Part shown: piece by piece, positions 1-43,944 of the stretch
How positions within the stretch are numbered: the stretch's first letter is position 1
Layout: each line of letters begins with the position of its first letter
IMG/VR virus record: IMGVR_UViG_3300030450_001937
Location: 1-43,944 of that record
Reading direction: 5' to 3' (one strand)
Origin: a virus
Length of the DNA stretch: 43,944 nucleotides
The notes under the pieces: generated by a model
Told to the model about the DNA's origin: nothing
Databases searched by the model: none
What the model saw: the letters and a program-made list of their open reading frames with translations, nothing else
Translations under genes and position numbers: made by a program

Positions 1-1920
1 AGAGATGCTTTAGAAAGTAACACTACTGCATCTAATAACACAGCCGTTGGTTATCAGGCTTTAATAGCAAACACAACAGGCGATAATCTTGTAGCAGTAG
101 GGGACAGGGCTCTAACAGCAAACACAACTGGTACTACTAATACTGGAATAGGTGTACAAGCTGGTTCTAATACCACAACTGGATCAGCTAATACTTCTGT
201 TGGTATGCAAGCATTATTGTTTAACACAACTGGAGCAGCAAACACAGCCATAGGAAAAGATGCTCTAAGAGCAAATACAACAGCTAATGATAACACTGCG
301 GTAGGTAAGGATTGTTTAACAGCAAATACAACTGGTACTAATAACTCTGCTGTTGGTGCTATGACTATGGAAAGTAACACAACAGGAGCTTCAAATGTAG
401 CTGTTGGAGCTTTAGCTTTAGATGCTAATACTACAGGTAGTAACAACGTAGCAATAGGTGTAAGTGCTATGGGTGCTAGTAATTCAAATAACAACACTGC
501 TTGTGGTATGCAAGCTTTAAGAGACACTACTTCAGGTAATGATAATGCTGCCTTTGGTTTAAATGCTTTGAGATTAAACTCAACAGGATCAGGTAATACT
601 GCTATAGGGTTTACAGCTTTAGATGCTAATACCACAGCGAGTAATAATACAGCTGTGGGTGCTGTTGCTTTGAATGACAATACAACTGGAGCAGACGTTA
701 CTGCTGTAGGTGCTTATGCTTTAGACGCTAATACTACAGGAAGTTATAACACCGCTTTTGGAAAAAATACTTTAGGTGCAAACACTACAGCATCTTATAA
801 CACCGCTTTCGGTACAACTTCTCTATTAGCTAATACTACAGGAGCATTCAATACAGCAGTTGGTGCTGATTCTTTAAAAGCAAACACAAATGCATCAAGT
901 AATACTGCTGTGGGTTATGCAGCTTTAAATGCAAATACAACTGCCGGTCAAAATACAGCTGTAGGTAGGGATGCTATGAAGCTTAATCAAACTGCATATT
1001 CCTGTACTGCGGTAGGTGCTGGTGCATTAGACACAATGACTGGTGGATATTTTAATAATGCTTTTGGTGTTGATTCCTTAAGATCTTTAACTACTGGTGT
1101 ACAAAATAATGCGTTTGGTGTTGATGCCCTGGCTGCTGTTACTACAGGAAATCACAACGTAGCGATAGGTACATATGCTGGTCGAGCAATTACTACAGGA
1201 AGTGGAAATGTTTGTGTTGGACTTTCTGCTGGAATTAATAGAACAACATCTAATGATTTAACAGCAGTAGGAAATAGTGCAGCTCATAATAATACAACTG
1301 GAGGGCAATGTACTGCTGTTGGAGGTGCTGCTTTATACCAAAACGTGACTGGAATTAATAATACAGCGATGGGAACCAACGCTTTATATTCTGCTACAAG
1401 TAGTAATAACACTGCTGTTGGTAGATATGCAAACATGCTACTTACTACAGGAGATCAGACAAATAGTTTTGGTACTAACGCTGGTTATCATTCAACCACA
1501 GGTACATATAATCTAAATCTTGCTGGTTCACCTTCGAGTGCAACTGCAAGTAATGAGATCACATTAGGTAACACAGGTCATAATAATCTACGCTGTAATG
1601 ATACTTCGATTAGCTCTTTATCTGACGAAAGAGATAAAACTGATATTGTTGATTTACCAGTCGGGCTTGATTTCTTAAATACTTTAAAACCTAGACAGTT
1701 TAAATGGAAAACCAGAGATGGAAATATTAAAGATAATAGAGTTGATGCTGGTTTTATTGCACAAGAATTACAGACATCACAATCAAGTTATAAATATTTA
1801 AGGTTGGTTCAAGATGAAAACCCTAACAGACTTGAAGCAAAGCAAGGAAATTTAATACCTTTATTAGTAAAAGCAATACAAGAGTTATCCGTAAAAGTCA
1901 CAGCCCTTGAAGCAGGGTAG
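1..1920 (+). CDS. Tail fibre with NTAVG repeats and peptidase_S74 chaperone domain (5' partial)
   Basis: The reading frame is open from base 1 (640 codons to the stop), so the gene starts outside the window. About 500 residues consist of roughly 17-residue repeats of the type NT-A-[VI]-G-xx-AL-x-ANTTG-xx. This resembles the beta-roll of trimeric autotransporter heads and suggests a long trimeric fibre. The last 100 residues form an intramolecular chaperone (peptidase_S74/endosialidase type): the SSLSDERDK self-cleavage motif lies near codon 541, followed by GFIAQELQ and a C-terminal coiled coil ending in TALEAG. In this family the chaperone trimerises the fibre and is then cleaved off. Paralogues lie at 2294-4750 and 19766-22132. 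The likely role is host receptor binding; the receptor is unknown. Confidence 0.93.
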   Translation, partial: RDALESNTTASNNTAVGYQALIANTTGDNLVAVGDRALTANTTGTTNTGIGVQAGSNTTTGSANTSVGMQALLFNTTGAANTAIGKDALRANTTANDNTAVGKDCLTANTTGTNNSAVGAMTMESNTTGASNVAVGALALDANTTGSNNVAIGVSAMGASNSNNNTACGMQALRDTTSGNDNAAFGLNALRLNSTGSGNTAIGFTALDANTTASNNTAVGAVALNDNTTGADVTAVGAYALDANTTGSYNTAFGKNTLGANTTASYNTAFGTTSLLANTTGAFNTAVGADSLKANTNASSNTAVGYAALNANTTAGQNTAVGRDAMKLNQTAYSCTAVGAGALDTMTGGYFNNAFGVDSLRSLTTGVQNNAFGVDALAAVTTGNHNVAIGTYAGRAITTGSGNVCVGLSAGINRTTSNDLTAVGNSAAHNNTTGGQCTAVGGAALYQNVTGINNTAMGTNALYSATSSNNTAVGRYANMLLTTGDQTNSFGTNAGYHSTTGTYNLNLAGSPSSATASNEITLGNTGHNNLRCNDTSISSLSDERDKTDIVDLPVGLDFLNTLKPRQFKWKTRDGNIKDNRVDAGFIAQELQTSQSSYKYLRLVQDENPNRLEAKQGNLIPLLVKAIQELSVKVTALEAG

Positions 1921-1944
1921 AATTGTATTAAATTAATTCTAAAT

Positions 1945-2220
1945 ATGATTTACACAACAGAAATAATAGCAGACCTTTTTAGGCTTTCCGGAGATAGTGT
2001 CACTTTCATTAATCGTGATGCAGATTATGCTGCCTACATAGACAGAACAGCATCAGGTGAAACTGAGGATTTTTGGAAAGCAGGAATTAAAAGAAATGTA
2101 GATCATCTTGAACTTATTAAGGACTTTAAACATGAAGATGGAAGTTCTATTTGGACAACAGAAGATTTTACAGAAATAGATGCAGCAATAGTAAAAGGTA
2201 AAACCCTCTACGAAGGATAA
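1945..2220 (+). CDS. Fibre-associated small protein A (91 aa, paralogue of 22172-22450)
   Basis: This acidic 91-residue protein has no family I recognise. It starts 24 nt after a fibre stop. It is clearly paralogous to the 92-residue product at 22172-22450: both share GDSVT-[FL]-IN, a TE-x-x-WK segment, RNVDHLE-[LI]-IK and SIWTTEDFT-[ED]-IDAAI. Both copies sit directly downstream of an S74 fibre gene. That pairing suggests a fibre-specific accessory, assembly or capping protein, but this is inference from position only. Confidence 0.85.
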   Translation: MIYTTEIIADLFRLSGDSVTFINRDADYAAYIDRTASGETEDFWKAGIKRNVDHLELIKDFKHEDGSSIWTTEDFTEIDAAIVKGKTLYEG

Positions 2221-2222
2221 AT

Positions 2223-2246
2223 GTCACAGCTTTAGAGGCTGCATAA
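2223..2246 (+). pseudogene. Relic of a fibre-gene 3' end
   Basis: The 24 nt just after the stop of the 91-aa gene read VTALEAA-stop in one frame. This matches the C-termini of the three fibres (VTALEAG, AALEAA and NALKAA). The bases after the stop (GGCTGCATAAA, then TT) also resemble those after the fibre at 19766-22132. No start or body is attached. I read it as the scar of a deleted fibre gene or of a recombination event that brought in the next fibre gene. Confidence 0.6.
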
Positions 2247-2249
2247 AAT

Positions 2250-2278
2250 TAGTCAATTTAAAATATCTATATAAAAGA
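2250..2278 (+). repeat. 29-bp direct repeat copy A, upstream of fibre gene
   Basis: This AT-rich sequence ends in CTATATAAAAGA and is identical over 29 bp to 19717-19745. Each copy lies 15-20 bp before the start of an S74 fibre gene. A perfect match of this length 17 kb away is far beyond chance. The position fits a fibre-gene promoter or leader, and equally a homology block for exchange between fibre loci. Confidence 0.8.
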
Positions 2279-2293
2279 TATCTTTAAAAAATA

Positions 2294-4750
2294 ATGCCAT
2301 ACTTAGGAGTAGCACCTAATCCTAGAGAGAATAGGGAAGTAGATGATATATCTGGTAGTTTTAATGGAAGCACGACTGCTTTTACTTTGCAGTCAGGAGG
2401 ATCTAATGTTTCTCCTGGAAAAGATACTGCGATAATAGTTTCTGTTGGTGGTGTAGTACAGAATCCAGGAACAGATTATACAATTGCAGCCAGTACTATT
2501 ACATTTACTACAGCTCCTGCCAGTGGATTAACTTTCTTTGGAGTTGTTTTAGCACAGAGTATAGATATACAGACTCCAGCAGATGGGACAGTCACTCCAG
2601 CTAAGATAGTCAGTGGACAAGACTTTACATTTAATAGTGTTGTTGTAGGTAAAGGTGCAAACTCTGTCGCTGGTAATACAGTTCTTGGGGAAAGTGCTTT
2701 AGATGCTTCTGTAAGTGGTGGAAATAATACTGCTATTGGTAAAGATGCTCTTACAGCAAATACTTCTGGTGCAGATAACACTGCTTGTGGTTCTATTGCT
2801 TTAGATGCAAATACAACAGGATCTACCAACGATGCTTTTGGTCGTAATGCTTTAGGTAAAAATACAACAGGATCTAATAATGTTGCTTTAGGAAACAATT
2901 CTTTATCTAATAATTTAACAGCCAGTAATAATACTGCTGTAGGGAAAAGTGCTCTTACAGCAAACACAACTGGAACGCAGAACGTAGCAGTAGGTGGTTT
3001 AGCTTTAGATGCAAATACTACTGGAAACTATAATCAGGCTTTTGGTTATGGTGCTTTAACTTCAAACACGACAGCAAATTACAACTCAGCTTTTGGATAT
3101 TTTGCTCTACAAAACAACACAACTGGTACTACTAATACTGCTTTAGGTAGATCAGCATTATCTGGAAATACAACAGCAAGTAATAACACCGCAGTTGGAG
3201 AGCTTGCTTTATTCGCAAACACAACTGGAACGCAAAATACTGCAGTAGGTTCTGGAGCTTTAGATGCCAATACCACAGCAGATGAAAATACAGCAATGGG
3301 ATATATAGCTTTAGGAGCAAATACTACTGGAGCATTAAACACAGCCGTAGGAGCTTATTGTTTAGATGTCAATACAACTGGCGGTAGTAATGTAGCTTTA
3401 GGAGCTAATGCTTTAGGAGCAAACACAACAGCAAGTCATAACACAGGAGTTGGAACTAGAGCATTACAATCAAACACAACTGGAGAAAACAATGTAGGTG
3501 TTGGTGCTAATGCTTTAAAGACAAATACAGATGGCTTTCATAATACTGCTATTGGTTTTGATGCTTTAAAAGATCATAGTAGTGGAAACAACAATACTGC
3601 CGTTGGTAGTCAGGCTTTAGAAAATTCAACAACTGCAATACAAAATACTGCAATTGGATCTACTTCAATGCAGACTATAACAACAGCATCAAGAAATACT
3701 GCTATAGGTCATGGGTCAATGCAAGCTGCTACTGGGGCGGATAATAATGTTGCTGTTGGAGTTGAATCATTGGGATTGCTCACTACAGGAGATGATAATG
3801 TTGCAGTAGGTAAAGGAGCTTTATACAACAACACAACTGCTGATGATAATGTTGCAGTAGGAAAAGATGCTTTAAACTCTAATACTACTGGTAGTTTACA
3901 TGTAGCTGTAGGAAGAGATGCTTTAACATCAAACACAACTGGTAATTACAATACTGCTATAGGAAGAGAAACATTAGTACTTAATACAACTGGAAGTTCT
4001 AACGTAGCTATTGGTTTAAATGCGTTACAACAAAATACCACGGCTAATGAAAATGTAGCAATTGGAAGAAACTGTTTAGTTAATAACACAACTGGTGCAT
4101 TAAATACAGCTCTTGGAGCATTTGCTGGAGATTCAGTAACAACTGGAGGAAGTAATACCCTTATTGGCCATAACTGTGGACAAGCTATCACGACTGCTGG
4201 TGCTAATACTTTTGTTGGTTTAAATGCTGGACAATTAAATACAGGTTCTGACAATACATATATTGGCCAAAGGTGTGGCGAAAATATGACAACTGGAACT
4301 GGTAATGTCGCTATTGGAAAAGAAGCATCTCCATCAAGTAATACTTCAAGTAATTCAGTAACTTTAGGTGGAGGTGCTATTAGTGCCTTACGTTGTAATC
4401 AAACATCAATTAGTTCTTTATCTGATGAAAGAGACAAAACAGAAATTATTGATTTGCCTATAGGTTTAGATTTCATCAATAAAGTTAGACCTGTAAAATT
4501 TAAATGGGCATCGAGAGATGGTAAACAAGGTAAGGATGGTACTTATGAAGCTGGTTTTATAGCTCAAGAATTTCAATCAGTAGAGTCTTCTACTTCTGTT
4601 GATTATCTAAATTTAGTATTAGATGATAACCCTGATAAATTAGAAGCTGCACCAAATAAATTATTTCCTGTTTTAGTAAAAGCAGTACAAGAATTATCAG
4701 CAAAAAATACTGCACTAGAAACAAGAATTGCTGCATTAGAAGCAGCTTAA
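2294..4750 (+). CDS. Tail fibre with N-terminal attachment domain, NTAVG repeats and S74 chaperone
   Basis: 818 residues. The first ~110 form a beta-rich domain starting MPYLGVAPNP, with FNGSTTAFTL and GGVVQNPGTDYT. This type is common at the N-termini of marine phage fibres and probably attaches the fibre to the tail. A linker, VGKGANSVAGNTVLGESAL, is shared nearly residue for residue with the fibre at 19766. About 30 repeats of ~17 residues follow. The S74 chaperone starts at about residue 700 (SSLSDERDK near 710; GFIAQEF) and ends in a coiled coil. It lies downstream of the 29-bp repeat and of a relic of another fibre gene. Confidence 0.95.
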   Translation: MPYLGVAPNPRENREVDDISGSFNGSTTAFTLQSGGSNVSPGKDTAIIVSVGGVVQNPGTDYTIAASTITFTTAPASGLTFFGVVLAQSIDIQTPADGTVTPAKIVSGQDFTFNSVVVGKGANSVAGNTVLGESALDASVSGGNNTAIGKDALTANTSGADNTACGSIALDANTTGSTNDAFGRNALGKNTTGSNNVALGNNSLSNNLTASNNTAVGKSALTANTTGTQNVAVGGLALDANTTGNYNQAFGYGALTSNTTANYNSAFGYFALQNNTTGTTNTALGRSALSGNTTASNNTAVGELALFANTTGTQNTAVGSGALDANTTADENTAMGYIALGANTTGALNTAVGAYCLDVNTTGGSNVALGANALGANTTASHNTGVGTRALQSNTTGENNVGVGANALKTNTDGFHNTAIGFDALKDHSSGNNNTAVGSQALENSTTAIQNTAIGSTSMQTITTASRNTAIGHGSMQAATGADNNVAVGVESLGLLTTGDDNVAVGKGALYNNTTADDNVAVGKDALNSNTTGSLHVAVGRDALTSNTTGNYNTAIGRETLVLNTTGSSNVAIGLNALQQNTTANENVAIGRNCLVNNTTGALNTALGAFAGDSVTTGGSNTLIGHNCGQAITTAGANTFVGLNAGQLNTGSDNTYIGQRCGENMTTGTGNVAIGKEASPSSNTSSNSVTLGGGAISALRCNQTSISSLSDERDKTEIIDLPIGLDFINKVRPVKFKWASRDGKQGKDGTYEAGFIAQEFQSVESSTSVDYLNLVLDDNPDKLEAAPNKLFPVLVKAVQELSAKNTALETRIAALEAA

Positions 4751-4803
4751 ACCCTGGTTAGTTTATAAATATCACAGTAGAATAAGTATATATAACATGA
4801 AAA

Positions 4804-5355
4804 ATGTACAGTCAGAGACCATCTAGATCTAAAAAAATATTTGTAGGTTCTTTAGGAATATTATTTGGACTGTCTCATTTTGCTTTGATACAGTCAACAG
4901 TTAATAAAAAAAGTAATTTACCAATAATAAATTTACCTGTAGGACCTTATACAAGTTACATAGCAAGTGTCACAGAGAAAGGATACACCATTAGATATAA
5001 ATCTCATTCACCAAAAATAATTGGAAATGAAAAGCTGATTGAAAAACCAGCAGGTTTTCTTGGTTTAGGTAAAGCAGAAATCAAAACATTTGAACAGTCA
5101 GTAGCAGGAGGAGGCTCTGGAAGCGTCTCAGAGAGCTCTGAACTAACTGAGAAACAGATTGCATGTATCAAAGCAGAAGGCTCTGGAGAGGCTACAGGGA
5201 AGCTTGCAGCAGCCAGTATTACTGCTCCTATAACTCCAGCTCTTACAGAGATACCTTATGTTGGGTGGTTAGTAGCAGGGTTCTTTAATATGTTTGGACA
5301 GAAACAAGGTGCAGAGATAGGTGGTCAGATGGCTAGAGACTTCCAAGACTGTTAG
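4804..5355 (+). CDS. Membrane-anchored protein, unknown function
   Basis: 183 residues. A basic N-terminus (YSQRPSRSKK) precedes a hydrophobic segment at residues 12-28, giving a signal anchor. The middle is polar and glycine/serine-rich (GGGSGS). A second, weaker hydrophobic stretch lies around residues 140-165 (PYVGWLVAGFF). Two Cys occur in the C-terminal half (IACIKAE, and DC at the end). Its stop overlaps the GTG start of the next gene by 1 nt, so the two are translationally coupled. A role in the virion or envelope is inferred from its place next to the fibres; I do not recognise the family. Confidence 0.75.
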   Translation: MYSQRPSRSKKIFVGSLGILFGLSHFALIQSTVNKKSNLPIINLPVGPYTSYIASVTEKGYTIRYKSHSPKIIGNEKLIEKPAGFLGLGKAEIKTFEQSVAGGGSGSVSESSELTEKQIACIKAEGSGEATGKLAAASITAPITPALTEIPYVGWLVAGFFNMFGQKQGAEIGGQMARDFQDC

Positions 5356-6077
5356 TGCCTGAGATACAAACTATAGGGATAAATTACATAGGAATTAATT
5401 CGATTCCTTTACCTAATATAAATTTTTCAATACCTCAGACTCCACCTGTAACTTTATCTATTGGATCTCCAATAGTAGATGTCCCAGGTTGTGTTAAATA
5501 TAATCCTGCAAATAAAAATTCTATAGAACTTGTAAATCAGGATGAACGAGGATCTCGTGTCATGTGTGATGGTTCTGTTCCTTGGTTTGAGCCTATGGAT
5601 TATCAACCAGAGAATCTGGTATATGTAGAGGAACAGTCAGTTCCTCCTGTAACTCCACCTCCAGAATTAGAAACACCTCAACCTAATTTAGACATACCAG
5701 ATGTTCCTAAAGAAGATGTACCCTGTCCTGGACCTACAGACCAGAGGGTAGGTGATATGCGTAATGCTGAATCCAGGGAAAAGGTTGTATCCCATACGCT
5801 CTCAGAGGATGGTCAGACCTGCATAACGAACTATGAATTGACTTCACCTGTCGAAAAATTATTACCAACTGTACCTCAAGTAAGTACAACAGCTGCAATC
5901 GCAGTGGTAGCAACAGCAGCTGCAGCTTCTACACCCCTATTATTAAGGTTAATAAAGCCTTTATTAAAGCAAGTTACTAAGAGAATTAAGGGTTTACTAG
6001 GTAAAAAACAGGGAGAAAAATTTAAAGGATTAAAAAGAAAGAAGAAACTTATTTCGGAATCTCGTGTTGATGATTAG
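5355..6077 (+). CDS. Proline-rich protein with C-terminal hydrophobic segment and basic tail
   Basis: 240 residues. It starts at a GTG overlapping the previous stop (TAG/GTG), and no better start follows. The N-terminus is beta-like, the middle is rich in proline (VPPVTPPPELETPQP), and a hydrophobic alanine-rich stretch lies at about residues 180-205. The tail is strongly basic (residues ~208-234). Cysteines at GCVKY, VMCDG, PCPG and TCITN could form disulphides. It ends 29 nt inside the convergent gene at 6049. Family unknown; co-transcription with 4804-5355 suggests a shared job. Confidence 0.75.
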   Translation: MPEIQTIGINYIGINSIPLPNINFSIPQTPPVTLSIGSPIVDVPGCVKYNPANKNSIELVNQDERGSRVMCDGSVPWFEPMDYQPENLVYVEEQSVPPVTPPPELETPQPNLDIPDVPKEDVPCPGPTDQRVGDMRNAESREKVVSHTLSEDGQTCITNYELTSPVEKLLPTVPQVSTTAAIAVVATAAAASTPLLLRLIKPLLKQVTKRIKGLLGKKQGEKFKGLKRKKKLISESRVDD

Positions 6078-6861
6078 GAATAACACCATGAGGATTTGCC
6101 ACAACAACATCTGCACAGATTTGATGTGCAGGACTGTCAGGATGAAAATACACTCCAAGTTTTCTTTGCTCGGCACAGTGCTTCAATCTTGAAATCTCAA
6201 AGTCTAATCTTTTATTAGCAACTAACTGAGCATGATATTGATTTTGTATATCAGCAGCCTTCAGGCAGCCCTCATTATGACGTTTATCAAGTGGTATGGA
6301 TATTGTAGCTGAGATGCCCCATCCAATATTATGATTTGATTTCTGACCTGTTCTAGTTGGCTTGTAATAGAGTATGGAACCTGGATTGTCTAACACACCA
6401 TCGTTGTTGGTATCACTATTGTCGTACACTGGATCGAGCCATTCGCTTTGATAAGGTTCTTTCCATGAATCACTCAGAGTTACAAAGGGGGTAATGTTCA
6501 AGGTAGATCCCTGACACTGAACTCCATTGCCATAAGTGTTAGTTATATATGGTCCCTGTAATACCTGTATTGCTTGATTCGTAACACTACCTGAGCTGTT
6601 AGCTACAGGATTGGCAGTAGCACTGACACCACCTACTTCATTGGCATAGATGGGAGTACTGAATATATTTAATGCAACTAGTAAATACTTTACTGACTGA
6701 ACGTGGAAACCGTGTCTGTGACTGAAGTTACCTCGGTGGTTCTCTGGATTATGGTCTGAGATTTTAGCCCTGGTTGACTGAGTGTTGTTGTCAGTTGCCA
6801 AGGTTTGCTTGAATCTGTTACAGAGAAGTTCGGCATATTTGTAGCATCTAGGCTTGTCCAC
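6049..6861 (-). CDS. Secreted beta-rich protein with an unresolved start
   Basis: The frame from about residue 57 onwards looks real. A hydrophobic stretch (KYLLVALNIFSTPIYA, a plausible signal peptide) is followed by a Ser/Asn-rich region, then QVLQGPYITNTYGNGVQCQG and a Cys-containing C-terminal half. There is no ATG, GTG or TTG near that stretch. The nearest in-frame ATG (6861) lies deep inside the upstream gene, whose frame is the correct one there. The downstream frame is -1 relative to the upstream gene (6690-7160) at their junction. Options are a programmed -1 frameshift fusion, a rare start codon, or an assembly indel. The stated start is the formal ORF start only. Confidence 0.65.
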   Translation of the reverse strand: MDKPRCYKYAELLCNRFKQTLATDNNTQSTRAKISDHNPENHRGNFSHRHGFHVQSVKYLLVALNIFSTPIYANEVGGVSATANPVANSSGSVTNQAIQVLQGPYITNTYGNGVQCQGSTLNITPFVTLSDSWKEPYQSEWLDPVYDNSDTNNDGVLDNPGSILYYKPTRTGQKSNHNIGWGISATISIPLDKRHNEGCLKAADIQNQYHAQLVANKRLDFEISRLKHCAEQRKLGVYFHPDSPAHQICADVVVANPHGVIPNHQHEIPK

Positions 6862-7160
6862 GTAGAATTAATCCCATTTACTGCTTGGGTTGTGCTCGTA
6901 GCAGGAGGCACCAAGCTGTTACTATCTGTGCTTATATTATTACCAGTTACTGTATATTGCCAGCCCGTTTGGTATTCGATCACATTTATGGTCTCCGTTA
7001 CCGTACTGGATGTTTCAGTATGACTGGTAAGACTACCACTCTGAAAGTTGGGGACCACTGGTACGCCTTCTACAGACGCACTCAGTGAGCTTAGTACGAC
7101 CACAGGTATCACACTTTTCAGGATCTTTACTATCTTCATTTTCTTTGATTGCAAAAGCAT
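6690..7160 (-). CDS. Secreted Ser/Thr-rich protein
   Basis: 156 residues. The basic N-terminus (LLQSKKMKIVKILK) and hydrophobic core (SVIPVVVLSSLSA) make a signal peptide. The rest is Ser/Thr-rich beta-like sequence without Cys. AGGG before the ATG at 7160 supports this start; Met8 is an alternative. The C-terminal coding part overlaps the formal start of the next gene (6049-6861). It is probably exported or virion-surface. It belongs to a three-gene leftward island (6049-7670) set against the + strand fibre region. Confidence 0.75.
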   Translation of the reverse strand: MLLQSKKMKIVKILKSVIPVVVLSSLSASVEGVPVVPNFQSGSLTSHTETSSTVTETINVIEYQTGWQYTVTGNNISTDSNSLVPPATSTTQAVNGINSTWTSLDATNMPNFSVTDSSKPWQLTTTLSQPGLKSQTIIQRTTEVTSVTDTVSTFSQ

Positions 7161-7172
7161 GATCCCTTAACT

Positions 7173-7670
7173 TCATTTGATACTGATCTCACTGGTGAAT
7201 TGGCCAACAGCACTGGTACCACTTCCGCCTCCAGTTAGTGTGATCGCACCAGCGGTTGTGATTGTGCCGGCAAGGTCGCCTGCTGATCCTGATGCAGTAG
7301 AAGTTTGACTACTGAAGTTACCTACTGCTCCGACACTAGGAGCACTTGTAGCAACCGCATCTCCTTGAGTAAACGATTGTGTGAATGAGAAGCTGTTACC
7401 CGCTGTTTTTTGTGTAACTTCTAGAGCTGGTATTGAACCTACTCCACTTGCTATAGTTAAGCCTCCAATACCATCTGAGACTGCACTGCCACCAGTTGGT
7501 GTGTAAGTTGTATCAACACCAGATCCACTTACTGAATAGGTTGTTCCTATTCGTTCAACCTGGGTTGCTGCAGCGTTCACCTGGAGTTGGATACTGCTTG
7601 ATAGCTTCGAAGTAATATCTGCTCTGACTGGGGCTGCAAACAACAGAAGAAAAGGTAGTATCTTCCACAT
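7173..7670 (-). CDS. Secreted Gly/Ser/Thr-rich beta protein
   Basis: 165 residues. A clear signal peptide (MWKILPFLLLFAAPVRA) is followed by a low-complexity sequence rich in T, S, G and A, with alternating hydrophobic residues typical of beta-sandwich or beta-helix surface proteins. It lies 12 bp upstream of the 6690-7160 gene on the same strand, so both are probably one operon. Function unknown; virion surface or host-envelope localisation is inferred from the signal peptide and context. Confidence 0.75.
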   Translation of the reverse strand: MWKILPFLLLFAAPVRADITSKLSSSIQLQVNAAATQVERIGTTYSVSGSGVDTTYTPTGGSAVSDGIGGLTIASGVGSIPALEVTQKTAGNSFSFTQSFTQGDAVATSAPSVGAVGNFSSQTSTASGSAGDLAGTITTAGAITLTGGGSGTSAVGQFTSEISIK

Positions 7671-7771
7671 GATGTTTAAGTATAAATATTCATAAGTCTA
7701 CCACCACCATAAACAGAAATTCTGTATCAAAAATTGATGCCTGTAGACTATTTTTATATACAAATTTAGAT

Positions 7772-8149
7772 ATGTCTTGTACAAAAGATCACAAAGAAGG
7801 AGTAGATCCAAAGAAGAAAGGACCACTCGGTAAACTCAAAGAAAGTCTTGATGATAAAGAAGAGCAACTAGAAATTCTAGGAACCTTTATACGCTTGGGT
7901 GTAATGGTCTGGGCCGGTTTCATAATTTCTTTGAACTACATCACTTTTCCAGGGTTAGCAAAAGATGGTGGACCCAAGGACATTACTTTCATAGCCAGCG
8001 TTTTTACGGGATGTCTTGCTACATTTTCGGTGGATGTAGGTAAGAAAAAGAAGGATGGAAAAGATAAAGAGAATCTACCATCTGCTATACCTACCCAGAC
8101 CATAAGAATTGAACAGGCACCAATAAAGATTGTTACCAGTGATAAATAG
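7772..8149 (+). CDS. Small two-helix membrane protein, possible holin-like
   Basis: 125 residues. A charged N-terminus (residues 1-35, KEGVDPKKKG) precedes two hydrophobic segments at about residues 38-58 (IRLGVMVWAGFIISLNYI) and 70-90 (ITFIASVFTGCLATFSV), then a Lys-rich linker and tail. Size, two TM segments and charged ends are compatible with a class II holin. However, the lysozyme-like gene is 4 kb away and no lysis cassette is evident, so the holin idea is weak. Confidence 0.7.
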   Translation: MSCTKDHKEGVDPKKKGPLGKLKESLDDKEEQLEILGTFIRLGVMVWAGFIISLNYITFPGLAKDGGPKDITFIASVFTGCLATFSVDVGKKKKDGKDKENLPSAIPTQTIRIEQAPIKIVTSDK

Positions 8150-8178
8150 TGTTAGTAATTAGTTAGTAACTTTTAATT

Positions 8179-8394
8179 ATGGAAACTTTAATTGCAGATT
8201 TAAAAAAACAACTAGTTGATCAAAGGATGGAGCTTGCTACAAACATCAAAAACTCTGAAGAAAGTTTGATACGTACAAAAGAAGGCTTTCTAAAAGTGGA
8301 AGGTGCTCTTGAAATTATTAATATCATTGAGACTAAGCTTTCAGAAGAAGAAGCTAAAAATGATGTAGTTGCAGAGGCGGTGGGTAGTAGCTGA
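8179..8394 (+). CDS. Small coiled-coil protein
   Basis: 71 residues, highly charged and mostly helical (LIADLKKQLVDQRMEL, IIETKLSEEEAK). It has no Cys and no TM segment. Its stop overlaps the next ATG (TGATG pattern) at 8394. I do not recognise a family. Confidence 0.7.
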   Translation: METLIADLKKQLVDQRMELATNIKNSEESLIRTKEGFLKVEGALEIINIIETKLSEEEAKNDVVAEAVGSS

Positions 8395-8612
8395 TGACTG
8401 ATGAGTTCACAAAAGGTCGTTTTAAAGCTTTGGCATTAGTGTCTCAGTTTCTTAAATGTCCTTCCCGTGAACTACTTCTTGAGTCAATTTACAAGGATAT
8501 AAAGGAAGAGGATCTTCGCTGGGTGACAGATAGATTTCATTATTACACTCTTCGATTGTTAGAAGATGTTGAAGAAAAAATAAAGCATTCTAGAGAATCC
8601 AGTAATAACTAG
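8394..8612 (+). CDS. Small helical protein, unknown
   Basis: 72 residues, start overlapping the stop of the preceding gene by one base. It is predicted helical with a basic-acidic mix (SRELLLESIYKDIKEEDLRW). No recognisable motif. Confidence 0.7.
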   Translation: MTDEFTKGRFKALALVSQFLKCPSRELLLESIYKDIKEEDLRWVTDRFHYYTLRLLEDVEEKIKHSRESSNN

Positions 8613-8663
8613 GTAAGGAAAATGTATGCACATTAGGGTTGACCTAATGAAGCATGAGTGCCC

Positions 8664-9020
8664 ATGTTCCATACGGAAAATGAACTATTACAAAACCTTA
8701 TTGTTACCAGTCCAAAGAGTGCGAGAAAAAAATTTAGAGAAAGTATTTTTGAATCGTGGGGATGGAAATGTATGTATTGCGATATCGAGCTTACCGAACA
8801 GACTGCAACCATTGATCATATAAAACCAAAGTTTAAAGGTGGTCATTCAACTAGAAGTAATATGGGTGCCTGTTGTAGTAAATGTAACTCCAGAAAAGGT
8901 TCTCAGTTGGTGTTTGATTACTTTAATGAGTCTCATCCGTGTTATTCAGAAGCAAAGGCAAGTAAAATAAAAGAATGGACAGATCAACATTTTGTATTGT
9001 TGAATTTAACACCTGAATAA
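8664..9020 (+). CDS. HNH endonuclease
   Basis: 118 residues from the ATG at 8664; an in-frame GTG two codons earlier is possible. The HNH fold is clear: CMYC, then ATIDHIKPKFKGG with the DH of the first His motif, an Asn in SNMGACCSKCN, and a closing CSKCNSRKG. The two Cys pairs bind structural zinc. In phages such stand-alone HNH proteins are homing or packaging-linked nickases. No terminase or intron lies beside it here, so a homing-type role is more likely. Confidence 0.88.
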   Translation: MFHTENELLQNLIVTSPKSARKKFRESIFESWGWKCMYCDIELTEQTATIDHIKPKFKGGHSTRSNMGACCSKCNSRKGSQLVFDYFNESHPCYSEAKASKIKEWTDQHFVLLNLTPE

Positions 9021-9024
9021 GTCA

Positions 9025-9198
9025 ATGGAATTTAGAGAAAGAACAGCTAATGATAGAGCAGCAGCATTAGATGCTAAGTATGATCCAGATGATGATATTG
9101 CAATGAGAAGATTAGGAGCCCCTGTAGAGGCTAGTGCTTTTTTAAAAAATTTTACAAAGAGTATTAAAGGCGATAAAGCTATGGGAGGAGAGGTTTGA
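9025..9198 (+). CDS. Small protein, 57 aa
   Basis: ATG at 9025, four nt after the HNH stop. The charged product starts MEFRERTAND and ends KAMGGEV. It overlaps the next start (TGATG) and contains that gene's strong Shine-Dalgarno (GGGAGGAG). Function unknown; it has the style of the small + strand genes elsewhere in the left half. Confidence 0.65.
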   Translation: MEFRERTANDRAAALDAKYDPDDDIAMRRLGAPVEASAFLKNFTKSIKGDKAMGGEV

Positions 9199-9353
9199 TG
9201 AGAGATCCTAAAGAGTTTTTAGATGACTATGATGTTGAAAAGGTTGTCAGGAGAATTCAGGAAGAAAGAGGTTTAGCAGCAGGAGATCGTGCTATGCGTG
9301 GATCTGTAGGTATGACTGTTGATTCTCCAGAGAGAGTATCTAATTATTTGTAA
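9198..9353 (+). CDS. Small protein, 51 aa
   Basis: Starts at the ATG of a TGATG overlap behind GGGAGGAGAGG, and stops in TAATG, the start of the next gene. It is acidic at the N-terminus (MRDPKEFLDDYD) and Arg-rich in the middle (VVRRIQEER). Unknown function. The tight coupling on both sides supports it as real. Confidence 0.7.
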   Translation: MRDPKEFLDDYDVEKVVRRIQEERGLAAGDRAMRGSVGMTVDSPERVSNYL

Positions 9354-9634
9354 TGTCTAGTCGTAAAGAGGCTAAGAGTAAAGCCCAGATGAGAAAAGAT
9401 AAGATGAAATGTAACAAACCTCAGAGGGCTCCGAAGGGTGCTAAACAAAAATATATAGTCAAAGCCTGTGATGATGGTAAACAGAAGATAGTAAGGTTTG
9501 GTTATAGAGGTATGCAGGATTTCTTACAACATAAAGATCCTAAACGTAGAGCAAGTTTTAAAGCACGTCACAGGTGTAAAGAAAAGAAAGATAAACTGAC
9601 ACCTGGCTGGTGGGCATGTAATTACAACTGGTAG
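9353..9634 (+). CDS. Conserved basic protein with C-terminal KARHRC...NYNW signature
   Basis: 93 residues, very basic. The C-terminal half carries RFGYRGMQDF, HKDPKRRASFKARHRC, EKKDKLTPG and WWACNYNW. I recognise this as a small conserved protein shared by many aquatic phages and some giant viruses, without known function. The motif is built around a Cys-His-Cys arrangement that might bind metal. Coupled to the preceding gene by TAATG. Confidence 0.8.
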   Translation: MSSRKEAKSKAQMRKDKMKCNKPQRAPKGAKQKYIVKACDDGKQKIVRFGYRGMQDFLQHKDPKRRASFKARHRCKEKKDKLTPGWWACNYNW

Positions 9635-9668
9635 TTGCTAAAAACAAATTTCACGATAGTTTAGTGTC

Positions 9669-9866
9669 ATGAATTGTTATTACTGCGGTACAGAATTAAT
9701 ACACACAGGTGATACTCGTCTTGATAATGATGATGAGTACAGAGATATTTATGACATGGTTACATTTTTAAAATGTCCTAGATGTGCAGCCACAGTAGAG
9801 ACATACAGAAGACCTATACATGTTATATCTAAGTTACATACAGCGAGAGAAAAAGATGCTAGTTAA
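9669..9866 (+). CDS. Zinc-ribbon protein, paralogue of 10103-10351
   Basis: 65 residues with two CxxC knuckles: MNCYYCG at the start and LKCPRCAATVE about 37 residues on. This is a minimal four-Cys zinc ribbon. The gene 240 bp downstream (10103-10351) has the same layout (MNCWHCG ... LSCPKCNSFVE), so they are divergent duplicates separated by the 81-aa gene. Role unknown; DNA or RNA binding is possible. Confidence 0.8.
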   Translation: MNCYYCGTELIHTGDTRLDNDDEYRDIYDMVTFLKCPRCAATVETYRRPIHVISKLHTAREKDAS

Positions 9867-10101
9867 CCTTTTATTAGCAGTTGTGCTTTGGGTGCAGGTT
9901 CCACAGTGGAGTGATGATTGGTCCAAATGTGCTGTAGATGTACCTGATGCTGCTTGCCATTGGTATGTTGCTGCTCCAGATAATACATTTGGTGAAGGAT
10001 TTGACTGGGCTGATGCACCTTGGTTTGATGCTTATGGACTTAAAGATATAGCAGCTATAGATAAATCTACAGTTTTAGAGGAATTACAGGAGGTTGCATG
10101 A
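9856..10101 (+). CDS. Small exported or membrane protein
   Basis: 81 residues from ATG 9856, preceded by GAGAGAAAAAG. The upstream in-frame ATG at 9820 lies inside the previous gene and is less likely. A hydrophobic N-terminus (MLVNLLLAVVLWVQV) looks like a signal peptide or anchor. The rest is Trp/Asp-rich (WSDDWSKC, FDWADAPWFDAYG) with two Cys. Unknown family. Confidence 0.7.
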   Translation: MLVNLLLAVVLWVQVPQWSDDWSKCAVDVPDAACHWYVAAPDNTFGEGFDWADAPWFDAYGLKDIAAIDKSTVLEELQEVA

Positions 10102-10102
10102 G

Positions 10103-10351
10103 ATGATGAACTGTTGGCACTGTGGACCAAATGTTCAGTTGATCTGGGGAGGAGATCACGATATGGATGGAGAAGATTTTCCATTAGCATCTCAAGAATT
10201 TGCTATGGTTACAAATCTATCCTGTCCTAAATGTAATTCTTTTGTAGAAGTATATTTACCAAGTTATCATTTTGAAGAGAAGAAAGAACCTATAGACACT
10301 GCTCCATGTTCTGTTGAATCTGATGATGATGCACCTGTCTGTGATATCTAG
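10103..10351 (+). CDS. Zinc-ribbon protein with GGDHD motif
   Basis: 82 residues. The AGGAGG at 10088-10093 suits the ATG at 10103 best; the TTG at 10094 is too close. It has MNCWHCG, LIWGGDHDMDGED, LSCPKCNSFVEVY, then an acidic tail. This small zinc-ribbon family, with its Trp-His CxxC and GGDHD, is widespread in marine phages; its function is not known. It converges with the oxygenase gene at 10348, overlapping by 4 nt. Confidence 0.83.
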   Translation: MMNCWHCGPNVQLIWGGDHDMDGEDFPLASQEFAMVTNLSCPKCNSFVEVYLPSYHFEEKKEPIDTAPCSVESDDDAPVCDI

Positions 10352-11142
10352 ATAAGAGACCAGGCTCTATACCATTTAGTAAGAATATATTTTTTACCTC
10401 TAATAGGAGGCAATGCTTCATGCATAGTTTTGAAGTTCGGCCAGCCAAAACTATATAGATTGTTCCAGAATACAGCCAGTCCAGGTTCTGGTTTAATTTT
10501 CAGATCTAAAAATTTAAAATATGTTTCTCCTCCTTCTTCTACATCATTGAGATAAATCATAAATGTCCATGTTCTTTGACCCATCCATTCACAGTAAGTT
10601 TTATACTCAGTAGATAGAGGATGGTAATAATCCCAATGGCTTTTATAAAATTCACCTTCTTCATACTTCTGACCTTGTATAGATTCTCCTAAGAAGGGAT
10701 CTAAATCTAAGTAACGACCTATCTTCAGAGTTATATCAGCTCCTAATTTTGTTAGATGAGGACTGAAATTACAGGTCATAGATGTTCTGTATTCAGATAT
10801 CATTAGATAATCATCTTCATTTGATACTGCTGATGGATGTAATTCAGTCTCCATGTGTTCAATGGCTTTATCACATTCTTCTTGACTTAAAAAATTTTTT
10901 TGTAGATATATCTGAGTAAATGGATATTTAAGTTTTTCTGCTGTTTTAGGTATCTTTAGGTCATAAAATTTTTTGTAATTTATAAATCTAGGTTTCTTTT
11001 TAAACTTATGTATCTCCATTAATTCTTTAATCTCTTCTTCACCACAGTCATAATATTCTTCCATATGCCTCATGATTTGAGGCTTACTTGCCCCACTAAT
11101 ACAGGAGATTAGAAAGTCCTGGCTTGCTGCTTCAGTGATCAT
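10348..11142 (-). CDS. 2OG-Fe(II) oxygenase, prolyl 4-hydroxylase type
   Basis: 264 residues. The C-terminal two thirds show the double-stranded beta-helix of P4H-like dioxygenases: iron ligands H169 and D171 in KSHWDYY, distal H241 in TMHEALPP, and a 2-oxoglutarate-binding Lys around 250-251. The fold landmarks MIYLNDVEEGGETYF and PEPGLAVFWNN are also present. The N-terminal 70 residues are helical and unassigned. Cyanophages often carry such enzymes. The substrate (protein Pro, or a modified base) is unknown. It is a single - strand gene in a + strand block. Confidence 0.93.
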   Translation of the reverse strand: MITEAASQDFLISCISGASKPQIMRHMEEYYDCGEEEIKELMEIHKFKKKPRFINYKKFYDLKIPKTAEKLKYPFTQIYLQKNFLSQEECDKAIEHMETELHPSAVSNEDDYLMISEYRTSMTCNFSPHLTKLGADITLKIGRYLDLDPFLGESIQGQKYEEGEFYKSHWDYYHPLSTEYKTYCEWMGQRTWTFMIYLNDVEEGGETYFKFLDLKIKPEPGLAVFWNNLYSFGWPNFKTMHEALPPIRGKKYILTKWYRAWSLI

Positions 11143-11365
11143 AGAGTCTAGAATGTTAGTAACTTCAAGGATGTTTGAGTGGAACCTTTTGTCTTTACCT
11201 TTATTATCATCTTTTATTCAATAAATGCCAGTAGCTCTTACATGCTAAATCAGGGTTTAAAGAAGAGTGATATAGTTTCTTCCAGAAAAAATAAAGTCTA
11301 TGAAGACTGACAGGTATGGCATCCACGATTTCTGCTGTTAGGATAGTGAATAATGATTAAACATC

Positions 11366-11575
11366 ATGTTAGATCTAGATATAGATCAACAGTTTGCTAT
11401 CCATGCAACTGCTATAGCGATTAAAGAATTTGATCGAGAGGAGTTGGAGGAAGCTTTTGTTGAAATGCTATATAATAAAGCAATAGAACGTCAGACTTTT
11501 ATAAATATTATGAAAGATCATGGCATCGATGCTGAAATTACTCTTACTTTTTTAAACGCTAACCAAGTCCCTTAA
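11366..11575 (+). CDS. NblA-like small protein (possible phycobilisome degradation adaptor)
   Basis: 69 residues, helical. The start (LDLDIDQQFAI), the middle (FDREELEEAFVEMLYNKAIERQTF) and the end (KDHGI) follow the order seen in NblA: L-x-[LE]-x-QQF, a linker, an [LF]-V-x-[ML]-Y helix, then R-x-x and a short C-terminal helix. NblA delivers phycobilisomes to Clp protease and is known from some cyanophages. The match is by eye and weak in the first helix, so the call is tentative. It is followed 6 bp later by a structural-type gene. Confidence 0.45.
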   Translation: MLDLDIDQQFAIHATAIAIKEFDREELEEAFVEMLYNKAIERQTFINIMKDHGIDAEITLTFLNANQVP

Positions 11576-11580
11576 TAAAT

Positions 11581-11961
11581 ATGGCTACTCGTACAATTTC
11601 AGGTACTCTGGACACTCTCGAAACAGATGGTGCTGAGATAACCTACGTCGGATCAACAGATGCCTGTGATCGTAGTGAAAACATTCGTGGTTTCCGTGTT
11701 AATCCAGCTGGTGCAGGAGACATAATTATAAACATTGACAGAAGCACTGGTGTTAAATCAGTGGAGATCTTTCAGGAAGATGATTATGCAGGTTCTTCAG
11801 CTCCTTCTGGGTACACAGGATTCAGTAACATAGAACAGAGTGGTAAAGGAAAAGGTGCCTGTGCCATGACAGTTACCAATGCTGCTAAAGACTACCTTGT
11901 CATTTTAAAAACAGATGGTTATTCTGAGGTGACCTTTGGTGGCACCGTAGATGTCCCTTAA
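11581..11961 (+). CDS. Beta-rich protein, probably structural
   Basis: 126 residues, mostly predicted beta strands, with Gly/Thr/Ser-rich turns (MATRTISGTLDTLETDG, IFQEDDYAGSS). Two Cys. Its last 11 nt overlap the ATG of the lysozyme-like gene. No family recognised. Composition suggests a virion or lysis-associated beta-sandwich. Confidence 0.72.
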   Translation: MATRTISGTLDTLETDGAEITYVGSTDACDRSENIRGFRVNPAGAGDIIINIDRSTGVKSVEIFQEDDYAGSSAPSGYTGFSNIEQSGKGKGACAMTVTNAAKDYLVILKTDGYSEVTFGGTVDVP

Positions 11962-12658
11962 ATTAGATACATCTTATCTAAACAAAGACTCTTTAAGACT
12001 AATAAAACATTTCAATCGGGCCAGGACTCTTATGGGTTCTGGTCGTTTTGCTTCTTATAAGGACTATGGAGAATCAATATGGAGAATAGGATATGGAAGT
12101 ATGGAGATACATGGAAAGGTTGTTACGCATAGAACTCGTGCAACTGAAAAAGAAGTTGAAGAACAATTAAATATGGATTTACAGATACTATCTCACAAAC
12201 TTTCTAAGATAATATTCTGGCCATTGAATCCAAAAAAGAAAGCAGCTGTTATTAGTTATGCATTTAGTAATGGATTTATTCCATTTAAAAATTCTCAGCT
12301 GTTAGAACTTATTAACTCAGGCTGTCACAAGAAAAAATTGATTAGAGAGTGGTCTCCTTTTATTAATAAAGCCTGGTTAAATAAGTCTGATTTAGTAATA
12401 GATCAACGTAGGACTGAACTTAATTTATTTCTAGCCCCAGATAAAGAGGTTCCTACCTTTCTACCTCATAAGTGTAAGTTAAAATATTGTTTACTAAACA
12501 TACATGAAACATATAATGGTAACGTAAACCAAATCAAAGGTATTAATTATCTAGAAAAAAAGATTCAAGAACTCGATCCTTCAGGGGAAGTTTTACGACG
12601 TTTCTTCCGCTACTGGAATCAAGAACCCGGAAGTTTGGGATCTCCAAAAAACATTTAG
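11951..12658 (+). CDS. Lysozyme-fold protein (GH24-like) without the usual catalytic Glu
   Basis: 235 residues. Residues ~14-160 follow the phage GH24 lysozyme layout: LIKHF, YKDYGESIWRIGYGS, a T-x-x-E-x-E helix (RATEKEVEEQLNMDL), LNPKKKAAVISYAFSNG, F-x-x-SQLL and DQRRTELNLFL. In active members the first helix reads IKxxEG with the catalytic Glu. Here the same place reads IKHFNRAR with a 5-residue insert before YKD, so the Glu appears replaced by Asn. The C-terminal ~75 residues are extra and may bind cell wall or virion. It may be a degenerate or altered-mechanism endolysin, or a structural lysozyme. Confidence 0.75.
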   Translation: MSLKLDTSYLNKDSLRLIKHFNRARTLMGSGRFASYKDYGESIWRIGYGSMEIHGKVVTHRTRATEKEVEEQLNMDLQILSHKLSKIIFWPLNPKKKAAVISYAFSNGFIPFKNSQLLELINSGCHKKKLIREWSPFINKAWLNKSDLVIDQRRTELNLFLAPDKEVPTFLPHKCKLKYCLLNIHETYNGNVNQIKGINYLEKKIQELDPSGEVLRRFFRYWNQEPGSLGSPKNI

Positions 12659-12755
12659 AGTGTTTGATCCAATCAATAAGATCAATTAATTCTAATTCTT
12701 CGCTATAACCTTCCATTAATTCATCATAGTCGAGATCCAGATCCTCCATTTTCAT
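12543..12755 (-). CDS. Small acidic protein (doubtful)
   Basis: 70 residues with a very acidic N-terminal half (MEDLDLDYDELMEGYSEELEL). It overlaps the stop of the upstream - strand gene by 32 nt, and its last 39 codons run antisense to the lysozyme-like gene. No clear Shine-Dalgarno. The unusual composition of the first half argues for a real gene; the long antisense overlap argues against it. Confidence 0.4.
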   Translation of the reverse strand: MKMEDLDLDYDELMEGYSEELELIDLIDWIKHSKCFLEIPNFRVLDSSSGRNVVKLPLKDRVLESFFLDN

Positions 12756-13053
12756 GTTGCCAAACTTTAAGTAATACTAAATATCCGATTAAGTCTGTAA
12801 TTACATCCTCATCACTTTCTAAACTATCATTACCTTGCTTAATCCTATTTAACTTATCGTCAATTCTGACTAAGAGTTGCTCTCTGGCATCAGCTTTACT
12901 AAATATCCTAATAGGTTTTAATGCAGAATTCCCATAAGCACGATTCTTTGCTAATAGAAGATCTCGAATATCATTACAAATCGCAGCGATTAGAGATTCC
13001 GTCCGACCTCTCTCATCATCAGGAACTAAAAGATTTACATTACCAGAACTCAT
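12724..13053 (-). CDS. Nmad1/DUF1599-like nucleotide-modification-associated protein
   Basis: 109 residues. It carries DLLLAKNRAYGNSALKPIRIF, then ADAREQLLVRIDDKLNRIKQG and ESDEDVITDLIGYLVLL. This is the K-x-x-x-YG-x-S ... R-x-x-DK-x-x-R ... D-x-x-x-D-L-x-x-Y pattern of the nucleotide modification associated domain 1 family. The Asp-rich helices recall all-alpha NTP pyrophosphatases such as MazG. The likely role is in phage nucleotide metabolism, inferred from the family. Confidence 0.72.
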   Translation of the reverse strand: MSSGNVNLLVPDDERGRTESLIAAICNDIRDLLLAKNRAYGNSALKPIRIFSKADAREQLLVRIDDKLNRIKQGNDSLESDEDVITDLIGYLVLLKVWQHENGGSGSRL

Positions 13054-13081
13054 TTGCAGTTGGTTTTAGTAAAATACTATC

Positions 13082-13366
13082 ATGGCTCAAAAACTCTCAC
13101 AACTCTACGATGTAGATAATAGATATAGGGAAGCAAAAGGTGTTCCTGATAATAATGCTGGCAAAGCTTTTCTTCAACAATTCAGAGCAAGAGATAAAGA
13201 ACTTGCTAAGAATCCTGTAGAACCTTCAAGAAGAGAAGATAATAGATTTATTTTACCTGCTCAGGGAGGAACTGTTTCTATAGGAGCACTTGGCTTAGGC
13301 TCTCAGTTGAGTAATACTGATTCTAGAACTACATTTAGAAACGCATTCAGAGCGTCACAATCTTAA
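13082..13366 (+). CDS. Small protein, unknown
   Basis: 94 residues, charged and probably partly disordered (QQFRARDKELAKNPVEPSRRED), with a Gly/Ser-rich end (VSIGALGLGSQLSN). One of a series of + strand genes (13082, 14227, 14616, 15963, 18877, 19215, 19363) with similar short, Met/Pro/Gly-rich, low-structure products. Virion-associated or tail-accessory roles are guesswork. Confidence 0.75.
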   Translation: MAQKLSQLYDVDNRYREAKGVPDNNAGKAFLQQFRARDKELAKNPVEPSRREDNRFILPAQGGTVSIGALGLGSQLSNTDSRTTFRNAFRASQS

Positions 13367-13368
13367 TT

Positions 13369-13563
13369 ATGCCTTTACCAGAACTCGTATCTTCAACAGA
13401 ACATGGTGGAACAGTCCACAGATATTCTATTCCAGGTGGTAAGCATTCTTTTGATCGGTATCTTGCCTGTTTTTTAGGTAGTTGTAAGTTTTGTACTGGC
13501 TATGCAGAAGCTATAGATCATGTACATGACTTGCAAAATAAGATGATGATGAAAGTTAATTGA
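13369..13563 (+). CDS. Small Cys/His-containing protein
   Basis: 64 residues, starting 3 bp after the previous stop. Contains CFLGSCKFC and several His (TEHGG, GKHSFDRY, DHVHDL), compatible with metal binding. Convergent with the methyltransferase gene, with an 8-nt overlap at the stops. No family recognised. Confidence 0.6.
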   Translation: MPLPELVSSTEHGGTVHRYSIPGGKHSFDRYLACFLGSCKFCTGYAEAIDHVHDLQNKMMMKVN

Positions 13564-14182
13564 TTATCTTTCCAATATTTGAAAATATATCCCTGAATCT
13601 TCTTGCAGGTTCTACTGACAGACTAGGTGGTGGTAGATAGATAAAGAATCCCCATGTAAAAGGATTATCAAATCTATAATAATCATTACCTTTTATTAGA
13701 TTTGCTCTATCAGTTGGTATGCAGATAGGGTAGTTCCACATGTCAGGATATGCTCGCATCATCTCATGATTACAGGAGAAGAATAAAGCCTCATAGATGT
13801 TACGTAGCTTCCACTCCTTCTCTAAGCGTCTGAACCAGGCGATAGAAGGACTCATGGCTCCTGCACCCCCACGTAGACTCCACCGCCATGAGCCTCGCTT
13901 CTTGCTGTATGAGCAGCGTCCGTAGGTGGGAGGGAAGCAATATACTTTACCAGTCCATGCTATCTCTGTATTTAGACCATCTTCTTTCTTGGTGTAGAAG
14001 TTTTTAGCATGTATAAAATCTTTATTTGCTTTCTCTGTACTGCAGGGATCTAGATCTATATCACCAAGTAGAGCATCAATATAAGGTAAGTATTCAACAG
14101 GAGTTATCCAGTCCTCTTCTAGATTCCAAATCCTTTTCGCATTCTCGAAGTTCCTACGAAAGGTTTCATAACTTTTCTTCAT
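13556..14182 (-). CDS. DNA N-6-adenine methyltransferase family (phage Dam) protein
   Basis: 208 residues. Landmarks of the phage Dam family: EDWITPVEYLPYIDALLG, DIDLDPCS, a YTKKEDGL segment and W-x-GKVYCFPPTYGR. In typical members the last is a catalytic [ND]PP[YF]. Here it reads FPPTYG (residues 83-88), so the Asn is replaced and the aromatic is shifted. The rest (SPSIAWFRRLEKEW, ALFFSCNHEMMR) fits the family. Likely role: self-methylation against host restriction, if active. Confidence 0.82.
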   Translation of the reverse strand: MKKSYETFRRNFENAKRIWNLEEDWITPVEYLPYIDALLGDIDLDPCSTEKANKDFIHAKNFYTKKEDGLNTEIAWTGKVYCFPPTYGRCSYSKKRGSWRWSLRGGAGAMSPSIAWFRRLEKEWKLRNIYEALFFSCNHEMMRAYPDMWNYPICIPTDRANLIKGNDYYRFDNPFTWGFFIYLPPPSLSVEPARRFRDIFSNIGKIIN

Positions 14183-14226
14183 ACAGTCAAGTTATAATAT
14201 AAACAATATTTAAACAAGAGAAGACA

Positions 14227-14613
14227 ATGCCAGGGATGATTCCAGGATTATTAGAAATGAATCCAGCTTTCAGAAATATGAGAGGTTATCAATTTGGATA
14301 TGATACACAACAAACTCCTTTTGACGCAGCCAAGGAAAGAGGTTTAGCTGGTGTACTTGGTGGAACTATAGATAATATAACTAGGGGAGCTACAGACTTC
14401 GATAAAAGAGGTGAGTCTAAGAGACAGAAAGATACGAAAGATTTTTTAAGAAAATTTATATTTGGAACTGATGGAATGATCAAGAAAGCAGATCCTGTTC
14501 AAATAGATGGACAGATGAGACAAGCAAATCCTGATGCAGCAGTACCTGGATATCAGTTTCCTGACTCTAAGATGTATACCCCTGGTAAGAGTCAGTTTGG
14601 CGGATTTAGTTAA
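14227..14613 (+). CDS. Gly/Met-rich protein, unknown
   Basis: 128 residues, preceded by AAGAGAAGAC. Gly/Met/Pro-rich ends (MPGMIPGLLEMNP and KSQFGGFS) flank a basic helical middle (ESKRQKDTKDFLRKFIFG). No Cys. It resembles in style the proteins at 18877 and 19363. Unknown family. Confidence 0.75.
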   Translation: MPGMIPGLLEMNPAFRNMRGYQFGYDTQQTPFDAAKERGLAGVLGGTIDNITRGATDFDKRGESKRQKDTKDFLRKFIFGTDGMIKKADPVQIDGQMRQANPDAAVPGYQFPDSKMYTPGKSQFGGFS

Positions 14614-14615
14614 TA

Positions 14616-14786
14616 ATGAAGAGTCCAATAGACTTTTTAATGCATTTTATAAAAGGTAGAGCAGCTTTGTCTCCGATGCCTGTTGCTGATGCTACAGGTG
14701 AATATAAACAAGCTGTGAAAAGTCCAGAAGCAAGTAGTCTAGGTCTATTTGGAATCAACCCTAATCAGGGTATGATCTATAAATAA
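14616..14786 (+). CDS. Small protein, 56 aa
   Basis: ATG two nt after the previous stop. It starts MKSPIDFLMHFIKG and ends GINPNQGMIYK, and its stop abuts the convergent gene at 14787. Hydrophobic start without a clear TM. Unknown function. Confidence 0.6.
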   Translation: MKSPIDFLMHFIKGRAALSPMPVADATGEYKQAVKSPEASSLGLFGINPNQGMIYK

Positions 14787-15185
14787 TTAATCTTTAGTCA
14801 GTTTAATCATCTCTTCTCGCTTGAAGTGAAATAATTTTAATCCTTTCTTATCTTCGATAATAAATAAAGCTTCTTTTTCTGGATCTATCGATTCAGCTTT
14901 AGCAATTGCTCTTCTCATTACATCTGCAGCACCTTCTATACCCCTGCTAGTAAGATCTTCTAAGCCAGTTATTAACTCTTTTGTAGTCATGTAATACATC
15001 GTATTTTGTGTACTATCAGGAGCATAGATTACAACTCCAGGTCCTTCTGCATTAAAGAATTTTTCATAGAAGTCTGCCATGTCTGCACATATCCTCTCGA
15101 TAATGAGAGTAAGCATCTTCTCCTCATTTTCACTTGGATTTGCTTTCAGTAGTTTCTTTACTAGCTTCTGTCTTCGATCTGTCAT
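14787..15185 (-). CDS. Unknown helical protein, 132 aa
   Basis: Charged, mainly helical protein (RRQKLVKKLLKANPSENEEKMLTLIIERI). Its 5' end overlaps the preceding gene by 56 nt in another frame, which implies translational coupling. The C-terminus alternates Glu/Lys with hydrophobics (EALFIIEDKKGLKLFHF), a beta hairpin. Not recognised. Confidence 0.75.
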   Translation of the reverse strand: MTDRRQKLVKKLLKANPSENEEKMLTLIIERICADMADFYEKFFNAEGPGVVIYAPDSTQNTMYYMTTKELITGLEDLTSRGIEGAADVMRRAIAKAESIDPEKEALFIIEDKKGLKLFHFKREEMIKLTKD

Positions 15186-15747
15186 GTCTTACATATTTGA
15201 GTAGGTCAGAATTTTTTAAAGTCTGATGTAGTTTGGGTAACCCTCGATAGAGAACAACAGGTTTACCAGCGTTTCCTATCTTCTTTACTAATTTACCCTC
15301 TCTATCCCTGACTTTAATCAGTTCCTCTTGACGTAGCAGATACTCTGCTACACAACGATAACGTCGTTTGGAGTTGAGATCAATGTCAGGAAAACGATCA
15401 CATATAGTAGCTGGCTGCATATCACTGAAAGCTATTCTTATCTGGTCAGCTAAAGATAGACCAAGAACCATGTCATTGGTTGAGGTCTCATGCTTCTCCA
15501 CCATAGTCAGGTAACGTCTGAGAGATGGATTATCAAAACTACCTGATGGTGGTATGAACATCTCAACTTGTTCAGCTAATGAGTCTACTAATAACTTCTG
15601 ATAATTCTTGGTGGTGACTTTTGATATATCTAAATCCCTGAACCTGTAACTTTTGTATTTTGTAACCGGCTCTAATTTTATAGGATTATCTTTACCTTCC
15701 GTCAGCATCCAATCAATAAAATCCATGCAGTGCTTACTTATGGCCAA
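15130..15747 (-). CDS. Unknown protein, 205 aa
   Basis: Soluble basic protein. The central part (residues ~100-150: DRFPDIDLNSKRRYRCVAEYLLRQEELIK, quoted here only by its ends DRFPD and LIKVRDREGKLV) looks like a winged-helix or DNA-binding unit: two helices and a basic hairpin. It lies first in a two-gene leftward operon, and its start faces a good sigma70-like promoter pointing the other way. Possible regulator; family unknown. Confidence 0.75.
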   Translation of the reverse strand: MAISKHCMDFIDWMLTEGKDNPIKLEPVTKYKSYRFRDLDISKVTTKNYQKLLVDSLAEQVEMFIPPSGSFDNPSLRRYLTMVEKHETSTNDMVLGLSLADQIRIAFSDMQPATICDRFPDIDLNSKRRYRCVAEYLLRQEELIKVRDREGKLVKKIGNAGKPVVLYRGLPKLHQTLKNSDLLKYVRHDRSKTEASKETTESKSK

Positions 15748-15786
15748 AGACTAGCGTGATTATATTTATCTCACCAGTAGCAAAAT

Positions 15787-15815
15787 TTGTTATTTTTGTT
15801 AGAGTCAACTATATA
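15787..15815 (+). promoter_or_regulatory. Sigma70-like promoter
   Basis: -35 TTGTTA at 15787-15792, a 17-bp spacer, and -10 TATATA at 15810-15815, 14 bp before the ATG of the 43-aa gene. The site lies in the gap between divergent genes, where a rightward promoter is needed. Confidence 0.5.
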
Positions 15816-15829
15816 GGTGAATAAATTTC

Positions 15830-15961
15830 ATGAAAAGAGGTATTACTTGGGCTGAATTTTTACTACTGATTATCTTTGTACCCAGTACAATTTTTGGAAT
15901 TACTAAAGGTTATGAGTATTTAGCTGATAAAATTACTATAGAAATAATATTTGAGAAATAA
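15830..15961 (+). CDS. Single-TM small protein, 43 aa
   Basis: Basic N-terminus (MKRGITW), then a hydrophobic helix at residues ~9-26 (FLLLIIFVPSTIFG) and a polar tail. Directly downstream of a sigma70-like promoter; the next gene starts 1 nt after its stop. Unknown function. Confidence 0.55.
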   Translation: MKRGITWAEFLLLIIFVPSTIFGITKGYEYLADKITIEIIFEK

Positions 15962-15962
15962 A

Positions 15963-16232
15963 ATGGGTTCCCGTCCCTCTGCTCCTGTAACTTATAGACC
16001 TACACCTACAGCTCCAACAATCTATCAGTCAGTTATACCTGAGAAAGATTTTCAATTGGCTAGAGATTATGTGGATGAATTGAAAGCAGAAAGAAAAGCA
16101 AAGAGAGATAGATTAGAAGCTGCAGGTTTTGGAGCAGCTGATATGCAGAAACGTCAACAGGAATATATGAAAGCTGAACAGGATATGTATAAAGCTTCTT
16201 TACCTAAGACTTCACTTGGTACTAAACCGTAA
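15963..16232 (+). CDS. Small protein with Pro/Thr-rich N-terminus and coiled coil
   Basis: 89 residues from ATG 15963; an in-frame TTG at 15951 lies in the previous gene. Residues 1-25 are Pro/Thr-rich (APVTYRPTPTAPTIYQ), followed by a long charged helix (ARDYVDELKAERKAKRDRLE). Overlaps the convergent antitoxin-like gene by 11 nt. Unknown; similar in style to other small + strand genes here. Confidence 0.72.
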   Translation: MGSRPSAPVTYRPTPTAPTIYQSVIPEKDFQLARDYVDELKAERKAKRDRLEAAGFGAADMQKRQQEYMKAEQDMYKASLPKTSLGTKP

Positions 16233-16458
16233 TCTCTTCTTTACAGTTAACAAGCCACATATCATAAGTCTCTTTTAATAAATCATAGTCTTCTATTGGT
16301 AAGATCATGACAGCTTTGTCTTCCCATACCAGACCACCTTTTTCTTTTAAATCACTAATCACTGGTGTCTTTACACAATAGTGTTCATTTTCATCGGTAA
16401 CATCATCTAAAATTCTGTCTAAATCTCTTTCAAACTGACCAAGAGTAATGACTTTCAT
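16222..16458 (-). CDS. Phd/YefM-like antitoxin domain protein (orphan)
   Basis: 78 residues. MKVITLGQFERDLDRILDDV at the start and AVMILPIEDYDLLKETYDMWL near the end follow the Phd/YefM layout: M-K-x-[IV]-[TS]-x-x-[EQ]-F-x-x-x-L-x-x-x-L-x-x-V, and a V-x-[LM]-x-x-x-x-[ED]-Y-x-x-L-x-E-T strand-helix. Between them is a 20-residue insert with VWEDK. No RelE/YoeB/Doc toxin follows; the next - strand gene is structural-type. It may counter a host toxin or act as a DNA-binding autoregulator. Moderately sure of the fold. Confidence 0.6.
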   Translation of the reverse strand: MKVITLGQFERDLDRILDDVTDENEHYCVKTPVISDLKEKGGLVWEDKAVMILPIEDYDLLKETYDMWLVNCKEEITV

Positions 16459-16496
16459 AGAAAAATTGTATATATTTTAAGACTAACAGTACAATT

Positions 16497-17174
16497 CTAT
16501 GCAGTCACTATTGATCCGAAATCAATTGTTGATTGAACAACCTCTGTAAGACTACTTCCAAAGTTTATTTGTTCATCAGCTGTTTCATTTACAAATCTCC
16601 AATCAGTTGAAAATCCAGCTAAACTTATAGAAAATTCTGTATCTTGATATCTGATATCATTTGTTATTACAAATAAATAATTACCGGGATTAAGTAACTG
16701 GGTTGGATAATCTCTTTGTAATGAATCATACTCTTCTACATCTATACTGGCTTCATTAATTAAATAACCCTCATCATTAACAGGTAATTCATTTTTAAAA
16801 TTAGCTTCTTCTACCTTGTAGAAAGCTATTAAGGTATTTCTATTTGTCTTCTGTGTATATGCAGTAGTGCTGAAGTTTTGTAGTACCTGAACTGATCTTG
16901 GTTTAAATAAAGTGAATTTATAAAAAGTTGACTGTCTGCGAGTTAATCCTCCATGAGTTCCTTTTATATCTTTAGTACTGAAGAGTTCATTAAAATCTCC
17001 AAGATCAATGGGATTATTTAAATTATCACCTATTTCTGGTGGTCTAGGGTCAGAACCAAAGTAGGAAGTAGGACCAAAAGCTACTGGACCACTACCTCCT
17101 GTTGGATATGTTTCTACTAACCCAAGGTTTACAAAACCATGATTGGTAGGAATAGTTGATAAAAATCTAGACAT
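16497..17174 (-). CDS. Beta-sandwich protein with a PPC-like domain
   Basis: 225 residues. After a Gly/Pro-rich N-terminus, the region from DLGDFNELF through STFYKFTLFKPRSVQ, TLIAFYKVE, LLNPGNYLFVITND and FSISLAGFS follows bacterial pre-peptidase C-terminal (PPC) domains: a polar 'F-x-F-x-L' strand, then 'L-x-P-G-x-Y-x-[LF]-x-[VI]'. No signal peptide. Likely a virion surface or adhesion-type domain. Overlaps the preceding gene by 8 nt. Confidence 0.65.
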   Translation of the reverse strand: MSRFLSTIPTNHGFVNLGLVETYPTGGSGPVAFGPTSYFGSDPRPPEIGDNLNNPIDLGDFNELFSTKDIKGTHGGLTRRQSTFYKFTLFKPRSVQVLQNFSTTAYTQKTNRNTLIAFYKVEEANFKNELPVNDEGYLINEASIDVEEYDSLQRDYPTQLLNPGNYLFVITNDIRYQDTEFSISLAGFSTDWRFVNETADEQINFGSSLTEVVQSTIDFGSIVTA

Positions 17175-17523
17175 CCTTGTTGTTAAGGTACTTTTCCGCT
17201 AAACCGGAGTACATACTATGAAAAGGATGATCTTCTGATTCTCTACCATCCTTTACATATAATTCTTTAATAATTTTAACACGTTCAGGATAACAACCTT
17301 CATCTTGTAGTGTCTCTATGGAGTCATAGTTGAGCTTTTCTTTTAGCTTTTGCAGTGCATTATAAGCTCTTTTTTTAGATTTATATGTTTTGGTAAATTT
17401 AATCTCACCATTTATAGCTACATGTCCCCACCAGGTTTCGTAAGGAACTATGTGTGAGAATACTGGGCTTACTCCAGCATTCTTACATATCACTTTTTTC
17501 TCGGTTGTTTCTTGCGTGGTCAT
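17167..17523 (-). CDS. Unknown protein, 118 aa
   Basis: Basic, mixed alpha/beta protein (WWGHVAINGEIKFTKTYKSKKRAYNALQKL reduced to its ends WWGHVAING and AYNALQKL). The segment with KSKKRAYNALQKL resembles an AP2-like or homing-endonuclease-associated DNA-binding helix. It sits in a leftward run directly after two HNH-type genes and overlaps the first of them by 41 nt, so it may be part of the same mobile unit. Function not established. Confidence 0.65.
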   Translation of the reverse strand: MTTQETTEKKVICKNAGVSPVFSHIVPYETWWGHVAINGEIKFTKTYKSKKRAYNALQKLKEKLNYDSIETLQDEGCYPERVKIIKELYVKDGRESEDHPFHSMYSGLAEKYLNNKDV

Positions 17524-18088
17524 AGATAGTCTTTCCTTTTCTAAGTTGTAAGTTAATTTCCCCTATCTTCTTGGGGTTTTCTAACTTTACCCCCATAATT
17601 CGTAAATGCAAGGGGTTGCAACAAGTGTAGTCACATCCTTCTTTATGAGTAATTCTCAGTGTTCCTGTGTATCCACGAGATAACCAGAAGGCTACACGAG
17701 CTGCTGAGTGGGTTTTGGCTTTATGAAAAGGACTATTTATGTAGGCAACAGTCTGGTATTTATCTTTACGTATAGCTCCAAGCCAAGGCCAGCACTCATC
17801 TTCTCCTTTGATATCAACTTTCTGCCAGAAGCTACGGAAGTAATAGAACATATCAATGTCAAAGTTTTCTATATCTACTTCACATCTACCTTTTTCTATT
17901 TCTTTCATACAATCCATACATTGATAGGCAGAACCGAAATTACCATGATGTCCTTTTTTGTTTTCTATATGCCAGAGGCAGAGTTGAGATCGTAGAGCAT
18001 CTCCCTCTTCCTCGATAAATTTTTCTATTTCTATATCTCTAACAGATTTAAGGATCTCGTTAGGAAGATTGGAATCAACTTCTTTCAT
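17483..18088 (-). CDS. HNH_3-type homing endonuclease
   Basis: 201 residues. N-terminal half with CMDCMKEIEKGRC (possible zinc knuckle). C-terminal half with FWQKVDIKGEDECWPWLGA, then AARVAFWLSRGYTG and ITHKEGCDYTCCNPLHLRIM. This is the [CW]-W-x-W-x-G ... R-x-[AW]-[FW]-x-[LM]-x-x-G ... H-x-C-x-x-x-x-C-x-NP-x-HL layout of HNH_3 homing nucleases. Overlaps its downstream and upstream neighbours by 41 and 14 nt. Confidence 0.8.
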   Translation of the reverse strand: MKEVDSNLPNEILKSVRDIEIEKFIEEEGDALRSQLCLWHIENKKGHHGNFGSAYQCMDCMKEIEKGRCEVDIENFDIDMFYYFRSFWQKVDIKGEDECWPWLGAIRKDKYQTVAYINSPFHKAKTHSAARVAFWLSRGYTGTLRITHKEGCDYTCCNPLHLRIMGVKLENPKKIGEINLQLRKGKTIYDHARNNREKSDM

Positions 18089-18590
18089 AGTTACAGATAG
18101 AACGGACTACGTTGTAATTAAGGTCAAACTCGTTTGCTAACTTTCTATATGACATAGATTTAGAGTTATTTTTGTACATCCATAAGACCTTTGTGTACTT
18201 ATTTTTATCAATATTAACCCCTTTCCTCTTCCATTTCTCTATTTTTAGATCAATATGATCTCCATAAAAGAGATGCCTTGGATTCATACAATGATAATTT
18301 TTGCAGATAGATTTTCTTATCAGCATGACTTCACCATTTTCTTCATCAGGAAAGATATTATAGATTGCTAACACTAAGGGGTTAACATTTTTACCTTTAT
18401 AGCAGGGATGGTAGGCATGAGAAGTTGTAAAAGCTTTATCAAGAACTTGGACATCACCTACATTCCAGCATTTAGAAGAACCTACCTCTGCTTCTAGTCT
18501 GCTTAGTACAGAAGCCAGTCTGTATATGTCTTTATCATTAAAGCCACTCTTCTTAAACACTCTGCGAACCTGGTCTACATGTTGCTCCAT
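18075..18590 (-). CDS. HNH-type endonuclease with C-terminal HTH
   Basis: 171 residues. The catalytic half shows SKCWNVG, then ICKNYHCMNPRHLFYGDHID: the C-x-x-x-x-C-x-NP-x-HL-x-x-G-[TD] part of HNH_3 nucleases. The C-terminal ~45 residues (YTKVLWMYKN, SYRKLANEFDLNYNVVRSI) form a helix-turn-helix of the kind homing endonucleases use to recognise their site. Tandem with the related gene at 17483. No intron is evident around it. Confidence 0.75.
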   Translation of the reverse strand: MEQHVDQVRRVFKKSGFNDKDIYRLASVLSRLEAEVGSSKCWNVGDVQVLDKAFTTSHAYHPCYKGKNVNPLVLAIYNIFPDEENGEVMLIRKSICKNYHCMNPRHLFYGDHIDLKIEKWKRKGVNIDKNKYTKVLWMYKNNSKSMSYRKLANEFDLNYNVVRSICNYERS

Positions 18591-18632
18591 AAAAATTTTT
18601 TTGAAGAGTACCTCTATTTTATGTGTGGGATG

Positions 18633-18705
18633 AGGGAGAACGCAACTAGTACTAAATAATATATACCTCTATATATTCTCTTAGAACTAACTACGGCTTC
18701 TCCCT
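18633..18705. other. Long nested stem-loop, unit 1
   Basis: In the 286-nt gene-free gap between the HNH genes and 18877, three inverted repeats nest around one centre. Outer stem: AGGGAGAA (18633-18640) with TTCTCCCT (18698-18705). Middle stem: TAGTACTAA (18647-18655) with TTAGAACTA (18681-18689), one mismatch. Inner stem: AATATATA (18658-18665) with TATATATT (18670-18677), loop CCTC. A competing partner for the left arm, CTCCCTCA, lies at 18713-18720. Candidate structured RNA or protein-binding site. Confidence 0.6.
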
Positions 18706-18751
18706 GACGCAGCTCCCTCAACCCATAATTTCTACTTCAGGGTGCTGTTTA

Positions 18752-18823
18752 AGGGAGAACACACAGTTGCCTCTACACAAAGTATAAGGGCTTGTACTGT
18801 AAAAAACAAGTTGTCTTCTCCCT
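18752..18823. other. Stem-loop unit 2, related to unit 1
   Basis: AGGGAGAAC (left, 18752-18760) and CTTCTCCCTGA (right, 18815-18825) repeat the outer arms of unit 1, at almost the same spacing (72 against 73 nt). An inner pair AGTATA/TGTACT (around 18781-18799) allows one G-U pair. The interior sequence differs from unit 1, so the outer arms are what is conserved. Confidence 0.5.
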
Positions 18824-18876
18824 GAACCTGCAAATTTGTTACTGATAAGATATAGACAAGTATTCAAGAGAAAAAT

Positions 18877-19215
18877 ATGTATGGGATAACTGGACCGATG
18901 CCAGGTGTCATCATGGGAAATCGTCAAATGCCAACTGGTACTGGTGAAGATACTGGTCATCGTAGTTTTCCATCAGCTGAAGAACTTAAAAGAAGAATGG
19001 AACAAGGAATCCCTAACATGGGAGGTTTTGATCCAGGTGATCTTATGTCAAAACCTGAAATAAAACAGGAAGAGACTAGAAATCAGGCCAACATGGTTAG
19101 TGCTCCATATGAAGAAGCAAATAGAATGGCAGCTGAAAAAACTAATCCCATGAATGCTGCATCACAAAATCCAGGTAAAGTATTTTTAATGCAATTTCTA
19201 GGTAAAAGAAAATAA
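18877..19215 (+). CDS. Met/Gly-rich small protein, unknown
   Basis: 112 residues, preceded by AAGAGAAAA. N-terminus MYGITGPMPGVIMGNRQM, then a charged, probably disordered region. First of three coupled small genes (18877, 19215, 19363) before the fibre locus. Likely late/virion-associated by position; no family recognised. Confidence 0.75.
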   Translation: MYGITGPMPGVIMGNRQMPTGTGEDTGHRSFPSAEELKRRMEQGIPNMGGFDPGDLMSKPEIKQEETRNQANMVSAPYEEANRMAAEKTNPMNAASQNPGKVFLMQFLGKRK

Positions 19216-19361
19216 TGCAAGGTTCTAGATTTGTTAGATCTATGCCACCTGTCCTCCCTTTCAGAGGACCACTGGAGCCAGATGAACCCAGTGAACCAAG
19301 AGAACCAATGCCATTAAAGGTTAGACTTCAATATTTTTTAGACCAAATAAAGGGGATTTAA
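19215..19361 (+). CDS. Proline-rich small protein, 48 aa
   Basis: ATG overlaps the previous stop (TAATG). Pro/Glu-rich middle (PLEPDEPSEPREPMP) and an amphipathic C-terminal helix (VRLQYFLDQIKGI). The next gene starts 1 nt after its stop, and its AAGGGGATT provides the ribosome binding site of that gene. Unknown function. Confidence 0.65.
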   Translation: MQGSRFVRSMPPVLPFRGPLEPDEPSEPREPMPLKVRLQYFLDQIKGI

Positions 19362-19362
19362 A

Positions 19363-19707
19363 ATGGGAGATAATGATTTTCCAGTAGCAATGAATAATCA
19401 ACCAGTAGGATATATGCAGCAGTATATGTCAGGAGACACCCAGTATGCTCAGAAAGGTGATGGTATAAAAGATTTTGCTACTAGGACTAAATATTCACAA
19501 GAAGGAGGAGGACCATTAGTGGCTCAAATTAGTTTGATGGATCGCATAAAAAATTTCTTAGGTAATTTTAATGACTTTGAGACATTTAAAAAGATAGAAG
19601 AATCTAATCAGAAGATTAAAAACAAGGCTATGGAACGTAATAGACAAAGAGAGATAGATGATTTAAACAAGAAATTAAGGATGGAACAGGGTTACGGTGG
19701 GATGTAG
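19363..19707 (+). CDS. Small protein with C-terminal coiled coil
   Basis: 114 residues, preceded by AAAGGGGA. Gln/Met/Gly-rich N-terminus (NNQPVGYMQQYMSG) and a charged C-terminal helix (residues ~65-108). Ends GYGGM. Last gene before the second copy of the 29-bp repeat and the third fibre. Unknown. Confidence 0.75.
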   Translation: MGDNDFPVAMNNQPVGYMQQYMSGDTQYAQKGDGIKDFATRTKYSQEGGGPLVAQISLMDRIKNFLGNFNDFETFKKIEESNQKIKNKAMERNRQREIDDLNKKLRMEQGYGGM

Positions 19708-19716
19708 TCCAGAGTG

Positions 19717-19745
19717 TAGTCAATTTAAAATATCTATATAAAAGA
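19717..19745 (+). repeat. 29-bp direct repeat copy B, upstream of fibre gene
   Basis: Identical to 2250-2278. It lies 20 bp before the ATG of the fibre at 19766. After the repeat the two loci diverge at once, although both soon contain GATATCT. See copy A for interpretation. Confidence 0.8.
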
Positions 19746-19765
19746 ATGATATCTAGTACCTATAA

Positions 19766-22132
19766 ATGTCTCAGACTAAAGCTCAATTATTAAATCCATT
19801 AGGTGAACTTTCATCAAGTGATGTAACAGTAAACAGTATATTGATAGGAAAAGGTGTAAACTCTGTTGCTGGTAACACTGTTCTTGGAGAAAGTGCTTTA
19901 GATGCTTCTGTTAGCGGTGGAAATAATACTGCATTAGGTCATAAAACGCTTACGTCAAACACATCAGGTAATGCCTGTGTTGCTGTCGGTTATAGAGCAT
20001 TACTTAATAATACAACTGCTGCTAATAATGTTGCTGTTGGAAATGACAGTATGAAGGATAACACAACTGGAGCATCTAATACGGCAGTGGGATCTAATGC
20101 CTTAGTGGCAAACACAACTGCTGGTAACAATACTGCTGTTGGTAGAACTGCTTTAGGTTCTAATACAACAGGAGAATTTAATGTAGCTGTAGGTGCTTTA
20201 TCTTTAGATGCTAATACCACAGCCGATAATAATACTGCTGTCGGTACTGCTGCATTAGGAGCAAATACAACTGGTCCAGACAACGTAGCCGTAGGAGCTA
20301 ATGCCTTAGATGCTAATACTACTGGAAGAATGAATGTTGGTATTGGTAAAGATGCTTTAGGATCAAATACAGAAGGCGAGTTAAATGTAGGAATAGGAAG
20401 AGAGGCATTATTAAATAACACAACAGGTGACAGTAACGTAGGAATTGGAAGAAACGCTTTATCTAATAACACAACAGCTTCTAGTAATGTAGCTGTAGGT
20501 GATAGTGCTTTAAATGCAAACACAACTGGAGCAGCAAACGTAGCTGTTGGTACAAACACTTTAGATGCTAATACTACTGGTACAAATAACGTAGCACTTG
20601 GAAATAGTAGTTTAGGTGCAAACCAAACAGGTGCGAGAAATACTGCACTTGGAGATCAAGCACTAGCAAATAATACTACAAGTAATAACACAGCCATAGG
20701 AAGTACAGCAGCAAGAGATACTACTACTGGAGAAAGAAACATAGCAATAGGAGAAGCTGCATTTAGAGTTAATACTACAGGTAGTAACAACGTAGCAATA
20801 GGACAAGCAGCTTTAATAGCGAACACTACTGCTAGTAACAATACAGGGGTTGGTTATCAGGCTTTAGCTGCAAACACAACTGGAACAGAAAACACTGCTA
20901 TTGGAAAAGGTGCTGCTGCTACTGGTACAACAAATGGCCAGTGCACCGCAGTTGGATTTGAGGCTCTAACTTTAAATACTGGTGGAGCACAAACTGCTGT
21001 GGGTGCTTTAGCTCTAAAAAGTAATACGACTGGTTCAGGCTCTGTTGCAGTTGGTTATAAAGCACTGGAAGCACAAACAACTGGACACACTAACACAGCA
21101 ATAGGAAATCAGGCTTTAAGGCAAGCTACCACAGCACAACTTAATGTTGCCGTAGGAAGTGATTGTATGGATGCTGTTACATCTGCTGCTTTCTGTGCTG
21201 CTGTTGGTAGACGTGCTTTATATAGATTAACCACAGGTGGTAATAACACTGCTATGGGTCAAGGATGTGCTCAACACGTCACAACTGGACAATTTAACAC
21301 AGCTATGGGTGGTGATGCTTTACAACAATGTACCACAGCATCTTCAAACGTAGCTATTGGTAGGGTTGCTTTAGCAGCATGTACAACTGGTGCAGGGAAC
21401 GTAGCTGTAGGAAAGGATTCAGCAGTAAGTCTTACAACTGGAGCTAATAACGTAGTGATAGGTACAGATGCTATGCAAGCTGCAACTGCGGTAAATAAGT
21501 GTGTTGTTGTTGGTGAGGGAGCTATGTTCACCCATACTGGTACTGGAGATGAACATAATGTTTATGTTGGTTATCAAGCTGGTTATTTTGGAACTACTGG
21601 ATATAGCAATACTTTTGTAGGTGGACGTGCTGGGTTAAATATTACTACAGCTAATAATTCTACATTTATTGGAAGAAATGCAGGTGGTGGACATATGAGT
21701 GGTGGTTATAATATTTGTTTAGGTATAAACTCAGCACCATCTTCAGTCAGTGTAAGTAATCAATGTACTTTAGGTGATAGTAATATAAACAATTTACGAT
21801 GTAATGATACTTCAATTAGTTCTTTGTCAGATGAGAGAGATAAAACAGAAATTATTGATTTACCAATAGGATTAGACTTTATAAATGGCTTAAAACCTAG
21901 AAAGTTTAAATGGGCAACAAGAGATGGCAACATAAAAGATGGTAAATACAGAGCAGGTTTCATAGCACAGGAGCTTCAGACTTTAGAATCTTCAACTTCT
22001 GTTGATTATCTTGATTTAGTTTTAGATGACAACCCAGATAAATTAGAAGCTACAGAAGGTCATTTATTACCTGTGATTATAAAAGCAATACAAGAATTAT
22101 CTGCAGAAGTAAATGCTTTGAAGGCTGCATAA
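19766..22132 (+). CDS. Tail fibre with NTAVG repeats and S74 chaperone (third paralogue)
   Basis: 788 residues. The N-terminus is only ~25 residues (MSQTKAQLLNPLGELSS) before the same GKG-x-NSVAGNTVLGESALDASVSGG block seen in the fibre at 2294. It lacks the long attachment domain of that paralogue and may attach differently. About 33 repeats of ~17 residues follow. The S74 chaperone has SSLSDERDK near residue 688, GFIAQELQ and a C-terminal coiled coil. It is followed by the 92-aa fibre-associated protein. Confidence 0.95.
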   Translation: MSQTKAQLLNPLGELSSSDVTVNSILIGKGVNSVAGNTVLGESALDASVSGGNNTALGHKTLTSNTSGNACVAVGYRALLNNTTAANNVAVGNDSMKDNTTGASNTAVGSNALVANTTAGNNTAVGRTALGSNTTGEFNVAVGALSLDANTTADNNTAVGTAALGANTTGPDNVAVGANALDANTTGRMNVGIGKDALGSNTEGELNVGIGREALLNNTTGDSNVGIGRNALSNNTTASSNVAVGDSALNANTTGAANVAVGTNTLDANTTGTNNVALGNSSLGANQTGARNTALGDQALANNTTSNNTAIGSTAARDTTTGERNIAIGEAAFRVNTTGSNNVAIGQAALIANTTASNNTGVGYQALAANTTGTENTAIGKGAAATGTTNGQCTAVGFEALTLNTGGAQTAVGALALKSNTTGSGSVAVGYKALEAQTTGHTNTAIGNQALRQATTAQLNVAVGSDCMDAVTSAAFCAAVGRRALYRLTTGGNNTAMGQGCAQHVTTGQFNTAMGGDALQQCTTASSNVAIGRVALAACTTGAGNVAVGKDSAVSLTTGANNVVIGTDAMQAATAVNKCVVVGEGAMFTHTGTGDEHNVYVGYQAGYFGTTGYSNTFVGGRAGLNITTANNSTFIGRNAGGGHMSGGYNICLGINSAPSSVSVSNQCTLGDSNINNLRCNDTSISSLSDERDKTEIIDLPIGLDFINGLKPRKFKWATRDGNIKDGKYRAGFIAQELQTLESSTSVDYLDLVLDDNPDKLEATEGHLLPVIIKAIQELSAEVNALKAA

Positions 22133-22171
22133 ATTGCTGTTATAATTTAAATAAATAAAAATTTTTAAGAA

Positions 22172-22450
22172 ATGGAAGAAAAGACAGCCGACGAAATTGC
22201 AGCGATTTTTTCAGCTGCCGGTGACAGTGTGACATTAATTAATGCTGATGCTAATTTTGCTGCTTATGTTACAAGAACAGAATCTACAGACACTGAAGCT
22301 GAGTGGAAAGAAATGATTACAAGAAATGTAGATCATTTAGAGATTATTAAGGCTTACAAAAAACAAGATGAAACAACTTCTATTTGGACAACAGAAGATT
22401 TTACAGATATAGATGCTGCTATAACTAAAGGAAAAGCATTAGTTGCTTGA
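22172..22450 (+). CDS. Fibre-associated small protein B (92 aa)
   Basis: Paralogue of 1945-2220, aligned end to end with one single-residue gap. Conserved blocks: AGDSVTLIN, FAAYVTRT, RNVDHLEIIK, SIWTTEDFTDIDAAI. It starts 39 nt after the fibre stop, behind TTTTTAAGAA. The repeated fibre + small-protein order supports a functional pair. No named family. Confidence 0.85.
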   Translation: MEEKTADEIAAIFSAAGDSVTLINADANFAAYVTRTESTDTEAEWKEMITRNVDHLEIIKAYKKQDETTSIWTTEDFTDIDAAITKGKALVA

Positions 22451-22470
22451 TCAATTATATAAACTAGATA

Positions 22471-22495
22471 AAGTAAGATAAATAGCTTCTTACTT
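22471..22495 (+). promoter_or_regulatory. Hairpin immediately before the psbN start
   Basis: AAGTAAG (22471-22477) pairs with CTTACTT (22489-22495) across an 11-nt loop. The stem ends two nt before the psbN ATG, in the place of a Shine-Dalgarno, and no other ribosome site is visible. Could control translation of psbN. By-eye folding only. Confidence 0.4.
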
Positions 22496-22497
22496 AC

Positions 22498-22728
22498 ATG
22501 CAGATAGTAAATTTTTTTCTATCTAGACCTTCTGTATATACATTACCTGGTACTTGGGAGAAACAACCATTAATTAAACATGGTAATTATCCTGGACTTC
22601 CACCAGAGGGTCAAATAGTTGTTATCATCTTGGCATTACTCTTATTTATTACAGGTTATGGTCTGTATACAGCATTCGGACCACCTAATAAGAATCTAAC
22701 TGATCCTTGGGATGACCACGACGATTAA
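22498..22728 (+). CDS. psbN: Photosystem II protein PsbN homologue with N-terminal extension
   Basis: 76 residues. The C-terminal ~42 residues match PsbN: a hydrophobic helix (IVVIILALLLFITGYGLYTAFG) quoted by its ends IVVII and LYTAFG, then PPNKNLTDPWDDHDD. Host PsbN proteins end in the same way (YTAFGPPS-x-x-L-x-DP-[FW]-[DE]-[DE]-H-x-D). PsbN is a small thylakoid protein needed for assembly and repair of photosystem II. Host PsbN is only ~43-46 aa; here ~34 extra residues (MQIVNFFLSRPSVYTLPG, then NYPGLPPEG) precede the helix. Last gene of the + block, closed by a strong terminator. Confidence 0.9.
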   Translation: MQIVNFFLSRPSVYTLPGTWEKQPLIKHGNYPGLPPEGQIVVIILALLLFITGYGLYTAFGPPNKNLTDPWDDHDD

Positions 22729-22745
22729 AAAAATCATAAAATTTA

Positions 22746-22777
22746 TCACTATTCTTTCAGGAGTGGTGACTTTTTTT
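22746..22777 (+). terminator. Rho-independent terminator after psbN
   Basis: Stem TCACTATTC (22746-22754) with GAGTGGTGA (22761-22769), two G-U pairs, loop TTTCAG, then C and seven T. It ends rightward transcription before the convergent - strand Hli operon. Confidence 0.75.
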
Positions 22778-22792
22778 GAAATTTTTTCAATT

Positions 22793-22894
22793 TTATACAT
22801 CTAATAGACCATTCATTCCTGCGATTGTTCCTATAGCAATGAAGAAAATAAATTCAATTAATGGATAGTATGGGCTGTGAAGTATTCTTTTCAT
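22793..22894 (-). CDS. Micro membrane protein, 33 aa (last gene of Hli operon)
   Basis: Starts in an ATGA overlap with the previous gene. MKRILHSPYYPLIEF, then the hydrophobic stretch IFFIAIGTIAG and a short polar end. One TM helix. Size and form are like the small photosystem or cytochrome b6f subunits, but no specific subunit is matched. Confidence 0.55.
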   Translation of the reverse strand: MKRILHSPYYPLIEFIFFIAIGTIAGMNGLLDV

Positions 22895-22965
22895 GCGAGT
22901 ACCATCGACCCTATTCCAGTAATAAGGTAAGCTGCTATAAAAATAGTAAAAAGTAAATAATTCAT
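22891..22965 (-). CDS. Micro membrane protein, 24 aa
   Basis: ATG within a TGATG overlap, preceded by AAGGAGCC. The product is almost entirely one hydrophobic helix (MNYLLFTIFIAAYLITG, then IGSMVLA). It overlaps the next gene by ATGA. Its strong ribosome binding site and coupling argue that it is translated. Function unknown. Confidence 0.5.
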   Translation of the reverse strand: MNYLLFTIFIAAYLITGIGSMVLA

Positions 22966-23144
22966 CAGGCTCCTTGATAAACAGGGGTCATAACACCACC
23001 ACCTCCATCCTGATCATCATCATTATCATCATCATTGATGGCACGTAATGTTAGTTCTAAAAGAACAACAAAACCTATGGGGTAAAAACACCATAGGATT
23101 GCTTGAAAAGGTGTGATGTCATTCATTAATGACAGTTCAGGCAT
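22965..23144 (-). CDS. Small membrane protein with Asp-rich tail, 59 aa
   Basis: Starts in TAATG at the end of the hli gene. N-terminus MPELSLMNDITPFQA, TM helix (ILWCFYPIGFVVLLEL), then an unusual run of Asp with Gly (INDDDNDDDQDGGGG). Third gene of the Hli operon, which suggests a role in the thylakoid together with Hli proteins. No named family. Confidence 0.65.
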   Translation of the reverse strand: MPELSLMNDITPFQAILWCFYPIGFVVLLELTLRAINDDDNDDDQDGGGGVMTPVYQGA

Positions 23145-23278
23145 TAGAATATGCCAAAAAACATGTGTCCTGTAAGTAAATCAGATACTGCAGCTGCAAC
23201 AAGACCTACCATCGCTAGTCTTCCATTCCATTTTTCTGCAAGGATTTTCTGTTTTTCTAGGGCTTTTGATTTTGTCAT
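23144..23278 (-). CDS. hli: High-light-inducible protein (Hli), 44 aa
   Basis: From the ATG at 23276-23278, in a TAATG overlap with the other hli; the longer upstream frame is not used. Contains AEKWNGRLAMVGLVAAAVSDLLTG, the chlorophyll-binding E-x-x-NGR-x-AM-x-G-x-x-[AG] signature, here ending in GHMFFGIF. Hli proteins are one-helix relatives of light-harvesting proteins that bind chlorophyll and protect photosystem II. Common cyanophage auxiliary gene. Confidence 0.93.
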   Translation of the reverse strand: MTKSKALEKQKILAEKWNGRLAMVGLVAAAVSDLLTGHMFFGIF

Positions 23279-23469
23279 TAGAATATACCTGGAATGATTT
23301 GACCTGTGACTGCATAAGCACCAAATAGAGCAACAATGCCAAGCATTGCCCATCTACCATTAACTTTCTCGGCATCCTCTGGATAGCCTACATAATTAGG
23401 ATCAACTTGTGGTCTGGGTTCAATACTGTAAATGTTTTGACGACCACCACTTTCTGTAACTTGTGTCAT
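23278..23469 (-). CDS. hli: High-light-inducible protein (Hli), 63 aa
   Basis: N-terminal soluble part (MTQVTESGGRQNIYSIEP) and one TM helix with AEKVNGRWAMLGIVALFGAYAVTG and the end IIPGIF: the full E-x-x-NGR-x-AM-x-G motif. First gene of a five-gene leftward operon (Hli, Hli, and three small membrane proteins), all coupled by 1-4 nt overlaps. No clear Shine-Dalgarno. Two hli genes in tandem, with different lengths, suggest different partners. Confidence 0.95.
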   Translation of the reverse strand: MTQVTESGGRQNIYSIEPRPQVDPNYVGYPEDAEKVNGRWAMLGIVALFGAYAVTGQIIPGIF

Positions 23470-23538
23470 TTAAGGATGAGTTTAGGTTTCCTTAATATTT
23501 TAAAGTCATTAATACCTAGAACTAGTAATAAATACTTA

Positions 23539-23724
23539 TTAATATTTTTTATTGTCAGGATAAATAAATTTTATTGCATATATTGAATCAGCTGCTACAT
23601 TAATTACGTAAGGGTTGAACAACGCTGTTAATCCTTGACCAGGCTTACACCCGTAAAGTCCGTGTCTTATAAGTTTTGACAGCTTCACACCTTGTGGTAG
23701 AGAAAAGTAGTTAGGTGGTGTCAA
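23539..23724 (-). CDS. Small protein with TTG start
   Basis: 61 residues. TTG at 23724 with GGAG six nt before it; no ATG fits. Sequence RHGLYGCKPGQGLTALF, then INVAADSIYAIKFIYP. One Cys, no TM helix. Lies between the replication genes and the Hli operon. I do not recognise it. Confidence 0.5.
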   Translation of the reverse strand: MTPPNYFSLPQGVKLSKLIRHGLYGCKPGQGLTALFNPYVINVAADSIYAIKFIYPDNKKY

Positions 23725-23749
23725 CCAGTCTCCACTTAGCTGCTTTTTT

Positions 23750-23977
23750 TTATTCCTGAGAAAATTTATAGTCTAAAATCATTGCATACAGGAGACTCTT
23801 CATACATTCATTATTTTTTATATCTTGTTCAGATAAAACTGCGTCTAAATTTTTAGCATGTTTACTATAAAAATCGGCATAAGTGTATAACATTCTCACA
23901 TCTTCAATACTTATCCTAAAATTTACTACCCAGTTACCATCATCATCTAAATTATCGTTTTTTACTAAATTAGACAT
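23750..23977 (-). CDS. Small acidic protein downstream of primase
   Basis: 75 residues. VVNFRISIEDVRMLYTYADFY, quoted by its ends VVNFRI and YADFY, then an acidic helix (LDAVLSEQDIKNNEC). Starts in ATG overlapping the primase-helicase end by 8 nt. Probably co-expressed with replication genes. Unknown family. Confidence 0.7.
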   Translation of the reverse strand: MSNLVKNDNLDDDGNWVVNFRISIEDVRMLYTYADFYSKHAKNLDAVLSEQDIKNNECMKSLLYAMILDYKFSQE

Positions 23978-26582
23978 GAGGATCTGACTCTGGAAGTATA
24001 GTATCGTGGTGAAGATACTTAGAATCAGATTTTCTTATGGCTAATCCTTTGAATAAAGGCATACCTTTTTTAGTAAAAGTAATGATATTTGGCATATCTA
24101 GCTGACTTTTGCAGCAATCTAGTAGTAATGAGATGAATCTCTTCTGTCCTACAGCTTTTGATCCTGTTGAATCACAATATTCACAGTAACTAGGGTATAA
24201 ATGAAAGTTGCTGTTGAAATATCTTTCGGTCATATCCTTATCAGTGTTAGGAATCTTCTTACCAACTGGTACAACATTGTCATTATCAGCGACAATCTCC
24301 GATTGTAACCATTCAATGAGGTTATTACTGGTAAGCATGATAGTATTTCTTACTTTCTTGAGACTTGGAGCTGCTTCGTAAGTATCTAACAGATAACGAC
24401 GCATCTCTTTCTCATCCATTTCGAGAACCCAGTTGATTAGTCCAGGTAAATAGTTCTTCCATTCACCAACTACACGACCTTTTTCTATCTTGATCATGTC
24501 TTTGGCTTCAGAACTCTTATCATATAGCTTTCTGTTAAACTCTACGGTTAAACGACGACGTATTAGACCACTAGTGTTGTCAGTTGTTTGTATGGGCTCG
24601 TTGGCTGCCACCATGACCATTCCCATATAGACAAATGGTTCACCGATATTCTTCATCTTCTCTTCATAACGAAGATTATCTCCACCAGTTAGTGCTTTAA
24701 ATACCTGAGCAGATCCACCATATCTTTCCGAGTCATTGATAAGAGTCATTCTCTTACCTTTTATAGAAGATAATTCGAATCTTGATTGCTCTAATTGATT
24801 GAGAGTTGTACTGGCATAGTTACCTGCACCAACTAAAGCACAGCATAAGTTTGCAAAAGTTGATTTACCTCTACCACCTGGACCAATTATTTCTAAGAAT
24901 CTTTGAAGTTCATGACCATGACCTACGAGACATGCACGTAGCCATGCTCTTAGTACCTGAACTCTAGCTTCATCTTCATATTGTGTACGATGTATCCATT
25001 TAGTTATAGGACCGGGATTAATTGTTGGATCATAATTAAAATCCAGACCCCATGTTATATAATCTTCTTTATTATGTTCGGTAAACTCACCAGTAGATAC
25101 TTCTAAAACTCCATTGGTAAATACAATTTTATCTGTGCTGTCATTCCAATGTGTACGACATATCTTTTGCTTTAGTAGTTCTACTACATCATTTACTAAA
25201 TTAGAACTGAAACCAGCTGGTGTATAAGAACGATTACAGGTTAATTCATCTTGAATTATATGAGCAAATTCTTTTCTGTATTCCTCACGTCTCCAAAAAC
25301 CTCTGTTTGGTATATAAAACATGAAAGTATCAAAGCGTGGGTCATAACACCAACCAACATTTAGACACCATTCATGTAATAGATCAGCAATATCTGATGA
25401 AGGTGGATTCTTTACTCTGCCATCCTTACTTTTACCACCTTTTTTAGAAGGACCCATAGGTAGATCCATAATTGCTTTGAACAATGGAGTCTGTGGCATA
25501 TTTTCGACCATTTCATCATTTGTAAGGGAATGTAGGAGGTTATCTAACATCTGCTGATCACCTGCCTGCTGCTCCTCTACCTTTTGTTTAAGTTCATCTA
25601 TGGAGAAAGCTGTATAACCACCTAAATCGACCCATCCATCCTCTTTAGCCATAGCTCTGAGGGTCTTCATTCCTCTTCCATCTGGAGGGTTAGGACCACC
25701 GGGCATGCGTTCAAAACTTCTCCACTTTTCTTCACAGATTCCTGGTTGGAATGAATCAGATTTAGATGACCATCCAATCCATGAAGCAAGTAATTCTTCA
25801 GCTATTTGATGAAGTGACATACCTACAGCAAGCCACTCTTCATAGTCATTACATCTATCTATATTTAAATGTTTTAGATATCCTGCAGCTTCTTGAATTA
25901 ATTGTTCTTTAGTATATTGACTGTCATCATCATAATTTAGTTCTATATGTTGACCGATAAAAGGAGTTGGATTATTTGCACGACGACGATATTTAGATGA
26001 AGGGTAAGCATTTTTTATCGCACCATATAACCACTCAGGTAAATCAGGAAGTTTATTTGCATATTCGAAACCTTTGTTTGGTAGAGTTCTATAACCATCA
26101 GTGTCAGGATGAGCACCCATCAAAGCACCTTGTCTTGATCTCCATAAGATCTCCCAAGGATTTTTATCAAGTTTTATAGTCGCTTTATTTGGGATCTCAT
26201 TGATACGAGCAACTGGTACACGGAAAAGCATCCTTAGCTTTCCTTCTTTACCACTGCTTACTGTTAATGTTGGAGGGAAGATTGTATCTAAAGGACCACC
26301 ACCAAGTTCTTCAATAGCTGGTATTGCTTCTTTGCCATCAATGTCTACGAAGATAAGACCATATTCATTACAGAACTGACCACAGAGTAAACCTACTCCT
26401 GTTGCTTTACCAGACTCTAATTCTTTCTTTATTTCTGCAAGTGTGAAAGGATTCTTTGTCCAGCCAGGAATGTATGCTTTTTTACCTTGAAGAGGAGTTA
26501 GTGGCCAATCATGAGGAATGTAATCCGGATTAACTTCTCCGGGATTTAAATTCTTATCAGGATCTGGGACAGCTGTTGACAC
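23970..26582 (-). CDS. Primase-polymerase / D5-like SF3 helicase
   Basis: 870 residues from a GTG at 26580-26582; no ATG fits. Residues ~25-190: AEP prim-pol domain (WPLTPLQGKKAYIPGW; metal-binding VDIDG with D80 and D82). Residues ~235-310: PriCT-like linker (WLAVGMSLHQIAEE). From ~395: D5_N region (WCYDPRFDTFMFY). Helicase core with Walker A GPGGRGKST near 565, Walker B-like TLINDSE, and sensor segment MVMVAANEP, R-RRLTVEF. It makes primers and unwinds DNA at the replication fork. Combination with a T7-like polymerase differs from the T7 arrangement, where a gp4 primase-helicase is used. Confidence 0.93.
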   Translation of the reverse strand: MSTAVPDPDKNLNPGEVNPDYIPHDWPLTPLQGKKAYIPGWTKNPFTLAEIKKELESGKATGVGLLCGQFCNEYGLIFVDIDGKEAIPAIEELGGGPLDTIFPPTLTVSSGKEGKLRMLFRVPVARINEIPNKATIKLDKNPWEILWRSRQGALMGAHPDTDGYRTLPNKGFEYANKLPDLPEWLYGAIKNAYPSSKYRRRANNPTPFIGQHIELNYDDDSQYTKEQLIQEAAGYLKHLNIDRCNDYEEWLAVGMSLHQIAEELLASWIGWSSKSDSFQPGICEEKWRSFERMPGGPNPPDGRGMKTLRAMAKEDGWVDLGGYTAFSIDELKQKVEEQQAGDQQMLDNLLHSLTNDEMVENMPQTPLFKAIMDLPMGPSKKGGKSKDGRVKNPPSSDIADLLHEWCLNVGWCYDPRFDTFMFYIPNRGFWRREEYRKEFAHIIQDELTCNRSYTPAGFSSNLVNDVVELLKQKICRTHWNDSTDKIVFTNGVLEVSTGEFTEHNKEDYITWGLDFNYDPTINPGPITKWIHRTQYEDEARVQVLRAWLRACLVGHGHELQRFLEIIGPGGRGKSTFANLCCALVGAGNYASTTLNQLEQSRFELSSIKGKRMTLINDSERYGGSAQVFKALTGGDNLRYEEKMKNIGEPFVYMGMVMVAANEPIQTTDNTSGLIRRRLTVEFNRKLYDKSSEAKDMIKIEKGRVVGEWKNYLPGLINWVLEMDEKEMRRYLLDTYEAAPSLKKVRNTIMLTSNNLIEWLQSEIVADNDNVVPVGKKIPNTDKDMTERYFNSNFHLYPSYCEYCDSTGSKAVGQKRFISLLLDCCKSQLDMPNIITFTKKGMPLFKGLAIRKSDSKYLHHDTILPESDPHV

Positions 26583-26687
26583 TATTTAATACTCAAAATG
26601 ATTTATTTGTTTTGACCACGTAAGACTATCGCCCTTTAACAAATTTGCCAGTCAATTCGTGATAAAAATAATGTAATGCATATAGAT

Positions 26688-27620
26688 TTATCCTTTGAGC
26701 TTGTCGAGATCCACTACCTCCATTTCGATTTCGGGAATATTGTGGAATTCCTCATAATACTTATCTACACATTTCATCCATTTCTCTTTATATTTCTGTA
26801 TTGTTCTTCCTTGAATAGCAAATACCTGATTTCTTCCCATAGTTGAAACGATAATCATATGGATGTCAGGTTTAATTCCAATTGTATGTTGAATACCAAT
26901 ATCATATGCAGCTAATTGCATACAGCACTTCTGATATTTTATGAAACCTGCACGACGCATTCCATATTCTTCTCTTGGTGTATCTGGACCAGGCCATTTG
27001 CCATAGTAAAGTCCATTAGAAGTTTTTAAATCACCAAGTACAACCTTACCTTGATAGGTTGCAATAATATCTGGAGCACCTGCCCAACCTCTTACTTCTG
27101 TTTCATGATTACCAGGTGACCATACTCTACTGATACCATCACCACCAATAGTCCATTGGAAGTCATTGTTAGCAGGATTTTCTGCCCAGATCACTTTATC
27201 AAATTTATCTAATTTCTCAGGTAAACCATCCCAGAATGGTTCAACTGTTTCTTTTAAAAATTCTGGATCTTCGTTCTCTTCATGTTTAAAATCTTTTTCA
27301 CCTAAAAGATAATGTTCCATCCTGGCATGAACAGCAGTACCTCTTCGAGCTGCCTGTTCTTTTTTACCTGGATTCTTTTTAGACCATCTTTCTAATGCTG
27401 CTTTGCTGCCTTGAGTAGCTCCAAGTATTGTTGTTACAGAAGGTAAAGAACCGAAGGGTGTTTTGTAATGTCGAGAGCCATTTATTGTTAACCTAGTATC
27501 ACCTTGTGATTTGTAATCCACGTACTGAGAACTGTCGTTCTTAGTAGAGTAAGCTGTACAAACTTTTGATTTTAATATTTCTTTCTCTAAAACTTCTGCA
27601 TCAATAGTAATTACAGTCAA
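26688..27620 (-). CDS. PD-(D/E)XK exonuclease, RecB/Cas4-like
   Basis: 310 residues. RGTAVHARMEHYL (motif I His, residues ~93-105), E147 in IWAEN, D184 in GAPDII, and D197-x-K199 in VVLGDLKTSN, followed by KYQKCCMQLAAY with the QLxxY helix of RecB-type nucleases. No four-Cys FeS cluster is evident, so it is closer to phage recombination or host-DNA degradation exonucleases than to Cas4 proper. Next to the primase-helicase. Confidence 0.88.
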   Translation of the reverse strand: MTVITIDAEVLEKEILKSKVCTAYSTKNDSSQYVDYKSQGDTRLTINGSRHYKTPFGSLPSVTTILGATQGSKAALERWSKKNPGKKEQAARRGTAVHARMEHYLLGEKDFKHEENEDPEFLKETVEPFWDGLPEKLDKFDKVIWAENPANNDFQWTIGGDGISRVWSPGNHETEVRGWAGAPDIIATYQGKVVLGDLKTSNGLYYGKWPGPDTPREEYGMRRAGFIKYQKCCMQLAAYDIGIQHTIGIKPDIHMIIVSTMGRNQVFAIQGRTIQKYKEKWMKCVDKYYEEFHNIPEIEMEVVDLDKLKG

Positions 27621-27673
27621 AGTAATAGTGCAATTGCCCAGATAGTAACTAGGAACTGAACTATGGCAAGACT

Positions 27674-27970
27674 CTAATCACCTTCAACTTCTGGATGCTT
27701 GAAGCAATCTTCTACGTTAGATGCAAAAGACATGTTCTGGTACTGACCAATCTTCTGTTGAATCTTACTGTAAAGTTCGAAACTACTATTGATTGCATCA
27801 TCGGGGGAGAGCATGAGTTTTGAATTAGATAGTAGACCAGCTGTCAAAATACAGATGCCTAATTCTTGTGGATGATTAAAGAATGATCTTAAAGATTTAC
27901 CACCATCAGTGAATGATGAAAGTATATAAGCTATATCCTGTTCGTAATTTCTTTCAGCTGGCTCGGTCAT
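27674..27970 (-). CDS. Unknown protein, 98 aa
   Basis: Helical soluble protein (NYEQDIAYILSSFTDGG, LGICILTAGLLSNSK). Upstream of the exonuclease gene, 53 bp away. Its start is overlapped by the 40-aa gene. No motif recognised. Confidence 0.7.
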   Translation of the reverse strand: MTEPAERNYEQDIAYILSSFTDGGKSLRSFFNHPQELGICILTAGLLSNSKLMLSPDDAINSSFELYSKIQQKIGQYQNMSFASNVEDCFKHPEVEGD

Positions 27971-28076
27971 TGTCCTCTTGTTTGTAAATAAAAATTAAAG
28001 GTTCAGGTTTTGATACGTAAGACTCTACGGCAATATAACCTTCGCCTTGAATGTAATCATCTTGTACTTCAATCAT
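27954..28076 (-). CDS. Small protein, 40 aa
   Basis: GAGGAAA before the ATG at 28076, which overlaps the end of the winged-helix gene. Product MIEVQDDYIQGEGYIAVES then KPEPLIFIYKQE: a short beta protein. Overlaps the 98-aa gene by 17 nt. Unknown. Confidence 0.55.
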   Translation of the reverse strand: MIEVQDDYIQGEGYIAVESYVSKPEPLIFIYKQEDNDRAS

Positions 28077-28329
28077 TTTCCTCTTGGTCGTTGATGTGAT
28101 ACAAAGCAACATAATCTTTTTTTATAATAGTCTTTATAAGTCCTTCATCTCGTAAAGCAGATAACCGTCTGCTTATTGTTCGATGATTACGATCAAACTT
28201 TCTGGCGATTACTGTGATTGGTAGGAGCACAATATGTTCACCCTGGAAGTCAGTAGATTCATCAAGGAGATATTCATATATACTCCAAGCTAGATCATCC
28301 ATTAATGTGTTACTGAGTTCTGTTTTCAC
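28069..28329 (-). CDS. Winged-helix transcriptional regulator
   Basis: 86 residues. IVLLPITVIARKFDRNHRTISRRLSALRDEGLIKTI: helix 2 (TVIARKF), turn, recognition helix (HRTISRRLSALRDEG) and wing (LIKTIIKKDYVALY). This is a MarR/GntR-like wHTH with no effector domain. A likely regulator of early phage genes; target unknown. Confidence 0.82.
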   Translation of the reverse strand: MKTELSNTLMDDLAWSIYEYLLDESTDFQGEHIVLLPITVIARKFDRNHRTISRRLSALRDEGLIKTIIKKDYVALYHINDQEEND

Positions 28330-28343
28330 TGATAATAATTTGG

Positions 28344-28577
28344 TTACGTGTACGATTCTAAAATGCTTCTTCTAGTTTTTTTCCAATAAAGAATACTAGA
28401 TTTTGCTTTGTCTATATCAGTTGTCCAACATGGCTCACCATCTTCTCTTCGTGGGTAACGAAATAGAATCTGATCGGTGTTACCATGCTTGAGACTTTTA
28501 ATAACACAACCTTCGAATTCAATTGGATCTAATATTTCAGAAGGTTTACCTTTATACTTTAACTTTTTATTTGACAT
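28344..28577 (-). CDS. Unknown basic protein, 77 aa
   Basis: Beta-rich and basic (FEGCVIKSLKHGNTDQILFRYP, then WKKTRRSILES). Upstream of the regulator by 14 bp. No family recognised. Confidence 0.68.
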   Translation of the reverse strand: MSNKKLKYKGKPSEILDPIEFEGCVIKSLKHGNTDQILFRYPRREDGEPCWTTDIDKAKSSILYWKKTRRSILESYT

Positions 28578-28626
28578 GAAAGTTCAATGTCGTACACCAT
28601 TAAACTAACAACTCTTATCAGGAAAA

Positions 28627-28818
28627 TCAATCCAGGTCGTCAGTGGTAATTCTGATCTGGTTTAACTGCATCTCTAAATCTTTTTTGGCTTGGAAATATC
28701 CATTGAGCCAATCTTCATTACAGTTTTTGTTTCCGTGATAAGCTACATGATTCAGTCCCATTCTCTGTAAGATTTTTCTTTTGAATGGAGATAGCATTTT
28801 GGTTAAAGTTGAGTTCAA
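28627..28818 (-). CDS. Small basic protein, 63 aa
   Basis: MNSTLTKMLSPFKRKILQRMG, quoted as KMLSPFKRKILQRMG, followed by HVAYHGNKNCNEDWLNGYFQAKKDLEM in part (NEDWLNGYFQAK). Resembles small proteins predicted to contain a helix at the C-terminus. Unknown role. Confidence 0.65.
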   Translation of the reverse strand: MNSTLTKMLSPFKRKILQRMGLNHVAYHGNKNCNEDWLNGYFQAKKDLEMQLNQIRITTDDLD

Positions 28819-28875
28819 GTTGGGTGTACTTTGGTAGAGGACGAAGTTTCATCGTTTAAAATTTCACAAATAGTA

Positions 28876-28905
28876 ACTCCCCCTTACAGATGTGCAAGAG
28901 GGAGT
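28876..28905. terminator. Stem-loop between 28818 and 28930, possible - strand terminator
   Basis: ACTCCCCCTT (28876-28885) pairs with AAGAGGGAGT (28896-28905), one mismatch, loop of 10. In the leftward direction it lies 25 bp after the stop of the 142-aa gene and is followed by TTACTATTTG, a poor T tract. So it is either a weak terminator or an RNA processing site. Confidence 0.4.
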
Positions 28906-28929
28906 CATGGAATCAAGATTAAATGTGAC

Positions 28930-29358
28930 TTAAGACCCTGTATAAAATTTAAGAACATTACCTTCAATATTTATATCTTCTATGAACTTATGATCTGTAC
29001 CTACCAACCCATGCTTTACGTAAAGTCTATCGATGCCTTTCCAAACTTCACCTATGGTGTTGTTTTTCGCACGACCATATAGATCTTCATTGTATTGTTT
29101 ATAATTTTCATCATACCAATGATAGTTATAAACAATTTTGAGTGGTTTATTTATATTGTGATCTAATGGATGGTCTAGATTCTTATCACCTAGACTCCAT
29201 TCTTTATTGTTCACATGATGAACAGACCATGTTACATATTGGATTTTGAGTAAATCTTCGAAGACATTTAATCTTCCAGATTCAAAACCAAATTCATAAC
29301 CTTCATCTCTTTCTTTTTCTAGATCTTTTTTTGTAAATATTTTTTCTAGTGTTTCCAT
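28930..29358 (-). CDS. Unknown protein, 142 aa
   Basis: N-terminal charged helix (METLEKIFTKKDLEKERDEG), followed by aromatic- and His-rich sequence (VHHVNNKEWSLG, IVYNYHWYDENYKQY). Adjacent without gap to the Gp157-like gene. Not recognised. Confidence 0.72.
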   Translation of the reverse strand: METLEKIFTKKDLEKERDEGYEFGFESGRLNVFEDLLKIQYVTWSVHHVNNKEWSLGDKNLDHPLDHNINKPLKIVYNYHWYDENYKQYNEDLYGRAKNNTIGEVWKGIDRLYVKHGLVGTDHKFIEDINIEGNVLKFYTGS

Positions 29359-29952
29359 TTAACTAATCCTCGTGCGACGTTTGTAAGACAACCTGATAAC
29401 TGGTAACAGATGAGCAGACACTGGAGTACCAGGTACTTTTTGTTGTAGATCAACTTTTAATCTATCTTTATCTGCTGTGACTTCTTTCTTCTCACTAAGT
29501 ACAGTACCATCTGAGTTACGAACTACTGTAGTTGTTTTAGTGATACCATATCTGGCTTTGTCCTGATCATCCCAGAGGTGCATTTCCTCTTGAACTTTAG
29601 GACTGTTGTTGGCAATAGTAGCTTGGAACTTGTTACCATTTAGTTTTGATTCTATGAGATTTGTCTGGAAGCAGAACTTGATAATGTCAGCAATCATCTT
29701 GTGATTCTTTTTCCATTTTTCTTTTGCTTCTTTTATCTCCTGCATCTCTTTATCGAGAACCTCTATACGTCTGTCACAATCTTTTAGTATTGAGATTATG
29801 TTATCTAATTTGTCAGCTCTACGATGTGTAAGATCTTCGATGTACTGACGCATCTCTTCTCTTTCATCTTCAGCTACATCTGGCATATCTCTGAGGATAT
29901 CGATGTGCTGGATTGATTGTGATAGTTCTCTGAATGAAGTTTTGTCGGACAT
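29359..29952 (-). CDS. Siphovirus Gp157-like protein
   Basis: 197 residues from ATG 29952; the longer frame upstream lies in the previous gene. N-terminal 130 residues are a long coiled coil (IISILKDCDRRIEVLDKEM, AKEKWKKNHKMIADI). Then LNGNKFQATIANNSPKV, TTT, and KVPGTPVSAHLLP: the small beta part of the Gp157 family (which typically carries '[KN]-F-x-[IAV]-x-x-x-x-[NS]-x-P'). Proteins of this family occur beside recombination and SSB genes. Role in recombination or nuclease inhibition is inferred. Confidence 0.6.
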   Translation of the reverse strand: MSDKTSFRELSQSIQHIDILRDMPDVAEDEREEMRQYIEDLTHRRADKLDNIISILKDCDRRIEVLDKEMQEIKEAKEKWKKNHKMIADIIKFCFQTNLIESKLNGNKFQATIANNSPKVQEEMHLWDDQDKARYGITKTTTVVRNSDGTVLSEKKEVTADKDRLKVDLQQKVPGTPVSAHLLPVIRLSYKRRTRIS

Positions 29953-29954
29953 GA

Positions 29955-30821
29955 TTAGTACCTTGATTTTGGATAAGATGAACGGTTCATTATTGCTTCC
30001 ATAGAAGCAGAATAATGGTGAATTTTGTATGGAATAGATTGAGATAAAGCTCCTTCTAATACTTCCCAACAATTACCTGTTGGCATACCTGAAGGATCAT
30101 AAACATCTTTCTCTTTCCAACTGTCTTTTGGAACCCATTCCGTATTGGAATCATAGCGATTATCAGTGATCTTGTACAGAATTTTTCTTCTTCTGTGATC
30201 ATATTGATATACACAGACACGAGGATGATTGGTAGGGTATCTACTATTAACTAACTGTATGTCAGCCAGTAATAATAATTGATTTTCATACCATCTAATG
30301 TGCTTACACACAGGCTTGAAATCAATCTCTGGACAGTGCTTACTAAACTCTGCAGCTAATTCTTTTTCGTGTTCTTTCATCTGATTGAATGAACCACAAG
30401 TGCAGGATTTATTTACAGGAGTAACAAAGTAAATACATTTAGTACCATCTTTGTCTGTAGATACTTTGATATCTGAACCAAGTATTCTATTTACCTGAGC
30501 ATTGTGATCAATCTTAGCTACAGGAACTCCAATATATTTACCACCTTCTTGTGGTCTTGATCTCCAGATTCTGTAATCAAAATAGCTTGGAGTGCGAGTT
30601 CTATGTTCCCAGAAGTTTTTAATTACTTCTGATTTTTTGATACGTAGAATTTTGTCTTCTACATTAAGTAGAACGTGGTCATCATCGAAGGTGATCTCTC
30701 CGATCTCATCCTCCAGGACTTCTTTACCTACAGGATGAACTTTATAGAATGTATCCATGATTCTCTTACGACCATAGATCATTTTTTGACCTTCATTTAA
30801 GAAGATCATAGTAGTAGTCAT
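29955..30821 (-). CDS. SWIM zinc-finger protein
   Basis: 288 residues. The central part has SCTCGSFNQM, and 38 residues later PVCKHIRWY: the C-x-C-x(n)-C-x-H SWIM zinc finger, here with a long loop. N- and C-terminal parts are beta-rich, basic and unassigned. SWIM domains bind DNA or protein. It sits between the Gp157-like and Gene 88-like genes. Confidence 0.75.
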   Translation of the reverse strand: MTTTMIFLNEGQKMIYGRKRIMDTFYKVHPVGKEVLEDEIGEITFDDDHVLLNVEDKILRIKKSEVIKNFWEHRTRTPSYFDYRIWRSRPQEGGKYIGVPVAKIDHNAQVNRILGSDIKVSTDKDGTKCIYFVTPVNKSCTCGSFNQMKEHEKELAAEFSKHCPEIDFKPVCKHIRWYENQLLLLADIQLVNSRYPTNHPRVCVYQYDHRRRKILYKITDNRYDSNTEWVPKDSWKEKDVYDPSGMPTGNCWEVLEGALSQSIPYKIHHYSASMEAIMNRSSYPKSRY

Positions 30822-30848
30822 TTGTGTACAAAGGGTTCTTTAATTTTA

Positions 30849-31631
30849 CTATTTTTTAGAGCCGTAGCCAATGAAGCCACCATCTTTTTTACGTTGTGAA
30901 ATAGCAGCACCAGCTTCTGATCCTGCTGGTTGACTGCCATGAACCAGCAATGCGAATGGTTTGTCACCAAAGCAATGTGAGTCATCATGATCTATTTCTA
31001 GTCCACGATCTGCAGCTTCTTGTTCTGTGTAAACCACATAAGCTACACGCTTGTAAACATCTGGGAACTGTTTGATCATATGATCTTCACTACCCCCGTA
31101 GGATGCAGTGAGATAGAAGTTACTACTGATGTCATCTTGTAAGTGATACCACATTGTCAATGACTTTGTGTAAGCATAGAACTTAACTTGTGGATGTTCT
31201 TTTGCTACAAGCATCCAAGCTTTCATGTAACTCTCACACCAGAAGTCACCACTCTCGTGGATGCGTACCATATCTCTGTGAGGTTGAGCATCTAGAGAAG
31301 CCATGATTAGATCTTTCATAGCTAGATGATAATTACCTGGACTTTCTGGATGCTGATCTACATAGATATTCCTGGCTGCTTTGAGCTGGTCAAAGTTATG
31401 CCACCTGGACTTACGTACAGTGGGGAATCTAGCTTCTGCCATAGCAGCAAAGCAACGATACTCTGGTGACTTACTACAACCATGAGGATTGTCTCTAATT
31501 TCACCAGTAGTTCGGTCAGCGAATGTATGACACTTACCAGCATGGGGACAGGTGTACCCTGCTGGAATGGAGAAGATAAGTCTGTTGCTTAACTTACCAT
31601 TGCTTTTAGAAAATTTAAGTAGTGGGATCAT
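30849..31631 (-). CDS. Gene 88-like (GP88) protein
   Basis: 260 residues. N-terminal KFSKSNGKLS, IPAGYTCPHAGKCHTF; middle VRIHESGDFWCESYMKAW and KFYAYTKSL; C-terminal C-containing DDSHCFGDKPFALLVHG. This order of Cys, S-GDF and Y-x-YT-[KR]-S is that of the phage Gene 88 family, found across mycobacteriophages and many others. The enzymatic role is unknown; a radical-SAM-like or metal-binding fold has been suspected for this kind of layout. Confidence 0.78.
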   Translation of the reverse strand: MIPLLKFSKSNGKLSNRLIFSIPAGYTCPHAGKCHTFADRTTGEIRDNPHGCSKSPEYRCFAAMAEARFPTVRKSRWHNFDQLKAARNIYVDQHPESPGNYHLAMKDLIMASLDAQPHRDMVRIHESGDFWCESYMKAWMLVAKEHPQVKFYAYTKSLTMWYHLQDDISSNFYLTASYGGSEDHMIKQFPDVYKRVAYVVYTEQEAADRGLEIDHDDSHCFGDKPFALLVHGSQPAGSEAGAAISQRKKDGGFIGYGSKK

Positions 31632-31813
31632 GAGAGTTCCTCCTCCTCTGTGAGTGTTGATTCTTTAACTACTTCGACATCATCGCCAAAGTCTGAATTG
31701 TAATGATCTATTGGTTCATTCATTACAATCTTTTCTGCCTCCTCTTTAGATGAAGCTTCAACTTTATAATCTTTATAGAAAGACTGTCGTGTTGTCACGA
31801 AATAAGTTGTCAT
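31628..31813 (-). CDS. DpnD/PcfM-like small protein
   Basis: 61 residues from ATG 31813 (ATGA overlap with the 48-aa gene); the longer frame to 31855 lies within that gene. TTYFVTTRQSFYKDYKVEAS, then SKEEAEKIVMNEP: the F-x-V-x-x-x-x-x-Y-x-V-EA-x-S-x-EEA motif of DpnD/PcfM-like proteins. A second copy of this layout is at 32717-32863. Function unknown. Confidence 0.65.
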   Translation of the reverse strand: MTTYFVTTRQSFYKDYKVEASSKEEAEKIVMNEPIDHYNSDFGDDVEVVKESTLTEEEELS

Positions 31814-31956
31814 GTAATCCTCTGTCCATGTAATTCGTATAGAGCTCCATGACATAAAGCCACTTCATCTCTAACTTTTTCCCAATCACCTTTCATCAAT
31901 TCTTCTATGTGATCTCTAAGGAGTTGAGAAGTTAGTTCGATCATTGCGTTGTTCAT
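31810..31956 (-). CDS. Small acidic helical protein, 48 aa
   Basis: ATG at 31956 with AGGAGG five nt before. MNNAMIELTSQLLRDHIEEL then KGDWEKVRDEVALCHGALYEL: two helices. Coupled by ATGA overlaps on both sides. Unknown. Confidence 0.65.
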   Translation of the reverse strand: MNNAMIELTSQLLRDHIEELMKGDWEKVRDEVALCHGALYELHGQRIT

Positions 31957-32159
31957 GAGTCCTCCTGTGGTGTAAGTACAATGTTTTCTAATCTGTCGTG
32001 AACTTTAAATAGATTAATACTGGGATCGATCTCATCATTATCTGGATCAGCCAGATAGAAATCAATAGCATTTAATAGTTCAGCATGTTCATCTTGAGAT
32101 AGATAAACTGGTTTCAATGCTTCATTGATTTGTTCATAAAGATTGGTTGACATGTTCAT
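31953..32159 (-). CDS. Small acidic protein, 68 aa
   Basis: NEALKPVYLSQDEHAELLNAI and the Asp-rich LADPDNDEIDPS. Met3 is an alternative start. Coupled both ways by ATGA overlaps in the 31628-32863 run. Unknown. Confidence 0.68.
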   Translation of the reverse strand: MNMSTNLYEQINEALKPVYLSQDEHAELLNAIDFYLADPDNDEIDPSINLFKVHDRLENIVLTPQEDS

Positions 32160-32521
32160 TGGTTGTTAGCCTCCATGATTTCTTTTTCTTTGTCAGTTAG
32201 ACATTCGTAGTGGACTCTGTATGCACCATCAGAAAATGTTCCTGGTTCATGATCTTGGTACACATCATAAGGTGTGCAGTCATCGCCATCATAAATTTTT
32301 TCATCACAACGATCACATTCAAACCAATTACATTCAGGACATAGCCAACCATCTCTACGACCTAAATAATTACCTTTTTCATCCACCACATCTCTATCAG
32401 CTGATATACGATTAACGAATCTACCAGTACCAAAAGCTGTGCTTTGTAGACATTCGACACAGAATGAACCTATGTCTCCTACTACAAGAGGATCGAGTTT
32501 TTTACATTGAAAGTTAGCCAT
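32156..32521 (-). CDS. Multi-Cys zinc-binding protein, 121 aa
   Basis: Three CxxC pairs (FCVECLQS, WLCPECNW, FECDRCDEK) and more Cys further on (DDCTPYD, YECLTDKE), suggesting two zinc ribbons. N-terminus MANFQCKKLDPLVVG. Likely nucleic acid or protein binding. No named family. Confidence 0.72.
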   Translation of the reverse strand: MANFQCKKLDPLVVGDIGSFCVECLQSTAFGTGRFVNRISADRDVVDEKGNYLGRRDGWLCPECNWFECDRCDEKIYDGDDCTPYDVYQDHEPGTFSDGAYRVHYECLTDKEKEIMEANNQ

Positions 32522-32720
32522 AACTAATGTCGATAATACTATTAGATTTAAGAATGAAATCTACATAGATTTCTTTGTCCTCATCCCAACCACTATCTTC
32601 ACGAACTCTTTGAATAAACTTCGCTTCTAGATATTTATCTGGTTGTTCATCATTGAACATCATGTGTCGCCACTCTTGATCTTTAAACTCACCATGACCA
32701 ATAACTAAATAATGAATCAT
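32514..32720 (-). CDS. Small protein, 68 aa
   Basis: MIHYLVIGHGEFKDQEWRHM, acidic middle, and VDFILKSNSIIDISYG. Coupled to both neighbours by overlaps of 8 and 4 nt. Unknown. Confidence 0.68.
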   Translation of the reverse strand: MIHYLVIGHGEFKDQEWRHMMFNDEQPDKYLEAKFIQRVREDSGWDEDKEIYVDFILKSNSIIDISYG

Positions 32721-32863
32721 AATAATTCACCCTCCTCTACTTCTACATACTCTTCAGCAGAATGAACAGGCTCACCTAAAGCAATTTCTTCTGCTTCTTC
32801 TGGCGAGTCAGCTTCAACTTCTTTGTATAAAATTGAATGCTCTTTGACAATGTACTTAGGCAT
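32717..32863 (-). CDS. DpnD/PcfM-like small protein, 48 aa
   Basis: MPKYIVKEHSILYKEVEADS, then PEEAEEIALGEPV. Same layout as 31628-31813: a strand, Y-K-x-V-EA-x-S and an EEAEE helix. Acidic end (EVEEGELL). TAATG and ATGA overlaps on its two sides. Probably a tandem paralogue. Confidence 0.6.
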   Translation of the reverse strand: MPKYIVKEHSILYKEVEADSPEEAEEIALGEPVHSAEEYVEVEEGELL

Positions 32864-33048
32864 TAGTCAACCTCCACATAATCATCTTCTCCGATACTGA
32901 GATGTATACCTTCGTAGTATTCATCCCAATCTACGAGCACAGCCTTAGCTATGTTGTATAAAAAATTAGTGTATGAAACATGACGTTTCTCTAATTTCTT
33001 TGTATCAACTTCGAATTTAATACAAAGTCTTCCTGATACTTTAGACAT
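32863..33048 (-). CDS. Small protein, 61 aa
   Basis: ATG 33048 with GGAG eight nt before; the longer frame to 33102 crosses the terminator hairpin and is rejected. MSKVSGRLCIKFEVDTKKLE, then VLVDWDEYYEGIHLSIG. First gene after the - strand terminator at 33062-33086. Unknown. Confidence 0.66.
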   Translation of the reverse strand: MSKVSGRLCIKFEVDTKKLEKRHVSYTNFLYNIAKAVLVDWDEYYEGIHLSIGEDDYVEVD

Positions 33049-33061
33049 AAAAATCTCCATT

Positions 33062-33086
33062 AAAAAAAGCCGAGCAATGCCCGGCT
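33062..33086 (-). terminator. Rho-independent terminator, leftward
   Basis: On the - strand: stem AGCCG/CGGCT (33082-33086 with 33068-33072) plus GC/GC after one mismatch, small loop, then seven T (33062-33068). It follows the 306-aa gene by 20 bp and separates it from the 32863 run. Confidence 0.7.
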
Positions 33087-33105
33087 GTATGTATGTAAAC
33101 AAAAG

Positions 33106-34026
33106 TTAGAAGTTAGCTAACTCTCCTGTGTCAGGATTCTTACCTGCAGTTAAAGCTGGTGCTTTCTCTGTTGTGTAGGAAGGAATAGCATCTAAACTAA
33201 CACCTTCTTTGATTGAATGAAATCCAATCTCTTTCGAACACTGATCAAAGAAACTCTTTGCATACACAGCTGGAGGGACTGTCTCCCAAACTTCTTCTAA
33301 GAAATCGATATCATCATCTGATTTAGGGAAGAAGTCTTCAATCTTAGAAACTGTTGGCTTTATCCATGACTTAGGAAAAGCGATAGGACTCTTGCGTTCT
33401 TCACCATACATCTGAACATCAAATGTAGGAGTAAAGATTGCAGCAGCAGATTGTTTAGGATCAAATCCTGTACCACCTTTGGAGCCTTGATACTCAGCAA
33501 AGGCTGCTTCTAGTTCTTCAATGAAGTTACTGTAAGCTTCTGTGAATAATTTAGAAGCACCACCATGTACGGATAGTAATAGTGGTTTCTTGTGCTGGGC
33601 GACCCCATCTTTATTAACTAAAAAGATTAGGATGAGACGACGACGTTTGAATGGAGAAGGCTTTCCTGGGTTAGCTTGCTCCCACTCATCATAGAGATGT
33701 GCATCACGAGGATACATACCTTCTATCTGACCTTTATTACTATTCTCAATAAAGGTTGTGTCTTTAGGAAAACCACAATGAAGGACAAGCATACGAGGAC
33801 TCTTGAAATAGATTCCCTTGTTGCGGTCACCATTGTTATACATGTGCTCATATTCTTCGGCACCAGTAAAGTCAGAAACTTTACCTGTCCAACCAATACG
33901 AGTTAGGATCTCATCTTTTAGGAAGAGACCTGGTTTGCCTTTGTCATTTAGAATCTGACAATTGCAGAAGTCCCGAAGGACACCTTGATACTTTTCAGCG
34001 TTTGAATAACGGTTAAGTACAGACAT
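33106..34026 (-). CDS. Unknown protein, 306 aa, replication region
   Basis: Soluble mixed alpha/beta protein with FCNCQILNDKGKPGLFL, RMLVLHCGFPKD, RRRLILIFLVNKDG and LLLSVHGGASKLFTEAYSNF in short segments. It resembles a domain of unknown function seen in cyanobacteria and cyanophages (DUF5895-like, tentative). It lies between the terminator and the SSB-like gene, which suggests DNA metabolism. Well expressed codon pattern; not named. Confidence 0.72.
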   Translation of the reverse strand: MSVLNRYSNAEKYQGVLRDFCNCQILNDKGKPGLFLKDEILTRIGWTGKVSDFTGAEEYEHMYNNGDRNKGIYFKSPRMLVLHCGFPKDTTFIENSNKGQIEGMYPRDAHLYDEWEQANPGKPSPFKRRRLILIFLVNKDGVAQHKKPLLLSVHGGASKLFTEAYSNFIEELEAAFAEYQGSKGGTGFDPKQSAAAIFTPTFDVQMYGEERKSPIAFPKSWIKPTVSKIEDFFPKSDDDIDFLEEVWETVPPAVYAKSFFDQCSKEIGFHSIKEGVSLDAIPSYTTEKAPALTAGKNPDTGELANF

Positions 34027-34085
34027 AAAACAATTAATTACGTTGTGAACATGATGCTTTTAGAGTCATCTCAGGACTATAAGAA

Positions 34086-34757
34086 TTAAATAGGTAATTC
34101 TTCTTTACTTTCTCCCTGAATCACTACCTTTGAAGCGACAGCAGGTTTATCAATTTTACTACCTTCTTTCTCTTTCTTCTTTCCAAACATCTCGACTAGA
34201 CCATTTCGTACAGTAACGGAAACATATCCATTATAGGAACGGAGGTAGCCTTCAACAATTAGTTGGCGACCTTTGTGAGCTGTCTGTAATATTCTTTCTG
34301 CATCATACTTCCATGATGTTACAGAGAAACTTATAGTGTCATCGTACTCATGATTTAACAGTGGTTGTTGAGGAGCACTAGTGAGGATAGTAAAGTTGTG
34401 TCTTTCATTACTGGTTTGATTAGCTTTGATGTCATTATCATTTAGCCAATAAGCTCCAGCTATGGTTACTTCATTTAAAGGTATGCGACTGGATAATAAT
34501 TCTATTCTTTTTGTAGGTATTAAATAAGAATTAAAGTCACCTTGAACTGCTCTATTTCTATACAAGCGTCCACCTATGAGTAGGTTAGCTCCTTTAGTGC
34601 AAGAGTTCAGTACATCTCCTGCTGCTTTGGTAGGGATGATCCTTACCTTTACATCTTCACCTTTACCTACAGCAGGTACAGCTACTTCGACATAACGTAT
34701 ACCATGTTCTGTAGTTCCTTCGCCTACATATGTGGCACCAGCTTTTAGAGTGTTCAT
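34086..34757 (-). CDS. SSB-like protein with two OB folds
   Basis: 223 residues. Two OB-like parts: residues ~45-95 (NLLIGGRLYRN, SYLIPTKRIELLSS), and ~95-190 (NEVTIAGAYWLND, RHNFTILTS, ISFSVTSWKYDAERI, GRQLIVEGYLRSY, YVSVTVRNGLVEMFG). The second matches SSB: V-x-[IL]-x-G, F-x-[VI]-[AT]-[ST]-x-x-x-[DE], KG-x-x-[LI]-x-[VI]-EG-x-L. The tail is charged and ends ELPI rather than the DDxxF of bacterial SSB. Likely the phage ssDNA-binding protein. Confidence 0.75.
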   Translation of the reverse strand: MNTLKAGATYVGEGTTEHGIRYVEVAVPAVGKGEDVKVRIIPTKAAGDVLNSCTKGANLLIGGRLYRNRAVQGDFNSYLIPTKRIELLSSRIPLNEVTIAGAYWLNDNDIKANQTSNERHNFTILTSAPQQPLLNHEYDDTISFSVTSWKYDAERILQTAHKGRQLIVEGYLRSYNGYVSVTVRNGLVEMFGKKKEKEGSKIDKPAVASKVVIQGESKEELPI

Positions 34758-34759
34758 AA

Positions 34760-34993
34760 TTAGTTAGTTGTTTCTTTAGTAGAGATGTTATCAAGACGAT
34801 GTGTAATCAATTCTTGCATAGCCATCTGTTTGAATTGAAGCTGATGAATAGTAGTAATCAGCAGCTCATTGAAATTATATAGTTTGTTTAAAGAATAGTC
34901 AGCATATTCTTCAAAAACTTGTTCCTTTAATTCCTGGAACTTCTGTATCTCATCCTTTTCTGTGATGGGTTCAATTGCTTTTACTGGTTCCAT
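34760..34993 (-). CDS. Small helical protein, 77 aa
   Basis: Upstream of the SSB-like gene by 2 bp, behind AGGAGG. Acidic helix (EKDEIQKFQELKEQVFEEY), then LITTIHQLQFKQMAMQEL. Possible SSB or replication accessory by context; unknown family. Confidence 0.7.
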   Translation of the reverse strand: MEPVKAIEPITEKDEIQKFQELKEQVFEEYADYSLNKLYNFNELLITTIHQLQFKQMAMQELITHRLDNISTKETTN

Positions 34994-35002
34994 AGTTACC
35001 TC

Positions 35003-35077
35003 CTAGAAGTAATAGCTTAGTAGAAATAAGAATCCAACAATGAAAGATGATTCCATAAAGGCACGGATAGCATTCAT
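35003..35077 (-). CDS. Possible micro membrane peptide, 24 aa
   Basis: MNAIRAFMESSFIVGFLFLL, then SYYF. One hydrophobic helix. Stop at 35003 overlaps the AGGAGG of the next gene. No clear own ribosome site. Doubtful. Confidence 0.35.
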   Translation of the reverse strand: MNAIRAFMESSFIVGFLFLLSYYF

Positions 35078-35119
35078 TAGTTCTTAAATGTTTTCAATAC
35101 TCTATTCAGAGGATTTAAA

Positions 35120-35242
35120 ATGTCAATAGGTGCTGACATAGATGAAACTGCCATTGTTACAAGATGTTTTGATGTTGCCCAGAAGGGCGAAGATGCATCA
35201 TGCCTTGAAATTGAACAGGTGGCCTCTCATAGACTACGTTAA
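35120..35242 (+). CDS. Small protein, 40 aa, first gene of + strand cassette
   Basis: ATG 35120 with AGAGGA seven nt before. MSIGADIDETAIVTRCFDVA, then GEDASCLEIEQVASHRL. Its last 50 nt overlap the next gene in another frame. Unknown. Confidence 0.55.
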   Translation: MSIGADIDETAIVTRCFDVAQKGEDASCLEIEQVASHRLR

Positions 35243-35321
35243 GCAGGCTAGAGATGAGAAGAAGAAAAAAGAAGATGAACGTAAAGCTAGAATCAAAAGT
35301 CTTTATCCCAACAAAAAATAA
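35193..35321 (+). CDS. Small basic protein, 42 aa, overlapping
   Basis: ATG 35193 after AGAAGGGCGAAG. MHHALKLNRWPLIDYVKQAR, then EKKKKEDERKAR and SLYPNKK. Starts inside the 40-aa gene in another frame; ends in TAATG with the next gene. The W-P-x-x-DYV and K-rich tail look like a real small protein. Confidence 0.55.
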   Translation: MHHALKLNRWPLIDYVKQARDEKKKKEDERKARIKSLYPNKK

Positions 35322-35461
35322 TGGCATGGTCAGATAAATATAAGAAATCAATTGACTGTAATAATCCAAAAGGTTTTAGTCAGAAGGCACACTGTGCAGG
35401 TAGAAGAAAAAAGGCTAAAGAGTTAGCAAGTAAGAGTAAGCAAAGTAGAATAGATAAATAA
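35321..35461 (+). CDS. DUF6321-like small protein, 46 aa
   Basis: MAWSDKYKKSIDCNNPKGFS, then QKAHCAGRRKKA. The KSIDC-x-NPKGFSQKAHC-x-GR signature belongs to a small family (DUF6321-like) seen in marine phages; function unknown. TAATG start. Confidence 0.72.
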   Translation: MAWSDKYKKSIDCNNPKGFSQKAHCAGRRKKAKELASKSKQSRIDK

Positions 35462-35474
35462 TTGATTAAAGAAA

Positions 35475-35681
35475 GTGAATCCTAATCTAGATGATAATAG
35501 TGCCTTCCCTATGTACCCTGGCACTGATGATATTGATGTTTATCAATTACCTAAAGATATGCGTGAAGGCAGTGATGTTTTAGATATGTTAATTGAACTT
35601 GATTTAGTTAAGAATCAAATGAAAGATAAGAAGAAAAATAAAAATGAAGGTCAAACATTTCTTGATTCATACTTAGCATAA
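35475..35681 (+). CDS. Small acidic protein, 68 aa (GTG start)
   Basis: GTG at 35475 after AAAGAAA; no ATG fits. NPNLDDNSAFPMYPGTDDI, LIELDLVKNQMKDKKK. Ends in TAATG with the next gene. Same style as the small virion-type genes in the left half. Confidence 0.65.
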   Translation: MNPNLDDNSAFPMYPGTDDIDVYQLPKDMREGSDVLDMLIELDLVKNQMKDKKKNKNEGQTFLDSYLA

Positions 35682-35875
35682 TGCCAATAGGAAGATTCGC
35701 AGGAGAAAAATTTAACATCCTAAATCCATTTACATATGGGAACTTTGGGAAGGTAGTTGATAAAACCAGAGAAGGTGATGAAGATATAGAATATTCAGAT
35801 ACACCAGCTGGTCAGGTAGCTGAAGCAGCTAATAAAAGAAATAGAAGAATAAACGAGTTACTTCAAAACTTTTAA
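35681..35875 (+). CDS. Small protein, 64 aa
   Basis: MPIGRFAGEKFNILNPFTYG, then acidic EGDEDIEYSD and a helix (AAEAANKRNRR-like, AEAANKRNRRINELL). Last gene of the + cassette; overlaps the convergent polymerase stop by 4 nt. Unknown. Confidence 0.68.
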   Translation: MPIGRFAGEKFNILNPFTYGNFGKVVDKTREGDEDIEYSDTPAGQVAEAANKRNRRINELLQNF

Positions 35876-37713
35876 TGTGTTTCACACCAGTTCTTACCAA
35901 TCTTTGCTTCACCTGTAAGAGGACACTTTAAATTAAAATATTCTCCTGACTTGCGGAATGAATCTATCGCAAGTTCCTGAAACAGATCTGTATATTCTGG
36001 ACGTAATAGACATTGATATTCATCGTGCACATGAGCTACAAATCCCCAGTCTTTGAAGAACTTTAATCCTTTATCAGTCATATCATCATAAAGAATAGTA
36101 GTAGCTTTTTTAACTGTAATTGCTCCTGTTGATTGCAGGAGTTGATTCAATGCAGAATGTTTTGATCTAATTTGTAAATGTCTACCATCTATACCTATTA
36201 AATAATCACGATTACTTAAAGTTGATTCAACCTGATCTTTTAACTTCTTAATAGCTGGTAAGTTCTGATAGAAAGTATCAATAGTCTGTTTACCTTTTTC
36301 ATATTGTTTATGTTCACTTTCTTTAGGTGCAATGATAGAACCTGTCTTCTTTGCACCACCACCATAAAGTACACAATAGATTAGACGCTTGCTTAAATCT
36401 CTGGTGAGCTTTGGAATCTCTTTACCTCTTTCGTGTATACCGAACAAGCAGGCATTATGAAAGTGAATATCTCTATCAGGATCACTAACTAGTTCGGCAT
36501 ACTCACCACCATCGTAGTAAGCTAACCAATGACCGAGTGCTCTTAGTTCTAAACCAGAAGCATCAGCTCCACCTAGTAGCCATCCTTCAGGAGCGTAAAA
36601 TAAAGCACGACACTCAGCACCGTAAGGATGTCCCACTGACGGAATTTGTCCCTGGTTGGGCCGAGAATGGCTGCAGCGACCCGATATACAGGCATTTGTA
36701 TTAATCTCACCATGAATTTTTCCATCTCCGAATCTATCACAATGTTTAAGCCAGGCTTCCTTACCATCAGAGAGCTGACCTAATCGTTTATTAAGTACCT
36801 GGTACTCTGCTAATAGTTTAGCTTCCGGATATTTATTACCTAGTTTTCCTAGAACATCATCATCAACTTTGGGAGATCCTTTTTCTGTAGTTTCAAATGT
36901 AATCTCTGGATATTTTTCTTTTAATCTTTGAGAGGTTTGTAATCTTGATGCTGGATTAAATGTAGTAATTTTTGTTTTTAATTGTTTACCAGTTTTTTCA
37001 GACCATCTTTCTTCTTCAATAGGTGGGAAAGTTTCCTGTAGTTGATCAGCTATGTCAGTTTGTTTTGCTTTTAGTTCATTTAATAATGCAAAAGCAGCTG
37101 GTTTGTTGAAGGGAAACCCAAATGCTTCCTGATAAGACATAACAATAGCGAATTCGTGCTCAAGAGTTAGAGATCTTTTGTCCATCTTTTGAGCAAGAAA
37201 GTATTTGTAGAGAGCTTCCGATACTGTTACGTCTTGTTCGCAATAAACTTGCATAGATTCTGACCATTTATCCCATACATCTTTTACTTCAGCCTGCTGT
37301 TCCTCTTTGAATTTAATCTTTTTAACTCCAAGTCGTTCACCCCAGGCTGCAAGAGAGTGTCTTCCTTTATATTTAGGCTCAATGTGTAACCACCTGGAGT
37401 AGTCTAGACTGTCTAGCTCTGGAGCCCATAGCCTAGACATCACTAGAGTGTCTAGAATTATGCAATTCTTACTTGTATCAAAATGAGAATAGAGTTTTCT
37501 CAACACTGGTAGGTCATATTTTATAATATTGTGGCCGATTAATGCATCAGCATTCATCAAAAGTTCTATACCTTTATCAATAGATGTGTAACCATCTTGA
37601 TCGGCACAACTTATTACCTGTTGAGTATTTACATTCTTGATTACTAGCGAATGTATTGTATCTACATCAGCCAACAATCCATTTGTTTCTAAGTCAAAGA
37701 TTAGATAATCCAT
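35872..37713 (-). CDS. T7-type DNA polymerase A with 3'-5' exonuclease
   Basis: 613 residues from ATG 37713; a longer frame to 37902 lies in the upstream gene. Exonuclease domain (1-180): DLETNG (D7, E9), HNIIKYDLPV (62-70), YCEQD (157-161). Polymerase: motif A DASGLELR (384-391), motif B R438-x-x-x-K442-x-x-x-Y446-x-x-x-YG, motif C HDE (563-565). Order and block sequences match T7 gp5 (GKIHGEIN, GRCSH-x-x-PN, SPHA-like SKHSALNQLLQSTGA). The residue at the E. coli Phe762 position is Tyr446. No thioredoxin-binding loop like T7's is obvious. Confidence 0.96.
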   Translation of the reverse strand: MDYLIFDLETNGLLADVDTIHSLVIKNVNTQQVISCADQDGYTSIDKGIELLMNADALIGHNIIKYDLPVLRKLYSHFDTSKNCIILDTLVMSRLWAPELDSLDYSRWLHIEPKYKGRHSLAAWGERLGVKKIKFKEEQQAEVKDVWDKWSESMQVYCEQDVTVSEALYKYFLAQKMDKRSLTLEHEFAIVMSYQEAFGFPFNKPAAFALLNELKAKQTDIADQLQETFPPIEEERWSEKTGKQLKTKITTFNPASRLQTSQRLKEKYPEITFETTEKGSPKVDDDVLGKLGNKYPEAKLLAEYQVLNKRLGQLSDGKEAWLKHCDRFGDGKIHGEINTNACISGRCSHSRPNQGQIPSVGHPYGAECRALFYAPEGWLLGGADASGLELRALGHWLAYYDGGEYAELVSDPDRDIHFHNACLFGIHERGKEIPKLTRDLSKRLIYCVLYGGGAKKTGSIIAPKESEHKQYEKGKQTIDTFYQNLPAIKKLKDQVESTLSNRDYLIGIDGRHLQIRSKHSALNQLLQSTGAITVKKATTILYDDMTDKGLKFFKDWGFVAHVHDEYQCLLRPEYTDLFQELAIDSFRKSGEYFNLKCPLTGEAKIGKNWCETH

Positions 37714-37954
37714 TTTGCTTATCGATTCTGTTATAAAGGAGTGCAACATTAACAATTCTTGTTTCTGGCATACCTTCGAACTTTTTCTTTGCTCTTGATT
37801 CAATTGTCTTAGCATTTGATATGTCAGTAAAGCATATAGCATCTGTAAGAACTTGACCACTAGTAATTGGTACAAAGATAAACTTTGTTTTACATGGAGC
37901 AATTGTTAGTATTCGGGCAAGATCAGTGGTGCAGATTGCATAACCTCTTTGCAT
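37694..37954 (-). CDS. Small protein overlapping the polymerase start, 86 aa
   Basis: MQRGYAICTTDLARILTIAP, PITSGQVLTDAICFTD, KKKFEGMPETRIVNVALLYN. Basic, beta-rich. Overlaps the polymerase ATG by 20 nt in another frame, indicating coupled translation. Perhaps a VRR-NUC or SAVED-like remnant; not recognised. Confidence 0.68.
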   Translation of the reverse strand: MQRGYAICTTDLARILTIAPCKTKFIFVPITSGQVLTDAICFTDISNAKTIESRAKKKFEGMPETRIVNVALLYNRIDKQNGLSNL

Positions 37955-37962
37955 TTCTTTTT

Positions 37963-38229
37963 CTACCTCCCTGCTTTGCCTTTAATATATTTCTCTAAAG
38001 AAATATGTAACAAGGGAAGTACAAGCACCATAGCTTTAGGAGGCAAGCCACCAAAAAGTTGATCTAGTTTGTCATCTAGATCACTAGTATCTAGAGTTCT
38101 AAATTCAATAGCAAACATTTCAGCTACATCATCTAGAAAGAATTCAAGAGTTGAATCTTGATCTTTTATTTTTTCAATCAGTTCCCATAGTTCTGGGTCC
38201 TGTTGAATCATCATCATTAATTCTTCCAT
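37963..38229 (-). CDS. Small acidic protein, 88 aa
   Basis: MEELMMMIQQDPELWELIEK, FLDDVAEMFAIEFRTLDT, then a hydrophobic stretch (AMVLVLPLLHISLEKYI). 8 bp before the next gene in the leftward run. Divergent by 3 bp from the + strand gene at 38233. Unknown. Confidence 0.68.
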   Translation of the reverse strand: MEELMMMIQQDPELWELIEKIKDQDSTLEFFLDDVAEMFAIEFRTLDTSDLDDKLDQLFGGLPPKAMVLVLPLLHISLEKYIKGKAGR

Positions 38230-38232
38230 TCA

Positions 38233-38775
38233 ATGTCAAAAAGAATACGACGTAAGAGTATCAGTAATACATTTAAAATCAAGGGGCATTTATGTAAAGT
38301 AATACTTGATCGTTGGTGTAAGTTAGATAGCGGATTCTGGTTATGGAATGTAGGATTTGCTGTAGGTAAATCAAATAGACAGATAAATGATTGGTATCAC
38401 AAGCGTAAAAATAAACGTGCTCGTAGTTTGAAGAAACAACTTACAGGTAAAGTAGGTCTGCAAGCGATAGGTAAAGGATGGGAAACAGTGTTGAAACTGA
38501 GATGGAATATAGAACCAGGTGATTCATTAGTAATTGAATGCACCAGTGCTAAACCTGAGCAACAGTTCAGAGCTTTTGAATACTGGAGAAGATATCACTG
38601 TGATTGGTTATATGACAAAGATAAATTAGAATTTTACTGGACAAGACCACCTTATCCAGACGATACTATCTGGAATAAAGGTAAGATTATTGGAATAACT
38701 CCAAAGAATGTATTAGAACCAATACATCCTGGAGCATACTTTGATTGTTTTACTTTCCTCCCCTACGATAATTAA
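38233..38775 (+). CDS. Unknown basic protein, 180 aa
   Basis: Basic, Trp-rich (LDRWCKLDSGFWLWNVGFA, INDWYHKRKNKRARS, GWETVLKLRWNIEPGDSLV). Starts 3 bp from the divergent gene at 38229, so there is no room for its own promoter between them and it must lie on a longer + transcript or have a promoter inside that gene. Ends 4 nt into the convergent gene at 38772. Beta-rich C-terminal part (PGAYFDCFTFLPYDN). Not recognised. Confidence 0.72.
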   Translation: MSKRIRRKSISNTFKIKGHLCKVILDRWCKLDSGFWLWNVGFAVGKSNRQINDWYHKRKNKRARSLKKQLTGKVGLQAIGKGWETVLKLRWNIEPGDSLVIECTSAKPEQQFRAFEYWRRYHCDWLYDKDKLEFYWTRPPYPDDTIWNKGKIIGITPKNVLEPIHPGAYFDCFTFLPYDN

Positions 38776-38996
38776 TCTATATTGATTATTATCTGTTTAA
38801 GTCTTCCTTGTCTGTCTCTCTTCTTTTCTATACTGAACTCTCCATCTCCTATTTCAGTATTAATATTAGTGGCAAAGCCACGATCAATGAGGTTATCAAT
38901 ATTCTTCGAATTTTTAAGATAACACGGGTCAACAATAACGAGGTTACCGGAATCACAACTGACTGTAGGTAGTGATAGAAATGCTAGAGTTTTCAT
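38772..38996 (-). CDS. Small protein with VDPCY motif, 74 aa
   Basis: VSCDSGNLVIVDPCYLKNSK, then EIGDGEFSIEKKRDRQGRL. The S-G-x-L-x-I-x-DPCY pattern is typical of a group of small phage and bacterial proteins of unknown function with a beta-sandwich. Start MKTLAFLSLPTVS. Confidence 0.65.
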   Translation of the reverse strand: MKTLAFLSLPTVSCDSGNLVIVDPCYLKNSKNIDNLIDRGFATNINTEIGDGEFSIEKKRDRQGRLKQIIINID

Positions 38997-39119
38997 TTGA
39001 CATGGAAGGAGAGGGTGTTTAACTTAATTATAGTATGGAGAAAATGAAGAAGAACAGCGTCAGTTTTTTCCATCCGGAAGGGAGTCATGATTTTTGCTGT
39101 TTCTCATGGCTGGCAACTT

Positions 39120-39145
39120 GCTCCTATTCTTTAGAGAGTAGGAGC
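39120..39145. terminator. Strong stem-loop after the 39-aa gene
   Basis: GCTCCTATTCT (39120-39130) pairs with AGAGTAGGAGC (39135-39145), one G-T pair, loop TTAG. For leftward transcription it lies directly after the stop at 39150. No long T tract on either side (CCCCTTTAAT on +), so bidirectional termination or an RNA 3' end is inferred. Confidence 0.5.
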
Positions 39146-39149
39146 CCCT

Positions 39150-39269
39150 TTAATCAGCTTTATCATTTTCTTTAAGTTCTTCTGTGCATTCATTGTGACA
39201 TTTTTTATTATCTGTGTCACATGAGGAAACACATTCAAAGTAATCATCTACCGGGTCTTTCTTTTTCAT
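39150..39269 (-). CDS. Small Cys-rich protein, 39 aa
   Basis: KKKDPVDDYFECVSSCDTDN, then KKCHNECTEELKEN. Four Cys in C-x-x-x-C-x(6-8)-C-x-x-x-C spacing, like a CHCH-type helical hairpin; small proteins of this type are common in cyanophages. Coupled to the 27-aa gene just upstream. Confidence 0.6.
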   Translation of the reverse strand: MKKKDPVDDYFECVSSCDTDNKKCHNECTEELKENDKAD

Positions 39270-39270
39270 A

Positions 39271-39354
39271 TCACATTACTGGTTTAGTGAAGTATCTATA
39301 AAAGATAATCGCAGCGTAGATCAAACTAAATGTGAACCAAATTTTTTCAATCAT
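39271..39354 (-). CDS. Micro membrane protein, 27 aa
   Basis: MIEKIWFTFSLIYAAIIFYR, then YFTKPVM. One TM helix. ATGA overlap with the upstream 47-aa gene; stop 1 bp before the next gene's ATG region. Unknown. Confidence 0.45.
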   Translation of the reverse strand: MIEKIWFTFSLIYAAIIFYRYFTKPVM

Positions 39355-39494
39355 AATTCTTTTAATTTTTTCATTACTTTTTTATAAAGCTTGATATCAA
39401 TTCCTTTATATTCCAAAAAAATTAATTTTGCAACTGTCATCTCTTCAGAATAAAAAAGAATCGGTTCATCTTTCAGTCCGGGGTCACCACTCAT
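39351..39494 (-). CDS. Small protein, 47 aa
   Basis: MSGDPGLKDEPILFYSEEMT, then a basic helical end (LYKKVMKKLKEL). ATGA overlaps at both ends. Unknown. Confidence 0.55.
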   Translation of the reverse strand: MSGDPGLKDEPILFYSEEMTVAKLIFLEYKGIDIKLYKKVMKKLKEL

Positions 39495-39661
39495 TTTGAA
39501 TACCAACCATTGTTTTCAAGAGCTGCTAACTGTCTCTTCAGTTTAGCCCTTATTGTCCTGAAATGATATTGATCATCAACTCTTCTTCCTAATGTAAAAG
39601 GAGTGAGCACATGTATGACACGTTTGTATTCTTCAGGAGTTAGTTGATCTTTTTTATCCAT
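39491..39661 (-). CDS. Small basic protein, 56 aa
   Basis: MDKKDQLTPEEYKRVIHVLT, then TLGRRVDDQYHFRTIRAKLK and ENNGWYSK. Helical and basic. Overlaps the 87-aa gene at its start (8 nt) and the next gene by 4 nt. Unknown. Confidence 0.6.
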   Translation of the reverse strand: MDKKDQLTPEEYKRVIHVLTPFTLGRRVDDQYHFRTIRAKLKRQLAALENNGWYSK

Positions 39662-39917
39662 CTGTATTTAATTTGTGAAAATTACTATGTTCCCAGTAAC
39701 CATGTTGAAAAAAGTCTGGATAAGTATCCTCATCTTCAATATCAAAGTTTGGATCAGGATCTAAAACTTGACGAATTTCTAAAAATTCTTTAGATCTATC
39801 CCACACACCCTCAGTATCAACTTCTGGATTGCATTGACATAAGAATCGTGGATAAACATATCCATCTATGAGTTCACACAATAGTCTTTTTTGTTCTTCA
39901 TTTAATGTGTTAGTCAT
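39654..39917 (-). CDS. Acidic protein, 87 aa
   Basis: MTNTLNEEQKRLLCELIDGY, then FLCQCNPE and an acidic, aromatic end (EDEDTYPDFFQHGYWEH). ATGA overlap with the gene upstream. Unknown. Confidence 0.68.
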   Translation of the reverse strand: MTNTLNEEQKRLLCELIDGYVYPRFLCQCNPEVDTEGVWDRSKEFLEIRQVLDPDPNFDIEDEDTYPDFFQHGYWEHSNFHKLNTDG

Positions 39918-40162
39918 TTAGATACCTCCAACCATTTAATTTTCTTTTCTTTGTTAGCAATATCAAAACAGATCTCGCACATACAATCGACGTTAGGAAA
40001 TTTATCTCGCCAATCGTAATCTTCCTCTATGGGAGCATCCCAATAGTAATAAAGATCGGGTTTATAATCTGGTAATGCTGTCTTATTACCTGATGGGAAC
40101 ATCTTTGTAGGTGCTTCAATATGTTCATCATCAAAATTACCGCAAACGTCACACATTGCCAT
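39914..40162 (-). CDS. Zinc-binding protein, 82 aa
   Basis: AMCDVCGNFDDEH at the start and CMCEICFDIANKEKK at the end give two CxxC knuckles of a zinc ribbon around an aromatic, acidic centre (YYYWDAPIEEDYDWRD). Coupled to the ArdC-like gene by 1 nt. Confidence 0.7.
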   Translation of the reverse strand: MAMCDVCGNFDDEHIEAPTKMFPSGNKTALPDYKPDLYYYWDAPIEEDYDWRDKFPNVDCMCEICFDIANKEKKIKWLEVSK

Positions 40163-41100
40163 TACTTAGATACCTCCTTAAGATGTTTATCAACGATAGT
40201 TGTAATTTCTTTGTGAGCTTTGTAGATACGATCACCAGCAGTCAACATACTTTCCTGAACATCTTTGTTCCTGGTGTTGTGACCAATGATGTAATCGAAA
40301 CTACATTTACATGTGTCAATGTCATAAGAGTTGCAGACTAGCATAGCAACTGACTCTGCTTCCAACTCTTTGATAGATGTACTGTCATGCTCTAGGTACT
40401 CATCACGATTGTGTAGTATTGAATGACCTAGTTCATGTGCAAGGGTATGTATCTCAGAGAGTATACTGAGACCTTCTTTGAGCTTGATCTTACTAGCTCT
40501 ACCATTCTCACCAGTGAACCAGCACTGGCCGTGAGCACCATCCATTTCTGCTTCAGGTACATTGCGAATGATCTCTACTTTGCGAGCCTCTGCAACCTTG
40601 CATAGACCCTGTAGAAGCCCAGGCATTGCATCTCCTTCCATGTTCTTCATGACGTGTGATGTATCTGGTTTTTCTGGTAGTGGTTCACCTTCTGTATCAC
40701 GATAGTCAAATACTTTTACACCGACGAACATCATGAAATTGATCATTGGTTTACCATCTTTATTAAGGATAGGTTTACCATCTTCACCTATTTTATTAAT
40801 AGGTCTAGGTGCAAGTATTCTGTAGCACTTGGCACCCTTCTTGACTTGACGTTTGAATTTAGTTTGCCAAGATTTGTAACCTGCAACCTGTGAGCTGGGT
40901 TCTAACTCACGTTGTAGTTGTTGCATCCAGATCAACATGGTGTTGTTGAAACTGTAGGTGGTAAATTTCTGAGACATCTTCAGAAATCCTTCCCAGTTTT
41001 GCATGGCTTTTGAGATGCCATCACACAGAAGCTTTTGCATATCTTCTGGTAGTCTGTCGAGCTTACTCTTTTTTGTTTGGGATTTTGTGGTAGCTGTCAT
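40162..41100 (-). CDS. ArdC-like antirestriction protein with zincin domain
   Basis: 312 residues from ATG 41100, behind AACAGGACA; a longer frame (41133) crosses the upstream gene. Residues ~15-140: N-terminal ssDNA-binding ArdC domain (MLIWMQQL, VAGYKSWQTKFKRQVKKGAK, ILAPRP). Residues ~190-260: metallopeptidase-like domain with LAHELGHSIL (H222, E223, H226) and downstream EAESVAMLV with a third ligand candidate (E246 or E249). ArdC proteins protect incoming DNA from restriction. Early position fits. Confidence 0.9.
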   Translation of the reverse strand: MTATTKSQTKKSKLDRLPEDMQKLLCDGISKAMQNWEGFLKMSQKFTTYSFNNTMLIWMQQLQRELEPSSQVAGYKSWQTKFKRQVKKGAKCYRILAPRPINKIGEDGKPILNKDGKPMINFMMFVGVKVFDYRDTEGEPLPEKPDTSHVMKNMEGDAMPGLLQGLCKVAEARKVEIIRNVPEAEMDGAHGQCWFTGENGRASKIKLKEGLSILSEIHTLAHELGHSILHNRDEYLEHDSTSIKELEAESVAMLVCNSYDIDTCKCSFDYIIGHNTRNKDVQESMLTAGDRIYKAHKEITTIVDKHLKEVSK

Positions 41101-41272
41101 TGTCCTGTTGAAATAAAAGTCTGCTAAGTGCAAAGAGATCTAAGTCATGATCAAGTTCTACATAGTCTTTAGAAGCTACATCTAACTTTAATAAACAATA
41201 CTTAGATTCATCATCAAGAATTAAATAATATAACTTTTTTGCTCTTACTAATTTTCTACCCATTACATACAT
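41063..41272 (-). CDS. Small protein, 69 aa
   Basis: GRKLVRAKKLYYLILDDESK, then LDVASKDYVELDHDLDLFAL. Met4 (41263) is an alternative start. Ends inside the ArdC-like gene (38-nt overlap) in another frame. Unknown. Confidence 0.6.
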   Translation of the reverse strand: MYVMGRKLVRAKKLYYLILDDESKYCLLKLDVASKDYVELDHDLDLFALSRLLFQQDNDSYHKIPNKKE

Positions 41273-41300
41273 CTATATATGTAATTATTTTACTCTTGGT

Positions 41301-41810
41301 CTATAGATAACCACAGAACTCCATGCCAGGTTCATCGTAATGCCACTGGATAGATATGTCAGGATACTTTTCTCTGATAGCTTCACAAACTGGTTCAGGT
41401 GGAGCCCATGCAGTATCAAAAGTAACTTCGAATCCATACGGAAGTTCTTCATCAATCTGTACTTCGTAGCAATCCCACTTGGTTCCCCAGTGTGCATTTC
41501 TCCATTCGTACCATCGATCATCTACATTATTTGTAGATTTAAATCTGAGTCCAGCATAAAAAGGATTTTCATGTTCTATCATTACTGGACATTCACCAAT
41601 TTCACCTCTTGGGTCACTGAATGAATACTCTTTAGCTGTCTTTTCAGTTAGTGGAGTTTTAGGCCAGTCTGGTTCGGGAACGAATGCACCGAAGACAGAT
41701 TTTTCTTCATTCTCATCTAATCCTCTTGAAAAGATGTCATGAAGTTCTTTAATTTGTTCAGGATTATCTTCTCCATAGAAGTTAACTCTGTTATGACAAT
41801 GGTTAGGCAT
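41301..41810 (-). CDS. Api92-like / YubB ferredoxin-like domain protein
   Basis: 169 residues. MPNHCHNRVNFYGEDNPEQI, FSFSDPRGEIG-like part (EYSFSDPRGEIG), WYEWRNAHWGTKWD, FEVTFDTAWAPPEPVCEAI and the end YDEPGMEFCGYL. The MPNxCxN start, WR-x-x-x-WGTKW(D/N) and F-x-TAW-x-PP motifs are diagnostic of this family. It occurs in many phages and plasmids; function unknown. Confidence 0.85.
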   Translation of the reverse strand: MPNHCHNRVNFYGEDNPEQIKELHDIFSRGLDENEEKSVFGAFVPEPDWPKTPLTEKTAKEYSFSDPRGEIGECPVMIEHENPFYAGLRFKSTNNVDDRWYEWRNAHWGTKWDCYEVQIDEELPYGFEVTFDTAWAPPEPVCEAIREKYPDISIQWHYDEPGMEFCGYL

Positions 41811-41852
41811 TGGATTCCTCCAGGTAGATGTGCAAAAGAATAGTTTAATGAC

Positions 41853-42023
41853 TTACTCTAGGTCGAGAGGTTCAGGTAGTTCCTCAAACTTTTGTTGTGC
41901 TTGGCATTGAGCAGCAAAGATAATATCATCTTCATCAAATCCAAGATAATTATTATTTTTTATCTCGTTATAAGCCTCTTCATAAAGTCTTTCAAGAATC
42001 TCATCGTTACCAGGGTGACTCAT
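41853..42023 (-). CDS. Small acidic protein, 56 aa
   Basis: ATG 42023 after GGAGGAG. MSHPGNDEILERLYEEAYNE, then FDEDDIIFAAQCQAQQKF. ATGA overlap with the gene upstream. Unknown. Confidence 0.65.
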   Translation of the reverse strand: MSHPGNDEILERLYEEAYNEIKNNNYLGFDEDDIIFAAQCQAQQKFEELPEPLDLE

Positions 42024-42169
42024 GACTCTCCTCCTTTGAGATAGGTTTGAAATTTGTTAACTATTGATGGTAAGTCATCAAGATTCATGAAAGAAGAATG
42101 TGCTTCAGACATATGATAATCTTCAAGCCACATGATGACCTTCTTCATTTCTTCTTTAGTTAGTTCCAT
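42020..42169 (-). CDS. Small protein, 49 aa
   Basis: ATG 42169 behind GGAGAAG. MELTKEEMKKVIMWLEDYHM, then FMNLDDLPSIVNKFQ. Its 3' end contains the Shine-Dalgarno of the next gene; overlaps the upstream gene by 10 nt. Unknown. Confidence 0.62.
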   Translation of the reverse strand: MELTKEEMKKVIMWLEDYHMSEAHSSFMNLDDLPSIVNKFQTYLKGGES

Positions 42170-42312
42170 ATATCTTCTCCTTTACCTGCTTCTCTAACTT
42201 CAAATAGTTCTTTAGAAATCATGTCATGTAAATCTACATCAATGTCTTCTTGAAGAAGACTGCGTAGCTTACTACTGGAAGCTCTGCGTATTTGTTCGAT
42301 AGTTAGTTTCAT
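42160..42312 (-). CDS. Small protein, 50 aa
   Basis: ATG 42312 behind GGAGGTAC. MKLTIEQIRRASSSKLRSLL, then EDIDVDLHDMISKELFEV. Helical; unknown. Confidence 0.62.
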   Translation of the reverse strand: MKLTIEQIRRASSSKLRSLLQEDIDVDLHDMISKELFEVREAGKGEDIWN

Positions 42313-42314
42313 AA

Positions 42315-42539
42315 TTAAATGTACCTCCAAGTTTTACCTTCAGACTCTGCTTTAGAAATGATGCAAGCATACATCTTTAGAGTCTTGTTGTCATAGATAC
42401 CAAAGTCATCCTGGGCAGGATTCTTAGCATCATACTTACCGATAGGTTTAAAGACACCTTCGATCTTTTCAGCTGGTCGAAACTCCCAGCCACGCTCTTT
42501 GAGAAACTCAACAGCGATTTCAATTTGACTTTTAGCCAT
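42315..42539 (-). CDS. Small protein, 74 aa
   Basis: MAKSQIEIAVEFLKERGWEF, then KPIGKYDAKNPAQDDFGIYD and SEGKTWRYI. Helix followed by a beta hairpin. Coupled to 42539 gene by 1 nt. Unknown. Confidence 0.7.
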   Translation of the reverse strand: MAKSQIEIAVEFLKERGWEFRPAEKIEGVFKPIGKYDAKNPAQDDFGIYDNKTLKMYACIISKAESEGKTWRYI

Positions 42540-42772
42540 TAGTCTTCATCCGTATAAACATCATAATTAATGTCTTCCATAAGACAATCGATAGCTTTTT
42601 TACAAACTTCTATATCATCAAATATTTCAAACATATCTTTAGTTTCATTTCTAACACGAATAGTCGTATTTAAAATGTGAATTGCCATTGCTGCATTTTT
42701 TAGTCGAGACGTTTTCTCTCCTTGACTTTTTAAAGAGTCTAAATGCTCTTTTAATTTTTCAGAATGTAACAT
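42539..42772 (-). CDS. Small helical protein, 77 aa
   Basis: MLHSEKLKEHLDSLKSQGEK, then helices (MAIHILNTTIRVRNETKDMF). First gene of the leftward 42772-to-41301 run, after the terminator at 42849. Unknown. Confidence 0.68.
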   Translation of the reverse strand: MLHSEKLKEHLDSLKSQGEKTSRLKNAAMAIHILNTTIRVRNETKDMFEIFDDIEVCKKAIDCLMEDINYDVYTDED

Positions 42773-42848
42773 AGAAATGATTAAGCAAATATTAAATTGT
42801 AGTAATTAATACACTTTTGTATCAAGGTAAACTACATAAAATAAAAAA

Positions 42849-42875
42849 ATCTCCTACTATTTTGTAGTAAGAGAT
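42849..42875 (-). terminator. Terminator, leftward
   Basis: ATCTC-x-TACTA (42849-42859) pairs with TAGTA-x-GAGAT (42865-42875). In the leftward sense it is followed by T7 (A tract at 42842-42848 on +). Ends transcripts from the 43302 gene. On the + strand it lies between 42772 and the micro-gene ATG at 42890 and could act as a leader hairpin. Confidence 0.6.
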
Positions 42876-42889
42876 ACGAAAGGAGTATT

Positions 42890-43036
42890 ATGACAAGATT
42901 AACTTACAGAGGTTGTAGTTATGATCCTGCCAAGAATAAGGAAGCAGTAGCTACATGGTCAAGAGAAATAGATAAGAGTGATGTAACACTTAGCTATCGT
43001 TTCAAGAAATACCAGCCACAAAAAACAGCAAGCTAA
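42890..43036 (+). CDS. DUF4278-like micro-protein, 48 aa
   Basis: ATG behind AAAGGAG. MTRLTYRGCSYDPAK at the start, TLSYRFKKYQPQ near the end. The L-x-YRG-x-x-Y start and the second YR-x-x-x-Y are those of DUF4278, small proteins largely restricted to cyanobacteria. A single + strand gene in a - region; overlaps the convergent gene by 4 nt. Possibly host-derived. Function unknown. Confidence 0.65.
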   Translation: MTRLTYRGCSYDPAKNKEAVATWSREIDKSDVTLSYRFKKYQPQKTAS

Positions 43037-43302
43037 TTAGAAATTAACTTACTTGCTTCTTCTATTGCATCTTCTCTTTCTTTTAATAACAAAAGAGCAT
43101 GTGATGCATGATAACAAGGTACGCTACTAGTGTTCCAAAGAACCTTAACGTAGCTCCTTAATTTACCACCTTTGACAGGGCGTTTCTCAAGTGCGAGAAC
43201 TACACCCTGTCTTCTTTTTCGAAAATTGTTTCCTGTGCTGAACTTATTTGTATGGCAAACTTCATCACCAACTTTAAACTCACGCTTTAAAGCACTACCC
43301 AT
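43033..43302 (-). CDS. Small basic protein, SH3/KOW-like, 89 aa
   Basis: KVGDEVCHTNKFSTGNNFRKRRQGVVLALE, quoted by KVGDEVCH and RRQGVVLALE, then RSYVKVLWN. The V-G-D-x-V ... G-x-V-x-x ... V-x-W order is that of small SH3-like barrels. C-terminal helix. Function unknown. Confidence 0.65.
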   Translation of the reverse strand: MGSALKREFKVGDEVCHTNKFSTGNNFRKRRQGVVLALEKRPVKGGKLRSYVKVLWNTSSVPCYHASHALLLLKEREDAIEEASKLISN

Positions 43303-43400
43303 AGTGTGTGTAAGATAGATCTAAAGTAGAGACTACCAAATGTGGTGGCGGTTACAACAAATTTGTTGAAATACACAAACTTTACAAAAGGAGTTGTTTG

Positions 43401-43427
43401 CTATTAGTATTTATAAGGAACTAATAG
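43401..43427. other. Inverted repeat in gene-free stretch
   Basis: CTATTAGT (43401-43408) and ACTAATAG (43420-43427) pair perfectly around an 11-nt centre. Lies in the 229-nt gene-free stretch 43303-43531. No T tract. Might belong to an untranslated RNA that ends at 43533. Confidence 0.4.
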
Positions 43428-43501
43428 CTTCTTTTGGATGAGGAGAAGTTGATAATGAGTTAGTTTCCATGTGCAAAGGACAGTACAGTGGTACACAACT
43501 A

Positions 43502-43533
43502 AGAGTCAGGGGTGGTAGCCTGGCTCTTTTTTT
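43502..43533 (+). terminator. Rho-independent terminator, rightward
   Basis: AGAGTCAGG (43502-43510) pairs with CCTGGCTCT (43519-43527), one G-U pair, loop of 8, followed by a T tract. No convincing + strand gene lies between 43037 and this point, so it closes either a leader/sRNA or the micro-gene transcript from 42890. Confidence 0.7.
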
Positions 43534-43882
43534 ATGGGTTCTCCCTCATTCTTTTAACAGCAGTTGGACTAATGTAAGTACCATCGGTTACATACAATGT
43601 CCTGGCTTCTCTGTTTTTATAGTGCCACTTACAGACATCACATGCATCTTCATAAGCTTTTCGATTATCCTTATGAAGCAGTGGTATTTTATCTGATTCT
43701 TGTGTACCTTTACCTTCAACAACTACATACTTTTTATGCATTCTGTCCCATGCCACCTCGTTCTTTACAACGTAGGCATACTTAGTAAACTTTTTTGGTC
43801 TACTGTTTGGATTTGATAAAGGAATGTAATTGTTGACAGGAAGATCTTTGGTACCAGCAGGTAGCTTGTCGTTTTGACTCAT
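43532..43882 (-). CDS. Unknown basic protein, 116 aa
   Basis: SQNDKLPAGTKDLPVNNYIP, then KYAYVVKNEVAWDRMHKKYV and CDVCKWHYKNREARTLYVTD. A CxxC plus His gives a possible zinc site. Its stop overlaps the T tract of the + strand terminator. Unknown family. Confidence 0.7.
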   Translation of the reverse strand: MSQNDKLPAGTKDLPVNNYIPLSNPNSRPKKFTKYAYVVKNEVAWDRMHKKYVVVEGKGTQESDKIPLLHKDNRKAYEDACDVCKWHYKNREARTLYVTDGTYISPTAVKRMRENP

Positions 43883-43944
43883 GGTAATTAAATTAGTTAA
43901 CGAAAATCAGTACTGTAGTAATATAACTTCTTTCGGTATTCGTT

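Follow-up and report, generated by a model that had tools for sequence, protein, structure and literature searches.

The window, by which we mean the whole stretch of DNA analysed (43,944 nucleotides, a 43.9-kb contig of a marine cyanobacterial virus), contains a genuine auxiliary-metabolic operon comprising two high-light-inducible proteins (Hlips) and three single-helix microproteins, here termed g3, g4 and g5. The set is best read as an hli-linked, largely host-derived cassette of thylakoid microproteins that would aid Hlip-dependent protection or repair of photosystem II (PSII), a functional assignment to which we give a probability of about 0.5. Viral takeover of host metabolism has a textbook example in the photosynthesis genes of cyanophages, and in the isolates checked the annotated set omits a conserved 24-aa gene and, mostly, g5.

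Operon layout and coding capacity

The five-gene chain of the original prediction, hliA-hliB-g3-g4-g5, is real and runs on the minus strand from 23469 to 22793, with an overlap of 1-4 nt at each junction. The features of the locus are the following:

23278..23469, minus strand: hliA, a high-light-inducible (Hlip) protein of 63 aa (phrog_178, 2.1e-26; phrog_20629)
23144..23278, minus strand: hliB, an Hlip of 44 aa (phrog_178, 1.2e-16; phrog_20629, 4.2e-14)
22965..23144, minus strand: g3, a one-helix protein of 59 aa with a polyacidic tail (phrog_7843, 1.2e-26)
22970..22975, minus strand: Shine-Dalgarno sequence of g4, AAGGAG (sequence)
22891..22965, minus strand: g4, a hydrophobic microprotein of 24 aa (alignment, pN/pS, HMM matches in 10 isolates)
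22793..22894, minus strand: g5, a one-helix protein of 33 aa (phrog_17067, 8.6e-6; alignment; pN/pS)
22746..22769, plus strand: terminator-like hairpin between the operon and the convergent psbN (10-bp stem and T run)
22498..22728, plus strand: PsbN-like protein of 76 aa, convergent with the operon (Pfam PF02468, PsbN, 9.6e-18; NCBIfam NF009650, above cut-off; phrog_8051)

The hliA/hliB and hliB/g3 junctions both read TAATG and the g3/g4 junction reads TGATG, each a 1-nt overlap, and g4 and g5 share the four nucleotides ATGA. The predicted sizes of g3, g4 and g5 stand, and hliB, as a correction, is 44 aa long counted from its own ATG; the PHROG matches of hliB were obtained with a query span that began one codon before this ATG. 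Alignment and PHROG families place both hliA and hliB among the Hlips, with the ExxNGRxAM motif and a single helix present in each. The Shine-Dalgarno sequence claimed for g4 lies 4 nt ahead of its ATG, within the last codons of g3. The hairpin could possibly terminate both strands, in which case it would serve the minus-strand operon as well.

All three micro-genes are genuine protein-coding genes. Frame-breaking losses in relatives were looked for, and the ORFs are kept. The microproteins recur beside hli elsewhere, in 13 cyanophage genomes that bear a name and in about 50 IMG/VR contigs. Among the 51 g3-bearing loci of the viral contig scan, the great majority of those with enough flanking sequence carry a g4 of exactly 24 aa beside g3, and most carry a g5 of 30-38 aa. 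The exceptions in g4 are a length of 26 aa in L024 and P-TIM68, an ATGATG start in L008 and L009, and its absence from several g3 loci. Within groups of relatives, pN/pS is 0.23, 0.05, 0.40 and 0.25 for g4 and 0.39 (one pair), 0.04, 0.31 and 0.14 for g5. Substitutions in both genes are concentrated at third codon positions, with 36, 0 and 132 differences at positions 1, 2 and 3 of g4 in the tightest group.

The g3 family (T4-GC437) has the pattern W..FYP followed by a D-run and GGG.M.PVYQG, and its AF2 model consists of a helix at residues 12-36 and a low-confidence acidic tail. Family members of g5 share the pattern E-F-x-F-F ... G..AG..G, in which E14, F15, F17, G22 and G29 are invariant and A25 and G26 nearly so; one helix, residues 10-32, is modelled by AF2, and phrog_17067 is matched by all 26 of the 26 members. 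Neither g3 nor g5 is a degenerate Hlip (hhalign probability against the Hlip profile, 0.3-0.8%). No Pfam family was found for g3 or g5 (all members) or g4 (single sequence), and no NCBIfam family for the three single sequences; a match of g3 to the Pfam family 'Adipogenin' (E 0.046) and matches to archaerhodopsin, NEDD4 and TOM5 in PDB profile searches were taken as chance.

Many small cyanobacterial membrane proteins (L178-L182 and others) end, like g3, in a D-run, a Gly-run and M-QPV, a tail that may serve all of them as a common motif for targeting or binding.

Distribution in phages and Prochlorococcus

Matches to the g4 HMM are found in 10 isolates of the phage collection (MED4-213, P-HM1, P-HM2, P-SSM2, P-SSM3, P-SSM4, P-SSM7, P-RSM3, P-RSM6 and P-TIM68). 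A tblastn search of the same collection with g5 alone gave no match although the genes are present, the query being too short, and g5 was therefore searched by profile. The expectation that gene callers would miss such short genes is borne out for g4, annotated in none of the 10 isolates, and mostly for g5, annotated in three of the 12 named genomes that carry it (PHM1_204, PHM2_203 and PSSM2_279.1). It fails for g3, which is always annotated, as a hypothetical protein in every annotated isolate genome with the gene.

The T4-like cyanophage hli cassettes of P-SSM4, P-HM1, P-HM2, P-SSM2, P-SSM7 and MED4-213 have the same order, hli, hli, g3, (g4), g5, and the same families as the window (clusters T4-GC267/436/437/554/594), with g4 unannotated in all of them. 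Unlike these cassettes, the window belongs to a virus distantly related to S-EIV1 and has psbN adjacent and convergent, and it is without the T4-GC438, T4-GC285 and psbA that the T4-like cassettes have downstream. T4-GC438, which comes straight after g5 in T4-like cyanophages (L003:2376-2750 and homologues), is annotated as a 'carboxylesterase', probably wrongly; Pfam gives no match for it, and its product has the look of a small protein that is hydrophobic in an N-terminal segment. In another phage group (L037, L047-L053), g3 and g4 are separated by an extra Hlip-like ORF of 34-40 aa (HPYWRFAERWNGRLAMVG), and g5 is followed by one more ORF, hydrophobic and 30-35 aa long.

Homologues of g3 occur at 66 loci, nearly all in Prochlorococcus, with strong full-length matches in about 45 of 151 Cyanobiaceae genomes; g5 is found in 50 of the 151, and in many host genomes the two genes are about 160 nt apart. 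Weak g3 matches in larger, Synechococcus-type genomes were rejected as homologues, being mainly matches to the acidic tail of other small proteins, which end in D-run-GGG-M-QPV. Among 22 host g5 loci, 17 have an hli gene no more than 1.5 kb away, as do 15 of 20 host g3 loci, compared with 0 of 80 control 3-kb windows. The comparison is not a formal test, as the control windows were drawn from three genomes and the g3 and g5 locus sets overlap. Similar to the window, Prochlorococcus hli clusters (MIT 9302, L183; SAG loci, e.g. L074, L105 and L119) have hli adjoining g3 and g5 homologues; unlike in the window, g4 is not detected. In MIT 9302 the order is hli-g3-g5-hli, all on one strand, and the family matches are phrog_7843 (2.9e-17) for g3 and phrog_17067 (2.9e-10) for g5. 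In the SAG loci g5 precedes g3, with an unrelated ORF of 33-38 aa between them, and host g3 and g5 can also stand without an adjoining hli (e.g. L185 and L184).

Cyanophage auxiliary metabolic genes are recognised as virus-encoded genes with host homologues, and such homologues are found for g3, g5 and hli. For g4, the profile that scores phage copies at 1e-10 to 1e-15 has no match in the 151 Cyanobiaceae genomes. The hli-linked clusters of the Prochlorococcus host are the source of g3 and g5, or at least have these genes in common with the phages; g4 looks like a phage-side addition.

Parts of this picture are already known, namely the g3 host-phage pair, the hypothetical clusters T4-GC437/554/594 and phage PsbN. 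The MED4 gene PMED4_15491 was described as a small ORF that is transcribed and has the phage homologues PSSM4_181 and PSSM2_278 (Steglich 2008, PMC2518516); PSSM4_181 belongs to the g3 family, and PSSM2_278 is found by the g3 profile. In the passages found in the main text of that paper, PMED4_15491 is treated as a single ORF, and neither g4, g5 nor the operon appears. T4-GC163 was described as the possible PsbN of phage and T4-GC436 Hli as enriched in Prochlorococcus phages (Sullivan 2010, PMC3037559). What appears to be new is g4, the g5 family with its members in the host, and the module as such, no description of which was found in the main texts available to the search. The g5 protein is not the Yfr6 peptide, which is also 33 aa long (Steglich 2008; Axmann 2005). 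The Yfr6 ORF is of the Downstream-peptide (glutamine-II) class, and the identity was rejected because no glutamine-II/Downstream-peptide leader flanks host g5 in 11 loci, with the exception of a single glutamine-II hit in L152, which is distal to g5 by about 1.3 kb.

The carrier virus and the slot after the primase

The virus encodes PolA and a Prim-Pol/D5 primase. The best full-length relative of the primase is that of S-EIV1 (34% over 98%), and PolA is 42% identical to its S-EIV1 counterpart, with roseophages slightly closer. By these two proteins the virus is distantly S-EIV1-like, not T4-like, and the module therefore exists outside T4-like phages. Elsewhere in the window, three large proteins (205-1920, 2294-4750 and 19766-22132) match the same virion structural or tail-spike families, and the one at 19766-22132 ends, by eye, in an apparent intramolecular-chaperone domain.

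The contents of the slot after the primase vary among related contigs. Where the window has the hli, microprotein and psbN set, the sister contigs L061 and L062, from distant relatives of the virus, have psbA (L061:8752-9837 and L062:8724-9812; Photo_RC, 1.5e-86 and 1.6e-87). In L060 the slot holds hli-hli-g3-g4-g5 and a PsbN-like gene. In L058, L059 and L066, the contigs that carry L007-L009, it is occupied by hli-hli-g3-g4 and psbN; in these closest relatives of the window virus, g5 has been lost between g4 and the terminator. The g5 gene is thus not essential, since it is absent there and is undetected by HMM in P-RSM6.

The predicted convergence with psbN is found in the window but is confined to this virus clade, the psbN homologue of T4-like isolates lying elsewhere in their genomes. 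Homologues of the PsbN-like protein in T4-like cyanophages are 40-51% identical to it and have in common its approximately 36 extra N-terminal residues (SRPSVYTLPGTW...).

Proposed role and alternatives

In the proposed mechanism, all five proteins would be translated in a coupled chain and made together in the thylakoid membrane of the infected cell. The microproteins may act as accessory helices of the Hlips, g5 by way of its conserved small-residue face G..AG..G and g3 by way of its W..FYP helix together with its acidic tail. They would stabilise or steer Hlips on PSII assembly or repair intermediates, and PSII would run on under light stress during infection. Protection or repair of PSII seems the most economical role because of the linkage to hli in phage and host, the presence of psbN and the psbA slot, although this neighbourhood evidence is circumstantial; the "thylakoid remodelling" of the original prediction is plausible on the same grounds. 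A role of this kind has precedent in Psb34, a small one-helix protein that controls the binding of Hlips to CP47-containing PSII intermediates (PMC9458560). The likeness to Psb34, and to further one-helix PSII factors that modulate Hlips, is a functional analogy only, with no sequence similarity found in PDB and Pfam searches. Neither g3 nor g5 matched any known PSII factor or Hlip in sequence; for g4 the searches covered a PDB profile, Pfam and NCBIfam with a single sequence, and PHROGs. In addition, phage infection in the light induces host hli genes (PMC5082946).

The acidic, probably disordered tail that follows the single helix of g3, together with the hli and psbA slot context, would also fit microproteins that shield new D1/PSII by inhibiting or titrating FtsH/Deg proteases, with the g3 tail facing the stroma. 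This is unlikely, as the host itself keeps g3 and g5. The original prediction likened one-helix proteins of 24-33 aa in size to small photosystem and cytochrome b6f subunits. The microproteins might be stoichiometric small subunits, or variants of them, that replace those of the host in PSII, PSI, NDH-1 or cytochrome b6f. Size, single-helix architecture and the photosynthesis gene context agree with such subunits, but the likeness does not extend beyond size and one helix: PDB searches with the g3, g4 and g5 profiles (E<=10) find no photosystem, NDH-1 or b6f chain, the microproteins have no Pfam or NCBIfam family as described above, and their host homologues are patchy (g5 in a third of the genomes searched), unlike core subunits. 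We regard this explanation as improbable. Type I toxins are similar in size to hydrophobic single-helix peptides of 24-33 aa, and g4 and g5 resemble them in this respect. Small membrane toxins, holin-like peptides or lysis-timing peptides are nevertheless very unlikely, given that the overlaps point to one mRNA with the Hlips, that conservation beside hli extends to the host chromosome and that no lysis genes adjoin in the loci seen. Finally, chance alone often produces ORFs as short as 24-33 codons, but chance ORFs or an RNA element conserved for RNA function are already contradicted by the strong third-codon-position bias with pN/pS of 0.04-0.40, by the conserved lengths and start/stop overlaps and by the lack of any Rfam family in the window.

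A bolder reading, less probable than PSII protection or repair itself, is that at least two unrelated marine cyanophage lineages share an overlooked three-microprotein complex, with the 24-aa subunit specific to phage, and that this would join Hlips in a complex dedicated to protecting or repairing PSII. If this were true, the Hlips of Prochlorococcus would have a partner that has escaped notice, the g3-g5 pair of the host. If the microproteins are Hlip or PSII partners, a small set of proteins would suffice to test how phages sustain photosynthesis and what the binding targets of the numerous Prochlorococcus Hlips are. Among the annotated conserved proteins of cyanobacteria, PetN, with 29 aa, is the shortest that Baumgartner et al. 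name (PMC5126843); g4, with 24 aa at an almost invariant length, would undercut it in size.
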